Below, piece after piece: positions 1 through 64,000 of a stretch of DNA of 64,000 nt. The translations under genes were made by a program, and so were the position numbers. The DNA is taken from positions 124,001 through 188,000 of the forward strand of contig NZ_FOXJ01000005.1 in assembly GCF_900115685.1 (NCBI RefSeq), given 5' to 3'. Within the stretch, counting starts at the first letter, position 1; each line of letters opens with the position of its first letter. The DNA is from Variovorax sp. 770b2 (GTDB taxonomy: Bacteria; Pseudomonadota; Gammaproteobacteria; Burkholderiales; Burkholderiaceae_C). The notes beneath the pieces were generated by a model that was given only the letters and a program-made list of their open reading frames with translations, was not told the DNA's origin and ran no database searches.

Positions 1-1
1 G

Positions 2-274
2 GCGGCGCCGAAGATGCCCTGGTACCTCACGGCGCTCCTGGTGTCGCAGCCGCTGCACTTCGGCGACTACGGCGGCATGCCGATGCAGATCCTCTGGGCG
101 TTGCTGGACATCGCCACCATCATCGTGCTGGGCAGCGGGCTCTACCTCTGGCTCAAGCGCGGCAACACCGTGCCGGCCAAGGCGAGCTCGACCGCGCCTG
201 CCACGGAGCGCGCGCCACCCACGGCATCGGGCCCGCAGCCCGACCCGGCACCGGCCATGAAGGTGCAGGCATGA
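2..274 (+). CDS. PepSY-associated membrane protein, C-terminal part
   Basis: This is the 3' end of a gene that enters from outside the window; the reading frame is open back to base 2. The visible 91 residues end a PepSY-type inner-membrane protein. A hydrophobic segment around MQILWALLDIATIIVLGSGLYLWLKR is the typical last membrane helix, followed by a short Ala/Pro-rich cytoplasmic tail. Such proteins often sit beside TonB-dependent receptors and are thought to reduce or process imported ferric chelates in the periplasm. The TonB receptor downstream fits this. The family call rests only on the last helix and the context, so it is moderate. The stop overlaps the next ATG (ATGA). Confidence 0.6.
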   Translation, partial: AAPKMPWYLTALLVSQPLHFGDYGGMPMQILWALLDIATIIVLGSGLYLWLKRGNTVPAKASSTAPATERAPPTASGPQPDPAPAMKVQA

Positions 275-471
275 CGGCGCACCACAAGACGCCGCACCAG
301 TCCTTCCGGCGCATGTGGGGCTGGCCGATCGCGCTCGGCGTGCTGACGGCCATCGGACTGATCTCGGCGCTGTTCAGCGACGGTGGGTTCGGCGACATGC
401 TGGCCTGGGTCGCGCTCGGCATCCCGGTCGTCGTGTGCGGCTGGTACGGCTGGCGACGACAGGCGAGATAG
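271..471 (+). CDS. Small two-helix membrane protein
   Basis: A 66-residue protein with two hydrophobic segments, at about residues 17-35 and 43-60, ending in a basic WRRQAR tail. Its ATG overlaps the stop of the preceding PepSY gene by four bases, so the two are probably translationally coupled. I do not recognise a named family. Small proteins of this kind accompany PepSY genes next to TonB-dependent receptors, so an accessory role in iron-chelate handling is an inference from context. Confidence 0.6.
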   Translation: MTAHHKTPHQSFRRMWGWPIALGVLTAIGLISALFSDGGFGDMLAWVALGIPVVVCGWYGWRRQAR

Positions 472-529
472 CCGAGGTCCCCTCGCCCTCGTCGGGTTCC
501 CGCTAGGCGAGGGCATCGGCGCACCAACG

Positions 530-535
530 CAGAAT
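530..535 (+). promoter_or_regulatory. -10-like hexamer seven bases before the TonB receptor ATG
   Basis: CAGAAT ends seven bases before the ATG at 543. That is the distance normally seen between a -10 box and the transcription start, so the mRNA would begin at or next to the ATG. No good -35 or ribosome binding site is visible. The same arrangement recurs before aroB, the 55070 epimerase gene and hisI. Confidence 0.3.
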
Positions 536-542
536 CGGTGCG

Positions 543-2675
543 ATGAACGCTGCATCCGCCACCGCCGTCCTTCTGCTGATGCTGGGCATTCCGTTCGCCG
601 TGCAGGCGCAGCAGGAGCCGCCGATCCAGGCGGCGACGGGCCGACTGCCCGACATCACGGTCTCCACGCCGCGCGGGCAGGTCGCGCCGTTCAACGTGCC
701 CGGCTCGGTCGACCGGGTCGACGGCAACGAGATGCGCGAGGGCCGCCTGCAGGTGAACCTCTCCGAAAGCCTGGTCGCGGTGCCGGGGCTGCAGGTGCAG
801 AACCGGCTGAACTACGCGCAGGACCTGCAGCTGTCGATCCGCGGCTTCGGGGCGCGCTCGACGTTCGGCGTGCGCGGGGTGCGGCTCTATGTCGACGGCA
901 TTCCGGCCACGCTGCCCGACGGGCAGGGGCAGACGTCGAACATCGACATCGGCTCGGTCGATCGCGTCGAGATCTTGCGCGGGCCGTTCTCAGCGCTCTA
1001 CGGCAACTCGTCGGGCGGGGTGCTGCAGGCCTTCACTGCATCGGGGGAGGGCGCGCCGCGCCTTTCGTCTTCCGCGGCCGGCGGCAGCTTCGGCACCTGG
1101 CGGCAGTCGCTGCAGTCGAGCGGGTCGCAGGGCGCTGTGGACTACCTGCTGGGCGCGAGCCGCTTCCACACCGACGGCTGGCGCGAGCACAGCGCCGCGC
1201 GGCGCGACATTGCCAACGGCAAGCTGGGCATTGCGCTGGACAACGGCGACAAGCTCACGCTCGTGCTCAACAGCGTGCGCATCGACGCGCAGGACCCGTT
1301 GGGCCTGACCGCCGACCAGTACGCGCTGGCCCCCCGCAACGCGCCGCTCGCCACGCAGTACGACACGCGCAAGACGGTTGAGCAGACGCAGGTGGGCCTG
1401 CTCTACGAGCGGCGCATCGACGCGACGCAGGGGCTGCGCCTCATGGTCTACGGCGGCGAGCGCAAGACCACGCAGTACCAGTCGATCCCGCCCTCGGCGC
1501 AGCAGAACCCGTTGCACGCGGGCGGCGTGATCGATCTCTCGCGGCAGTACGGTGGCGTCGATGCGCGCTGGACCGCCGCGCTGCAACTGGCCGGCCGGCC
1601 ACTCGACGTGGTGGCGGGCCTCGCCTACGACAGCCTGCGCGAACGCCGCCGCGGCTACGAAAACTACCTGGGCAGCGTCGCGAACCCGGTGCTGGGCGTG
1701 CAGGGGCGCCTTCGCCGCAGCGAGCGCAACGAGGTGTGGAACCTGGACCCCTACGCGCAGGCCACCTGGCGCTTCACCGACCGCTGGACGCTCGAGGCCG
1801 GCGTGCGCCGCAGCAGCGTGCACTTCGCCTCGAACGACCGCTACATCGTGGGCGCGAACCGCGACGACAGCGGCACCGCGCGCTACGGCAAGACGCTGCC
1901 CGTAGCTTCGCTGCGCTACCAGGCCACGCCGGATCTGGCGCTCTATGCTTCCATCGGACGAGGGTTCGAGACGCCGACGCTCAACGAGCTCTCGTACCGC
2001 TCGGGCGGCGCGAGCGGCCTCAACTTCGCGTTGCGGCCGTCGGTGAACGACAGCATCGAGCTGGGCGCCAAGGCGCGGCTCGCGGGCGGACTGCTGACGG
2101 CCGCGCTGTTCCAGACTCGCACGCGCGACGAGATCGTGACCGACACCAACGTGGGCGGCCGCGCCACCTTCCAGAACGCAGGGCGCACGCGGCGCAACGG
2201 CTTCGAGCTGGGTTGGCAGCACGAGACGGCGAACCACTGGCGCACGCAACTGGCCTACACCTGGCTCGATGCGACGTACCGCGATGCCTTCTGCTCGCCG
2301 TCGCCCTGCGCCGCGGCCAACACGGTGGCCGGCGGCAACCGCATTCCGGGCATCGCGCGGCAGTCGCTGTTCGCGTCGCTGGGCTGGGTGCCGCCCGAGG
2401 GCTGGCGCGCCGGCGTCGAGATGCGTGCGCTCGGGCGCATCCAGGCGAACGACGTCAACACGGCGAGCGCGCCGGGCTATGCCGTCGCGGCGCTGTATGC
2501 GGGCTATCTGAAGAAATGGGAGCGTTGGGAATTCAACGCCTTCGCGCGTGTCGACAACCTGTTCGACCGGCGCTACATGGGCTCGGTCATCGTCAACGAG
2601 GGCAATGCGCGCTATTACGAACCTGCGCCGGGCCGTAACTGGACGGTGGGCCTCGGCGGTGCGTACCGCTTCTGA
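543..2675 (+). CDS. TonB-dependent outer-membrane receptor
   Basis: A 710-residue outer-membrane receptor that would import a ferric siderophore or similar chelate using TonB energy. Residues 1-22 form a signal peptide ending AVQAQ. A plug domain follows (about 35-160), with typical stretches LSIRGFGARSTFGVRGVRLY and VDRVEILRGPFSALYGN. The rest is a 22-strand type beta-barrel ending in the C-terminal aromatic signature, with Phe as last residue. The ATG at 543 gives a clean signal peptide. The neighbouring PepSY and small membrane genes upstream support iron uptake. The ligand cannot be told from sequence. It is convergent with metK, separated by about 20 bases with no clear terminator. No Fur box was recognised. 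Confidence 0.9.
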   Translation: MNAASATAVLLLMLGIPFAVQAQQEPPIQAATGRLPDITVSTPRGQVAPFNVPGSVDRVDGNEMREGRLQVNLSESLVAVPGLQVQNRLNYAQDLQLSIRGFGARSTFGVRGVRLYVDGIPATLPDGQGQTSNIDIGSVDRVEILRGPFSALYGNSSGGVLQAFTASGEGAPRLSSSAAGGSFGTWRQSLQSSGSQGAVDYLLGASRFHTDGWREHSAARRDIANGKLGIALDNGDKLTLVLNSVRIDAQDPLGLTADQYALAPRNAPLATQYDTRKTVEQTQVGLLYERRIDATQGLRLMVYGGERKTTQYQSIPPSAQQNPLHAGGVIDLSRQYGGVDARWTAALQLAGRPLDVVAGLAYDSLRERRRGYENYLGSVANPVLGVQGRLRRSERNEVWNLDPYAQATWRFTDRWTLEAGVRRSSVHFASNDRYIVGANRDDSGTARYGKTLPVASLRYQATPDLALYASIGRGFETPTLNELSYRSGGASGLNFALRPSVNDSIELGAKARLAGGLLTAALFQTRTRDEIVTDTNVGGRATFQNAGRTRRNGFELGWQHETANHWRTQLAYTWLDATYRDAFCSPSPCAAANTVAGGNRIPGIARQSLFASLGWVPPEGWRAGVEMRALGRIQANDVNTASAPGYAVAALYAGYLKKWERWEFNAFARVDNLFDRRYMGSVIVNEGNARYYEPAPGRNWTVGLGGAYRF

Positions 2676-2696
2676 CGACCCACCGTCTTTTTCTGC

Positions 2697-3881
2697 TTAC
2701 TTGAGGCCGGCTGCCGCGCGCAGTGCGGGGGCCTGCGTCGTCGCTTCCCAGGTGAACTCGGGCTCTTCACGGCCGAAGTGGCCGTAGGCGGCGGTCTTCT
2801 GGTAGATCGGGCGCAGCAGGTCGAGCATCTGGATGATGCCCTTGGGGCGCAGGTCGAAGTGCTCGCGCACGAGTTCGGCGATCTTCTCGTCGGGGATCAC
2901 GCCCGTGCCTTCGGTGTAGACCGTGATGTTCATCGGCTCGGCCACGCCGATCGCGTAGGCCACCTGGATCTGGCACTGGCGCGCGATGCCGGCGGCCACG
3001 ATGTTCTTGGCCACGTAGCGCGCGGCGTAGGCAGCCGAGCGGTCGACCTTGGACGGGTCCTTGCCCGAGAACGCGCCGCCGCCGTGCGGGCAGGCGCCGC
3101 CGTAGGTGTCCACGATGATCTTGCGGCCGGTGAGACCGCAGTCGCCTTGCGGGCCGCCGATGACGAAGCGGCCGGTCGGGTTGATCAGGTAGCGCGTGTC
3201 CTTGAGCCACTCCTTGGGCAGCACGGGCTTGATGATCTCCTCGATGATGGCTTCGTTGAACGAGGCCTTCATCTTGGTGGAGGTTTCGCTCTGGTCGGGG
3301 CTGTGCTGGGTGGAGAGCACCACGGTGTCGATGCTGTGCGGCTTGCCGTCCACGTAGCGCATCGTGACCTGGCTCTTGGCGTCGGGGCGCAGGAACGGCA
3401 GGCGGCCGTCCTTGCGCAACTGGGCCTGGCGCTCCACGAGGCGGTGCGCGTAGTAGATGGGCGCGGGCATCAGCTCGGGCGTTTCGTCGCAGGCGTAGCC
3501 GAACATCAGGCCCTGGTCGCCGGCGCCGGTGTTCAGGTGGTCGTCGGAGGCATGGTCCACGCCCTGGGCGATGTCGTTGGACTGCTTGTCGTAGCAGACC
3601 ATCACCGCGCAGCCCTTGTAGTCGATGCCGTACTCGGTGTTGTCGTAGCCGATGCGCTTGATGGTGTCGCGCGCGACCTGGATGTAGTCGACGTGCGCGT
3701 TGGTGGTGATTTCGCCGGCGAGCACCACGAGGCCGGTGTTGGTCAGCGTCTCGGCGGCCACGCGGCTTCGGGGGTCCTGCTCGAAGATCGCGTCCAGGAT
3801 GGCGTCCGAGATCTGATCGGCGACCTTGTCGGGGTGGCCTTCGGAGACAGATTCGGAAGTGAAGAGGAAATCGTTCGCCAT
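2697..3881 (-). CDS. metK: S-adenosylmethionine synthetase
   Basis: Makes S-adenosylmethionine from methionine and ATP in the cytoplasm. The 394-residue length matches the family. Visible motifs are [16 protein letters not shown] near the N-terminus (catalytic His16), [12 protein letters not shown] (the signature hexapeptide region) and [19 protein letters not shown] (the P-loop-like second signature). The start MANDFLF is chosen over an upstream in-frame ATG at 3920 because AAGGAG lies about 11 bases before it. The gene is divergent from the lipid A acyltransferase pair. I searched the roughly 200-base upstream region for a SAM or SAH riboswitch and recognised none. Confidence 0.97.
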
Positions 3882-4032
3882 TTTTTCAAAGCTCCTTGAA
3901 GTGGTTTGGCGCGTTGCCAACTCTGCGGAGCCCTGGCGAACGCTTTAGCAGAGGCGCCGAGAATCGGCGGGGCACAATCGCTTCGCGCTTGTGTTTGTCG
4001 CCCTGCAAGTTGTTCCGTAACTCAGCGACAAT

Positions 4033-4062
4033 TTGCATTCTATTCGAGCCGCGCAATACCAT
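4033..4062 (+). promoter_or_regulatory. Possible sigma70 promoter for the acyltransferase pair
   Basis: TTGCAT at 4033 and TACCAT at 4057 are separated by 18 bases, about 40 bases before the ATG at 4100. Both hexamers match the consensus only partly. It lies in the metK-lpxL divergent region, where little else looks like a promoter. Confidence 0.25.
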
Positions 4063-4099
4063 GCGCGCGCGTCCGTTTTTTGACTCCCCTCCCGTTTCA

Positions 4100-4996
4100 A
4101 TGATCACCCTGTTCCGCCTGCTTGCCCGCGTGCCGATGCCGTTGATGCATCGCCTGGGCGCCATGCTGGGCTGGCTGGTCTGGTTCTGCGCGCCGGACTA
4201 CCGCCGCCGATTCAAGGCCAATGCCGAAAGCGCGGGTTTCGCCCCCGGCCAATACCGCCCCGCCATCGCCGCCGCCGGCCACATGGCGTCCGAGCTGCCC
4301 TGGCTGTGGCTGCGCCCGCAGGGCGAGAGCGTGCTGCCGCGCGTGGTGCGCTGGGAGGGCGTGGAGGCCTTCGAGGCGGCCATGCGGGCGAAAAAAGGCG
4401 TGATCCTGGTGGCGCCGCACCTGGGCAGCTGGGAGATGTGCGGCCAGGCGATCGGCGAGCGCTTCTTCGAGGCCTTCGGGCCGATCACCGCGCTGTTCCG
4501 TCCGGCGCGCAAGAAATGGATGGCCGACCTGATCGCCGCGGGCTCGCGCGACCGGCCCGGCCTGCAGACGCTGCCGACCAACAACACCGGCGTGCGCGGC
4601 CTGATCCGCACGCTGCGAAGCGGCGGCTACACCGGCATCCTGCCCGACCAGGTGCCGCCGCAGGGGCAGGGCGTCTGGGTGCCCTTTCTCGGTCGGCCGG
4701 CCTACACCATGACCTTGCTCCCGCGCCTCGCGCAGCAGACCGGCGCGGCCTGTTTCCTCAGCGTGTGCGAGCGGCTGCCGCGCGGCGCGGGCTACGTGAT
4801 CCGCTTCGAGCCCCTCGTGGACACGGCGCTGACCGATCCGAAGGCCACCGTCGAAGACGCGGCCACGGCGATGAACGACGGCATCGGCCGCCTGATCCGC
4901 AGCCTGCCCGGCCAGTACGTCTGGGACTACGCGCGCTACAAGGAACCGCGCGCCGACCGGGCCGTCGCGGCCGCCACCGGGGAGCAGACGCCATGA
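4100..4996 (+). CDS. Lipid A late acyltransferase (LpxL/HtrB type), first copy
   Basis: A 298-residue inner-membrane acyltransferase of the LpxL/LpxM (HtrB) family, which adds a secondary acyl chain to Kdo-lipid A from acyl-ACP. The catalytic H-x4-E motif is plain: His107 and Glu112 in APHLGSWE. A hydrophobic N-terminus (residues 1-30) anchors it to the membrane. The start MITLFRLL is preferred to an upstream in-frame ATG at 3896 that would lie inside the metK leader. Its stop overlaps the ATG of a second family member by four bases, so both are made together. Which chain each enzyme adds cannot be decided from sequence. Confidence 0.9.
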   Translation: MITLFRLLARVPMPLMHRLGAMLGWLVWFCAPDYRRRFKANAESAGFAPGQYRPAIAAAGHMASELPWLWLRPQGESVLPRVVRWEGVEAFEAAMRAKKGVILVAPHLGSWEMCGQAIGERFFEAFGPITALFRPARKKWMADLIAAGSRDRPGLQTLPTNNTGVRGLIRTLRSGGYTGILPDQVPPQGQGVWVPFLGRPAYTMTLLPRLAQQTGAACFLSVCERLPRGAGYVIRFEPLVDTALTDPKATVEDAATAMNDGIGRLIRSLPGQYVWDYARYKEPRADRAVAAATGEQTP

Positions 4997-5877
4997 GCCT
5001 CAGCTCTCGCCTGGGCATCGGATTCATGCGCGTGCTGGCGCCGCTGCCCCTGCCGCTCGTGCGCGGCTTCAGCAAGATCCTCGGACGCTTGCTGCACACC
5101 ATCGCCGTGCCGCGGCGGCGCGTGGTCGACAGGAACCTGGCCCTCTGTTTTCCGCAGAAATCGGAGGCCGAGCGCCGCGCCATCGCGCGCGAGACCTTCG
5201 TCTTCGTCGCGCAGTCGTGGCTGGACCGCAGCTGGCTCTGGCATGCGCCCGAGAAGGTCGTGGCCAGCCGGCTGAAGATCGTGGGCTCGGCATCCGAGAT
5301 CGCCGAAATCGCCGAGGGCGACGCGCCGATGATCCTGTTTGCGCCGCACTTCTACGGCCTCGATGCGGCGGCGACCGCGTTGACCATGCACACGGCACGT
5401 CCCTCGGCCACGATCTACACGACCCAGCGCGACCCGATGGTCGATGCCTGGATCCGCGAAGGCCGCACGCGCTTCGGCGACGTGGCGGCGCTCAACCGGG
5501 TGGACGGCATCAAGCCCGTGCTCTCGGGCCTGCGCAAGGGCGGCCTGCTGTACCTGTTGCCCGACATGGACTTCGGCCGCGACCAGACGATCTTCGTGCC
5601 GTTCTACGGCGTGCAGGCCGCGACCGTGCCCTCGCTGTCGCGCTTCGCGCGGCTGGGCAAGGCCAAGGTGGTGCCGGTGGTGGCGAAGCTCACGCCTGGC
5701 GGCTACGAGATCGAGGTGAAGTCGGCGTGGCAGAACTTCCCCACCGACGACGTCGAGGCCGACACCGCGCTCATGAACGAGCGGCTGCAGGGGTACATCG
5801 ACGCGATGCCGTCCCAGTACTACTGGGTGCATCGCCGCTTCAAGACCCGCCCCGAGGGCGAGCCGAAAATTTACTGA
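4993..5877 (+). CDS. Lipid A late acyltransferase, second copy
   Basis: A 294-residue paralogue of the preceding gene, starting within its ATGA overlap. The catalytic motif is H-x4-D, His119 and Asp124 in APHFYGLD, instead of H-x4-E; both forms occur in the LpxL/LpxM family. Tandem late acyltransferases in Burkholderiales are taken to install the two secondary acyl chains of lipid A. The overall sequence is clearly divergent from its partner, which suggests an old duplication with distinct substrate or chain specificity rather than redundancy. The gene is convergent with the 5979 hydrolase gene. Confidence 0.88.
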   Translation: MSLSSRLGIGFMRVLAPLPLPLVRGFSKILGRLLHTIAVPRRRVVDRNLALCFPQKSEAERRAIARETFVFVAQSWLDRSWLWHAPEKVVASRLKIVGSASEIAEIAEGDAPMILFAPHFYGLDAAATALTMHTARPSATIYTTQRDPMVDAWIREGRTRFGDVAALNRVDGIKPVLSGLRKGGLLYLLPDMDFGRDQTIFVPFYGVQAATVPSLSRFARLGKAKVVPVVAKLTPGGYEIEVKSAWQNFPTDDVEADTALMNERLQGYIDAMPSQYYWVHRRFKTRPEGEPKIY

Positions 5878-5907
5878 AGGCGCCGGGACTGGGCTGGCAG
5901 CGGCAAA

Positions 5908-5968
5908 CCCGTTCACGCTGCGCTTGTCGAAGCGCCGCGCAAGGCTTCGACTGGCGCAGCCCGAACGG
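5908..5968. repeat. Imperfect inverted repeat between convergent genes
   Basis: Arms at 5908-5933 and 5944-5968 match at 21 of 25 positions after reverse-complementing (arm cores GTCGAAGC and GCTTCGAC). The element lies exactly between two convergent genes, and resembles the TTCGACAxGCTCAGC-type dispersed repeats common in Comamonadaceae genomes. It could act as a bidirectional terminator or mRNA stabiliser, although no T-run follows. Confidence 0.7.
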
Positions 5969-5978
5969 TTTTCAGGAA

Positions 5979-6890
5979 TCAGTTCCGCTGCAGGAAGGCC
6001 TCGATCTCTCGCGCGACCAGCTGCGGTTGCTCGTGCACGATCCAGTGGGTCGCGTTGGGCACCTTCTTCACCTCGAGCTTCGGCACGTATTCCTCGAGCC
6101 CTTCGAGCAGGCCGGGCAGCAGCGCCGCGTCATCCAGCGCCCAGAACACGAAGGTCGGCACGTTCACCGTGAAGCGTTCGCGCGGCAGCACCGGGATGCT
6201 GTCGATGGTCTGGCCCGGCAGCGGCGGCTTCATCGGCGTCACGCGGTAGAGGTTGCAGGCGCCGGTGAGGCCCGCGCTCCAGACCTCGCGGTACTGCTGC
6301 TTCACTTCTTCGGTCAGCCAGCCGAAGCCATCGGGGCCGGCCTTCATCAGCGTGAAGAAGGGCCACATGCGCTTGAAGTCGTCGGCCGCGAGCAGCGCTT
6401 CTGCATCAGGCCTGGCGAGGAAGTGCATGTACGCACTGGCCTGCTGCTGCGCTGGACTGTTGCGCAGCTCGCGGGTGAAGGTGCCGGGGTGCGGCGAATT
6501 GATGATGACCAGCTTGCCGACCTGCTCGGGGAACGCGTTGGCGTAGCCCCAGGCGAAGGCGCCGCCCCAGTCGTGGGCGACCAGCGCGGCCATCGCGCCG
6601 TCAGTGCTTTCGGTGGCCACGAGCTGCTGGATGTCCTGGATCAGCAGATGCGCCTTGTACTCGGCCACCTCGGTCGGCGAACTGGATTTCTCGAAGCCGC
6701 GCAGGTTGGGCGCCACGCAGCGGTAGCCGCCGTGGGCGGGGTCCGCGAAGTAGTCGAGCAGCTCGTCCCAGATGAACGCGGCCTCGGGAAAGCCGTGCAG
6801 GAACACCATCAGCGGCTGGCCCGGCTTGCCGCTCGCGCGGCAGCTCAGGGTGGTGCCGTTGGGCAGGCTGCGTTGGAAGGTCTCGGTCAT
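5979..6890 (-). CDS. Alpha/beta hydrolase, epoxide hydrolase-like
   Basis: A 303-residue alpha/beta-hydrolase whose nucleophile is Asp: VAHDWGG gives Asp107. HGFP (residues 32-35) forms the oxyanion hole, an acid Asp lies near 253 (WALDDAAL), and His282 completes the triad (ATHWIV). An Asp nucleophile defines the epoxide hydrolase / haloalkane dehalogenase group. The lid stretch GACNLYRVT carries a Tyr placed as in epoxide hydrolases, so that is the better call. It is a soluble enzyme without a signal peptide. AAGGAG sits about ten bases before the ATG. The natural substrate is unknown, and neighbours give no hint. Confidence 0.85.
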   Translation of the reverse strand: MTETFQRSLPNGTTLSCRASGKPGQPLMVFLHGFPEAAFIWDELLDYFADPAHGGYRCVAPNLRGFEKSSSPTEVAEYKAHLLIQDIQQLVATESTDGAMAALVAHDWGGAFAWGYANAFPEQVGKLVIINSPHPGTFTRELRNSPAQQQASAYMHFLARPDAEALLAADDFKRMWPFFTLMKAGPDGFGWLTEEVKQQYREVWSAGLTGACNLYRVTPMKPPLPGQTIDSIPVLPRERFTVNVPTFVFWALDDAALLPGLLEGLEEYVPKLEVKKVPNATHWIVHEQPQLVAREIEAFLQRN

Positions 6891-6917
6891 GCTTCTCGTC
6901 TCCTTGGGTTGACTGTC

Positions 6918-6934
6918 GCTATTGTTTTGATAGT
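6918..6934 (-). repeat. 17-bp hairpin repeat (RCTATSAAAWSMRTAGC family), copy 1
   Basis: On the minus strand this reads ACTATCAAAACAATAGC, a small stem-loop in the leader of the 5979-6890 gene. The same 17-base pattern occurs at the start of mlaA (38817) and of hisH (49858). Confidence 0.5.
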
Positions 6935-6973
6935 GAATGAAGCAGGCAGGACGGTCAATGCAGCCGTTCGGCC

Positions 6974-7723
6974 TCAGGTTTCTTCCGGTGGCTCCGGTGT
7001 CTCCTGCGGTTCGGCCGGCGCAGTGCTGCCTTCGGGGTGCACCCACTGCCACAGCAGTTGGGCCGCGTCGCCGACGCCCTGCTTCTTCAGCGCCGAGAAC
7101 AGTTTGACCTCGCCGCCGCCGGCCTGGAGTCGCGTGATCGACAGCACCTTGGCGCCCTCGCTGCGCGTGAGCTTGTCCGACTTGGTCAGCAGGATGAGGA
7201 ACTTGAGGCCTTGCTGCACGCGCGGGCGGATCACATCGAGCAGGATCTCGTCCAGCTCGGTCAGGCCGTGGCGCGGATCGCACATCAGGACAACCCCTCG
7301 CAGGCTTTCGCGCGTCATGAGGTAGTTGCCCATCACGCGCTGCCAGCGCAGCTTGGCCTCCTTCGGCACGGCCGCGTAGCCGTAGCCGGGGAGGTCGGCC
7401 AGCACCGCATCGTCGACCTTCTGCTTGCCGATGCCGAACAGGTTGATGTGCTGCGTGCGGCCTGGTGTCTTCGAGGCAAAAGCCAGGCGCGTCTGCTGTG
7501 TGAGCGTGTTGATGGCGGTCGACTTGCCGGCGTTCGAGCGGCCGACGAAAGCGATCTCGGGCAGGTCGACCGGAGGCAGGTGTTCCAGCTGTGGAGCGCT
7601 GGTAAGGAAGTGGGCGGTGTGCAGCCAACCCAGTGCCACGCGCTCGCGTTCGGCGACCTGCGGGTCCGCGGCGGGGGCCGCGCGGGGAGGATAAGCGGCG
7701 GACTTGGCGCGCGGGGAGGTCAT
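6974..7723 (-). CDS. ysxC: Ribosome biogenesis GTPase YsxC/EngB
   Basis: A TrmE-Era-type GTPase required for late assembly of the 50S ribosomal subunit. With the start used here it has 249 residues. Motifs: G1 GRSNAGKST (61-69), G2 threonine in TPGRTQ (about 87-91), G3 DLPGYG (110-115), G4 TKSD (180-183) and G5 FSA. The N-terminal extension (about 55 residues before G1) and the acidic C-terminal tail are longer than in E. coli YihA. An in-frame ATG at 7750 also exists, but a TACAAT -10-like box overlaps it, so a transcript from that box would miss it. It is divergent from cycA with only 70 bases between. Confidence 0.93.
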   Translation of the reverse strand: MTSPRAKSAAYPPRAAPAADPQVAERERVALGWLHTAHFLTSAPQLEHLPPVDLPEIAFVGRSNAGKSTAINTLTQQTRLAFASKTPGRTQHINLFGIGKQKVDDAVLADLPGYGYAAVPKEAKLRWQRVMGNYLMTRESLRGVVLMCDPRHGLTELDEILLDVIRPRVQQGLKFLILLTKSDKLTRSEGAKVLSITRLQAGGGEVKLFSALKKQGVGDAAQLLWQWVHPEGSTAPAEPQETPEPPEET

Positions 7724-7749
7724 CAATGGGCTTTCGGAACGGGGCGCCA

Positions 7750-7758
7750 TTGTAGAAT
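7750..7758. promoter_or_regulatory. Overlapping divergent -10 boxes of ysxC and cycA
   Basis: The sequence ATTGTAGAAT reads TAGAAT (7753-7758) on the plus strand toward cycA and TACAAT (7755-7750) on the minus strand toward ysxC. Two -10 boxes sharing bases would make the two promoters mutually exclusive. The -35 regions are weak on both sides. Confidence 0.35.
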
Positions 7759-7793
7759 CGCGGGGTTTTGCGCCATAAATCTAAGCCCCCGAT

Positions 7794-8465
7794 ATGAAGT
7801 TGTTTGCCAATATTCTGCTTGCGGCCCTCATGGGCGTCGTAGCCAGCGCGAGTTTTGCAGCCGATGAGCATGCCGCTGCCCCCGCAGCAGCTGTCGCCAA
7901 GCCGGCCAAGCCCGATCCCGCCAAGGGCGACACGGTGTTCAACGCAACGCCGGCCAACAGCCAGAGCTGCGCCTCGTGCCACAACGCCGACGGCAATTCG
8001 GCCATCGCGGCCAACCCGAAGCTGGCGCAACAACATCCCGAATACATCCTCAAGCAGCTGCAGGACTTCAAGTCCGGTGCCCGCAAGAGCGCGATCATGA
8101 AGCCGCTGGCTTCGGCGCTGTCCGACGAAGACATGCGCAACATCGCCTGGTTCGTCGGCTCCAAGAAGGTCAAGACGGGCTTCTCGAAGGACAAGGACAC
8201 CATCGCCCTGGGCGAGAAGATCTACCGCGGCGGCATCGGCGATCGGCAGATCCCGGCTTGCGCAGGCTGCCACAGCCCGAACGGCGCCGGCATTCCCGCC
8301 CAGTACCCGCGCCTGGGTGGCCAGAACGCCGAATACACCATCGCCCAACTCACGGCCTTCCGTGAGAACGTGCGCAACAACAGCATTCCGATGACCGGCG
8401 TTGCCGCCAAGCTCAACGACCGCGAAATCAAGGCCGTGGCCGACTACATTGCCGGCCTGCGCTGA
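7794..8465 (+). CDS. Diheme cytochrome c4
   Basis: A 223-residue periplasmic diheme cytochrome that passes electrons from the bc1 complex to terminal oxidases. A signal peptide (1-22, ending SFA) is followed by an Ala/Pro/Lys linker and two class I heme domains. Heme sites are CASCH (Cys59, Cys62, His63) and CAGCH (Cys156, Cys159, His160), with candidate Met ligands at Met102 (AIMKPL) and in IPMTG. The ysxC-cycA-resB-ccsB order is typical of Burkholderiales and places this substrate beside its heme-attachment machinery. A strong terminator follows. Confidence 0.92.
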   Translation: MKLFANILLAALMGVVASASFAADEHAAAPAAAVAKPAKPDPAKGDTVFNATPANSQSCASCHNADGNSAIAANPKLAQQHPEYILKQLQDFKSGARKSAIMKPLASALSDEDMRNIAWFVGSKKVKTGFSKDKDTIALGEKIYRGGIGDRQIPACAGCHSPNGAGIPAQYPRLGGQNAEYTIAQLTAFRENVRNNSIPMTGVAAKLNDREIKAVADYIAGLR

Positions 8466-8511
8466 TTCCGCGCTTTCCAGCGTGAACTAACCGCCGACAA
8501 CAACCCCAAAC

Positions 8512-8557
8512 AAAGGGCGGGCCGATCCAGGAGGATGGCCCGCCCTTTTGCTTTTTT
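8512..8557 (+). terminator. Rho-independent terminator after cytochrome c4
   Basis: A perfect 12-base-pair stem (AAAGGGCGGGCC at 8512-8523 with GGCCCGCCCTTT at 8537-8548) with a 13-base loop is followed by TGCTTTTTT. This ends cycA transcription, so resB-ccsB needs its own start or read-through. Confidence 0.9.
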
Positions 8558-8581
8558 CTCCTTTTTCCAGCGCCCCACCCG

Positions 8582-10762
8582 ATGTCAGTCTCCACCCATG
8601 GCCTTCGCGTTCATCGCGGCCCGCAAGTGCTTCGCGCGGCGGTGGAGCTGTTCTCGTCGATGCGCTTCGCGATCGCGCTGCTCACCGTCATCTGCATCGC
8701 CTCGATCATCGGCACGGTCATCAAGCAGCACGAGCCGATCAACAACTACATCAACCAGTTCGGGCCTTTCTGGGCGGAGTTCTTCAGGGCGGCGCGGCTC
8801 GATTCGATCTACAGCGCCTGGTGGTTCCTGCTGATCCTGCTGTTCCTGGTGATCAGCACCACGCTGTGCATCGCGCGAAACACGCCGCGCATCCTGGTCG
8901 ATTTGAAGACCTTCAAGGAAGACATCCGCGCGCAGAGCCTGAAGGCCTTCGGCCAGCGCGCCGAGAACACGCTTGCCGAAACGCCGGACGCAGCCGCCAA
9001 CCGCATCGGCCAACTGCTGGTGAGCGGTGGCTGGAAGGTCAAGCTGCAGCAGCGCGAGGGCTCCGGCGACGGCAAGGCCGCCCCGGGCTGGATGGTCGCC
9101 GCGCGCGCCGGTGGCGCGCACAAGCTGGGCTACATCGCGGCGCACAGTGCCATCGTGCTGGTGTGCATCGGCGGCCTGCTGGACGGCGACCTCGTGGTGC
9201 GCGCGCAGACCTGGTTCAACGGCAAGAGCGTGTTCACCGGCGGCGGCATGATCGCCGACGTGGCCCCCGAGCACCGGCTCTCGGTCAACAACCCGACCTT
9301 TCGCGGCAACATCCTCGTGCCTGAAGGCGGGCAGGGCAGCGTGGCCATCCTGAACCAGGCCGACGGCGTGCTGCTGCAGGAGCTGCCGTTCTCCATCGAG
9401 CTGAAGAAGTTCATCGTCGACTACTACTCGACCGGCATGCCCAAGCTGTTCGCGAGCGAGGTGATATTGCACGACCGCGAGACCGGCGCGCAGGTGCCCG
9501 CGCGCATCGAGGTGAACCATCCGGCCAGCTACAAGGGCGTGGAGATCTACCAGTCCAGCTTCGACGACGGCGGCTCCAAGGTGAAGCTCAAGGCGGTGCC
9601 GATGGCGGCCGCGGCCAAGCCCTTCGAGGTCGAGGGCATCATCGGCGGCCCGAACACCGAGATCACCAACGGCAAGGACAAGCTCACGCTCGAATACGCC
9701 GCGCTGCGCGTGATCAACGTCGAGAACTTCGCCGACGGCGGCGCCAATGGTGCATTGGGCAGCGGTGCCGACGTGCGCAAGGTCGACCTGCGCCACAGCC
9801 TCGAGTCGCGCCTGGGCGCGGCCAACAAGACCAACAAGCCGAAGGTGCTGCGCAACATCGGCCCGAGCATCGGCTACAAGCTGCGCGATGCCGCGGGCCA
9901 GGCGCGCGAATACCAGAACTACATGGTGCCGGTCGACACCGGCGACGGCCAACCGGTGTTCCTGCTGGGCATGCGCGAGAAGCCCGAGGACCCCTTCCGC
10001 TACCTGCGCGTGCCGGCCGACGAGCAGGGCTCCATGGACGGGTTCGTCCGCATGCGCACCGCGCTGGGCGACCCCGACACCCGCGCGCGCGCCATCGAGC
10101 GCTACGTCGCCAAGGCGAGCGATTCCAAGCGGCCTGAAATGGCCGAGCAACTGCGCGTGTCGGCCACCCGCGCGCTCGCGCTCTTCTCGGGCAGCGAGCG
10201 CGCCCGGGCCGATGCCACCACGGCCGGCGGCTGGCAGGCGATTGCCGAATTCATGGAAGTCAACGTGCCCGAGGCCGAGCGCGAACGCGCCGGCGCGGTG
10301 CTGGTGCGCATCCTCAACGACGTGCTGTTCGAAGTGCTCAACCTGAGCCGCGAAGGCGCGGGCCTTGCGGCCCTGCCGAGCGACGACAAATCGCAGGCCT
10401 ATCTCACCCAGGCGGTGCTGGCCATCAGCGATGCGCACTTCTACCCGGCGCCCGTCGCGATGATGATGACCGACTTCACCCAGGTGCAGGCCAGCGTGTT
10501 CCAGGTGGCGCGCGCCCCTGGCAAGAACGTCGTCTATCTGGGCTGCCTGTTGCTGATCGTCGGGATTTTTGCCATGCTGTACGTGCGCGAGCGCCGGCTG
10601 TGGGTGTGGCTCACTCCCGATGGCACCGCTTCCGGGGACCACGCAACGACTGCCACGATGGCCTTCTCGGTCAACCGCAAGACGATCGACAGCGATCGCG
10701 AATTCGAGCATCTCAAGCACAAGCTGCTCGCACTGGACAAAGAACCAACGGCGACAAAATGA
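8582..10762 (+). CDS. resB: Cytochrome c biogenesis protein ResB/Ccs1
   Basis: A 726-residue inner-membrane component of System II cytochrome c maturation, working with CcsB/ResC to deliver heme and attach it to apocytochromes. Hydrophobic segments lie near residues 27-46, 80-97 and 180-200, with one more near the C-terminus (NVVYLGCLLLIVGIFAMLYV). The large domain between the third and last helices is periplasmic, as usual for ResB. The start MSVSTHG is the first in-frame ATG after the cycA terminator. The stop overlaps the ATG of ccsB (ATGA), indicating a coupled two-gene unit. Confidence 0.93.
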   Translation: MSVSTHGLRVHRGPQVLRAAVELFSSMRFAIALLTVICIASIIGTVIKQHEPINNYINQFGPFWAEFFRAARLDSIYSAWWFLLILLFLVISTTLCIARNTPRILVDLKTFKEDIRAQSLKAFGQRAENTLAETPDAAANRIGQLLVSGGWKVKLQQREGSGDGKAAPGWMVAARAGGAHKLGYIAAHSAIVLVCIGGLLDGDLVVRAQTWFNGKSVFTGGGMIADVAPEHRLSVNNPTFRGNILVPEGGQGSVAILNQADGVLLQELPFSIELKKFIVDYYSTGMPKLFASEVILHDRETGAQVPARIEVNHPASYKGVEIYQSSFDDGGSKVKLKAVPMAAAAKPFEVEGIIGGPNTEITNGKDKLTLEYAALRVINVENFADGGANGALGSGADVRKVDLRHSLESRLGAANKTNKPKVLRNIGPSIGYKLRDAAGQAREYQNYMVPVDTGDGQPVFLLGMREKPEDPFRYLRVPADEQGSMDGFVRMRTALGDPDTRARAIERYVAKASDSKRPEMAEQLRVSATRALALFSGSERARADATTAGGWQAIAEFMEVNVPEAERERAGAVLVRILNDVLFEVLNLSREGAGLAALPSDDKSQAYLTQAVLAISDAHFYPAPVAMMMTDFTQVQASVFQVARAPGKNVVYLGCLLLIVGIFAMLYVRERRLWVWLTPDGTASGDHATTATMAFSVNRKTIDSDREFEHLKHKLLALDKEPTATK

Positions 10763-12075
10763 ACACCACGACCCTCACGCTCAATGAAAGCTGGCTCTCG
10801 CGCCGCAACCTGTTCGACTGGGTGTTCGCGGCGCTGGTGCTGGCCGGCGGCCTGTTCGCGTTCACCCGCTATGCGGGCTCGATGGACTATTACGAGAAGC
10901 CGATCCTGGCCGCCGCGGCGATCGCGATGATCTCCATCGGCTGGTTCTGGCGCCCGCTGCGGGTGCTGGCCATCGTGGTGGCCGCGGCCTCGCTGCTGGC
11001 CATCAGTTCGTACCAGGGCGACCTGGCGCGCGCCGACTCGGTGTTCTGGCTCAAGTACTTCCTCTCGAGCCAGTCGGCCATCCTCTGGATGAGCGTGCTG
11101 TTCTTCATGAGCACGATGTTCTACTGGCTCGGCTTCTTCGGCGGCAAGCAGGCCGACACCTTCGACGCGATCGCTTCGCGCCTGGCCTGGGCGGCCGTGA
11201 CGATGGCGCTGATCGGCACGATGGTGCGCTGGTACGAAAGCCACCAGCTCGGCCCGGACATCGGCCACATCCCGGTGAGCAACCTGTACGAAGTGTTCGT
11301 GCTGTTCTGCTGGCTGACGGCCGCGTTCTACCTCTACTTCGAGGAGCGCTACAACACGCGTGCGCTCGGCGCCTTCGTGATGCTGGTGGTGAGCGCCGCG
11401 GTCGGCTTCCTGCTCTGGTACACGATCGTGCGCGAGGCGCACGAAATCCAGCCGCTGGTGCCCGCGCTGCAGAGCTGGTGGATGAAGCTGCACGTACCGG
11501 CCAACTTCATCGGCTACGGCACCTTCTCGCTCGCGGCGATGGTGGCCTTCGCCTACCTCATCAAGGAGCAGGCCGAGGAAAAGCGCTGGTACAAGCTCAC
11601 GCCGATCTGGCTCCTGGGCGTGGCGCTGTGCTTCGTGCCGGTGGCGTTCCGCCAGCGCGTGCAGGAAGCCGGCGGCAGCTACTGGGTGATCTACGCGGGC
11701 ATCTCGGCGCTGATCGCCGCGGGCATCCTGCTCGGGCGCAAGCGCATCGCGGCACGCCTGCCGGCCAACGAGGTGCTCGACGACGTCATGTACAAGTCGA
11801 TCACCGTCGGCTTCGCCTTCTTCACCATCGCCACCGTGCTCGGCGCCCTGTGGGCCGCCGATGCCTGGGGCGGCTACTGGAGCTGGGACCCGAAGGAGAC
11901 CTGGGCGCTGATCGTCTGGCTCAACTACGCGGCCTGGCTGCACATGCGGCTCGTGAAGGGCCTGCGCGGCACCGTGGCTGCGTGGTGGGCGCTGGGCGGG
12001 CTGGCGGTCACGACCTTTGCATTCCTGGGCGTCAACATGTTCCTGAGCGGGCTGCACAGCTACGGCACGTTGTAG
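10759..12075 (+). CDS. ccsB: Cytochrome c biogenesis protein CcsB/ResC (CcsA family)
   Basis: A 438-residue heme-handling membrane protein, partner of ResB. The Trp-rich heme-binding WWD motif is visible near residues 370-390 as WGGYWSWDPKETWAL. Conserved His residues lie in surrounding segments (for example KLHVPANF and AAWLHMRL). About nine hydrophobic helices run through the protein. The ATG at 10759 overlaps the resB stop; an upstream in-frame ATG at 10600 lies inside resB and is rejected. A short GC hairpin (12074-12092) follows the stop but has only a weak T-tract. Confidence 0.93.
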   Translation: MNTTTLTLNESWLSRRNLFDWVFAALVLAGGLFAFTRYAGSMDYYEKPILAAAAIAMISIGWFWRPLRVLAIVVAAASLLAISSYQGDLARADSVFWLKYFLSSQSAILWMSVLFFMSTMFYWLGFFGGKQADTFDAIASRLAWAAVTMALIGTMVRWYESHQLGPDIGHIPVSNLYEVFVLFCWLTAAFYLYFEERYNTRALGAFVMLVVSAAVGFLLWYTIVREAHEIQPLVPALQSWWMKLHVPANFIGYGTFSLAAMVAFAYLIKEQAEEKRWYKLTPIWLLGVALCFVPVAFRQRVQEAGGSYWVIYAGISALIAAGILLGRKRIAARLPANEVLDDVMYKSITVGFAFFTIATVLGALWAADAWGGYWSWDPKETWALIVWLNYAAWLHMRLVKGLRGTVAAWWALGGLAVTTFAFLGVNMFLSGLHSYGTL

Positions 12076-12191
12076 GCGCAGGCTGCGCGCCTTTCGCGAA
12101 GAATTGAAACCACGCGCCGCCATGGCGCGTAACCAAACCAGGGCATGCCACGAACTACCCTGAGACCAACGATTCACGCGAAAGGCCTGTC

Positions 12192-13208
<1,017 letters not shown>

Positions 13209-13236
13209 GCGCGCTTCGCCGCCCGGTCACCATCCC

Positions 13237-13893
13237 ATGAACAAGCTGCTCATGCACCCGGCGACCAAGCCGGTCATTTTCCTGCTGTGCCTGCTGCCGT
13301 TTGCGCGACTGACGTACGGCGCGTTCACCGATGGGCTGGGCGCGAATCCGGCTGAATTCTTGATCCGCGCCACGGGCGACTGGACGCTGCGCTTCATCTG
13401 CATCGTGCTGGCGGTGACGCCGCTGCGCGTGACAACCAAATGGAACGCGCTCGCGCGCTTTCGCCGCATGCTGGGCCTGTTCGCGTACTTCTACGTGGTG
13501 CTGCACCTCTTGTGCTACAGCTGGTTCGACATGGGCTTCGAATGGGGCGACATCGCCAAGGACATCGCCAAGCGGCCGTTCATCCTGGTGGGGTTCTCGG
13601 CCTTCGTGCTGCTGACGCCGCTGGCGGCCACGTCGTTCAATCGCGCGATCAAGGCGATGGGGGCCAAGCGCTGGCAGATGCTGCACAAGCTGGTGTACGT
13701 GATTGCCGGGCTGGGCCTCTTGCACTTCTTCTGGATGCGCGCTGGCAAGAACAACTTCGCCGAAGTGTTCGTCTATGCCGCGATCATCGCGGTGCTGCTC
13801 GGATGGCGCGTGTGGAACTACGCGAGCAAGCGGCGGGCGAAGGCGATCGCCGGTGCGCGCGGTGGCGAGAAGCCGCTGCGCAGCACCACCTAG
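13237..13893 (+). CDS. msrQ: Heme-binding membrane subunit MsrQ
   Basis: A 218-residue ferric-reductase-like membrane protein that passes quinone-derived electrons to MsrP. Five to six hydrophobic helices are visible. Heme-ligand histidines fit VVLHLLCY (about residue 89) and LHKLVY / LLHFFW in later helices. It forms an operon with msrP. Its TAG stop lies in a tandem 9-base direct repeat (TAGATCTGT at 13891 and 13901) shared with the stop region of the convergent lysA. Confidence 0.93.
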   Translation: MNKLLMHPATKPVIFLLCLLPFARLTYGAFTDGLGANPAEFLIRATGDWTLRFICIVLAVTPLRVTTKWNALARFRRMLGLFAYFYVVLHLLCYSWFDMGFEWGDIAKDIAKRPFILVGFSAFVLLTPLAATSFNRAIKAMGAKRWQMLHKLVYVIAGLGLLHFFWMRAGKNNFAEVFVYAAIIAVLLGWRVWNYASKRRAKAIAGARGGEKPLRSTT

Positions 13894-13899
13894 ATCTGT

Positions 13900-15171
13900 C
13901 TAGATCTGTTCGTTGCGCAGCTGGTCTTGCATCGTCTCGCGGCGACGGATCAGCGTGGCGCCCTGGCCGCTCACCAGCACTTCGGCCGCACGCGGACGCG
14001 TGTTGTAGTTGCTCGCCATGCTCATGCAATACGCACCCGCCGACAGCACGGCCAGCAGGTCGCCGGCCAGCACGTTGAGCGCACGGTCGCGGCCGATCCA
14101 GTCGCCGCTCTCGCAGACCGGGCCGACCACGTCATAGGTCGGCGCATCGCCCGCGCGGATGCGCAGCGGCACGATCTTCTGGAAGGCCTGGTACATCGCG
14201 GGGCGCGGCAGGTCGTTCATCGCCGCATCGACGATGCAGAAATTCTTGTCTTCGCCAGGCTTGGTGTAGAGCACCTCGGTCACGCACACGCCCGCGTTGC
14301 CCACCAGCGAACGGCCGGGTTCGATGACCAGCTTGCGCTGCCCGAAGCCGCGCGCGTCGAGCTTGGCGAGCAATTGCTGCCAGAGGGCATCGGCCTTGGG
14401 CGGCACTTCGCCGTTGTAGTCGATGCCCAGGCCGCCGCCGAAGTCCAGGTGATGGATCGGCACGCCGGCCGCCTCGATGGCCTCGACCAGGTCGAGCACG
14501 CGATCGCAGGCGTCCAGATACGGCGAGGCTTCGGTGATCTGCGAGCCGATGTGGCAATCGATGCCGATCACCTCGAGGCCCGGCAACTTCGCAGCGTGTT
14601 GGTACGCCTGGACCGCGCGGTCGTGGGCAATCCCGAACTTGTTGCCCTTGAGGCCGGTGGAAATATAGGGATGCGTCTTGGGATCGACGTTCGGATTGAT
14701 GCGGATGCTGATCGGTGCGCGGCGGCTTTCGGCCAGCGCCACCTCGTTCAGCACGTCGAGCTCGGCCTCGCTCTCGACGTTGAAACAGGCGATGCCGGCC
14801 GCCAGGGCCTGGCGCATTTCCGCGCGGGTCTTGCCGACGCCCGAGAAGATGATCTTCTTCGGATCGGCGCCGACGGCCAGCACGCGGGCGAGTTCGCCGC
14901 CCGAGACGATGTCGAAGCCGCAACCCGCCTCGGCGAATACGCGCAGCACGCCAAGCGACGAATTGGCTTTCATCGCGTAGCAGATCAGGGCATCGCGGCC
15001 CTCGAAGCCACGCTGGTAGGCGGCCAGGGCGTCCAGCATCCATTGCTTCGAATAGACGAACAGCGGCGTGCCGTGCTCGCGCGCCAATGCATCGAGGGCC
15101 AGCCCTTCGACATGAAGGGCGCCGTCGCGGTGGGCGATGTGGGGGTGGCCGGGGAGGGAAGCGTTCGTCAC
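13900..15171 (-). CDS. lysA: Diaminopimelate decarboxylase
   Basis: A 423-residue PLP enzyme that decarboxylates meso-diaminopimelate, the last step of lysine synthesis. The PLP lysine is in CYAMKANSS near residue 60. Later family motifs include HIGSQI, FGGGLGIDY, EPGRSLVGNAG and GPVCESGDW. The start is a GTG at 15171: it gives [12 protein letters not shown], the expected N-terminus, and overlaps the lptM stop by four bases (GTGA). Earlier in-frame codons would run into lptM. lptM-lysA opposite cyaY is the usual Burkholderiales arrangement. Confidence 0.95.
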   Translation of the reverse strand: MTNASLPGHPHIAHRDGALHVEGLALDALAREHGTPLFVYSKQWMLDALAAYQRGFEGRDALICYAMKANSSLGVLRVFAEAGCGFDIVSGGELARVLAVGADPKKIIFSGVGKTRAEMRQALAAGIACFNVESEAELDVLNEVALAESRRAPISIRINPNVDPKTHPYISTGLKGNKFGIAHDRAVQAYQHAAKLPGLEVIGIDCHIGSQITEASPYLDACDRVLDLVEAIEAAGVPIHHLDFGGGLGIDYNGEVPPKADALWQQLLAKLDARGFGQRKLVIEPGRSLVGNAGVCVTEVLYTKPGEDKNFCIVDAAMNDLPRPAMYQAFQKIVPLRIRAGDAPTYDVVGPVCESGDWIGRDRALNVLAGDLLAVLSAGAYCMSMASNYNTRPRAAEVLVSGQGATLIRRRETMQDQLRNEQI

Positions 15172-15437
15172 TTGGGCGCTCCGCTGCCGGTGGTGGCTGC
15201 GGCCGGCGCGCTGCTGGCGGCCGCAGGCTTGGGTGCCGCTTCGTTGCTGGAAGCGCCGGAGCCGCCGGGGGTGATCAATTGCGGCAGGGTGGCCCGTTGG
15301 GCGGCTGCCGGATCGTTCGGCAGGTACAACGCACCGCGCTGGCCGCAGGCGGCGAGCCCGGCTGCCGCAGCGGCGATGCAAACCATGAGCACAGTGCGGC
15401 CGCGGGCGGTCACTAGAATTTGGCGAACATTCAACAT
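15168..15437 (-). CDS. lptM: Small lipoprotein LptM (YifL-like)
   Basis: An 89-residue outer-membrane lipoprotein thought to help maturation of the LptD lipopolysaccharide translocon. The lipobox LAAC places the lipidated residue at Cys31. The family signature [10 protein letters not shown] follows directly. The tail is Ala/Pro/Ser-rich and probably disordered. It is translationally coupled to lysA. A TACAAT box lies six bases before its ATG on the minus strand, suggesting a leaderless transcript that overlaps the cyaY promoter region. Confidence 0.85.
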
Positions 15438-15449
15438 GACGAAATTGTA
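15414..15449. promoter_or_regulatory. Interlocked divergent -10 boxes of lptM-lysA and cyaY
   Basis: TAGAAT (15414-15419, plus strand) points toward cyaY, and TACAAT (15449-15444, minus strand) points toward lptM. The boxes face each other, so the predicted transcripts would overlap at their 5' ends by roughly ten bases. Neither has a good -35. Confidence 0.35.
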
Positions 15450-15782
15450 ATGACCGACACCGAGTACATGGACCGCGCCGAATCAGCGCTCGCTGCGATC
15501 GAGCAAGGCTGCGATCGCATCAACGACGCGACCGACGCCGACATCGACAACCAGCGGGTGGGCGGGATGATCACGATGTCCTTCCAGAACGGGAGCCAAT
15601 TGATCGTGAACCTGCAGAAGCCGCTGCAGGAGATCTGGCTGGCTGCGAGGTCCGGTGGCTATCACTACCGACACGATGGCCGGGCCTGGGTCGACACCAA
15701 GACGGGCGAGGAGTTTTTCGGCAACCTCTCGCGCGAGGCCACGCTGCAGGCGGGCCAGCCGCTGGCGTTCGCGGCCGGCTGA
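15450..15782 (+). CDS. cyaY: Frataxin-like iron donor CyaY
   Basis: A 110-residue cytoplasmic frataxin homologue that binds iron and regulates Fe-S cluster assembly on IscS/IscU. Acidic residues are clustered in the first helix ([31 protein letters not shown]). The beta-sheet core holds the typical [19 protein letters not shown] and [15 protein letters not shown] stretches. The length fits the family. The ATG at 15450 is chosen; an in-frame upstream ATG (15420) would begin right at the end of the -10 box. Confidence 0.93.
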
Positions 15783-15803
15783 TCCGCCCCCCGGTCAGCG
15801 TCG

Positions 15804-18215
15804 TCAGTTCCGGAAGAGGTCGAGGATGCGGTTGCGCTCTTCCGGCGGCGCCGGCGGGCTCACCGGCGCGCCGGTCAGGGCTTCGACCGGCGCCACGGGC
15901 GCTGCCGCTTCCACGCCCAGGCTCGCCACGCCGCGGCCCGGCGCGTAGTCGTCGTAGTACCACTCGCCGCCCACGTTCACGATGCCCGAAGGCGGCGTGG
16001 TCGACAGGTCGGTCACGGGCACGCCCTTGATGGCGGTCTCCATGTAGTTGATCCAGATCGGCAGGCTCAGGCCGCCGCCGGTTTCGCGGTCGCCCAGGTT
16101 GCGCGGCGTGTCGTAGCCGATCCACGAAATGGCCGTCATCGTAGGCTGGAAGCCCGCGAACCACGCATCGAGCGAGTCGTTGGTGGTGCCGGTCTTGCCG
16201 TAGAGGTCGACCCGCTTGAGCGTGGCCTGGGCCTTCGCGGCAGTGCCGGCGCGGGCCACGGAATTGAGCAGCGTGTCCATGATGAAGGCGTTGCGCTGGG
16301 GAATGGCGCGGTTCGCCTCGTTGAGCAGCGAGGGCTGCTTGTCGACCAGGAGCTTGTCCTTGTGGTCGGTGATGCGGGTCACGAGGTAAGGATTGACGCG
16401 GTACCCGCCATTGGCGAACACCGAGTAACCCACCGCCATCTGCATCGGCGTGACGGCGCCTGCGCCCAGCGCCATCGGCAGGTAGGCGGGGTGCTTGTCC
16501 TTGTCGAAGCCGAAGTTGGTGATCCACTCCTGCGCGTAGCGGGTGCCGATGGACTGCAGGATGCGGATCGACACCAGGTTCTTCGATTTCATGAGCGCCG
16601 TGCGCATCGACATCGGGCCGTCGTAGCCGCCGCCGTAGTTCTTGGGCTCCCACGGCTGGCCGCCGGTGGTGGCGGCATCGAAGAAGAGCGGGCCGTCGTT
16701 GATGACCGTGGCGGGGGTGAACCCCTTTTCGAGCGCCGCCGAATAGATGAAGGGCTTGAAGCTCGAGCCCGGCTGGCGCCAGGCCTGTGTGACGTGGTTG
16801 AACTTGTTCTTGCCGAAATCGAAGCCGCCCACCAGCGCCTTGATCGCGCCGTCGCGCGGGTCCATGGCGATGAAGGCGCCTTCCACTTCAGGCAGTTGGG
16901 TGATCTCCCAGGTGTTCTTGGGCGTCTTCACCACGCGGATCACCGCGCCGCGGCGGATCTTGATGTTGGGCGGCGCCTTGTCGGAGAGGCCGGACTGCGC
17001 GGGCTTGAGGCCCTCGCCGACGATCTGGACCGGGTCGCCGTTGCCGCGCACCGCCGTGATTTCCTTGGCATTGGCCTTGAGCACCACGGCCGCCATCACG
17101 TCGCCGTTGTCGGGGTGGTCGGTGAGCGCGTCGTCGACGGCTTCGTCCAGGTCCTTGTTGTCGGCCGGCAGGTCGACGAACTTCTCGGGGCCGCGGTAGA
17201 TCTGGCGGCGTTCGTAATCCATGATGCCCTTGCGCAGCGCCTTGTAGGCTGCCGCCTGGTCGGCCGCGACCAGCGAGGTGTAGACCTTGAGGCCGCGCGT
17301 GTAGGTGCTGTCGCCGTATTGCGCATACATCAACTGGCGCACGGTTTCGGCCACGTACTCGGCATGCAGGCGGTTCGGGTCGGCGGCATCGCGCAGATGC
17401 AGTTCTTCCTTCTTGGCTTCGGCCGCTTGTTCGGCGGTGATGAAGCCGGCTTCCTGCATGCGGTCGATCACATAGAACTGGCGGCCGCGCGCGCGTTGCG
17501 GGTTGTTGACCGGATTGTTCGCGCCCGGCGCCTTGGGCAGGCCGGCCAGCATGGCGGCCTGCGCGATCGTCAATTCCTGCAGGGGCTTGCCGAAATACGC
17601 GTCCGACGCGGCGGCGAAACCGTAGGCGCGGTTGCCCAGATAGATCTGGTTCAGGTAGATCTCGAAGATCTGGTCCTTGCTCAGCAGGTGCTCCAGCTTG
17701 AAGGTCAGCAGCACCTCGTAGACCTTGCGGGTCAGCGTCTTCTCCGAGCTCAGGTAGACGTTGCGCGCCACCTGCATCGTGATGGTCGAGGCGCCCTGGC
17801 TCTTCACCCGGTTCAGGTTGGCCAGGCCCGCGCGGACCATGCCCTTGTAGTCGACGCCGCCATGGTCGTAGAAGCGCGTGTCTTCGGCGGCAAGCACTGC
17901 GTCCTTCACTACCTTGGGAATGGCGTCGATCGGCGTGAGGTTGCGGCGTTCTTCGCCGAATTCACCGATCAGCGTGCCTTCGGCGGAAAAAACCCGCAGC
18001 GGCAGCTTGGGCCGGTAATCGGAGAGTTCCGAGATGTCCGGCAGGTTCGGATAGGCGACCGCCAGGGCCACCGCCACCACGCAGAGGACCGACAGCACGC
18101 CGGCCGCGGCAATGCCGAACCCCCAGAACACGAAGCGCAACAGCCATCGGAGCCAGGCTGGGCGTGCGGGGGGAGGGGTCTTGGCGGGCCCTTTGGGGCG
18201 TGAAGTTTCTTGCAT
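15804..18215 (-). CDS. mrcA: Penicillin-binding protein 1A (transglycosylase/transpeptidase)
   Basis: A bifunctional class A PBP of about 803 residues that polymerises and cross-links peptidoglycan. One N-terminal helix (about 24-58) anchors it. The GT51 domain shows the catalytic Glu111 in AAEDTRFYDHGG, then GASTITMQVARN. An OB-like insert precedes the transpeptidase domain, with SSFK (active Ser484), SKN (544-546) and KTGT (674-677). The ATG at 18215 is used; a GTG at 18233 is in frame, but a perfect TATAAT ends only five bases before it. It is divergent from pilM, as in many proteobacteria. Confidence 0.95.
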   Translation of the reverse strand: MQETSRPKGPAKTPPPARPAWLRWLLRFVFWGFGIAAAGVLSVLCVVAVALAVAYPNLPDISELSDYRPKLPLRVFSAEGTLIGEFGEERRNLTPIDAIPKVVKDAVLAAEDTRFYDHGGVDYKGMVRAGLANLNRVKSQGASTITMQVARNVYLSSEKTLTRKVYEVLLTFKLEHLLSKDQIFEIYLNQIYLGNRAYGFAAASDAYFGKPLQELTIAQAAMLAGLPKAPGANNPVNNPQRARGRQFYVIDRMQEAGFITAEQAAEAKKEELHLRDAADPNRLHAEYVAETVRQLMYAQYGDSTYTRGLKVYTSLVAADQAAAYKALRKGIMDYERRQIYRGPEKFVDLPADNKDLDEAVDDALTDHPDNGDVMAAVVLKANAKEITAVRGNGDPVQIVGEGLKPAQSGLSDKAPPNIKIRRGAVIRVVKTPKNTWEITQLPEVEGAFIAMDPRDGAIKALVGGFDFGKNKFNHVTQAWRQPGSSFKPFIYSAALEKGFTPATVINDGPLFFDAATTGGQPWEPKNYGGGYDGPMSMRTALMKSKNLVSIRILQSIGTRYAQEWITNFGFDKDKHPAYLPMALGAGAVTPMQMAVGYSVFANGGYRVNPYLVTRITDHKDKLLVDKQPSLLNEANRAIPQRNAFIMDTLLNSVARAGTAAKAQATLKRVDLYGKTGTTNDSLDAWFAGFQPTMTAISWIGYDTPRNLGDRETGGGLSLPIWINYMETAIKGVPVTDLSTTPPSGIVNVGGEWYYDDYAPGRGVASLGVEAAAPVAPVEALTGAPVSPPAPPEERNRILDLFRN

Positions 18216-18238
18216 GGAGGGCCGGAGAGTCACCGGAC

Positions 18239-18244
18239 ATTATA
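18239..18244 (-). promoter_or_regulatory. Consensus -10 box for mrcA
   Basis: A perfect TATAAT on the minus strand gives a predicted transcription start near 18232, about 17 bases before the ATG at 18215. The -35 region is poor. Confidence 0.5.
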
Positions 18245-18368
18245 AAAAGCCGTCCCTTCAGCGCGATCCGATCTTTGTTTCCCTGTGCAGTCCTAATCCA
18301 AAAGTTACAGAATGCGGCTTTGACGTCAGGTTTTGACAACGGTTGTCCGTTTTGTCCCCCTGCGTTGC

Positions 18369-18397
18369 TTGGTTGGCGTTACGCCTGCTGCTAGAGT
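18369..18397 (+). promoter_or_regulatory. Sigma70-like promoter for pilMNOPQ
   Basis: TTGGTT (18369-18374) and TAGAGT (18392-18397) are separated by 17 bases. The start would lie near 18404, leaving a leader of about 50 bases that contains a GGGGGAGAGGG ribosome binding site. A separate TTGACA at 18333 has no matching -10. Confidence 0.4.
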
Positions 18398-18453
18398 GCA
18401 ACCGAACGCATATTTTTCCATTGGTTACAAATACAGGGGGAGAGGGACCTAAC

Positions 18454-19533
18454 TTGGCTGCTCTTGGAACATTGTTTCGTCGTCAGAATGCCCCCCTGCT
18501 CGGGCTGGATGTCAGCTCGTCCAGCGTCAAGCTGGTCGAGCTCGGCCGTGAAGCCAGCGGAAAGCTGGTTCTGGAGCGTTGCGCCATCGAGCCGCTCGAA
18601 CGCGGCTGGATCACTGACGGCAACGTCGAGAAATTCGACGAGGTGGCCGAGGCCGTCCGGCGTGTCGTGCGCAAGAGCGGCACCAAGACGCGCAACGTCG
18701 CGCTCGCGCTGCCGCCATCGGCGGTGATCACCAAGAAGATCATTCTTCCCGGTGGCATGAGCGAGCAGGAGCTCGAGATCCAGGTCGAGTCCGAAGCCAA
18801 CCAGTACATCCCTTTCTCGCTGGACGAGGTGAGCCTCGACTTCTGCGTCACCGGCCCGAGCACCAGCTCCGCCGGCGATGTGGAGGTGCTGATCGCCGCG
18901 TCCCGCAAGGAAAAGGTCCAGGACCGCGAAGGCCTGGCCGAAGCGGCCGGGCTGAAGGCCATGATCCTGGACGTCGAGTCCTATGCTTCGCGCCTGGCGA
19001 CCGCACGCCTGATCGAGCAATTGCCCGGCAAGGGCGTGGACTCGATCGTGGCGCTGTTCGAGGTGGGCGCTTTCACCACCAGCATGCAGGTGTTGCGCAA
19101 CCAGGAAGTGTTGTATGACCGCGACCAGGCCTTCGGTGGCGCCCAGCTGACCCAGCTGATCGTGCGGCAGTACGGTTTTTCCGCCGAGGAAGCCGAAGCC
19201 AAGAAGCGCAGCGGCGACCTGCCCGACGACTACGGCTCGGGCGTGCTCAAGCCCTTCGTGGAAAGCATCGCGCAGGAAATCGCGCGTGCGCTGCAGTTCT
19301 TCTTCACGAGCACGCCGCACAACCGCGTGGACTATGTGCTGCTGGCCGGCGGTTCGTCGTCGCTGCCGGGGCTGACCAGTGCCGTGACCCGCCAGACCTC
19401 TTTTGCCTGCTCGCTCGTCAATCCGTTCGACGGCATGGACTTCGGGCCGAGCATCCGCGAGAAGAAGGTGCGGCGCGAAGCGCCCTCGTACCTGACCTCT
19501 TGCGGCCTTGCCATGCGGAGGTTCCTGCAGTGA
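18454..19533 (+). CDS. pilM: Type IV pilus inner-membrane assembly ATPase-like protein PilM
   Basis: A 359-residue cytoplasmic actin-like protein that binds the N-terminal tail of PilN and organises the pilus alignment complex. The first strand GLDVSSSSVKLVELGR and the later VLLAGGSSSLPGL fit the actin/FtsA fold nucleotide-binding loops. The start is a TTG at 18454: it follows a strong purine-rich ribosome binding site and gives LAALGTLFRR just before the conserved GLDVSS. The ATG at 18343 would add 37 residues lying over the promoter. The stop overlaps the GTG of pilN. Confidence 0.93.
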   Translation: MAALGTLFRRQNAPLLGLDVSSSSVKLVELGREASGKLVLERCAIEPLERGWITDGNVEKFDEVAEAVRRVVRKSGTKTRNVALALPPSAVITKKIILPGGMSEQELEIQVESEANQYIPFSLDEVSLDFCVTGPSTSSAGDVEVLIAASRKEKVQDREGLAEAAGLKAMILDVESYASRLATARLIEQLPGKGVDSIVALFEVGAFTTSMQVLRNQEVLYDRDQAFGGAQLTQLIVRQYGFSAEEAEAKKRSGDLPDDYGSGVLKPFVESIAQEIARALQFFFTSTPHNRVDYVLLAGGSSSLPGLTSAVTRQTSFACSLVNPFDGMDFGPSIREKKVRREAPSYLTSCGLAMRRFLQ

Positions 19534-20153
19534 TCCTCATCAATCTTCTTCCGCATCGCGAAGCCGCACGCAAGCGGCGTCGCGAAGCCTTCTATGGAAC
19601 CCTTGGCGGCGCTGCGCTGCTGGGTGGCTTGATCGCAGGCCTCGGCTATCTCTGGTTCGAGGCGCAGATCTCGAGCCAGCAATCGAAAAACACTTTCCTG
19701 CAGGCCGAGATCAAGAAGCTCGAAGTCGAGATCAAGGAGATCTCGACGCTGCAGGACGAAATTGCAGCGCTGCGCGCGCGCCAACAGGCGGTCGAAGACC
19801 TTCAGGGCGACCGCAACCTGCCCGTGCATCTGTTCAATGAACTGGTCCGGCAACTGCCTGACGGTGTCTATCTGAGCAGCATGAAGCAGGACAACCAGAC
19901 CGTCACCTTGCAAGGCATGGCTCAGTCCAACGAACGCGTGTCGGAACTGCTGCGCAACCTGGGCAACAACAGTCCCTGGCTGGTGAAGCCCGAGCTGGTC
20001 GAGATCACCTCGGCCAATGTGAACCTGAGCCAGCGCGACCAGCGTCGCGTTGCAAGCTTCACGATGCGCATCGGCCTGAAGCGACCGACCGATGCCCAGA
20101 AGGCGGCTGCCGAAAAGGCACTGGCCGCAGCAGCAGCGCAGTCCAAGGGGTAA
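19530..20153 (+). CDS. pilN: Type IV pilus assembly protein PilN
   Basis: A 207-residue single-pass membrane protein linking PilM to the periplasmic PilO. The diagnostic N-terminus INLLPHRE, which binds PilM, begins after a GTG start overlapping the pilM stop (GTGA). A helix at about 22-42 spans the membrane. A coiled coil (about 48-95, with IKKLEVEIKEI) and a ferredoxin-like periplasmic domain follow. Confidence 0.93.
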   Translation: MILINLLPHREAARKRRREAFYGTLGGAALLGGLIAGLGYLWFEAQISSQQSKNTFLQAEIKKLEVEIKEISTLQDEIAALRARQQAVEDLQGDRNLPVHLFNELVRQLPDGVYLSSMKQDNQTVTLQGMAQSNERVSELLRNLGNNSPWLVKPELVEITSANVNLSQRDQRRVASFTMRIGLKRPTDAQKAAAEKALAAAAAQSKG

Positions 20154-20159
20154 CCGATC

Positions 20160-20837
20160 ATGGCAAGCAATCGCCCCTCCCAAAAAGTAGACGTCGGCGC
20201 CGCACTGCGGAACGTCGGCGATCAGTTCCGCGGACTCAATCCGAACGATCCATCGATGTGGCCATCGGTGCCGCGCTATGCGCTGTGCCTGGCCGTGACC
20301 GCGCTGGTGCTCGTGGCGCTGTGGTTCGTCTGGCTCACCAACTCCAACGACCAGCTGGAAAGCGAGCGCGCCAAGGAAGTGACGCTCAAGGCCGATTACC
20401 AGAAGAAGGTCGCCCAGGCGGCCAACCTCGACCTGCTGAAGAAGCAGCGCGAACAGGTGCAGCAATACGTGACCCTGCTGGAGAAACAGTTGCCCAGCAA
20501 GGCCGAGATGGACGCGCTGCTCTCGGACATCAACCAAGCCGGCCTCGGCCGCAGCCTGCAGTTCGAGCTGTTCCGCCCGGGTTCCATCTCGGTGAAGGAC
20601 TACTACGCGGAGCTTCCGATCGCCGTTCGCGTCACGGGGCGCTATCACGACATGGGCGCCTTCGCGGCCGACGTTGCCAGCCTGTCGCGCATCGTGACGC
20701 TCAACAACGTGACGATCACGCCGCAAAAGGACAAGGACGTGCTGACGATGGACGCCACCGCGCGCACCTTCCGCTACCTCGATGAAGACGAGCGGGCCGC
20801 CCAGAAACGCGCCACGGCGCCGAAGGCGAAGAAATGA
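20160..20837 (+). CDS. pilO: Type IV pilus assembly protein PilO
   Basis: A 225-residue inner-membrane protein that dimerises with PilN. One helix (about 38-58, ALCLAVTALVLVALWFVWL) is followed by a coiled coil (about 60-105) and a compact periplasmic domain containing SIKDYYAELPIAVRVTGRYH-type strands. Six bases separate it from pilN. Its end overlaps pilP by four bases. Confidence 0.93.
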   Translation: MASNRPSQKVDVGAALRNVGDQFRGLNPNDPSMWPSVPRYALCLAVTALVLVALWFVWLTNSNDQLESERAKEVTLKADYQKKVAQAANLDLLKKQREQVQQYVTLLEKQLPSKAEMDALLSDINQAGLGRSLQFELFRPGSISVKDYYAELPIAVRVTGRYHDMGAFAADVASLSRIVTLNNVTITPQKDKDVLTMDATARTFRYLDEDERAAQKRATAPKAKK

Positions 20838-21373
20838 GGGCAGCAAGCAAAGTCCTGTGGCTGATGCTGGCCACGGCGGGCCTGAGCGCCTGCGATTCCG
20901 GCCAGGAAGACCTGCAGCGCTGGATGGTCGAGCAGCGCGCCCAGGTGAAGCCGTCGGTGCCCCCGATCGCCGAGCCCAAGAAATTCACGCCGCAGGCCTA
21001 CACCGAAGGCTCGTCTTTCGAGCCCTTCAACATGCTGAAGCTGACGCAGGCGCTGCGCCGCGAATCGAACCAGCCGAGCACTTCGGAGCTGATCGCGCCT
21101 GAACTGGCGCGCCGCAAGGAGTCGCTCGAAGCCTTCCCGCTCGATTCGATGGCCATGGTCGGCAGCATGAATCGCAACGGCCAGCCGGTGGCGCTGGTTC
21201 GTGTCGACAAGCTGCTCTACAAGGTGCGCGTCGGCGAATATCTGGGCCTGAACTACGGGCGCATTACCCGTATCAACGAAACCGAAGTCGGCTTGCGTGA
21301 AATCGTGCAAGACGCCGCCGGTGAATGGATCGAACGCGTGGCGACATTGCAGCTGCAAGAGAGTGCGAAATGA
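20834..21373 (+). CDS. pilP: Type IV pilus lipoprotein PilP
   Basis: A 179-residue lipoprotein that bridges the PilN/PilO complex to the secretin PilQ. The lipobox LSAC puts the lipidated Cys at residue 20. A proline-rich linker leads to the C-terminal beta domain, with SMAMVGSMNRNGQPVALVRVD and VRVGEYLGLNYGRIT. It is coupled to pilO and pilQ by four-base overlaps. Confidence 0.92.
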   Translation: MRAASKVLWLMLATAGLSACDSGQEDLQRWMVEQRAQVKPSVPPIAEPKKFTPQAYTEGSSFEPFNMLKLTQALRRESNQPSTSELIAPELARRKESLEAFPLDSMAMVGSMNRNGQPVALVRVDKLLYKVRVGEYLGLNYGRITRINETEVGLREIVQDAAGEWIERVATLQLQESAK

Positions 21374-23514
21374 ACCAAAAAAAATCAACGATGGCACAGT
21401 GGCTGCGCGCCGCCGGGCTGGGTCTGCTGGCCTTCGGTGCACTTGCCGTCGCCCATGCGCAAAACGCGATCGAGGCTGTCACCAGCTCGACGCAATCGGG
21501 CGCCGAGGTGATCCGGATCGATCTGGCCCAGCCGCTCACCGCGGTGCCGGCCGGATTCGCCGTCCAGACGCCGGCGCGGATCGCGCTTGACTTTCCGGGC
21601 GTGACGAATGCCATCGGGCGCTCCGCCATTGAGGTGAACCAGGGCAACCTGCGTTCGGTCAACGTGGTGCAGGCCGGCGAGCGAAGCCGGGTGGTGTTGA
21701 ACCTGAAGCAAGCCACGGCCTACAAGACCGAAATCCAGGGCAAGTCGCTGCTGGTCATTCTGGAGCCGGTCGCCGGTACCGCATTGGCCGCATCCTCGGC
21801 CACCGTTTTTGCCGAGAACCGGAATCGCGACACGCTGCCGCTGCGCGACGTCGACTTCCGTCTCGGCGCCGACAGCACGGGCCGCGTCATCGTCGACCTG
21901 CCGAACAACCAGGTGGGCGTCGATGTCAAGCAGCAAGGCAAGAACCTTGTCGTGGAATTCACCAAGTCGACGCTGCCTGAAGGCCTGCGCCGCCGCCTCG
22001 ACGTGGGCGACTTCGGAACGCCGGTCCAGCTGATCACATCGCAGCAATCGGGCGACCGTGTTCGCATGACGATCGAAGCCAAGGGCGACTGGGAGCACAG
22101 CGCCTACCAGAGCGAAAACCAGTTCGTGGTGGAAGTCCGCGCCCGCAAGGTGGACCCGACCAAGCTCACGCAAGGTGTCGGCTACAACGGCGAGAAGCTC
22201 TCGCTGAACTTCCAGAACATCGAGATTCGCTCGCTGCTGCAGGTGATTGCCGACTTCACGAACTTCAACATCGTGACCTCGGACTCGGTGACCGGTGCCC
22301 TGACGCTGCGTCTGAAGGACGTGCCGTGGGACCAGGCGCTGGACATCATCATGCAGGCGAAGAACCTGGGCATGCGCAAGAACGGCAGCGTGCTGTGGAT
22401 TGCGCCGAAGGACGAAATCAACGCCAAGGAAAAGCTTGAGTTCGAGGCGAAGGCCGCGATCGAGAACCTGGAGCCGCTGCGGACGCAATCGTTCCAGTTG
22501 AACTACACGAAGGCGATTGCCATTGCACAGGGCCTGACCGGCACTGGCGCAGGCAGTGGTGGTGGCGGTGGTGGCGGTACTACGACTCGCATCCTGAGTC
22601 CCCGTGGCAGCGTGATTGCCGAATCGCGTACCAACCAGCTCTTCGTGTCCGATATTCCGTCGCGCCTGGCACAAGTGACCGAGTTGATCCAAAAGCTCGA
22701 TATTCCTGTCCGGCAGGTGCTGATCGAGGCTCGTATCGTCGAAGCGTCCGATACTTTCGGCAAATCGCTCGGCGTGCGGCTGGGCGGCGGGATCTCCCGC
22801 GAACGCGTCGCGTCGTCCAGCGGCAATCCGGCATTCGGCACTATAGGCGTCATGCCTGTCACCACCAACGCCGGCGGCGTCGGCGGCGCAGCAGCCACCT
22901 GGACCAACTCCAACTTCATCAACCTGCCCGCAGGCGATGCCGGCGGCACCGGCAATACGCCTGGTGCCTTCGCGATCTCGCTGTTCAACTCGAGCTTGTC
23001 GCGCATGCTGAACCTCGAAATCTCCGCGCTCGAAGCCGACGGCAAAGGCAAGCTGGTTTCCAGCCCCCGCGTCATCACGGCCGACCAGACCAAGGCGCTG
23101 ATCGAGCAGGGTGAAGAAATCCCCTATCAGCAGGCAACGTCCAGCGGTGCCACCTCCATCTCGTTCCGCAAGGCGGTGCTGAAGCTGGAAGTGACTCCGC
23201 AGATCACGCCAGAGGGCAACATCATCCTGACCCTGGACGTGAGCAAGGACGCCCGCGGCGTCAACACGTCGGCAGGTCCGGCCATCAACACCAAGCACGT
23301 GCAGACCGAGGTGCTGGTCGAGAACGGCGGCACGGTTGTCATCGGTGGTATCTTCGAACTTACCGAAACCAATGACGAGTCGCGCGTGCCGGTGCTGGGT
23401 GAAGTGCCCTACCTGGGTGCACTGTTCCGCAAGCGCGAACGCGTTGCCAACAAGACCGAAATGCTCGTCTTTATCACTCCAAAGATGATTACCGACCGCA
23501 ACGCCGCGCGCTGA
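21370..23514 (+). CDS. pilQ: Type IV pilus secretin PilQ
   Basis: A 714-residue outer-membrane secretin through which the pilus fibre passes. A signal peptide (ending AHAQ near residue 35) is followed by AMIN domains that bind peptidoglycan. The N0/N1 domains contain LNFQNIEIRSLLQVIADFT. A Gly-rich linker (about 400-410) precedes the secretin core with LVSSPRVITADQTKALIEQG and VPVLGEVPYLGALFR. The start MNQKKS overlaps the pilP stop; an upstream in-frame ATG at 21325 lies in pilP. It ends the pilMNOPQ operon, with aroK 23 bases on. Confidence 0.95.
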   Translation: MNQKKSTMAQWLRAAGLGLLAFGALAVAHAQNAIEAVTSSTQSGAEVIRIDLAQPLTAVPAGFAVQTPARIALDFPGVTNAIGRSAIEVNQGNLRSVNVVQAGERSRVVLNLKQATAYKTEIQGKSLLVILEPVAGTALAASSATVFAENRNRDTLPLRDVDFRLGADSTGRVIVDLPNNQVGVDVKQQGKNLVVEFTKSTLPEGLRRRLDVGDFGTPVQLITSQQSGDRVRMTIEAKGDWEHSAYQSENQFVVEVRARKVDPTKLTQGVGYNGEKLSLNFQNIEIRSLLQVIADFTNFNIVTSDSVTGALTLRLKDVPWDQALDIIMQAKNLGMRKNGSVLWIAPKDEINAKEKLEFEAKAAIENLEPLRTQSFQLNYTKAIAIAQGLTGTGAGSGGGGGGGTTTRILSPRGSVIAESRTNQLFVSDIPSRLAQVTELIQKLDIPVRQVLIEARIVEASDTFGKSLGVRLGGGISRERVASSSGNPAFGTIGVMPVTTNAGGVGGAAATWTNSNFINLPAGDAGGTGNTPGAFAISLFNSSLSRMLNLEISALEADGKGKLVSSPRVITADQTKALIEQGEEIPYQQATSSGATSISFRKAVLKLEVTPQITPEGNIILTLDVSKDARGVNTSAGPAINTKHVQTEVLVENGGTVVIGGIFELTETNDESRVPVLGEVPYLGALFRKRERVANKTEMLVFITPKMITDRNAAR

Positions 23515-23537
23515 CGCGCGGGCGTAGCAGCCACCGC

Positions 23538-24086
23538 GTGGCGGTCGCACTCGTCGGCTTGCCCGGCGCCGGAAAATCCGCAGTGGGCCGGCGCCTGGGG
23601 GCGCGGCTGAACACTCCATTCATCGACACCGATCACGTGATCGAACAGCGCATCGGCTGCTCGATCCGTGATTACTTCGAACGCGAAGGCGAAACGGTCT
23701 TCCGGGATCTCGAGCAGACCGTCATCGCCGATCTGGCCGCCAACGCCCAGGGCGTGCTGGCCACCGGTGGCGGCGCCGTGCTGCGCGAGGCCAACCGAGG
23801 CCAGCTGCGCGGTCACTTCCACGTGATCTACCTGCGCTCCTCTCCTGAAGACCTGTTTCGGCGCCTGCGTCACGACGTCAAGAGGCCGCTCTTGCAGGTG
23901 GCCGACCCGCTGGGCCGGCTTCGCGAGCTGCACGACGCGCGCGACCCGCTCTACCGCGAGACGGCCCACGATGTGGTGGACACCGGCCGTCCCTCGATCG
24001 CCATGCTGGTCAACATCATCGTGATGCAGCTCGAACTCGCCGGACTCGTCGCGCCGGGCGCCCATCCGGAAGAGCCCGCCGCCTGA
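23538..24086 (+). CDS. aroK: Shikimate kinase
   Basis: A 182-residue P-loop kinase that phosphorylates shikimate in aromatic amino acid synthesis. Motifs: Walker A GLPGAGKS (residues 7-14), shikimate-binding Asp in [19 protein letters not shown], and GGGAVLRE. The start is a GTG 23 bases after pilQ, with no strong ribosome binding site. The pilQ-aroK-aroB order is common in proteobacteria. Confidence 0.93.
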
Positions 24087-24107
24087 GCCGGTCCCGGCCG
24101 CAGCGCC

Positions 24108-24113
24108 TAAACT
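24108..24113 (+). promoter_or_regulatory. -10-like hexamer seven bases before the aroB ATG
   Basis: TAAACT ends seven bases before the ATG at 24121, and no ribosome binding site lies between. This predicts an mRNA starting at the aroB start codon, in addition to read-through from aroK. Confidence 0.3.
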
Positions 24114-24120
24114 CGCCGCC

Positions 24121-25239
24121 ATGCCATTGTCAGCACAGCCCGTACTTTCCGCACCGCCAGCACGCGTCGACATCCAGCTCGGCGAGCGCAGCTACCCCAT
24201 CCTGATCGGCGCCGGCCTGCTGGACGATCCGGCGAGCTTCGCTGCCACACCAGCGGCTGCCAGTGCGTTGATCGTCAGCAACACCACGGTCGCCCCGCTC
24301 TACGCCAAGGCCCTTCGGGCCGCGCTGGCGAACCGCTTTCGCACCGTGCACCTGCTGGAGCTTCCCGACGGCGAGGTGTACAAGAACCTCGAGACGCTGA
24401 ACCTGATCTTCGACGCGCTGCTGGGCCACGGCAGCGACCGCAAGACCGTGCTGTTCGCCCTGGGCGGCGGCGTGGTGGGCGACATGACCGGCTTTGCCGC
24501 CGCGAGCTACATGCGCGGCGTGCCGTTCGTCCAGGTGCCGACCACGCTGCTGGCGCAGGTCGATTCGTCGGTCGGGGGCAAAACGGCCATCAACCATCCG
24601 CTGGGCAAGAACATGATCGGCGCGTTCTACCAGCCGCAGCTCGTGGTGTGCGACCTGGGCACGCTGCAGACGCTGCCCCCGCGCGAGCTCAGCGCGGGCC
24701 TGGCCGAAGTGATCAAGTACGGGCCGATCCACGACATGGCCTTCTTCGACTGGATCGAGACGAACATCGACGCGCTGGTCGCGCGCGACCCGGCCGCGCT
24801 GGCCTACGCCGTCAAGCGCAGCTGCGAGATCAAGGCGCTGGTGGTCGGCCAGGACGAGCGCGAGACGGGCCTGCGCGCCATCCTGAATTTCGGTCACACC
24901 TTCGGTCACGCGATCGAATCGGGCCTCGGCTATGGCGAATGGCTGCATGGCGAAGCGGTCGGCTGCGGGATGGTCATGGCGGCGCACCTGTCGCAGCGGC
25001 TGGGCGGCGTCGATGCGGCTTTCGTGGCGCGGCTCACGCGCCTCATCGAGCGCGCCGGCCTGCCGATCGTCGGTCCGGCGCTGGGTGCCGACCGCTATCT
25101 CGAACTCATGCGCGTCGACAAGAAATCGGAAGCCGGCGAGATCCGCTTCGTGGTCATCGACAAGCCCGGTTCCGCCGCGGTCAGCCGTGCGCCCGATGCG
25201 CTGGTGCGCGAAGTGCTCGCGCAGTGCTGCGCGGGATGA
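24121..25239 (+). CDS. aroB: 3-dehydroquinate synthase
   Basis: A 372-residue NAD- and metal-dependent enzyme that cyclises DAHP to 3-dehydroquinate. Visible are DGEVYKN, the NAD-loop [40 protein letters not shown], and the metal-binding Glu/His residues in [18 protein letters not shown] and WLHGEAVG. Its final ATGA is the first part of a repeat-borne mini-ORF that joins it to the next gene. Confidence 0.96.
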
Positions 25240-25304
25240 GCGCAGCGCCGGGCCGCTCCGGGCAAGCGTGCACCGCAGCGCGAGTCGCCGGGGTCCGTTC
25301 ATGA
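25236..25304 (+). repeat. Bridging mini-ORF repeat, copy 1 (aroB to dGTPase gene)
   Basis: The segment starts ATGAGCGCAGCGCCGGGCCG and encodes a 22-codon frame beginning [11 protein letters not shown]. Its ATG overlaps the aroB stop (ATGA, 25236-25239), and its TGA overlaps the ATG of the next gene (ATGA, 25301-25304). Copies at 37393 and 63647 have the same arrangement. Whether the peptide is made is unknown; coupling by termination-reinitiation is the inferred effect. Confidence 0.7.
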
Positions 25305-26431
25305 GTCTCGCGGCCTACGCCTGCCACCCCGCGCAGTCGCGCGGCCGCCGTCATGCCGAGCCGCCCGCGCCCACGCGCGATGCCTTCCAGCGCGACCGCG
25401 ATCGCATCGTGCATTCCACCGCGTTCCGCCGGCTGGTCTACAAGACGCAGGTTTTCCTGAACCACGAGGGCGACCTGTTCCGCACCCGGCTCACGCATTC
25501 GCTGGAGGTCGCGCAGCTGGGCCGCTCGATCGCACGGGCCCTTCGCCTGAACGAAGACCTGGTCGAAGCGATTGCCCTGGCGCACGACCTGGGTCACACA
25601 CCCTTCGGCCATGCCGGGCAGGACGCGCTGAACGCCTGCATGGCCGACCACGGCGGCTTCGAGCACAACCTGCAGAGCCTGCGCGTGGTGGATGCCCTGG
25701 AGCACCGCTATCCGCAATACGACGGCCTGAACCTGAGCTTCGAAACCCGCGAGGGCATCCTCAAGCACTGCTCGCGCGCGAATGCCGAGCGCCTGGAGCT
25801 GGCCGAGCCGAATGGTGTGGCCCGGCGCTTCCTCGATCGCGCGCAGCCCGGCCTCGAGGCGCAGCTGTGCAACCTGGCCGATGCGATCGCCTACAACGCC
25901 CACGACATCGACGACGGCGTGCGCTCGGGCCTCATCGGCGTCGAGCAGCTGGCCGAGGTGGAGCTCTTCGAGCGCTATCGCCGCGAGGCGCTGTCCGAAT
26001 ATCCCGGGTTGCAGGGGCGCCGCGTGCTCTACGAGACCATCCGGCGCATGCTGAGCGCCCAGGTCTACGACGTGATCGACGCCACGCGCGCGGCGCTGCA
26101 GGCGCTGGCACCCGCCGATGCGGACGGCGTGCGCAACGCCGCACCCATCGTCGCCTTCAGCCAGACCATGCAGGCCCAGTCGGACGAGCTCAAGCGTTTC
26201 CTGTTCCGCAACCTCTATCGCCACCCGCAGGTGACGCAGACCACCGACCAGGCCCAGCAGGTGGTGCGCGAGCTGTTCGAGGCCTATCTCGAACGCGATG
26301 CCGAAATGCCCGATTCCTATGCCGAGCGCCGCGACCGGCACCGCGCCGTGGCCGACTACATCGCCGGCATGACCGACCGCTTTGCGATGCGCGAGCATGA
26401 ACGGCTGACCGGCCGGCGGGGCATCGCATGA
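25301..26431 (+). CDS. Deoxyguanosinetriphosphate triphosphohydrolase-like protein
   Basis: A 376-residue HD-domain hydrolase of the dGTPase family, which removes triphosphate from dNTPs. The metal-binding set is visible as RLTHSLEVAQLGR, then AHDLGHTPFGHAGQDAL, and later NLADAIAYNAHDIDDG. The N-terminal RDRIVHSTAFRRLVYKTQVF is typical. Its size is that of the dGTPase-like subgroup, smaller than E. coli Dgt (about 500). The ATG at 25301 fits family N-termini; the long in-frame extension to 24932 runs through aroB. Its stop overlaps the next ATG. Confidence 0.93.
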   Translation: MSLAAYACHPAQSRGRRHAEPPAPTRDAFQRDRDRIVHSTAFRRLVYKTQVFLNHEGDLFRTRLTHSLEVAQLGRSIARALRLNEDLVEAIALAHDLGHTPFGHAGQDALNACMADHGGFEHNLQSLRVVDALEHRYPQYDGLNLSFETREGILKHCSRANAERLELAEPNGVARRFLDRAQPGLEAQLCNLADAIAYNAHDIDDGVRSGLIGVEQLAEVELFERYRREALSEYPGLQGRRVLYETIRRMLSAQVYDVIDATRAALQALAPADADGVRNAAPIVAFSQTMQAQSDELKRFLFRNLYRHPQVTQTTDQAQQVVRELFEAYLERDAEMPDSYAERRDRHRAVADYIAGMTDRFAMREHERLTGRRGIA

Positions 26432-27711
26432 GTCCGGACCGGGCGCCGCGCGTTCCTCTCGCGGCTTTCGCCGTCATGCTGGGCGGTGTCAGCGCCGCAT
26501 TGCACCTGGGCAAGCTGCCGCCGGCGGTGCCGGCGCTGCAGGCCTCGCTCGGCATCGGACTGGTCGAGGCGGGATTCCTGCTCTCGCTCGTGCAGGTGGC
26601 GAGCATGACGCTGGGCCTGGTGGCCGGCCTCGCGGCCGACACCATCGGCTTGCGCCGCAGCATGCTGACGGGGCTCCTCGTGCTGACAGCGGCCAGCCTG
26701 CTCGGCGGCGCGGTCGGCGCCGGCCTGGTGGGCGGGGCGCATGCCGTGCAATGGTTGCTGGTCTTGCGCGCGGTCGAAGGCATCGGTTTCCTGCTGGCGG
26801 TGATGCCGGGTCCCGGATTGATCCGCGCCCTGACGCCATCGGGCGCGGACAAGGCCGCCCTCGGCCTCTGGGGCGCCTACATGCCGCTCGGCGTGGCCCT
26901 CGCGCTGCTGCTGGGGCCCGCGTTGATCGCCTGGGGCGGATGGGCCGACTGGTGGTGGGCGCTGTCGGTCGTTTCGGCCGCGGCGGCGCTGTGGGTGTGG
27001 TCGGCCGTGCCGGCGGACCGGGTTCGCCTGGCGGCGACGGGCGGCGTAGGTGGCGCACACGGCGCAAACGACGCAAACGGCGAATGGTCTGCGCGCCTGC
27101 GCGCCACCGTCGGCGCGCGCGCACCCTGGCTGACCGCGTTGACCTTCGCCGTCTATTCGGCCCAGTGGATGGCCGTGATCGGCTTCCTGCCCGCCATCTA
27201 CGCCGGCGCCGGCGTGCCGGCTGGCTGGAATGCGGTGCTCACCGCGATCGCGGCCGCAATGAACATCGTCGGCAATGTCGCGGGCGGCCGCTGGCTGCAG
27301 CGCGGCGTGGCGCCCGAGCGGTTGCTGCAATGGGGCTTCCTGGCGATGGCGCTGGGCGGCGTGGCCGCGTTTGCCCAGGTGGGGCAGGGCGCGGATGCGC
27401 TGGGCTTGCCGCCCGCGCTGCGCTACGTCGCGGTCTGTGCCTTCTCGCTCGGTGGCGGGATGGTGCCGGCCACGCTGTTCCTGCTCGGCGTCCGGCTGGC
27501 GCCCAACCCCACCACCGTCTCCACGACGGTGGGGCTCATGCAGCAAGCCTCTTCGCTCGGACAGTTCCTGGCGCCGCCCGCGGTGGCGTGGATGGCGCAT
27601 CGCGTCGGCGGCTGGCACTGGACGTGGACGGCGACGCTGGCCTGTTCGCTGGCCGGCATGGCCATCGCACGGCGCCTGGGCCGAATACGCCCTGCAGCGG
27701 AGGTGGCATGA
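26428..27711 (+). CDS. MFS transporter (CynX/NimT-like)
   Basis: A 427-residue major facilitator protein with twelve predicted helices, split by a hydrophilic loop at about 200-225 rich in Gly/Ala/Asn. The loop after helix 2 (AADTIGLRRSML) is a weak form of the MFS motif A. The best overall resemblance is to CynX/NimT-type anion or nitroimidazole exporters, but the substrate cannot be predicted. It is coupled by four-base overlaps to the genes on both sides. Confidence 0.8.
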   Translation: MSPDRAPRVPLAAFAVMLGGVSAALHLGKLPPAVPALQASLGIGLVEAGFLLSLVQVASMTLGLVAGLAADTIGLRRSMLTGLLVLTAASLLGGAVGAGLVGGAHAVQWLLVLRAVEGIGFLLAVMPGPGLIRALTPSGADKAALGLWGAYMPLGVALALLLGPALIAWGGWADWWWALSVVSAAAALWVWSAVPADRVRLAATGGVGGAHGANDANGEWSARLRATVGARAPWLTALTFAVYSAQWMAVIGFLPAIYAGAGVPAGWNAVLTAIAAAMNIVGNVAGGRWLQRGVAPERLLQWGFLAMALGGVAAFAQVGQGADALGLPPALRYVAVCAFSLGGGMVPATLFLLGVRLAPNPTTVSTTVGLMQQASSLGQFLAPPAVAWMAHRVGGWHWTWTATLACSLAGMAIARRLGRIRPAAEVA

Positions 27712-28283
27712 CCGGCCCGGCGACAATCGACGCCATTCAGGCCGAAGCCGACACGCGGCGCTGGCTCGAACGGGCGGTGATCGGCCTGAACCTGTGTCCC
27801 TTCGCCAAGGCGGTGCATGTGAAGGCGCAGATCCACTACGCCGTACACCTGCCCACCGAGGAGGCCGGCCTGATGGACGCGCTTCTTGCCGAAGCCCACG
27901 ACCTCGCAGCCGTCGACGCCGCCGTGCGCGACACCACCCTTCTGATTGCACCCAACACCTTGGCGGATTTTCTGGACTTCAACGATTTTCTGGCGCGCGC
28001 CGAACGCAAGCTCTCCCGGGCCGGCTTCGAGGGCGTGTTCCAGCTCGCGAGCTTTCACCCGCAGTTCCAGTTCGCGGGCACTGGGCCGCACGATATAGAG
28101 AACGCGACCAACCGGGCGCCGTACCCCACGCTGCACCTGCTGCGCGAAGACAGCGTGAGCCGCGCGGTCCAGGCGTTCCCGGAAGCCGAGGCCATCTTCG
28201 AACGCAACATCGAGACGCTCGAAGCGCTGGGCCCCGACGGCTGGGCAGCGCTCGACGTGGGCCCAGGGAGCGCCCGACCATGA
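27708..28283 (+). CDS. DUF1415 family protein
   Basis: A 191-residue cytoplasmic protein. The family hallmark NLCPFAKAV, with a single Cys, is near residue 30, followed by FLDFNDFL and LASFHPQFQFAGT. No enzymatic activity is established for this family as far as I know. It overlaps the MFS gene before it and the methyltransferase gene after it, each by four bases, so the three belong to one unit. Confidence 0.85.
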   Translation: MTGPATIDAIQAEADTRRWLERAVIGLNLCPFAKAVHVKAQIHYAVHLPTEEAGLMDALLAEAHDLAAVDAAVRDTTLLIAPNTLADFLDFNDFLARAERKLSRAGFEGVFQLASFHPQFQFAGTGPHDIENATNRAPYPTLHLLREDSVSRAVQAFPEAEAIFERNIETLEALGPDGWAALDVGPGSARP

Positions 28284-29161
28284 ATGCACACGCCGCCAAG
28301 GCCACGAAGACGAACAAGGCCGCCAAGGCCGATGCCGAACTGGCCGAGGTGCTGCGCCCCGGGCAGTCCATCGAACTGCTCAAGGAGCTGCACATCCTCA
28401 CGCGCGAGGGCCGGCTCAACCAGGACTCGCGGCGCAAGCTCAAGCAGGTCTATCACCTGTTCCAGTTCATCGAGCAACTGCTGCGCGAGCTGCCGGACGA
28501 GGGCGCCGAGGCCACGCTGGCCGACCATGGCGCGGGCAAGTCGTACCTCGGCTTCATCATCTACGACCTGTTCTTCAGCGCGCGCCAGGGCGGACATGTC
28601 TACGGCATCGAGACGCGCGGCGAGCTGGTCGAGCGTTCGCGCAAGCTGGCCGAACACCTGGGCTTCGGCCGCATGTCGTTCCTCAACCTCACGGTGGCCG
28701 AATCGGCGAGTGCGAGTGAACTGCCGGCGCAGATCGACGTGGTCACCGCGCTGCACGCCTGCGACACCGCGACCGACGACGCCATCGCCTTCGGCCTGGC
28801 GAAGAAGGCGCGCTGCATGGTGCTGGTGCCGTGCTGCCAGGCGGAAGTGGCCGCGTGCCTGCGCGAAACCAAGGCGCTGGCCCTGTCGCGCACGCCGCTC
28901 GCGGAACTGTGGCGCCATCCGCTGCACACGCGCGAAATAGGCAGCCAGCTGACCAACGTGCTGCGTTGCCTGTACCTCGAAGCCAACGGCTACAGCGTCA
29001 CGGTCACCGAACTGGTCGGCTGGGAGCACAGCATGAAGAACGAACTCATCCTGGCGCGCTACACCGGCCAGCGCAAGGCCAGCGCGGCGACGCGGCTGGG
29101 CGAGTTGTTGTCGCAGTTCGGGCTCGACGCGCTGGGCGACACGCGGTTTCGCCTGGCCTGA
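28280..29161 (+). CDS. Class I SAM-dependent methyltransferase (Methyltransf_32-like)
   Basis: A 293-residue protein with a Lys/Ala-rich N-terminal tail (residues 1-20) and a helical lead-in. A Rossmann-type SAM-binding motif follows: LADHGAGKSYLGFIIYDLFF (about 90-110). Then come YGIETRGELVERS, DVVTALHACDTATDDAI and VLVPCCQAEV. These match the Methyltransf_32 family, whose eukaryotic relatives include METTL25. The substrate is unknown. The gene ends the accessory unit before the RAYT transposase. Confidence 0.8.
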   Translation: MNAHAAKATKTNKAAKADAELAEVLRPGQSIELLKELHILTREGRLNQDSRRKLKQVYHLFQFIEQLLRELPDEGAEATLADHGAGKSYLGFIIYDLFFSARQGGHVYGIETRGELVERSRKLAEHLGFGRMSFLNLTVAESASASELPAQIDVVTALHACDTATDDAIAFGLAKKARCMVLVPCCQAEVAACLRETKALALSRTPLAELWRHPLHTREIGSQLTNVLRCLYLEANGYSVTVTELVGWEHSMKNELILARYTGQRKASAATRLGELLSQFGLDALGDTRFRLA

Positions 29162-29181
29162 GCGCTTGCCGGGCCCAGGCT

Positions 29182-29195
29182 GCCGCACGTGCGGC
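29182..29195. repeat. Perfect 14-bp palindrome upstream of the RAYT gene
   Basis: GCCGCACGTGCGGC is its own reverse complement and lies 17 bases before the transposase ATG. It may be an operator, or a REP-like hairpin recognised by the encoded protein. Confidence 0.45.
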
Positions 29196-29212
29196 TTAGG
29201 ATAGGCGCCACC

Positions 29213-29908
29213 ATGGCCCGACTCCCCCGTCTCACGCTGGCCGACATGCCGCACCACGTGATCCAGCGCGGCAACAACCGCCAGCCGATCTTTGTCGATC
29301 GCGCGGATCACGAGCGCCTGCTCGGCCTCTTGGCCGACAACGCAGCGCGCTTTGGCATCGCGCTGCACGCCTACGTGTTGATGGACAACCATTTCCACCT
29401 GCTGGCCACGCCCGACAGCACCACCGGCCTGCCGCAGTTCATGCAGTCGGTGGGGCGCAGCTACGTGCGCTACTTCAACGACCGCCATGGCCGCAGCGGC
29501 ACCTTGTGGGAAGGACGCTACAGGTCGACGCTGATCCAGACCGACCGCTACCTGATGACCTGCATGACCTACATCGACCTGAACCCGGTGCGTGCAGGCA
29601 TGGCGGCCGATGCCCGCGACTACCCGTGGTCGAGCCATGGGCACTATGCAGGCCTGCGTCGCGACAAACTGTTGACGCCGCATCCGCTGTACTGGGAGCT
29701 GGGCAACACGCCGTTCGCGCGCGAGGCGGCGTATGTCGAGTTGGTGCGCGGCGGGGTGCGGGCGGCCGACCAGACTGCGATTACCGAGGCCACGTTGCGT
29801 GGCTGGGCGGCGGGCGACGGCGATTTTCTGGACTCGTTGCAGAAATCCACCGAGCGCCGCGTGGTCAAGGCCAAGGCGGGCCGGCCACCATCCGCTTCCA
29901 ATTCCTGA
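29213..29908 (+). CDS. REP-associated tyrosine transposase (RAYT, Y1_Tnp)
   Basis: A 231-residue single-domain HUH nuclease related to IS200/IS605 TnpA. The metal-binding HUH motif is His60-Phe-His62 in MDNHFHLL. The catalytic Tyr is probably Tyr103 in GTLWEGRYRST. The conserved opening MPHHVIQRGNNRQPIF and the closing MTYIDLNPVRAGM are typical RAYT signatures. These are domesticated enzymes that move or maintain REP-type palindromes instead of themselves. It looks intact. It is single-copy in this window, next to an AT-rich flank, and is the obvious candidate partner for dispersed repeats seen here, although that link is inference. Confidence 0.92.
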   Translation: MARLPRLTLADMPHHVIQRGNNRQPIFVDRADHERLLGLLADNAARFGIALHAYVLMDNHFHLLATPDSTTGLPQFMQSVGRSYVRYFNDRHGRSGTLWEGRYRSTLIQTDRYLMTCMTYIDLNPVRAGMAADARDYPWSSHGHYAGLRRDKLLTPHPLYWELGNTPFAREAAYVELVRGGVRAADQTAITEATLRGWAAGDGDFLDSLQKSTERRVVKAKAGRPPSASNS

Positions 29909-29963
29909 GCTGAAAGCGCCGGCTTCGCGGCGTGTCATTTGCCTCTTCTGCTACCGTTTTTGA

Positions 29964-30025
29964 TGTGTCCCCAATTTAATTCCGATCAGAAAACTCGGTT
30001 TTTAATAAGAATCTGACCCCAATTA
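29964..30025 (+). repeat. AT-rich RAYT flank with repeated CCCCAATT
   Basis: This stretch is markedly AT-richer than its surroundings. It carries TGTGTCCCCAATTT at 29964 and TCTGACCCCAATTA at 30012, sharing CCCCAATT 48 bases apart. Similar GGGGTCAGA/GGGGACAC ends commonly flank RAYT genes in proteobacteria. It lies between the transposase and the gltB promoter. Confidence 0.6.
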
Positions 30026-30031
30026 AAGTGT

Positions 30032-30060
30032 TTGGCATTCTTTGTGCATCGCAATATGCT
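30032..30060 (+). promoter_or_regulatory. Sigma70 promoter for gltBD
   Basis: TTGGCA (30032-30037) and TATGCT (30055-30060) have an ideal 17-base spacer. Transcription would start near 30067, giving a leader of about 25 bases that contains AAGGAG (30081) before the ATG at 30093. It begins directly after the RAYT flank. Confidence 0.6.
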
Positions 30061-30092
30061 CCCTTTCCCTGCGAAAACTGAAGGAGTGCGCC

Positions 30093-34832
<4,740 letters not shown>

Positions 34833-34867
34833 GCGGCAACGACACACGAAGAACAGAGGACAGCACG

Positions 34868-36346
<1,479 letters not shown>

Positions 36347-36401
36347 GCGAGCGAATCGCCCTTCGGGCGTTTCCGTGACGTGCAGCCTGCCGGCCGCACG
36401 G

Positions 36402-36470
36402 CGCGAGGGCCGTCAAGCCGCGCGCTCGGTGGATGAATTCCTCATGGGATTCAGTGATTTGCCGCGCTGA
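36402..36470 (+). pseudogene. Remnant duplicate of the gltD 3' end
   Basis: Twenty-two codons plus TGA repeat the last 22 residues of gltD exactly (from REGRQAARS to GFSDLPR). Ten of 23 codons differ, all at the third base, with no amino-acid change. Upstream of 36402 the similarity stops. The pattern is what remains when a homologous but diverged gltD replaces the resident one and leaves its tail behind. The 36347-36401 spacer holds a short hairpin (CGCCC-TTC-GGGCG). Confidence 0.9.
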
Positions 36471-36508
36471 TTTTTGTTTCAATTTCGCGGGGGCCGTCAC
36501 GGCCCCGC

Positions 36509-36514
36509 TATCAT
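36509..36514 (+). promoter_or_regulatory. Possible -10 box of the mla operon
   Basis: TATCAT lies just after a GGGGCCG-TCA-CGGCCCC hairpin (36490-36506). A start near 36521 would place the 36530-36562 hairpin inside the mlaF leader. No matching -35 is visible. Confidence 0.25.
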
Positions 36515-36529
36515 TCGCGGAAACCGCAT

Positions 36530-36562
36530 GCCGGGATGCCTGAAAAGGCGCCCGGCTTTTTT
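36530..36562 (+). terminator. Intrinsic terminator or attenuator just before mlaF
   Basis: GCCGGG pairs with CCCGGC and GCCT with AGGC around a GAAA loop, followed by TTTTTT. The structure ends six bases before the ATG at 36569. It could end the gltBD transcript; if the mla promoter lies upstream, it would act as an attenuator. Confidence 0.75.
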
Positions 36563-36568
36563 ATTGAG

Positions 36569-37396
36569 ATGGACCCAGCCGCACAGCCACAACCCTTCGT
36601 AGAGTTCCGCGACGTCACGTTCGGCTACGGCGCGCGCGCGATCCTGGACGGCGTCTCTTTCGCCGTCCCGCGCGGCAAGGTCACGGCCCTCATGGGCGCT
36701 TCGGGCGGTGGCAAGACCACTGCGTTGCGATTGATCGGCGGACAGCAGCGGGCTCAGCGCGGCGAAGTGCTTTTCGATGGCCATGACGTCGGCAAGTTCG
36801 ACAACGCGACCCTCTATGTGGCCAGGCGCCGCATGGGCATGCTCTTCCAGTCGGGCGCGTTGTTCACCGACATGACCGTGTTCGACAACGTGGCGTTCCC
36901 GCTGCGCGAGCACACCCAGTTGTCCGAGGCCCTGGTGCGCGACGTGGTGCTCATGAAGCTCGATGCGGTCGGCCTGCGCGGTGCGCGCGACCTGATGCCC
37001 AGCGAGGTGTCGGGTGGCATGGCGCGGCGGGTGGCGCTGGCGCGTGCGATCGCGCTCGACCCCGACCTCGTGATGTACGACGAACCCTTCGCCGGCCTCG
37101 ATCCGATTTCGCTCGGCACCGCGGCGCGGCTGATTCGCCAGCTCAACGACACGCTCGGGCTGACCAGCATCATCGTGTCGCACGATCTCGAAGAAACCTT
37201 CCGCATCGCCGATCACGTGATCGTCCTGGCCAACGGCAGCATCGCCGCGCAGGGCACGCCGGCCGAGGTGCGCGAAAGCACCGATCCGCTGGTGCATCAG
37301 TTCGTCAATGCGCTGCCTGACGGACCCGTGCGATTCCACTACCCCGGCGTCAGCATCGAAGACGACTTCGGCAATGTCGAAGGAGGGCGCTCATGA
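36569..37396 (+). CDS. mlaF: Phospholipid transport ATPase MlaF
   Basis: A 275-residue ABC ATPase of the Mla system, which moves phospholipids between outer and inner membranes to keep outer-leaflet asymmetry. Walker A is GASGGGKTT (43-51), the signature is SGGMARRVALARA, Walker B is LVMYDEPFAGLDP, and the switch is VSHDLEE. The ATG at 36569 is used because the in-frame ATG at 36536 lies inside the terminator stem. No ribosome binding site is evident. Its stop is overlapped by a bridging mini-ORF that leads to mlaE. Confidence 0.93.
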   Translation: MDPAAQPQPFVEFRDVTFGYGARAILDGVSFAVPRGKVTALMGASGGGKTTALRLIGGQQRAQRGEVLFDGHDVGKFDNATLYVARRRMGMLFQSGALFTDMTVFDNVAFPLREHTQLSEALVRDVVLMKLDAVGLRGARDLMPSEVSGGMARRVALARAIALDPDLVMYDEPFAGLDPISLGTAARLIRQLNDTLGLTSIIVSHDLEETFRIADHVIVLANGSIAAQGTPAEVRESTDPLVHQFVNALPDGPVRFHYPGVSIEDDFGNVEGGRS

Positions 37397-37482
37397 GCGC
37401 AGCGCTGGGCCGCCCCGAGCAAGCGAAGCCCCCCTCGGGCGGCAGTGAGGACACGAAGTGCCGAACGTGGGGGCAAATATGA
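37393..37482 (+). repeat. Bridging mini-ORF repeat, copy 2 (mlaF to mlaE)
   Basis: A 29-codon frame beginning MSAALGRPEQAK starts in the mlaF stop (ATGA, 37393-37396) and ends in the mlaE start (ATGA, 37479-37482). Its first 35 bases match the copies at 25236 and 63647. Its second half (GACACGAAGTGC...GGGGG) matches the A-type repeats at 42559, 50514 and 59971. Confidence 0.7.
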
Positions 37483-38261
37483 CCTGGTGGAAGCCCGCCG
37501 ACGTCGGCTTTGCCGTGCGCAGCCATCTGGCGAATCTTGGCCATGGCGCCAAGCTCTTCATGCGCCTCGTGGGCCCCGGCGCGCAGATCATGCGTCGCTT
37601 CAGCCTCGTGCGCGACCAGATTCATTTCCTGGGCAACTACTCGCTCGCGATCATCGGCGTGTCGGGGCTGTTCGTCGGCTTCGTGCTGGGGCTGCAGATG
37701 TACTACGCGCTGCAGCGCTACGGCTCGTCCGAGGCGCTCGGCCTGCTGGTGACGCTGAGCCTGGTGCGCGAGCTCGGGCCCGTGGTGGCGGCACTGCTTT
37801 TCACCGGCCGGGCCGGCACATCGCTCACCGCCGAGATCGGGCTCATGAAGGCCGACGAGCAATTGAGCGCCATGGAAATGATGGCGGTCGACCCGGTGCA
37901 GCGCATTCTTGCGCCGCGCTTCTGGGCAGGCGTCATCACCATGCCGCTGCTGGCGGCCGTGTTCAGCGCGGTCGGCATCATGGGCGGCTACGTGGTGGGC
38001 GTGCTGATGCTGGGGGTCGATCCGGGTGCGTTCTGGGGCCAGATGCAGGGCGGCGTCGATGTGTGGCGCGACGTCGGCAACGGCGTGATCAAGAGCATCG
38101 TCTTCGGCTTCACCGTGACTTTCATCGCGCTGCTGCAGGGCTACGAGGCCCAGCCCACGCCCGAAGGCGTGTCGCGCGCGACGACGCGCACGGTCGTGAC
38201 GGCATCGCTCGCGGTGCTGGGGCTCGACTTCCTGCTCACCGCCATGATGTTCAGTATTTAA
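37479..38261 (+). CDS. mlaE: Phospholipid transport permease MlaE
   Basis: A 260-residue inner-membrane permease of the Mla transporter, with about five to six hydrophobic helices. Typical MlaE stretches are [24 protein letters not shown] and [14 protein letters not shown]. The ATG at 37479 (MTWWKPAD) is chosen: it overlaps the mini-ORF stop, and an upstream in-frame ATG (37458) would translate repeat sequence. Confidence 0.93.
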
Positions 38262-38298
38262 AGGGGCATCGCTCCAATCGTTCTAGAGAGTGCAAACC

Positions 38299-38793
38299 AT
38301 GCAACGTTCCAACAACGACATCTGGGTCGGCCTGTTCGTGCTGATCGGCGCGGCCGCACTGCTGTTCCTCGCGCTGCAGTCGGCCAACCTGCTGAGCCTG
38401 AATTTCCAGAAGACCTACGCGGTCACCGCGCGGTTCGACAACATTGGTGGTTTGAAGCCACAAACCGCGGTCAAGAGTGCAGGCGTGGTGGTCGGACGTG
38501 TGGAATCCATCGCGTTCAACGACAAGGCCTTTCAGGCCGACGTCACGCTGGCCCTGCAAAACCGTTACAGTTTTCCCAAGGACAGCTCGCTCAAGATCCT
38601 GACCAGTGGCCTGCTCGGCGAGCAGTACATCGGCATCGAAGCGGGCGCCGAGGAGAAGAACTTGCAAGCCGGCGACACCATCACTTCGACCCAATCGGCC
38701 GTGGTGCTGGAGAACCTGATCAGCCAGTTCCTCTACAGCAAGGCGGCCGAAGGGGGCTCGAATACGGCGCCGGCAACAGCCAACAAAAAATGA
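38299..38793 (+). CDS. mlaD: Phospholipid-binding MCE protein MlaD
   Basis: A 164-residue inner-membrane-anchored protein with one N-terminal helix (about 8-28) and an MCE domain (YAVTARFDNIGGLKPQTAVKSAGVVVGRV). Its hexamer forms the lipid tunnel of the Mla complex. The ATG follows GAGAG by eight bases. Its stop overlaps the first ATG of mlaA. Confidence 0.93.
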   Translation: MQRSNNDIWVGLFVLIGAAALLFLALQSANLLSLNFQKTYAVTARFDNIGGLKPQTAVKSAGVVVGRVESIAFNDKAFQADVTLALQNRYSFPKDSSLKILTSGLLGEQYIGIEAGAEEKNLQAGDTITSTQSAVVLENLISQFLYSKAAEGGSNTAPATANKK

Positions 38794-39566
38794 AATCACG
38801 ATTCTTTGCGTCGAATGCTATGAAAAGCATAGCTAATAGTGCCCGTTGGGCGATCGCGGCAGCCGCCTTGGCGATCGTCGCCGGATGTGCCACCGGGCCC
38901 AATGCCAATCCGGCCGATCCGTTCGAGCCTTTCAATCGCGGCGTTTCGCGCTTCAACGACACGGTGGACGACGCCGTGTTCGTGCCAGTGGCCACGGCCT
39001 ACCAGCGTGCATTGCCCCAGATGGTGCGCACGGGCGTGAACAACTTCTTCGGCAACCTGGGCGACGTCTGGAACCTTGCCAACAACGTGGTGCAGCTGAA
39101 GGTGCAAAACAGCGCCGAGACCTTCATGCGGCTCAACGTCAACACCTTCTTCGGGCTCGGCGGATTGCTCGACGTGGCCACCGAGGCGGGCATTCCGCGG
39201 CACGAAGAAGACTTCGGCCAGACGCTGGGCCACTGGGGCGTGGGCGCCGGTCCCTATGTCGTGCTGCCGCTGCTCGGGTCTTCGACGCTGCGCGACACGG
39301 CCGCACTGCCGGTGGACCGTTTTGGCGACCCGGTCTCCCAGATGGACGACGTGGCCTGGCGCAATTCGCTCTCGGTGCTGCGCGTCGTCGACACGCGTTC
39401 GCAGTACCTGCGCGCGAGCCGCCTGCTCGGTGAAGCCGCGCTCGACAAGTATTCGTTCACGCGCGATGCGTTCCTGCAGCGCCGCCGCAGCCAGGTCTAC
39501 GACGGCAATCCACCGGACGACGGTGCGGGCAACAGCCCGGCCGACGACGGCGCGGAAAGCAAGTAA
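38790..39566 (+). CDS. mlaA: Outer-membrane lipoprotein MlaA (VacJ)
   Basis: A 258-residue lipoprotein that removes phospholipids from the outer leaflet with the help of porins. The lipobox IVAGC gives Cys33. Family landmarks are DPFEPFNRGVSRFNDTVDD, GNLGDVWNLANN, HEEDFGQTLGHWGVGAGPYVVLP and the RDTAALPVD region. Two starts are possible. The ATG at 38790 overlaps the mlaD stop; the ATG at 38820 gives a more standard 23-residue lipoprotein signal and lies within a small repeat. Unlike E. coli, mlaA is inside the mla operon, as is usual in Burkholderiales. Confidence 0.93.
   Translation: MKSRFFASNAMKSIANSARWAIAAAALAIVAGCATGPNANPADPFEPFNRGVSRFNDTVDDAVFVPVATAYQRALPQMVRTGVNNFFGNLGDVWNLANNVVQLKVQNSAETFMRLNVNTFFGLGGLLDVATEAGIPRHEEDFGQTLGHWGVGAGPYVVLPLLGSSTLRDTAALPVDRFGDPVSQMDDVAWRNSLSVLRVVDTRSQYLRASRLLGEAALDKYSFTRDAFLQRRRSQVYDGNPPDDGAGNSPADDGAESK
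38817..38833 (+). repeat. 17-bp hairpin repeat, copy 2 (within the mlaA start region)
   Basis: GCTATGAAAAGCATAGC forms a GCTAT/ATAGC stem and contains the alternative mlaA ATG at 38820. It matches the copies at 6918 and 49858. Read in frame it encodes MKSIAN, compared with MKSVAN at hisH. Confidence 0.55.
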
Positions 39567-39586
39567 AAAGCGCGGCGGTGGACGAT

Positions 39587-39616
39587 GAAGCCGCTTGCAT
39601 CCGGTTGCAAGGCTTC
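39587..39616 (+). other. Stable hairpin between mlaA and mlaC
   Basis: GAAGCC-gc-TTGCA pairs with TGCAA-GGCTTC, giving eleven base pairs with a two-base bulge and a six-base loop. No T-run follows, so it is more likely an mRNA-processing or stability element than a terminator. It lies in the 170-base mlaA-mlaC gap, which contains no gene. Confidence 0.5.
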
Positions 39617-39736
39617 ACCTGCGCTTCAGGAACCCGGTCGGCTTCGGGCCTGTCGAATCCGTTCTTGTCGCAGCACCTCAGGCGCCTTGCGCGACTCCGG
39701 TGCTTCGTCCATTTTCAAAACTTCGAGGGACTCTCC

Positions 39737-40393
39737 ATGAACAACAAGATCTTGCAACGACGCGATGTGGGCCGGCTGGTTCTGGCTGGCGCCCTGCTGT
39801 TCGGCGCCGCCGTCGCCTTCGTCCGCCCGGCCTACGCTGCCGACGAGGCGCCCGACGCGCTGGTCAAGCGCCTGTCGAGCGACGTGCTCGAGACGATCAA
39901 GGCCGACTCGTCGATCAAGGCCGGCGACGTCAACAAGATCATGCTGCTGGTCGACAGCAAGATCATGCCCAACGTCAACTTCCAGCGCATGACGGCCTCG
40001 GCCGTCGGCCCGGCCTGGCGCCAGGCCACCCCCGAGCAGCAAAAGCGCCTGCAGGAAGAATTCAAGGCCCTCCTGGTTCGCACCTACGCCGGCGCGCTCG
40101 ACCAGGTGGTCGACCAGACCGTCACCGTCCGTCCGTTCCGCGGTTCGGCCGACGACAAGGAAGTGCTGGTCCGCACCGAGATCCAGGGCCGCGGCGAGCC
40201 CGTGCAACTGGACTACCGCCTGGAGAAGACGCCGGGCCAGGGCGCGGGCTGGAAGGTCTACAACCTCAATGTGCTGGGCGTCTGGCTGGTCGATACCTAC
40301 CGCACGCAGTTCGCGCAGGAAATCAACAAGAGCGGCATCGACGGCCTGATTGCCGCGCTGGCCAGCCGCAACAAGAGCAACACCAAGGGCTGA
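39737..40393 (+). CDS. mlaC: Periplasmic phospholipid shuttle MlaC
   Basis: A 218-residue periplasmic protein that carries phospholipids between MlaA and the MlaFEDB complex. The signal peptide ends PAYA-AD near residue 34. Later family stretches include IMPNVNFQRMTASAVGPAWRQATPEQ and GWKVYNLNVLGVWLVDTYR. The ATG at 39737 gives a proper signal peptide; an in-frame ATG at 39578 would add 53 unrelated residues through the hairpin region. Confidence 0.94.
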   Translation: MNNKILQRRDVGRLVLAGALLFGAAVAFVRPAYAADEAPDALVKRLSSDVLETIKADSSIKAGDVNKIMLLVDSKIMPNVNFQRMTASAVGPAWRQATPEQQKRLQEEFKALLVRTYAGALDQVVDQTVTVRPFRGSADDKEVLVRTEIQGRGEPVQLDYRLEKTPGQGAGWKVYNLNVLGVWLVDTYRTQFAQEINKSGIDGLIAALASRNKSNTKG

Positions 40394-40412
40394 CCGGCCC
40401 ACGGCAACGCAC

Positions 40413-40688
40413 ATGCTGGTCCTGCCCACCAAGCTCACCCACGACGAGGCCCCCGCCTGCATGCGCATGCTGCAGCAGGGGCTCAAGGGCCAGACGGATT
40501 CGTCGTCCACGGTGGTCGATGCCACCGCGCTGGCCCAGTTCGATTCGTCGGCACTGGCGGTGCTGCTCGAGTGCCGCCGCGAGTCCAGCGCGCTGGGCCG
40601 CGGCTTCTCGGTCAAAGGGCTCTCGCCGCGGCTGCGCGAACTGGCCGCGCTGTACGGCATCGCGGGCCTTTTGCCCGCCGCGCCCTGA
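40413..40688 (+). CDS. mlaB: STAS-domain protein MlaB
   Basis: A 91-residue cytoplasmic STAS protein that binds and stabilises MlaF. The signature stretch AQFDSSALAVLLECRRES contains the conserved D-S-S-A loop. The start MLVLPTKLTH is chosen; an in-frame ATG at 40350 overlaps mlaC. It completes the six-gene mlaFEDACB set. Confidence 0.88.
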   Translation: MLVLPTKLTHDEAPACMRMLQQGLKGQTDSSSTVVDATALAQFDSSALAVLLECRRESSALGRGFSVKGLSPRLRELAALYGIAGLLPAAP

Positions 40689-40697
40689 CTAATTAGC

Positions 40698-40787
40698 CCC
40701 CGGCTTTTCACTCCGCTTCGTTGCGTGCAATTCGCCACCCCCCGAGGGTGAGGCGCGGCCCGCCTTGGGGCGGCCCGGCGGCGGCAT
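40698..40787 (-). repeat. Modular intergenic repeat, B-type copy 1
   Basis: Contains CCCCCGGCTTTTC, then AATTCGCCACCCCCCGAGGG and CCGCCTTGGGGCGGCCCGGCGGCGG, nearly identical to 52624-52710. In reverse complement it parallels the MSAA-type repeat (GGGCCGCCCC..., CTCGGG, ...GGGGGC), so both seem to belong to one modular family. Here it lies between mlaB and the ABC transporter promoter. Confidence 0.7.
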
Positions 40788-40831
40788 GAGGGCAATCGAG
40801 CCGCTGCACGGCAGCTCACGGGGTCGCCCCT

Positions 40832-40837
40832 TAAAAT
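40832..40837 (+). promoter_or_regulatory. -10-like box before the ABC exporter
   Basis: TAAAAT lies eleven bases before the ATG at 40849. A start at about 40844 would leave only a few untranslated bases, too short for a ribosome binding site. Confidence 0.35.
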
Positions 40838-40848
40838 CGCGGGCTCCC

Positions 40849-41796
40849 ATGCCCGCGATCTCATTCCAATCGGTCTCCAAGACCTATCCCCCCTCCAGAC
40901 AGCAGAAAGCCCAAGGCAAACAAGGCTTGCGCGCGGTCGACGAGGTTTCCTTCCAGATCGAGCCGGGCGAGTTCTTCGGCCTGCTCGGCCCCAACGGCGC
41001 GGGCAAGACCACCCTGATCAGCATGCTCGCGGGCCTCTCGCGGCCCACGTCCGGCGCCATCAGCGTGCATGGCTTCGACGTGCAGCGCGACTATGCCCAG
41101 GCGCGCCGCCAGCTGGGCATCGTGCCGCAGGAGCTGGTGTTCGACCCGTTCTTCAACGTGCGCGAGTCGTTGCGCATCCAGTCGGGCTACTTCGGCATCA
41201 AGAACAACGACGACTGGATCGACGAGCTGCTGCACAGCCTCGGCCTCACCGACAAGGCCACGGCCAACATGCGCCAGCTCTCGGGCGGCATGAAGCGCCG
41301 CGTGCTGGTGGCGCAGGCGCTGGTGCACAAGCCGCCCGTCATCGTGCTCGACGAGCCCACCGCCGGTGTCGACGTCGAACTGCGCCAGACCCTTTGGCAG
41401 TTCGTCGCCAGGCTCAACAAGCAGGGCAGCACCGTGCTGCTCACCACCCATTACCTGGAAGAAGCCGAGGCGCTGTGCAACCGCATCGCGATGCTCAAGC
41501 AGGGCCGCGTGATCGCCCTGGACCGCACCAGCGAACTGCTGAAGTCCGCCGCAAGCAACGTGCTGCGCTTCAAGACCGACGCGATGCTGCCCTGGGCCAT
41601 TGCCCAGCACGCGCGCATCACCGGGCGCATCGTGCAACTGCCGGCGCAGAACGCCCATGAAGTCGAACAACTGCTGGCCGCGATCCGCGAGGCCGGCGTC
41701 GCGGTGGAAGACGTGGAAATGCGCAAGGCCGATCTGGAAGACGTGTTCATCGACCTGATGGCGGGCGAGCAGACGCCGCTGGAGGTTGCACGATGA
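40849..41796 (+). CDS. ABC exporter ATP-binding protein (ABC-2 type)
   Basis: A 315-residue ATPase of the DrrA/NodI-like class. Walker A is GPNGAGKTT (47-55), the Q-loop is VPQELVF, the signature is LSGGMKRRVLVAQAL, Walker B is VIVLDEPTAGVD, and the H-loop is LTTHYLEEAEAL. A C-terminal domain of about 100 residues follows. It pairs with the downstream permease by a four-base overlap. Between mla and murA this pair is conserved in many Burkholderiales. The substrate is unknown. Confidence 0.9.
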   Translation: MPAISFQSVSKTYPPSRQQKAQGKQGLRAVDEVSFQIEPGEFFGLLGPNGAGKTTLISMLAGLSRPTSGAISVHGFDVQRDYAQARRQLGIVPQELVFDPFFNVRESLRIQSGYFGIKNNDDWIDELLHSLGLTDKATANMRQLSGGMKRRVLVAQALVHKPPVIVLDEPTAGVDVELRQTLWQFVARLNKQGSTVLLTTHYLEEAEALCNRIAMLKQGRVIALDRTSELLKSAASNVLRFKTDAMLPWAIAQHARITGRIVQLPAQNAHEVEQLLAAIREAGVAVEDVEMRKADLEDVFIDLMAGEQTPLEVAR

Positions 41797-42557
41797 TGGC
41801 TGTCACGGGTTGGCGCGCGCTGCTCTACAAGGAGACGCTGCGCTTCTGGAAGGTCGGCTTCCAGACCGTTGGTGCGCCTGTGCTCACCGCGCTGCTGTAT
41901 TTGATGGTGTTCGGCCACGTGCTCGAAGACCACGTGAAGGTCTACGGCTCGGTCGGCTACACGGCCTTCCTGGTGCCCGGCCTCGTGATGATGAGCGTGC
42001 TGCAGAACTCGTTCGCCAACAGTTCGTCCTCGATCATCCAGAGCAAGATCATGGGCAACCTGGTGTTCGTGCTGCTCACGCCGCTGTCGCATTGGGGCTG
42101 GTTCTTCGCCTACGTGGGCTCGTCGATCATCCGCGGGCTGGCGGTGGGGCTGGGCGTGTTCGTGGTCACCATCTTCTTCGCGATGCCCAATTTCGTGGCG
42201 CCGGCCTGGATCGTGATCTTCGCGCTGCTGGGTGCGGCGATGCTGGGCACGCTGGGCCTCATCGCCGGTCTCTGGGCCGAGAAGTTCGACCAGATGGCCG
42301 TGTTCCAGAATTTCCTGATCATGCCCATGACCTTCCTGTCGGGCGTGTTCTATTCGATCGGATCGCTGCCGCCGTTCTGGCAGGGCGTGAGCCACCTGAA
42401 CCCGTTCTTCTACATGATCGACGGCTTCCGCTACGGCTTCTTCGGCGTGAGCGACGCCTCGCCCTGGCTGAGCCTGGGCATCGTCGGCACCGCCTGGCTG
42501 GTGGTGAGCGCCATCGCTGTCCATTTGCTGCGCATCGGCTACAAGATCCGGGGCTAA
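41793..42557 (+). CDS. ABC-2 type exporter permease
   Basis: A 254-residue membrane protein with six hydrophobic helices, similar to NodJ/DrrB-type permeases. Landmarks are LVPGLVMMSVLQNSFANSSSSI and the later MTFLSGVFYSIGSLPPFWQ. The ATGATG start gives two adjacent options (41793 or 41796); the first overlaps the ATPase stop. Confidence 0.9.
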   Translation: MMAVTGWRALLYKETLRFWKVGFQTVGAPVLTALLYLMVFGHVLEDHVKVYGSVGYTAFLVPGLVMMSVLQNSFANSSSSIIQSKIMGNLVFVLLTPLSHWGWFFAYVGSSIIRGLAVGLGVFVVTIFFAMPNFVAPAWIVIFALLGAAMLGTLGLIAGLWAEKFDQMAVFQNFLIMPMTFLSGVFYSIGSLPPFWQGVSHLNPFFYMIDGFRYGFFGVSDASPWLSLGIVGTAWLVVSAIAVHLLRIGYKIRG

Positions 42558-42558
42558 C

Positions 42559-42663
42559 ATGGCGCTCCCCCCGTCTTCGCGCACTTCGTGTCGCTTCGCC
42601 AACCTCCTTCCGGGGGCCACAACGGCGGCCCGGCAAAGCCGGTTCCGCGGTGTTTCCCGATGA
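42559..42663 (+). repeat. Bridging repeat ORF, A-type copy 1 (permease to BolA gene)
   Basis: A 34-codon frame starts at an ATG one base after the permease stop and ends in a TGA that overlaps the BolA-like ATG (ATGA, 42660-42663). Within it the stretch ARQSRFRGV is shared with the 50514 copy. The nucleotide core (CACTTCGTGTCGCTTCGCC, CCGGCAAAGCCGGTTCCGCG) recurs inverted at 59971. Confidence 0.65.
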
Positions 42664-42917
42664 ATACGTACCCCATGACCGCAGAAGAACTTCAAGCCAT
42701 CATCGCCTCCCACCTCCCCTGCGAGCACATCTCGCTGGAGGGCGATGGCCGACATTGGTACGCCACCATCGTCTCGGCCGAATTCGAGGGCAGGCGCGCC
42801 ATCCAGCGCCACCAGCGGGTCTACGCCACCCTCGGTGCGAAAATGCACACCGACGAAGTGCATGCGCTCTCGATGAAAACCTACACGCCGGCCGAATGGG
42901 CGGCGGTGGAAAAGTAA
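42660..42917 (+). CDS. BolA family protein (IbaG-like)
   Basis: An 85-residue BolA/IbaG protein, expected to bind a 2Fe-2S cluster together with a monothiol glutaredoxin. The central HRQR-type helix-turn-helix region ([19 protein letters not shown]) and [13 protein letters not shown] match IbaG, which commonly lies just before murA. MTAEEL at 42675 is an alternative start that would not involve the repeat. Confidence 0.9.
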
Positions 42918-42957
42918 CTTTCCGGCCCCCGGGCCACCCCATTTCGCTGGATCCTCG

Positions 42958-44243
<1,286 letters not shown>

Positions 44244-44247
<4 letters not shown>

Positions 44248-44900
44248 TCACCCTGGCGCTTTCCAAAGGCCGCATCTTCGAAGAGACGATGCCTCTCCTG
44301 GCCGCCGCCGGCATCCAGGTCACCGAAGACCCCGAGAAGTCGCGCAAGCTGATCCTGGACACCACCCGCCCCGACGTGCGCGTGGTGCTGGTGCGCGCCT
44401 CCGACGTGCCCACTTACGTGCAGTACGGCGGCGCCGACCTGGGCGTGACCGGCCTGGACGTGCTGCTGGAAAACGGCAACCAGGGCATGTACCAGCCGCT
44501 GGACCTGCGCATCGCGGCCTGCCGCCTGAGCGTGGCCGTGCGCGCCGACTACGACTACGCCTCGGCCGTGCGCCAGGGCTCGCGCCTGCGCGTGGCGACC
44601 AAGTACGTGGGCCTCTCGCGCGAGTTCTTCGCGAGCAAGGGCGTGCACGTGGACCTCATCAAGCTCTACGGCAGCATGGAGCTCGCGCCGCTCACGGGCC
44701 TGGCCGACGCCATCGTCGACCTGGTCTCCACCGGCAACACGCTCAAGGCCAACCACCTGGTCGAGGTGGAACGCATCATGGACATCAGCGCCCGGCTGGT
44801 CGTCAACCAGGCCGCGCTCAAGCTCAAGCGCGAACCCATCCGCCGCATCATCGACGCGTTCGCGTCAGCCATTCCTCCCGCCCAATCTCCCGCCCCATGA
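44244..44900 (+). CDS. hisG: ATP phosphoribosyltransferase, short form
   Basis: The first enzyme of histidine synthesis, joining ATP and PRPP. At 218 residues it is the short HisG form, which lacks the C-terminal regulatory domain and needs the HisZ subunit. hisZ is not in this window. Motifs include [23 protein letters not shown] and [21 protein letters not shown]. It overlaps murA and hisD. Confidence 0.95.
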
Positions 44901-46219
44901 CTCTGAAAGCAGCCCCCGCCCGTCTCTCCACGACTTCAGCCAGCTTCGACGCTGAATTCAAGGCGCGGCTGCATTGGTCCGCGGACGCCGACGCTGCGAT
45001 CGAAAAAGTGGTGGCCGACATCCTGGCCGATGTGCAAAAGCGCGGCGACGACGCGGTGCTCGGGTACACCAACCGCTTCGACAAGCTGGACGCGAAGACG
45101 CTGCCCGAGCTGGAGCTGACGCAAGCCGAACTGAAGGCCGCCTTCGAAGCCTTGCCCGCCGGCCAGCGCGACGCGCTCGAAGCCGCCGCGCGCCGCGTGC
45201 GCAGCTATCACGAGGCCCAGAAGAAGGCGAGCGGCGAGAGCTGGAGCTACCGCGACGCCGACGGCACGCTGCTCGGCCAGAAGGTCACGCCGCTGGACCG
45301 TGTGGGCATCTACGTGCCGGGCGGCAAGGCGGCGTATCCGTCGAGCGTGCTGATGAATGCGATTCCGGCGCACGTCGCAGGCGTGGCCGAGATCATCATG
45401 GTCGTGCCGACGCCCAGGGGGGAAAAGAACCAGCTCGTGCTCGCCGCCGCCTACGTGGCCGGCGTGACGCGCGGCTTCACCGTCGGCGGCGCGCAGGCCG
45501 TGGCGGCGCTCGCCTACGGCACCGCCACCATCCCCGCGGTCGACAAGATCACCGGCCCCGGCAACGCCTACGTGGCGGCCGCCAAGCGCCGCGTGTTCGG
45601 CACCGTGGGCATCGACATGATCGCGGGCCCGAGCGAAATTCTGGTGCTGGCCGATGGCACCACGCCGCCCGAGTGGGTGGCGATGGATCTGTTCAGCCAG
45701 GCCGAGCACGACGAACTGGCCCAGAGCATCCTGCTGTGCCCCGACGCCGCCTACATCGACCGCGTGCAGGCCGAAATCGACCGCCTCCTGCCCGCCCTGC
45801 CGCGCGCGGAAATCATCGCCGCTTCGCTCAACGGCCGCGGCGCGCTGATCCACACGAAGAGCATGCAAGAGGCCTGCGAGATCAGCAACCGCATCGCGCC
45901 CGAACACCTGGAAGTCAGCAGCAGCGAGCCGCAGCGCTGGGAACCGCTCTTGCGCCACGCCGGCGCGATCTTCCTGGGCGCCTTCACCAGCGAGAGCCTG
46001 GGCGACTACTGCGCCGGCCCGAACCACGTGCTGCCCACGAGCGGCACGGCGCGTTTCTCGAGCCCGTTGGGCGTCTACGACTTCCAGAAGCGCTCCAGCC
46101 TGATCGAGGTGAGCGAAGCCGGCGCGCAGGTGCTCGGCCCCATTGCCATCACGCTGGCCGAAGGAGAAGGGCTGCAGGCGCACGCCGAAGCCGCCCGCAT
46201 GCGCTTGCGTAAGATCTGA
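44897..46219 (+). CDS. hisD: Histidinol dehydrogenase
   Basis: A 440-residue zinc enzyme for the last two steps, histidinol to histidine. Motifs: [55 protein letters not shown] with the zinc-ligand residues, and [13 protein letters not shown]. The gene is coupled to hisG. After it the his operon is interrupted by three unrelated genes. Confidence 0.97.
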
Positions 46220-46256
46220 GGCTCCAACAACCCCGCTTCAGGGAGGAGCACGCCAG

Positions 46257-47087
46257 ATGATTCAACGTCTCTATCGTTCGCGATTTTTCCGTTTCGCCAC
46301 CGGCCTCGTGGCAGGTGCCGCCTTGCTGGCCGCCTGTTCGCAGATGCCGCAGAACCGCGCCGAGACGGCCGCGGTGACCGCAACGCCCAGCGCCGCATCC
46401 CCGGCGCCCGCACCGGCGCAACTGGGCACGCAATGGGGCGAGGGCATCGAGTCGAAGACCCGCACCATCGTGACCCAGCGGCTGTCCGAGCAGCCCGACG
46501 AAGTGGCTTCGGTGGGCTACAACGAAGCGTCCGCCGTGCGCCGCGACGTGGGCAACAACCCCGAACGCCGCCTCAACCTGCAGTTGGCCCAGGGCGACGT
46601 CGAATGGTCGGTGCTCGACGAGAGCAACCGCCCGCTGCCGTTGCAGCGCGCCCGCCGCGGCAGTAGCAGCAGCGACATGTTCCGCCTCGCCGGCGTCGAA
46701 GGCGCGCGCTACACGCTGCGCTTTCGCAACCTGAGCGACCGCAGCTACGAGGTGATCGCCACCGTCGACGGCCTGGATGTGCTCACCGGCAAGTCCGGCA
46801 GCCTGCGCAACGGCGGCTACGTGCTGCGTCCGCAGGAGACGATAAACATCGAGGGCTTCCGCAAGAGCCAGAGCGAGGTCGCGGCCTTCCGCTTCGCCAC
46901 GCCGGGCCGCGCCTACGCGGCGAACACCGAGGCCGGCGACGTGCGCAACATCGGCGTGATCGGCGCGGCGCTGTTCGAACTCGAGCAGCCCCAGGCGCGC
47001 CGTCCGCGCCGCGATGCCACGCCGCCGCAGCCCAGCGCCTTCCCGGCCGACGGCGCGTACGCACCGCCGCCGCGCTACCGCAAGTAA
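46257..47087 (+). CDS. Predicted lipoprotein of unknown function
   Basis: A 276-residue protein whose lipobox LAAC gives a lipidated Cys27, followed by an Ala/Pro-rich linker to about residue 60. The rest looks like a beta-rich domain, with TLRFRNLSDRSYEVIATVDGL and GGYVLRPQETINIEGFRKS. Such wording suggests an extracytoplasmic binding domain, but I do not recognise a named family. The C-terminal 35 residues are Pro/Arg-rich and probably disordered. GGGAGGAG lies nine bases upstream of the ATG. It is the first of three genes inserted between hisD and hisC. Confidence 0.75.
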   Translation: MIQRLYRSRFFRFATGLVAGAALLAACSQMPQNRAETAAVTATPSAASPAPAPAQLGTQWGEGIESKTRTIVTQRLSEQPDEVASVGYNEASAVRRDVGNNPERRLNLQLAQGDVEWSVLDESNRPLPLQRARRGSSSSDMFRLAGVEGARYTLRFRNLSDRSYEVIATVDGLDVLTGKSGSLRNGGYVLRPQETINIEGFRKSQSEVAAFRFATPGRAYAANTEAGDVRNIGVIGAALFELEQPQARRPRRDATPPQPSAFPADGAYAPPPRYRK

Positions 47088-47092
47088 ACGCC

Positions 47093-47461
47093 ATGAAGAA
47101 GCGCACCGCCCGTCTGTCGATGCTGGGATTCGTGCTGGCACTCGCGGCCGGCACCGGTGCGCAGGCCATGACCCTCCGCGAGTTCCACACGCTCGAGGTC
47201 AAGGAAAAGAAAGAGGGCAAGGCCTACGCCAGCTACTACCTCGTGGGCGTGCTCGAAGGCCTGCGCGAAGCCAGTGACACCGCGCGGCGCGGCGGCCAGA
47301 AGCCACTGTTCTGCGTCGATGGCCGCCGGCTCGAGCCCTCGATGGCGCGTTCGCTCTTCCAGGCCGAACTCAAGCGCAATGCCGAGCTCTACGAGGCCGA
47401 CATGCCGGTGCAGCTGGTGCTGTCGAGCGCCTTGCAGAACAGCTTCCGGTGTGCGTCCTGA
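47093..47461 (+). CDS. Small secreted protein, weakly Rap1a/Tai-like
   Basis: A 122-residue protein with a signal peptide ending AQA-MT near residue 25. The mature part holds SYYLVGVLEGLREA and PLFCVDGRRLE, and two cysteines (in FCVDG and near the end in FRCAS) that could form a disulfide. The YxxGxxxG...FC pattern resembles the Rap1a/Tai family, whose members include immunity proteins to type VI amidase effectors. This similarity is by eye and weak. It is five bases from the lipoprotein gene. Confidence 0.6.
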   Translation: MKKRTARLSMLGFVLALAAGTGAQAMTLREFHTLEVKEKKEGKAYASYYLVGVLEGLREASDTARRGGQKPLFCVDGRRLEPSMARSLFQAELKRNAELYEADMPVQLVLSSALQNSFRCAS

Positions 47462-47465
47462 CCCC

Positions 47466-48153
<688 letters not shown>

Positions 48154-48161
<8 letters not shown>

Positions 48162-49236
48162 CTCTCTCCCCGCGCTCCAGCGCATCCGCGCCGACGTGCG
48201 CGCCATGCACGCCTATGCCGTGCAGGACGCGCGCGGCTTCATCAAGCTCGACGCAATGGAAAACCCCTTCGGCCTGCCGCCCGCGCTGCAGGCCGAGCTC
48301 GGCGCGCGGCTGGGCGCGCTGGCGCTCAACCGCTACCCGGGCGACCGCGGCGCCGACCTGCAGCGCGCGCTGGCCGCGCATGCGCAGATGCCCGAAGGTT
48401 TCAGCCTGATGCTGGGCAACGGCTCGGACGAACTGATCTCGCTCCTGGCCATCGCCTGCGACCAGCCCGGCGCCACGGTGATCGCGCCCGTGCCCGGCTT
48501 CGTCATGTACGCCATGAGCGCCCAGCTGCAGGGCCTTCGCTTCGTGGGCGTGCCGCTCACGGCCGACTTCGAGCTCGACGAGGCCGCCATGCTGGCCGCC
48601 ATCGCGCGCGAGAAGCCCGCCATCGTCTACCTGGCCTACCCGAACAACCCGACCGCCAACCTCTGGGACGACGCCGTCGTCGAGAAGATCGTGCAGGCCC
48701 AGGGCGCGCAGGGCGGCCTGGTGGTGATCGACGAGGCCTACCAGCCCTTCGCCGCCAAGAGCTACATCGACCGGCTCGCCAGGCACGGCCACGTGCTCTT
48801 GATGCGCACGCTCAGCAAGTTCGGCCTGGCCGGCATCCGCCTGGGCTACCTCATGGGGCCGGCCGCGCTGGTCGCGGAGGTCGACAAGGTGCGCCCGCCC
48901 TACAACATCAGCGTGCTCAACTGCGAGTGCGCGCTCTTCGCGCTGGAACACACCGAGGTGTTCGAGGCGCAGGCCCGGCAGATCCGCGAGGAGCGCGAGC
49001 GCCTGATGACGGGCCTGGGCCGGCTGCCCGGCGTGAAGACCTGGCCGAGCGACGCCAACATGATCCTTTTGCGCGTCCCGGATGCCGCCAAGACCTTCGA
49101 GGGCATGAAGACCCAGGGGGTGTTGGTGAAGAACGTTTCTAAAATGCACGAACTGCTGGCAAATTGCCTGCGCCTGACCGTCGGAACGGCCGACGAGAAT
49201 GCGCGGATGCTGGCGGCACTCGAAGCCTCACTATGA
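48154..49236 (+). CDS. hisC: Histidinol-phosphate aminotransferase
   Basis: A 360-residue PLP aminotransferase converting imidazole-acetol phosphate to histidinol phosphate. The PLP lysine is in [15 protein letters not shown]. Other motifs are [28 protein letters not shown] and VIDEAYQPF. It overlaps the SUFU gene before it and hisB after it. Confidence 0.95.
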
Positions 49237-49841
49237 CCACCCCACAGAGCACCGACCGCATCGCGTCGGTCACCCGCAACACCGCCGAGACGAAGATCAC
49301 CGTCAGCGTGAACCTCGACGGCACCGGCAAGGCCAAGCTTTCCACCGGCATCGGCTTCTTCGACCACATGCTCGACCAGATCGCCCGCCACGGGCTGATC
49401 GACCTGGACATCGACTGCCAGGGCGACCTGCACATCGACGGCCATCACACGGTGGAAGACGTGGGCATTACCTTCGGCCAGGCCGTGGCCCAGGCCATCG
49501 GCGACAAGAAGGGCATCCGCCGCTACGGCCATGCCTACGTGCCGCTGGACGAGGCGCTCAGCCGCGTGGTCATCGACTTCTCGGGCCGCCCCGGCCTCGT
49601 GATGCACGTGCCCTTCACCAGCGGGATGATCGGCACCTTCGACAGCCAGCTCACCTACGAGTTCTTCCAGGGTTTCGTGAACCACGCCTTCGTCACGCTG
49701 CACATCGACAACCTGAAGGGCGTGAACGCGCACCACCAGTGCGAGACCGTCTTCAAGGCCTTCGCCCGTGCCATGCGCGGCGCGCTGGAGCTGGATCCGC
49801 GCTCCGTCGGCGTCATTCCCTCGACCAAGGGTTCGCTCTGA
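49233..49841 (+). CDS. hisB: Imidazoleglycerol-phosphate dehydratase
   Basis: A 202-residue monofunctional IGPD, without the phosphatase domain found in enterobacterial HisB. Metal-binding motifs are [24 protein letters not shown], and the late [18 protein letters not shown]. The ATG overlaps the hisC stop; the upstream in-frame ATG lies inside hisC. Confidence 0.96.
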
Positions 49842-49857
49842 AAGCCGCCGGCGAACA

Positions 49858-49874
49858 GCTATGAAATCAGTAGC
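49858..49874 (+). repeat. 17-bp hairpin repeat, copy 3 (supplies the hisH start codon)
   Basis: GCTATGAAATCAGTAGC spans the hisH ATG (49861) and encodes its first residues, MKSVAN. It matches the copies at 6918 and 38817. Confidence 0.55.
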
Positions 49875-50517
49875 AAATACCGTCGCGGTCGTCGACTACG
49901 GCATGGGCAACCTGCATTCGGTGTCGCAGGCCGTGCGCCATGCGGCCGACCAGGTGGGCGTGGAGGTGTTCGTCACCTCCGATCCGGACGTGGTGCGCAA
50001 GGCAACCCGCGTGGTGCTGCCGGGGCAGGGCGCGATGCCCGACTGCATGCGCGAGCTGCGCGACTCCGGTCTTCAGGAATCGGTGCTCGAGGCGGCGGCG
50101 AGCAAGCCGCTCTTCGGCGTGTGCGTGGGCATGCAGATGCTGCTGTCGCGCAGCGACGAGGGCCCGACCGACGGCCTTGGCCTCATACCGGGTGAGGTCA
50201 TCAAGTTCGAACTGGCCGGTCGCCTGCAGGCCGACGGCAGCCGCTTCAAGGTGCCGCAGATGGGCTGGAACCAGGTGCGCCAGGCCCAGCCGCACGCGGT
50301 GTGGGCGGGAATTCCCGACCAGAGCTATTTCTACTTCGTGCACAGCTTCTACGCGCGGCCGGCCGACGCCCGGCACAGCGTGGGCGAAGCCGATTACGGC
50401 GCGAGCTTTACCGCAGCCATCGCACGCGATAACATTTTTGCCACCCAGTTCCACCCGGAGAAGAGTGCGGACCACGGGCTGCAGCTCTACAGAAATTTCC
50501 TCCACTGGAATCCATGA
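49861..50517 (+). CDS. hisH: Imidazole glycerol phosphate synthase, glutaminase subunit
   Basis: A 218-residue class I glutamine amidotransferase that feeds ammonia to HisF. The catalytic triad is Cys88 (FGVCVGMQ), His198 and Glu200 (QFHPEKS). The N-terminal six residues MKSVAN precede the conserved [14 protein letters not shown] start and come from a repeat. Its stop overlaps the ATG of a repeat ORF. Confidence 0.96.
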
Positions 50518-50663
50518 CTTGTTGTTCGCCCCCAGGCTGCGCGGCACTGCGTGTCCGCTTCGCCAACCCCCTACCGGGGGCGACACCGACGGCCCGGCAA
50601 AGCCGGTTCCGTGGTGTCCTTGAACAATCCCGTCCTTCTTTCTTGAACCTTCGCTTCTGCTGA
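50514..50663 (+). repeat. Bridging repeat ORF, A-type copy 2 (hisH to hisA)
   Basis: A 49-codon frame starts in the hisH stop (ATGA, 50514-50517) and stops eight bases before the hisA ATG. It shares RFAN-LPGAT and ARQSRFRGV with the 42559 copy. The core CCGGCAAAGCCGGTTCCG recurs at 42630 and inverted at 59980. Confidence 0.65.
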
Positions 50664-50671
50664 CCGGCACC

Positions 50672-51415
50672 ATGCTCCTCATTCCCGCCATTGATCTCAA
50701 AGACGGCCACTGCGTTCGCCTCAAACAAGGCGACATGGACCAGTCCACCATCTTCAGCGAAGACCCCGCCGCCATGGCCCGCAAGTGGGTCACCGCCGGC
50801 GCGCGGCGGCTGCACCTGGTCGACCTGAACGGCGCCTTCGCCGGCAAGCCGCAGAACCACGCGGCAATCAAGGCGATCCTGAAGGAAGTCGGCGACGACA
50901 TCCCGGTGCAGCTGGGCGGCGGCATCCGCGACCTGGACACCATCGAGCGCTACATCGACGACGGCCTGCGCTACGTGATCATCGGCACCGCCGCGGTCAA
51001 GAACCCGGGGTTCCTGAAGGACGCCTGCAGCGCCTTCGGCGGCCACATCATCGTGGGCCTGGATGCCAAGGACGGCAAGGTCGCCACCGACGGCTGGAGC
51101 AAGCTCACGGGCCACGAGGTGGCAGACCTCGGCAAGAAGTTCGAGGACTACGGCGTCGAATCGATCATCTACACCGACATCGGCCGCGACGGCATGCTCT
51201 CGGGCATCAACATCGAGGCGACCGTCAAGCTCGCGCAGGCGCTGAGCATTCCGGTGATCGCCTCGGGCGGCCTCTCGAACATGGCCGACATCGACCAGCT
51301 CTGCGCGGTCGAGTTCGAAGGCGTGGAGGGCGTGATCTGCGGACGCGCCATCTACTCGGGCGACCTCGACTTCGCCGCCGCCCAGGCGCGCGCGGACGAG
51401 CTGGCCGGCGCCTGA
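50672..51415 (+). CDS. hisA: ProFAR isomerase
   Basis: A 247-residue TIM-barrel isomerase of histidine synthesis. Catalytic Asp residues lie in [14 protein letters not shown] (near 8) and [12 protein letters not shown] (near 170), and phosphate-binding loops in [10 protein letters not shown] and [12 protein letters not shown]. In related genomes hisF normally follows directly; here about 4.5 kb of other genes intervene. Confidence 0.96.
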
Positions 51416-51443
51416 GGCCTTTCTCCTCCAAGCCCTGTAGCGC

Positions 51444-52616
51444 GTGCTCTCCGCGCTCGCCATTGCCAACTACCGGTCGCTGCGCCAGCTGACGGTGCCG
51501 CTGGGCCGCCTCACGGTGGTGACGGGCGCCAACGGCAGCGGCAAGTCGAGCGTGTACCGCGCGATGCGGCTCCTGGCCGATATCGCCAATGGCGGGGTGA
51601 TCCGCTCGCTGGTGCGCGAAGGCGGGCTGTCTTCCACGCTGTGGGCCGGGCCCGAGCGCTTCTCGGCGGCGATGCTGCGCGGCGACGTGCCGGTGCAGGG
51701 CACCACGCGCAGCGAACCGGTCGCGCTGAAGCTGGGGTTCGCCGGCGCCCAGGCGGAGGATTTCGGCTACGCCATCGACATCGGCCTGCCGCCGCCGATT
51801 CCATCGACGGCTTTTTCGCGCGACCCGCAGATCAAACACGAGGCCATCTGGAGCGGCCCGCTGCTGCGGCCTTCGACGCAACTGGTCGACCGCAAGGGCG
51901 GCGCGCTCCGGCTGCGCGAAGGCAAGGGCTGGCAGGCCGTGGGCCGGCCGATCCCCGCCTTCGCCAGCATGATGACCGAGCATGCCGACCCGCGCGACGC
52001 GCCCGAGATGCTCACGCTGCGGGAGCAGATGCGCTCCTGGCGCTTCTACGACCACTTTCGCTCCGACGCCGATGCGCCGGCCCGGCAGCCGCAACTGGGC
52101 ACCTACACGCCGGTGCTCGCCAACGACGGCGCCGACCTGGCCGCCGCGCTGCAGACCATTCGCGAGATCGGCGACGGCGAGGCACTCGATCGCGCCGTGG
52201 ACGATGCCTTCCCGGGTGCTCGCTTGGAAGTCGAGGCCGAGGGCGACCGCTTCCGGACGCTGATGCACCAGCACGGGCTCCTCCGGCCCCTGACGGCCGC
52301 CGAACTCTCGGACGGCACCCTGCGCTACCTGTTGTGGATCGCGGCGCTGCTGACGCCCCGCCCGCCCGCGCTGCTGGTGCTCAACGAGCCCGAGACCAGC
52401 CTGCATCCGGATCTGCTGCCCGCGCTCGGCCGTCTCATCGCGCAAGCCGCGCGGCAGTCGCAGGTGATCGTGGTGTCGCACGCGGCGCGCCTGATCGCCG
52501 CGTTGGACGACAGCGAGGGCCTGCAGCCCGTGGTGCTCGAAAAACAGTTCGGCGAGACCCGCATCGCCAATCTCGACATGAGCGAAATCCCGCGCTGGGA
52601 GTGGCCGGCGCGATAA
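51444..52616 (+). CDS. ABC/SMC-type predicted ATPase (AAA_21, COG4637-like)
   Basis: A 390-residue ATPase without membrane segments. Walker A is GANGSGKSS (28-36), preceded by the family opening LSALAIANYRSLRQL. Near the C-terminus come the signature-like LSDGTLRYLLW, Walker B LLVLNEPETSLHP, and the switch VVSHAARLIAAL. These fit the RecF/OLD-like single-chain group; no TOPRIM nuclease domain is present. Such ATPases occur in DNA repair and in phage defence systems, but there is no partner effector gene here, so its role is open. The start is a GTG. Confidence 0.85.
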   Translation: MLSALAIANYRSLRQLTVPLGRLTVVTGANGSGKSSVYRAMRLLADIANGGVIRSLVREGGLSSTLWAGPERFSAAMLRGDVPVQGTTRSEPVALKLGFAGAQAEDFGYAIDIGLPPPIPSTAFSRDPQIKHEAIWSGPLLRPSTQLVDRKGGALRLREGKGWQAVGRPIPAFASMMTEHADPRDAPEMLTLREQMRSWRFYDHFRSDADAPARQPQLGTYTPVLANDGADLAAALQTIREIGDGEALDRAVDDAFPGARLEVEAEGDRFRTLMHQHGLLRPLTAAELSDGTLRYLLWIAALLTPRPPALLVLNEPETSLHPDLLPALGRLIAQAARQSQVIVVSHAARLIAALDDSEGLQPVVLEKQFGETRIANLDMSEIPRWEWPAR

Positions 52617-52623
52617 GTCTGCG

Positions 52624-52710
52624 GGACCCCCCGGCTTTTCGCTTCGCGTAATTCGCCACCCCCGAGGGGGTGGCGCGGACCGCCTTGGGGCGGCCCGGCG
52701 GCGGGCGCAG
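52624..52710 (-). repeat. Modular intergenic repeat, B-type copy 2
   Basis: Nearly the same as 40698-40787 (CCCCCGGCTTTTCGCTTCG, AATTCGCCACCCCCGAGG, CCGCCTTGGGGCGGCCCGGC). It lies between the convergent ATPase and solute-binding protein genes, where it may act as a bidirectional terminator. Confidence 0.7.
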
Positions 52711-52714
52711 GGGC

Positions 52715-53626
52715 CTACTCGGCCTTCACCGACATCGTCTGGATGATCGTCTCCAGCTGCGCGCTCATCGGCAGGTTGATGCTTTCCCCCGAGGGCAGCT
52801 TGCGCAGGAACCAGCGCTTGTACTGCCGCTCGATCTCGCCGTCTTCGGCCAGCACCTGGAAGGTGTCGTTGACCACCTTGGCCAGTGGCGCATCGCCCTT
52901 GCGGTACATGATCCCGTAGGGGTCGTAGGAGAGGAAGTCGCCCACCACCTCGTAGTCGGCCTTGGCGGCGTCCTGCGCGATGAGGCCGTAGAGCAGCACG
53001 TCGTCGGTGGCGAAGGCATCGGCCTGGCCGCTTTTCACGAGCCCGAACGATTCCGCATGGTCGCGCGCCACCTGCAGGTTGATGCCCAGCTTGAACTTCT
53101 CCGACAGCTCGCGCAGCGTCTTCTCGTTGGTGGTGCCGGCCGTCACGGCCACCTTCTTCCCGGCCAGGTCGCGGAACGACTTGATCGGCGCGCCCTTCTT
53201 CACCAGCACCTTGGTGCCGGAGACGAACATCGTGGGCGAGAAGCTCACGCGCTTCTGGCGTTCGAGGTTGTTGGTGGTGGAGCCGCACTCCAGGTCGACC
53301 TTGCCGCTGGCGACGGCGTCGATGCGCGAATCTGAAGTGACCGGCACCCACTTGATCGCGAGGCTCTTGTTCACCGCGTCCTCGATGGCCGTGACCAGTG
53401 CGCGGCACAGCTCGATCGAATAGCCGATCGGCTCCTTGCGCGCATTGAGGTACGAGAAGGGCACCGACGACTCGCGGTAGCCGATGGTGATGGCGCCCGA
53501 CTCGCGCGCCTTGGCGAGCGTGCCGGTGAGCTGTTCCTGCGCCTGCGCCGGTGCAGGCGCGATGGCAAGCGCGGCAGCCGCCAGCAGTCCGGCGAGGAGA
53601 ACCGACAGCGTGGCCTTGGGCTTCAT
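52715..53626 (-). CDS. Amino acid ABC transporter substrate-binding protein
   Basis: A 303-residue periplasmic solute-binding protein of the polar amino acid family (GltI-like). The signal peptide ends AQA near residue 29. The binding domain begins ITIGYRESSVPFSYLN and contains SRIDAVASGKVDLECGSTTNN. No permease or ATPase gene for an ABC transporter adjoins it. The only transport neighbour is a GltP-type symporter encoded just upstream on the same strand, so the partner ABC components must be elsewhere. Glutamate/aspartate is the likely ligand by family resemblance. Confidence 0.9.
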   Translation of the reverse strand: MKPKATLSVLLAGLLAAAALAIAPAPAQAQEQLTGTLAKARESGAITIGYRESSVPFSYLNARKEPIGYSIELCRALVTAIEDAVNKSLAIKWVPVTSDSRIDAVASGKVDLECGSTTNNLERQKRVSFSPTMFVSGTKVLVKKGAPIKSFRDLAGKKVAVTAGTTNEKTLRELSEKFKLGINLQVARDHAESFGLVKSGQADAFATDDVLLYGLIAQDAAKADYEVVGDFLSYDPYGIMYRKGDAPLAKVVNDTFQVLAEDGEIERQYKRWFLRKLPSGESINLPMSAQLETIIQTMSVKAE

Positions 53627-53634
53627 GGCGCGCC

Positions 53635-54942
53635 TCACGCGTGCGCCGGGTGGGCGAGGGTGGCGTTGGCTTCCTCGTCGATCGCCCGGGCGTTGACCTC
53701 GGCATCGCCCTCGGAGAGCAGCTCGCCCTCCCACTTGGCGACCACCGCGGTGGCGATGGAGTTGCCCACCGCGTTGGTGGCCGAGCGGCCCATGTCCAGG
53801 AAGGTGTCCACGCCCAGGATCAAGAGCAGGCCGGCCTCGGGAATGTCGAAGTGGTTCAGCGTGGCGGCAATCACCACCAGCGAGGCGCGCGGTACGCCGG
53901 CCATGCCCTTGGAAGTGAGCATGAGGATCAGCAGCATGGTGACCTGCGTGCTGATCGGCATGTGGATGTTGTAGGCCTGCGCGATGAAGAGCACGGCGAA
54001 GGTGCAGTACATCATCGAGCCGTCCAGGTTGAACGAGTAGCCCATCGGCATCACGAAGCTGGAGATCTTGCGTTTGACGCCGAAACGGTCGAGCGCCTGC
54101 AGGATCTTGGGGTACGCGGCCTCGGAACTGGCGGTGGCGAACGACAGCAGGAAGGCTTCCTTGATGAGCACCAGGAGCTTGAACACGCGCGGCCCGAGGA
54201 ACAGGAAACCCGCCAGCACCAGCACGCTCCACAGCACGAAGAGGCCCAGGTAGAAGTCGCCCATGAACACGGCGAACTTCAGGAGGATGCCCAGGCCGTT
54301 GACGGCCACGGTGGCGGCCATGGCGGCCAGCACGGCGAGCGGGGCGAGCTTCATCACGTAGCCGGTGATCTTGAGCATCGCGTGCGAGAGCTCCTCGATG
54401 GCGGCAACCAGCGTCTTGGCCTTGTCGCCGAGCGAGGCGAGCGCCACGCCGAAGAACATCGAGAACACCACGATCTGCAGGATCTCGTTGTTGGCCATGG
54501 CTTCGACGAACGACTTGGGCACCGTGTGGCTCACGAAGTCCTTGAGCGTGAACTTGGAGGTGGCCAGGTTGGCCGAGGCGCCGATGTCGGGCAGCGGCAG
54601 CCCCAGGTTCTCGCCGGGCTTGAGCAGGTTGGCCATGATGAGGCCGATGACCAGCGAGATCAGCGAGGCGGTGAGGAACCAGCCGATGGCCTTGCCGAAC
54701 ACGCGGCCCACCGACTTGGCATCGCCCATGTGCGCGATGCCCACCACCAGCGTGGAGAACACCAGCGGGCCGATCAGCATCTTGATGAGGCGAAGGAACA
54801 CGTCCGAGACGATGGACACGTAGTCCGCGATTTCCTTGGCGGCCTTCTTGTCCGGGAAGCTGGAGAAGATCATGTAGCCGACGACGATGCCGAGCACCAT
54901 GGCAATCAGGATCCAGGCGGCCATCGGCAGCTTTTTCTTCAT
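53635..54942 (-). CDS. Dicarboxylate/amino acid:cation symporter (GltP/DctA family)
   Basis: A 435-residue membrane protein that takes up glutamate/aspartate or C4-dicarboxylates with protons or sodium. Family motifs: the Ser-rich loop LSFATASSEAAYPK, MPMGYSFNLDGSMMYCTFA (NMDGT-like), and GVPRASLVVIAATLNHF. The start MKKKLPMAAW follows AAGGGGAA by six bases. It precedes the solute-binding protein gene by eight bases, so the two probably form a glutamate-related pair. Confidence 0.9.
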   Translation of the reverse strand: MKKKLPMAAWILIAMVLGIVVGYMIFSSFPDKKAAKEIADYVSIVSDVFLRLIKMLIGPLVFSTLVVGIAHMGDAKSVGRVFGKAIGWFLTASLISLVIGLIMANLLKPGENLGLPLPDIGASANLATSKFTLKDFVSHTVPKSFVEAMANNEILQIVVFSMFFGVALASLGDKAKTLVAAIEELSHAMLKITGYVMKLAPLAVLAAMAATVAVNGLGILLKFAVFMGDFYLGLFVLWSVLVLAGFLFLGPRVFKLLVLIKEAFLLSFATASSEAAYPKILQALDRFGVKRKISSFVMPMGYSFNLDGSMMYCTFAVLFIAQAYNIHMPISTQVTMLLILMLTSKGMAGVPRASLVVIAATLNHFDIPEAGLLLILGVDTFLDMGRSATNAVGNSIATAVVAKWEGELLSEGDAEVNARAIDEEANATLAHPAHA

Positions 54943-55056
54943 GAGATTCCCCTTTGGATGTGTGAGTGTTTTTAGAGGGGCACAGGGTATCCAAGAAGGC
55001 CCCCGGCGCGCAATGGGCCCCTGATGCCAATTCCGTGCCATGACACGGGTCCTGCC

Positions 55057-55062
55057 TACAAT
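55057..55062 (+). promoter_or_regulatory. -10-like hexamer seven bases before the epimerase ATG
   Basis: TACAAT ends seven bases before the ATG at 55070, without a ribosome binding site between. It would give a leaderless transcript and could also drive hisF-hisI-hisE, now cut off from hisA. Confidence 0.4.
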
Positions 55063-55069
55063 TCCTCAC

Positions 55070-55906
55070 ATGGAAATCACCCCGATCGACTTTCGCGGCC
55101 AACCCGCGGTCCGTGCCACCGGCGCCGATGCGAGCACGCTCACCGTGGCCCTGCATGGCGCGCAGGTGCTCTCGTGGACCACGGCCGACGGAGGGGAAAG
55201 GTTCTTCATCAGCCCGCGCGCCGTGTTCGACGGAAAGACCGCGATCCGCGCCGGCGTGCCCATTTGCTGCCCCCAGTTCAACATGCGCGGCATGCTGCCC
55301 AAGCATGGCTTCATGCGCAATTTGCCTTGGGAGCCGCAGCCCGCCGACACCGCGGCCGGCACGCTGGTGTTTCGGTTGCGCGACAACGAGGCCACGCGGG
55401 CGCTCTGGCCGCACGCTTTCGAGGCACGCCTGGACGTGACACTGGCCCCGGGGCGGTTGCGCATCGCGCTCACGCTCACCAACATCGACCACGCGCCCTG
55501 GGCCTTTGCCGCGGCGCTGCATTCCTACCTGCGCGTGGACGACATCGCCCAGGCGCGGCTCGAAGGCCTGGAGGGCGCCAACCGCTGGGATTCGCTGCGC
55601 GACGACCGCCATGTGGAGACCTCTGCCGCATTGCGGTTCGATGCCGAGTTCGACAGCGTCTATGCCGCACCGGCGAAACCGCTGCGCCTGGTGCAACCGA
55701 GCGGCACGCTCGAGATTGCCCAAAGCGCGAGCTGCACCGAAACCGTGGTGTGGAACCCCGGCGCCGAACTCTGCGCCAGGCTGCCCGACATGCCGGCCGA
55801 CGGCTATCGCCACATGCTCTGCGTCGAGGCGGCCCGCATCGACGAGCAAGTGACGCTGGCGCCCGGCGCCCAATGGCAGGGCTGGCAACAGCTCACCGTC
55901 CTCTGA
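55070..55906 (+). CDS. D-hexose-6-phosphate mutarotase (aldose 1-epimerase family)
   Basis: A 278-residue cytoplasmic YeaD-type mutarotase that interconverts anomers of hexose 6-phosphates. Typical regions are [43 protein letters not shown] (catalytic His region), [11 protein letters not shown], and VVWNPGAE. The ATG at 55070 gives the usual N-terminus. It is followed closely by hisF. Confidence 0.88.
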
Positions 55907-55928
55907 TTTCCTTCCGGTTCAAATCCCC

Positions 55929-56714
<786 letters not shown>

Positions 56715-56734
56715 GGGGTCTTTACCCCATCCCC

Positions 56735-56740
56735 GACAAT
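56735..56740 (+). promoter_or_regulatory. -10-like hexamer seven bases before the hisI ATG
   Basis: GACAAT ends seven bases before the ATG at 56748, in the only gap between hisF and hisI. The match to consensus is partial. Confidence 0.25.
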
Positions 56741-56747
56741 ACCCCCC

Positions 56748-57137
56748 ATGAATTGGCTCGATGAAGTGAAGTGGGACGCGAACGGCCTGGTGCCGGTCAT
56801 CGCGCAGGAACAAGGCAGCAACGACGTGCTGATGTTCGCCTGGATGAACCGCGAGGCGCTCGAAAAGACCGCCGAGCTGGGCCGCGCGGTGTATTTCAGC
56901 CGCTCGCGCAACAAGCTGTGGTTCAAGGGCGAGGAATCGGGCCACGTGCAGACCGTGCACGAGATCCGCATGGACTGCGACAACGACGTGGTGCTGCTCA
57001 AGGTCACCCAGCTGGGCCACGAGCCCGGCATCGCCTGCCACACGGGCCGCCACAGCTGCTTTTTCAGCAAGTACGAAAAGGGCCAGTGGACCGTGGTCGA
57101 GCCGGTCTTGAAAGACCCGCAGGCGATCTACAAATGA
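56748..57137 (+). CDS. hisI: Phosphoribosyl-AMP cyclohydrolase
   Basis: A 129-residue monofunctional zinc enzyme that opens the purine ring of PR-AMP. Zinc-binding cysteines lie in [11 protein letters not shown] and in [22 protein letters not shown] and [16 protein letters not shown] are characteristic. It is separate from hisE, with a four-base overlap. Confidence 0.97.
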
Positions 57138-57526
57138 CCGGCACCGTGAACACCACCCCCAACACTTCCGATGGCCTCGCACGCCTGGCCGCGGTCATCG
57201 AGACCCGCCTGCCCGCCAACGGCGGCGACCCCGAGAAGAGCTACGTCGCGCGCCTCCTGCACAAGGGTCCCGACGCCTTCTTGAAGAAGATCGGCGAGGA
57301 AGCCACCGAGGTCGTGATGGCTGCCAAGGACGCCGACCACGGCGGCGACCGCTCCAAAATAGTGAACGAAGTGGCCGACCTGTGGTTCCACACCATGGTG
57401 GCGCTGGCGCACTACGGCTTCTCGCCGGCCGAGGTCGTCGCGGAGCTCGAGCGCCGCGAAGGCACCAGCGGCATCGAGGAAAAGGCCCTGCGCAAGGTGC
57501 AGGCCCGCGAAGCAAGCAACGATTGA
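57134..57526 (+). CDS. hisE: Phosphoribosyl-ATP pyrophosphatase
   Basis: A 130-residue MazG-like enzyme that removes pyrophosphate from PR-ATP. The metal-binding helix pattern is clear in [17 protein letters not shown] and [16 protein letters not shown]. The ATG overlaps the hisI stop, and a 15-residue flexible N-terminus precedes the domain. Confidence 0.96.
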
Positions 57527-57537
57527 AAGGACATCCC

Positions 57538-57927
57538 ATGGCCAACGACATCGTGAACGTGGAACCCGACGAATCGCTCAAGACCTGGGGCTGGGTGAGC
57601 TACATCCTGCACCTGATCGTGGCCATCGGCGCGGTCGTGCCGGGGGCGCAGGCCTCCGTCGTCATCCTGCTCGTGGCCCTGGTGATTGATTTCGTCAAGC
57701 GCGACGACGCGGCCGGCACCTGGCAGGCCTCGCACTTCAGCTGGCGCATCCGCTCGGTGCTCTGGGCCGGCCTGCTGTACATCGTCACCTCGTGGCTGTG
57801 GCTGCTCTTTTTCATTCCGGGCTGGATCGCCTGGAGCCTGATTTCGCTGTGGTTCCTGTACCGGATCGTGAAAGGCATGATCCGCATGAACGACAACCGC
57901 CCGATGGAACCCAAAGATGTCATCTGA
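57538..57927 (+). CDS. Small membrane protein, DUF4870-like
   Basis: A 129-residue protein with three to four hydrophobic helices (about 16-35, 38-52, 75-95, 95-110), resembling DUF4870/TM proteins found between hisE and hinT in many Burkholderiales. Function unknown. Its end overlaps hinT by eleven bases. Confidence 0.8.
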   Translation: MANDIVNVEPDESLKTWGWVSYILHLIVAIGAVVPGAQASVVILLVALVIDFVKRDDAAGTWQASHFSWRIRSVLWAGLLYIVTSWLWLLFFIPGWIAWSLISLWFLYRIVKGMIRMNDNRPMEPKDVI

Positions 57928-58276
57928 TCCGAACTGCGTTTTCTGCAAAATCGTCGAGGGAAAGATCCCTTCGCGCAAGGTCTACGAAGACGAGGACCTG
58001 TTCGGTTTCCACGACATCGCGCCCTGGGCGCCGGTGCATTTCATGCTGGTGCCCAAGAAGCACATCGCCTCGATGGCCCAGCTCGCGCCCGAAGACGCCG
58101 CGCTCATGGGCAAGATCATGACCCTGGCGCCCAAGCTGGCGCTGGAGCAGGGCTGCAGGCCCTATCCGGACGGCGGCTACCGCGTCGTCATCAATACCGG
58201 CACCGAGGGCGGGCAGGAGGTTCACCATCTCCATGTGCACGTCATGGGCGGTCCCCGGCCATGGCTTCGCGGCTGA
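57917..58276 (+). CDS. hinT: HIT family nucleotide-binding hydrolase
   Basis: A 119-residue histidine-triad protein that hydrolyses purine nucleoside phosphoramidates. The triad H-x-H-x-H is His104, His106 and His108 in HHLHVHVMGG. The N-terminus NCVFCKIVEGKIPS is typical of HinT. Confidence 0.94.
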   Translation: MSSDPNCVFCKIVEGKIPSRKVYEDEDLFGFHDIAPWAPVHFMLVPKKHIASMAQLAPEDAALMGKIMTLAPKLALEQGCRPYPDGGYRVVINTGTEGGQEVHHLHVHVMGGPRPWLRG

Positions 58277-58311
58277 CTTTCATTAAGCCAAACTGTCACA
58301 TTCACCCCGAC

Positions 58312-58317
58312 TAAAAT
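58312..58317 (+). promoter_or_regulatory. Possible -10 box for tatABC
   Basis: TAAAAT lies 24 bases before the tatA ATG, with TAGGAG as ribosome binding site between. No good -35 is seen. Confidence 0.35.
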
Positions 58318-58341
58318 CGGACACATTCTTAGGAGTCTTCC

Positions 58342-58596
58342 ATGGGTTCTTTTTCTATCTGGCACTGGCTGATCGTGCTGCTCGTCGTGGTCATGATCTT
58401 CGGCACCAAGAAGCTGCGGAACATGGGTTCGGACCTTGGTGGCGCCGTCAAGGGCTTCAAGGACGGCATGAAGGATGCCAACGGCAATCCCACCACCGAC
58501 GCATCCGCCGCTTCGTCGGCCCCTGCGGCGCAAGTGACCGGCCAGCCGGCCAACAGCGACAAGACGATCGACGTCGAAGCGCGTCAGAAGTCCTGA
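58342..58596 (+). CDS. tatA: Twin-arginine translocase subunit TatA
   Basis: An 84-residue pore-forming subunit of the Tat exporter for folded proteins. An N-terminal helix ([16 protein letters not shown]) is followed by an amphipathic helix ([21 protein letters not shown]) and a low-complexity tail. MsrP, encoded at 12.2 kb, is a predicted substrate. Confidence 0.95.
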
Positions 58597-58609
58597 GCGC
58601 GGACCGCAC

Positions 58610-59068
58610 GTGCTCGACCTCGGCATTGAGAAGCTGGCGCTGATCGGCGTCGTGGCACTGATCGTCATCGGGCCGGAGAAGCTGCCGCGCGTGGCCCGCA
58701 CGGTGGGCACGCTGCTGGGCAAGGCGCAGCGCTACGTGAACGACGTCAAGGCCGAAGTCAACCGCTCGATGGAGCTCGATGAGCTCCGCAAGATGAAGAC
58801 CACCGTGGAGGATGCGGCGCGCGATGTCGAGCACAACATCCACACCGGTGCGAGCGAATTCGAAAAGCAGTTCTCCGGCTCCGGCGAAACGCTCTCGGCC
58901 CTGGCCGAGCCCGAACCCGTGATGCCCGAATACAGGCACCCCCGCAAGAACTGGCGCCTGAAGCAGGGCGCCACGCCGAATTGGTACAAGGCGCGCAACG
59001 GCGTGCGTACCAAGGCGTTGTCGGGTGCGGCGCGAGTAGCGCGCTTTCGCCCCCACAAGATCAACTAG
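58610..59068 (+). CDS. tatB: Twin-arginine translocase subunit TatB
   Basis: A 152-residue subunit that forms the Tat substrate receptor with TatC. The helix [23 protein letters not shown] with the conserved Glu and GPEKLP hinge is diagnostic, followed by a long amphipathic helix. The start is a GTG 13 bases after tatA. Confidence 0.95.
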
Positions 59069-59134
59069 CGCTTCAACACCCCCGCGTTTCTTGCTTGCCG
59101 CACGCCGGCCGAAGCCACGCTCTTTCCTTTCCCA

Positions 59135-59947
59135 ATGGCCGATTCCGACGACAAGAACAAAGACAAAGAAGACGAGCTGGCGGGCACCGAGCAGCCGTTC
59201 GTGCAGCACCTGGTCGAGCTTCGCGACCGCCTGCTCTACTGTGTCTACGGCCTGGTGATCGCGGGCATCCTGCTGTCCATCTGGCCCGGTCCGGGCGGGC
59301 TGATCGACCTGATCGCGATGCCCATCCGCGCGCACATGCCGCCGGATGCCAAGCTCATCGCCATCGGCGTGTTCTCGCCGTTCTTCGTGCCGCTCAAGGT
59401 ACTGATGATGACGGCCGTGCTGCTGGCGCTGCCGTGGCTCATGTACCAGGCCTGGATGTTCGTGGCGCCCGGCCTCTACAGCCACGAGAAGCGTTTTGCG
59501 CTGCCGCTGATCTTCTTCGGCAGCCTGCTGGCCTACTCCGGCATTGCGTTCGTGCAGTTCTTCGTGCTGGACAAGATGTTCAGCTTCATCCAGAAGTTCA
59601 CGCCCGCGGCGGTGGCGGCCACGCCCGACATCTCGTCGTACGTGGAGGCGATCCTGTCGCTCTACATCGCGTTCGGCGTCGCCTTCCAGGTGCCGATCGT
59701 CGTGATGCTGCTGGTGCGCTTCGAGATGGTGACCATCGAGAAGCTGAAGTCCTTCCGCGGCTACTTCATCGTGGTGGCCTTCGTGGTGGCCGCGGTGCTG
59801 ACACCGCCCGATGTGGTCTCGCAGCTAGCGCTCGCGGTGCCGATGTGCCTGCTGTACGAGGTGGGCATCATCGGCGCGCGCTACTTTGCGCAGAGCGGCA
59901 AGAAGCCTGAAGAAGAGGAAAACGCCGATTCTTCGGCGTCAAGCTGA
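59135..59947 (+). CDS. tatC: Twin-arginine translocase subunit TatC
   Basis: A 270-residue six-helix membrane protein that recognises twin-arginine signals. QPFVQHLVELRDRLLYCVYG with the conserved Glu is near the N-terminus, and FVVAAVLTPPDVVSQLALAVPM is in the later loop. An acidic tail (EEEENADSS) ends the protein. Confidence 0.96.
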   Translation: MADSDDKNKDKEDELAGTEQPFVQHLVELRDRLLYCVYGLVIAGILLSIWPGPGGLIDLIAMPIRAHMPPDAKLIAIGVFSPFFVPLKVLMMTAVLLALPWLMYQAWMFVAPGLYSHEKRFALPLIFFGSLLAYSGIAFVQFFVLDKMFSFIQKFTPAAVAATPDISSYVEAILSLYIAFGVAFQVPIVVMLLVRFEMVTIEKLKSFRGYFIVVAFVVAAVLTPPDVVSQLALAVPMCLLYEVGIIGARYFAQSGKKPEEEENADSSASS

Positions 59948-59970
59948 GCCTTCACTGAACCCCGCCTTTG

Positions 59971-60065
59971 CCGGAAACACCGCGGAACCGGCTTTGCCGG
60001 CCCGCAGGTGTTGCCCCCGTCAGGGGGAGGCGAAGCGACACGAAGTGCGCGAAGCCTGGGGGCGA
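59971..60065. repeat. Modular intergenic repeat, A-type copy 3 (inverted)
   Basis: Contains CCGCGGAACCGGCTTTGCCGG and GGCGAAGCGACACGAAGTGC, the reverse complement of the 42559 and 50514 cores. It lies between convergent tatC and the DegS-like gene, so no bridging frame is possible here. Confidence 0.7.
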
Positions 60066-60070
60066 GCCTT

Positions 60071-61231
<1,161 letters not shown>

Positions 61232-61527
61232 GAAAACTTGATAAAAAAAGGCGTTCGAAGGAGCCGCTGAAGGGCGCGTCGTTCGCAATTGTCCCTCAAT
61301 GGCAGCAGCGATAGACCGCGCGGCACGGTCGAGATTGGAAAGCGCAGCCCGCGTGAATACGGGATAACCCCTAGCATCGCGGCGCAGCCGCACCCGGGCT
61401 GCTCTTTTCCCGGCCTCCCGCGCTGCCCACCCGGCGGATGCGGCCAGGCGTTTCGTCAGCGCGCCATGTTCAGTTTCCCATCCGGTTCCACGGCCCGGCG
61501 CGCGCGGTCACGATTTCCCTGCCAGCC
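61232..61527. other. Divergent intergenic region without a recognised gene
   Basis: About 295 bases between the DegS-like gene and the MHS transporter. The half near the protease gene contains a short A/T tract. I see no convincing promoter, RNA gene or repeat copy, although both neighbours must be transcribed from here. Confidence 0.5.
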
Positions 61528-62880
61528 ATGACTTCAGAAGCAACCCTCCCGGACGGCGCAAAGCCCGCCCCGGCGCGCACCCTCGATGCGCGCGACTACA
61601 AGACCCTCGCCCTTTCAGCCCTCGGCGGAACGCTGGAGTTCTACGACTTCGTCATCTACGTCTTCTTCGCCACGGTGCTGGGCGGGCTCTTCTTTCCCGC
61701 CGACATGCCCGAGTGGCTGCGGCAACTGCAGACCTTCGGCATCTTCGCGGCCGGCTACCTGGCGCGCCCCGTGGGCGGCATCGTCATCGCGCATTTCGGC
61801 GACCTGCTGGGCCGCAAGCGCATGTTCACACTGTCGATCTTCCTCATGGCCGCGCCCACGCTGGTGATCGGCCTCCTGCCCACCTACGCGGGCATCGGCG
61901 TGGCGGCGCCCCTCCTGCTGCTGGCGATGCGCGTGCTGCAGGGCGCGGCCATCGGCGGCGAAATGCCCGGCGCCTGGGTGTTCGTCGGCGAGCACGTGCC
62001 CGCCAGGCGCTACGGCTTCGGCATCGGCGCGCTGACCTCGGGCATCACCGGCGGCATCCTGCTGGGCTCGCTGGTCGCGGTGGCCATCAACCGGCATTAC
62101 TCGCCCGGGGAGGTGAGCGATTTCGCCTGGCGCATTCCCTTCATCCTGGGCGGCGTGTTCGGGCTGGTGTCAGTGTACCTGCGCCGCTTTCTGCACGAGA
62201 CGCCGGTGTTCAAGGAGCTGGCCGGCCTGAAGTCGGTCGCCCGCGAGCTGCCGCTGCGCACCGTGCTGCGGGAGCACCGGCTGGCTTGCGTGTACGTCGC
62301 GCTGCAGACCTGGGTGCTGTCGGCCGCGATCGTGGTGGTGGTGCTGTACACGCCCACCTACCTGCAGAAGGTGCACCACATCCCGGCCGCGCTGGCGCTC
62401 GAGGCCAACGCGCTCGCCACGCTGACCCTGACCATCGGCTGCGTGATCGTCGGCTGGGCCAGCGACCGCATCGGCACGCGCGCGGTGATGCTCGTCGGCT
62501 GGGGCGGCCTCTTCGCGACCGCCTACCTGTTCTACACGGGCCTGCCCGGCACGCCGGCCACGCTGTTCTGGCACTACGGGCTGGTGGGTTTCTTCGTGGG
62601 CACCATCGCCACGGTGCCGATCGCGGGCGTGCGCGCCTTCCCGGCGCCGGTGCGCTTCACCGGGCTCTCGTTCGCCTACAACATGTCGTACGCGGTCTTC
62701 GGCGGGCTCACGCCTGTGATCCTCACGCTCTGGCTGCAGCACGACACGATGGCCCCGGCGCACTACGTCGCCGCGCTGGCGGCGCTGGGCTTCCTGCTCG
62801 CGCTGTGGCCACTGGCCGCGCGCGGCCATGGCATGCGCGATGGCGCCGGGGCCCCGGGGAGCGCGACAATGTCGCGATGA
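61528..62880 (+). CDS. MHS family MFS transporter
   Basis: A 450-residue twelve-helix symporter of the metabolite:proton group (ProP, KgtP, citrate carriers). Diagnostic stretches are ALGGTLEFYDFVIYVFF in helix 1, HFGDLLGRKRMFTLSIF after helix 2, and RRFLHETPVFKEL in the middle loop. The substrate may be an organic acid or osmolyte. The start MTSEATLP is the first plausible ATG; an upstream in-frame ATG (61438) gives no family-like sequence. Its stop overlaps the Nif3-like gene. Confidence 0.88.
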   Translation: MTSEATLPDGAKPAPARTLDARDYKTLALSALGGTLEFYDFVIYVFFATVLGGLFFPADMPEWLRQLQTFGIFAAGYLARPVGGIVIAHFGDLLGRKRMFTLSIFLMAAPTLVIGLLPTYAGIGVAAPLLLLAMRVLQGAAIGGEMPGAWVFVGEHVPARRYGFGIGALTSGITGGILLGSLVAVAINRHYSPGEVSDFAWRIPFILGGVFGLVSVYLRRFLHETPVFKELAGLKSVARELPLRTVLREHRLACVYVALQTWVLSAAIVVVVLYTPTYLQKVHHIPAALALEANALATLTLTIGCVIVGWASDRIGTRAVMLVGWGGLFATAYLFYTGLPGTPATLFWHYGLVGFFVGTIATVPIAGVRAFPAPVRFTGLSFAYNMSYAVFGGLTPVILTLWLQHDTMAPAHYVAALAALGFLLALWPLAARGHGMRDGAGAPGSATMSR

Positions 62881-63650
62881 GCACCACACGCCACGAACTG
62901 CTCCACGCATTCGACCTGTTGCTGGCCCCCGGGCGCTTCAAGGACTACGGACCCAACGGCCTGCAGGTCGAAGGCCGCACCGTGGTCCGCAAGATCGTCT
63001 CGGGCGTGACCGCCAGCCGGGCGCTGATCGAGGCCGCGATCCACGCCGAGGCCGATGCCATCTTCGTTCACCACGGCCTGTTCTGGCGCGGCCAGGACGG
63101 CTGCGTCACCGGCTGGATGAAGCAGCGGCTGGGCCTCCTGCTCGGCGACGACGTCAATCTCTTCGCGTACCACCTGCCGCTCGATGCGCATCCGGAACTG
63201 GGCAACAACGCGCAGCTCGGGTTGCAGCTGGGGCTCGCGGCGCACGCGGGTTCGGCGGGGCGGTTCGGGGAGCAGGAACTGGGCTTTCTCGGCGCGCGAG
63301 AGAACGGCGAGCACTTCGCCAACGCCAAGGCGCTGGCCACGCACGTCGAGAAGGTGCTCGAGCGCCCCGTCACCCTGCTCGATACGGCGCACCGCCCCAT
63401 CAAGAACATTGCCTGGTGCACCGGCGGCGCCCAGGGCTACTTCGAGGCGGCCATCGCGGCCGGCGCCGACGCCTTCATCACCGGCGAGATCTCCGAGCCC
63501 CAGGCGCACTACGCGCGCGAGATGGGCGTGGCGTTTCTCGCCTGCGGGCACCACGCGACCGAGCGCTACGGCGCGCAGGCCGTGGCCGCGCACGTGGCGG
63601 CGCAGCTCGGGCTGAAGCACGAGTTCATCGACATCGACAACCCGGCATGA
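62877..63650 (+). CDS. Nif3-like dinuclear metal centre protein
   Basis: A 257-residue protein of the NIF3/YbgI family, which forms hexamers around a two-metal site. Metal ligands are seen in FVHHGLFW (near 63) and CGHHATERYG (near 225). GPNGLQVEG and AYHLPLDAHPELGNNAQL are family hallmarks. Its function is not settled; members have been linked to GTP cyclohydrolase-like chemistry. Its stop overlaps a bridging mini-ORF repeat. Confidence 0.92.
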   Translation: MSTTRHELLHAFDLLLAPGRFKDYGPNGLQVEGRTVVRKIVSGVTASRALIEAAIHAEADAIFVHHGLFWRGQDGCVTGWMKQRLGLLLGDDVNLFAYHLPLDAHPELGNNAQLGLQLGLAAHAGSAGRFGEQELGFLGARENGEHFANAKALATHVEKVLERPVTLLDTAHRPIKNIAWCTGGAQGYFEAAIAAGADAFITGEISEPQAHYAREMGVAFLACGHHATERYGAQAVAAHVAAQLGLKHEFIDIDNPA

Positions 63651-63715
63651 GCGCAGCGCCGGGCCGCCCCAAGCAAGCTCGCACCGCCGCGCGGAGCGCG
63701 GAGGTTTCCGAATGA
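63647..63715 (+). repeat. Bridging mini-ORF repeat, copy 3 (Nif3-like gene to pdxA)
   Basis: A 22-codon frame beginning MSAAPGRPKQAR starts in the Nif3 stop (ATGA, 63647-63650) and ends in the pdxA start (ATGA, 63712-63715). Length and arrangement equal the 25236 copy. Confidence 0.7.
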
Positions 63716-64000
63716 GCGGCGCGATCGCCATCACGCTGGGCGATCCCGCGGGCATCGGTCCCGAGATCATCGCCAAGGCCTTCCGCGACGCCCCCGATGC
63801 GACCCGTGGCGCCTTAGTGGCCGGCGACGTGGCCACGCTGCGGCGCGCATCGCAGGCACTCGCCGGACCGGGGCAGCCCGCATGGCCCGTGGCGCAGATC
63901 GAGACCGTGGCCGAGGTGGGCACCCTGCCGCCCGGCTGCATCCCGGTGCTGCAGGTCATTGCGCCGCCAGCGAACATCGTGCTCGGCCAGATCAGCGCCG
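63712..64000 (+). CDS. pdxA: 4-hydroxythreonine-4-phosphate dehydrogenase, N-terminal part
   Basis: The first 96 residues of PdxA, an enzyme of pyridoxal phosphate synthesis; the gene runs out of the window. The opening IAITLGDPAGIGPEIIAKAF is diagnostic. Its ATG lies in the overlap with the preceding mini-ORF stop. Confidence 0.92.
   Translation, partial: MSGAIAITLGDPAGIGPEIIAKAFRDAPDATRGALVAGDVATLRRASQALAGPGQPAWPVAQIETVAEVGTLPPGCIPVLQVIAPPANIVLGQISA

Follow-up and report, generated by a model that had tools for sequence, protein, structure and literature searches.

In Variovorax, a short repeat has inserted into the ATGA stop–start overlap of co-directional gene pairs, leaving an ATGA at both of its ends. 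The mini-ORF of the element (MSAAPGRPKQAR...) starts on the overlap of the upstream gene and stops on the start of the downstream gene. The interpretation that we consider probable is that this is a non-autonomous repeat of 65, 77 or 86 nt per unit, whose mini-ORF relays the ribosome from one gene to the next and is held in frame by selection.

Copies at gene junctions in the window, the genome and its relatives

The window, a 64,000-nucleotide stretch of the Variovorax sp. 770b2 genome, contains three copies, all on the forward strand together with the genes that they separate; the genes were identified with Pfam and NCBIfam models. A class A copy (25236–25304; 69 nt, 65 nt start to start, mini-ORF of 22 codons) lies between aroB, encoding 3-dehydroquinate synthase (24121–25239, with its TGA at 25237–25239; TIGR01357 above cut-off), and dgt, encoding dGTP triphosphohydrolase (25301–26431; NF002326 above cut-off). 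The class C copy (37393–37482; 90 nt, 86 nt start to start, 29 codons) separates mlaF, an ABC ATPase gene (36536–37396; ABC_tran, with MlaF as the best NCBIfam model, under its cut-off), from the mlaE permease gene (37479–38261; PF02405). The third copy, again class A (63647–63715; 69 nt, 65 nt start to start, 22 codons), stands between a nif3-like gene (62877–63650; PF01784 and TIGR00486) and pdxA (63712–64000, running off the window; TIGR00557 on the full-length gene, locus L009). The coordinates, frames and overlaps given by an earlier sequence-only reading proved exact on recheck: in 3/3 window copies the upstream gene stops at the 5′ TGA and the next gene's ATG shares bases with the 3′ TGA, and the mini-ORFs have the lengths that it reported. 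Its description of two lengths 21 bases apart fits the 65 and 86 nt classes and was too narrow, since a third class of 77 nt exists. Because the 22-nt element head has four window matches at three or fewer mismatches, three of them exact, vs 0.54 expected, a chance origin of the window copies is excluded. The start of nif3 (62877–62880) is itself an ATGA overlap, with a preceding ORF of 480 codons (61438–62880).

We then take the whole genome (7.45 Mb, 16 contigs), which was searched with a 32-nt sequence model without ATGA, so as not to favour ATGA, keeping matches below E = 0.002. Collecting all genomic copies in this way, as the earlier reading had proposed, bore out its picture. There are 37 copies, with ATGA directly 5′ of 33. 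Of the 37, 32 have a TGA that closes an ORF of at least 60 codons and a mini-ORF whose stop overlaps the next start, which is that of a gene in 27 and of the next tandem unit in five. A thirty-third copy (L123) has indels in both halves, yet is open from ATGA to ATGA (62 nt). The remaining four are L022; L049, which, as read from the sequence, is followed by a gene end in the opposite direction; L051, which comes after a TAA and opens with GTGA, and is still open to an ATGA; and L120, whose head has no TGA. Three tandem arrays, of two, two and four units (L016, L020 and L023), repeat the whole unit. L049 belongs with similar copies in several genomes (L195, L366 and L408) that seemingly precede the end of an opposite-strand gene and are uncoupled, with the 5′ ATGA kept.

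The same-genus set comprises 142 copies including those of the genome itself, in a sample led by the best-scoring matches. In 125 of the 142 the TGA ends an ORF of at least 60 codons (5′-coupled copies), 120 of them by ATGA. The mini-ORF stop falls within 110 nt in 118 of these 125, and in 118/118 it overlaps a start codon; 109 of these starts open at least 60 codons and nine open shorter frames, seven of which are the next tandem unit. In a public set, 62 of 121 copies are 5′-coupled, and in 53 of the 62 the stop lies on a start (46 opening at least 60 codons, seven shorter); copies without a near stop number 9/62 there and 7/125 in the same-genus set. The mini-ORF stop is far beyond the element in L101, L115, L218 and L226. 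A lost 5′ TGA in L185, L165 and L101 seems to join the upstream frame to the mini-ORF, giving a putative repeat-coded C-terminal tail.

The 60-codon threshold is permissive where DNA is GC-rich: of the 347 ATGA sites in the window, 84 pass it on the upstream side; the homology-checked junctions are independent of it. When two open frames of at least 100 codons are demanded, 22/347 bare window ATGA sites lie between such frames, vs 101/127 same-genus copies (those preceded by ATGA with at least 700 nt upstream, own genome included, and with the downstream frame taken from the mini-ORF stop).

Insertion of the element into ATGA overlaps

Junction sequences of orthologous gene pairs were compared across same-genus genomes; a script gave the final counts, and filled forms were recognised by eye. 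The earlier reading had suggested comparing the three window junctions in relatives that lack the repeat, and this comparison revealed the empty sites. At aroB–dgt, 30 loci divide into eight filled or derivative and 22 element-free, of which 8/22 are a bare ATGA. At mlaF–mlaE, six of 30 loci are filled or derivative, one is without upstream sequence and 23 are element-free, all 23/23 with the bare overlap (22 ATGA, one GTGA). At nif3–pdxA, six of 30 are filled or derivative, and 21 of the 24 element-free loci have the bare overlap (15 ATGA, five GTGA, one TTGA). Three further junctions gave the same result. For ybgC and its upstream gene there are 38 loci, five filled or derivative, one without the upstream gene and 32 element-free (28/32 bare); for dapE–prmB there are 26, five filled or derivative, one with another repeat and 20 element-free (18/20 bare); and for mltG–tmk the element is present in G000 only, the other 29 of 30 genomes being element-free and 29/29 bare. 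Pooled over the six junctions, a bare NTGA overlap is found in 127 of 150 element-free orthologues (119 ATGA, seven GTGA, one TTGA).

In the filled and empty pairs that were read, the empty site agrees with the flanks of the filled one on both sides, up to the first ATGA and from the second onward; the element at filled sites lies exactly inside the overlap of its empty orthologues. The element has therefore inserted into ATGA, as the earlier reading had conjectured for ancestral ATGA junctions, with empty orthologous sites at 6/6 junctions. That reading had set insertion against a role as a portable coupling linker; both are supported together, and they are not alternatives. The overlap is absent from 23 element-free junctions, 14 of them at dgt, and coupling is thus dispensable in some lineages. 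The 3′ start is GTG in six copies (L004, L426, L104, L002, L476 and L478); since relatives filled at the corresponding position start with ATG (L460, L475 and L191) and the empty sites are ATGA, GTG is most simply a later change. In L325/L474 a class C copy apparently occupies part of the N-terminal coding region of a ybgC-like gene, keeping the frame and lengthening the protein, and does not stand at the junction.

Frame-keeping, hairpin covariation and a possible ribosome relay

The start-to-start classes of 65, 77 and 86 nt are represented by 83, 29 and 37 distinct sequences. They have a common 5′ core and differ in the hairpin and ribosome-binding site of their 3′ parts, the types GGAGG, AAGGG and GGGGG being present in 79/83, 28/29 and 37/37 distinct sequences respectively, by the count of a permissive motif list. 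Having an ATGA at each end requires a length of 2 mod 3, and all three classes have it. Junction derivatives of 23, 26, 29, 35 and 44 nt and a 68-nt form are likewise all 2 mod 3 and open; the 26-nt derivative occurs in five genomes, and twice in tandem in G011.

Odd lengths were curated in 27 cases, made up of 19 non-modal rows and eight derivatives read by eye, with the 26-nt form counted twice; some derivatives without recognisable ends may be missed by eye. Eighteen of the 27 are 2 mod 3, seven are 0 mod 3 and two are 1 mod 3. If the 27 cases are assumed to be independent, P = 0.0004 for the 18/27 (P = 0.0008 with the 26-nt form counted once) and P = 0.002 for the 2/27 in the rarest class, 1 mod 3, which would give a long out-of-frame overlap. 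The count excludes L110, L115 (masked), L209, L382, L404, L405 and L113/L333, and L103, L104, L109, L116, L174 and L357 were scored modal by eye. L124 was set aside as a chance match. Among the seven 0 mod 3 lengths, six join mini-ORF and downstream gene into one frame and one (L193) has its stop directly before the ATG. A 66-nt copy at nif3–pdxA in G020 (L106/L289) is 0 mod 3, its mini-ORF adding an in-frame N-terminal extension to pdxA. L113/L333 is of modal length, but with ATGC as its downstream start the mini-ORF continues past it, out of frame. The element can do without exact ATGA ends, as these 0 and 1 mod 3 forms and L113/L333 show.

Premature in-frame stops are absent from coupled class C copies (0/30), whereas 18 of 40 uncoupled copies have them, in a comparison that judged coupling at the 5′ end only and picked class C by motif. 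Because some uncoupled Variovorax copies are open, this contrast is confounded by lineage. Outside class C, premature stops were found in 1/157 coupled copies (L371, a short unit) and 1/15 uncoupled ones. Copies of one class also owe part of their open frame to descent from the founding unit. The mini-ORF peptide varies, with K, R, E or G at one codon, and its excess of synonymous changes is small, as a raw figure that ignores shared descent. The earlier proposal that the repeat is maintained as an in-frame coupling linker nevertheless gains support, on the evidence of frame-keeping indels and of coupled class C copies free of premature stops.

In the class A hairpin, ACC is the pairing partner of GGU in the ribosome-binding site. 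Over the 83 distinct sequences its stem is 96.9% paired, vs 16–41% when the partner is slid, and double-change cells number 24, vs 2–4 when slid; one pair of the inner stem switches between U-A (63) and C-G (18). The stem rests on covariation, because the predicted minimum-energy fold of the consensus differs. For the two other classes, consensus folds of the genome's own copies show little or no covariation. An Rfam search of the window gave no match at the gathering threshold.

These features suggest how an insertion could be tolerated. A ribosome ending gene 1 would reinitiate on the mini-ORF and read through the hairpin of the element; opening of the hairpin would free the ribosome-binding site in the last codons of the mini-ORF, and the ribosome, on ending the mini-ORF, would reinitiate on gene 2. 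The insertion would then be nearly invisible to the operon, selection would keep the mini-ORF in frame, and it may be by passing the ribosome on through its ORF that the mobile repeat survives at coupled junctions. That the mini-ORF is translated, that the relay operates and that selection accounts for the kept frame is what the arrangement of starts, stops and indels leads us to expect. According to PMC10666635, with 38 nt from stop to start in E. coli, reinitiation fell by 80–90% in two gene pairs and was lost altogether in a third; because reinitiation falls so steeply with distance, an untranslated spacer of 65–86 nt is expected to uncouple the genes. The mechanism proposed for both ends of the element is the termination–reinitiation that PMC6728339 and PMC10666635 describe at ATGA/TGATG overlaps. 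Those accounts concern gene–gene junctions, whereas in Variovorax a mini-ORF carried by a mobile repeat stands between the genes and overlaps its neighbour on either side.

The repeat might instead be purely selfish, without a coupling function: an enzyme cuts ATGA, and the unit, which happened to be 2 mod 3, is copied whole. Target choice alone would place the element at ATGA, units within a class are near-identical, and the tandem arrays duplicate the whole unit. Against this, three length classes as well as the deletion derivatives keep 2 mod 3, and the choice of ATGA is insufficient without selection, because so few bare window ATGA sites lie between long frames (22/347) compared with same-genus copies (101/127). 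We think a purely selfish repeat rather unlikely, and prefer a repeat whose mini-ORF relays the ribosome.

Mobility and comparison with known repeats

The evidence for mobility is indirect, coming from comparison: empty orthologous sites, patchy presence and plasmid copies. Three junctions were scored on a 26-genome Dgt+MlaE tree, with intact and derivative copies treated alike, and their patterns of presence need a minimum of 4, 5 and 3 changes. Six of 72,556 plasmid records match one class A copy, and on one of the six, a Diaphorobacter conjugative IncP plasmid, an annotated CDS ends and the next CDS starts exactly at the two ATGA ends. The exact core pattern had no match in viral contigs, and one class A copy had none in phage records by blastn. 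Relatives of IS200/IS605 transpose in single-stranded form with the same cut site at both ends. Tentatively, ATGA could be the recombination site of the element itself, with an enzyme of this single-strand type inserting the unit 3′ of one ATGA and ending it in another; the repeat would then be addressed to coupling junctions and neutral there by design, a solution possibly reached independently in mycobacteria and Comamonadaceae.

Only one gene of the genome, a RAYT-like gene in the window (29189–29908), matches the Y1 transposase family; the single NCBIfam match of this gene is the REP-associated tyrosine transposase, at 73.4 bits, under the cut-off of 80. If this single enzyme moved the element as a REP-like unit, its distribution might be expected to follow the repeat. 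In all 36 same-genus genomes that yielded both genes, the transposase gene is no more than about 5 kb from dgt, and so looks vertically inherited. It has a match in 38 of 41 genomes; G036 has the gene and no element copies, whereas G035 has two copies without it. No element copy stands beside the gene at 29189–29908. With no adjoining copy, and with G036 and G035 at odds with a link to copy number, its role as mobiliser is not supported and we regard it as unlikely. The sequence 3′ of the gene is AT-rich, of the TGACCCCAATTAA type, unlike the GC-rich element.

The copies might also be ancestral, the empty relatives having arisen by precise deletion between the ATGA ends, so that ATGA would not be a target. 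Patchy presence is compatible with this, and internal deletions do occur at junctions. The bare overlap is, however, by far the commonest element-free state, and at mltG–tmk only one genome in 30 is filled; universal ancestral presence would need very many exact losses, and we hold it to be very unlikely. That the mini-ORFs are a chance product of GC-rich, stop-poor sequence is hardly credible: such DNA does give long spurious frames, and 22/40 uncoupled class C copies are also open, but the coincidence of stop and next start in 118/125 same-genus 5′-coupled copies contradicts it.

The sequence-only reading knew of no description of such an arrangement; for the kind of element this does not hold. 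DTGA sites were reportedly named for MIRU by Supply and colleagues in 1997. According to PMC12548453 (citing Supply et al. 1997), MIRUs are apparently mobile, insert at start codons and carry an ORF coupled with −4 nt spacing, so that the kind is already known; PMC3914561 gives them as 46–101 bp repeats at 41 loci. From what these sources describe, MIRUs and the Variovorax element are alike as short repeats with tandem arrays, insertion at starts and a coupled internal ORF. The Variovorax element belongs to this kind by its tens of interspersed copies and its arrays, its insertion at stop–start overlaps with an ORF overlapping by −4 nt at both ends, and its signs of mobility. MIRUs are found in a different phylum and are set apart here by description, unrelatedness being assumed; the Variovorax element comes in three lengths that carry distinct hairpin modules at the 3′ end, and has genus-wide empty sites. 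Among the best-ranked literature matches, in a search that left subscription journals mostly uncovered, none described the Comamonadaceae family by title or abstract start. What appears to be new is a family in Comamonadaceae, apparently unrelated to MIRU and seemingly undescribed; also new are the clean empty sites, the frame-keeping derivatives and the covarying hairpin over the ribosome-binding site.

REP/BIME repeats with RAYT (Nunvar et al. 2010, PMC2817692) are similarly short, non-autonomous intergenic hairpin repeats with tens or more copies per genome, and those in the table of that paper mostly have GTAG- or GTGG-type heads before the palindrome. The Variovorax element differs in being directional, bounded by ATGA and ORF-bearing; its head is ATGAGCGC rather than a GTAG-type head with palindrome, and a repeat-flanked RAYT was not found.

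Uncoupled intergenic copies in Polaromonas, Rhodoferax and others show that ATGA is not a requirement of the wider repeat family. This intergenic repeat has the same core and a class C hairpin ending in GTGGGGGC; the copies read lie away from ATGA junctions, and where coupled copies read TGC they often read TGA, in frame. The core-pattern scan of public records that covers them returned at least 114 loci, which are a sample. As a control, a second repeat family, palindromic and found in the relative G004, was ATGA-bounded and open in 2 of 31 motif instances, from 30 fetched loci of 90 matches. A third G004 case, at dapE–prmB (L482, 330–620), has a palindromic repeat inside an ATGA junction, 122 nt start to start (2 mod 3) and open. 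From these cases, an ordinary REP-like repeat can come to lie between ATGA ends, but rarely does.

For annotation, ORFs of 22–29 codons and odd N- or C-terminal extensions (MSAAPGRPKQAR...) are repeat-borne. Filled and empty sister junctions provide a natural experiment on whether post-termination ribosomes need the overlap. The element shows an interspersed repeat of bacteria fitted to the way operons are built, landing on a 4-nt overlap and adding a spare overlap and possibly a ribosome relay; alongside MIRUs, it is a second, apparently independent case.
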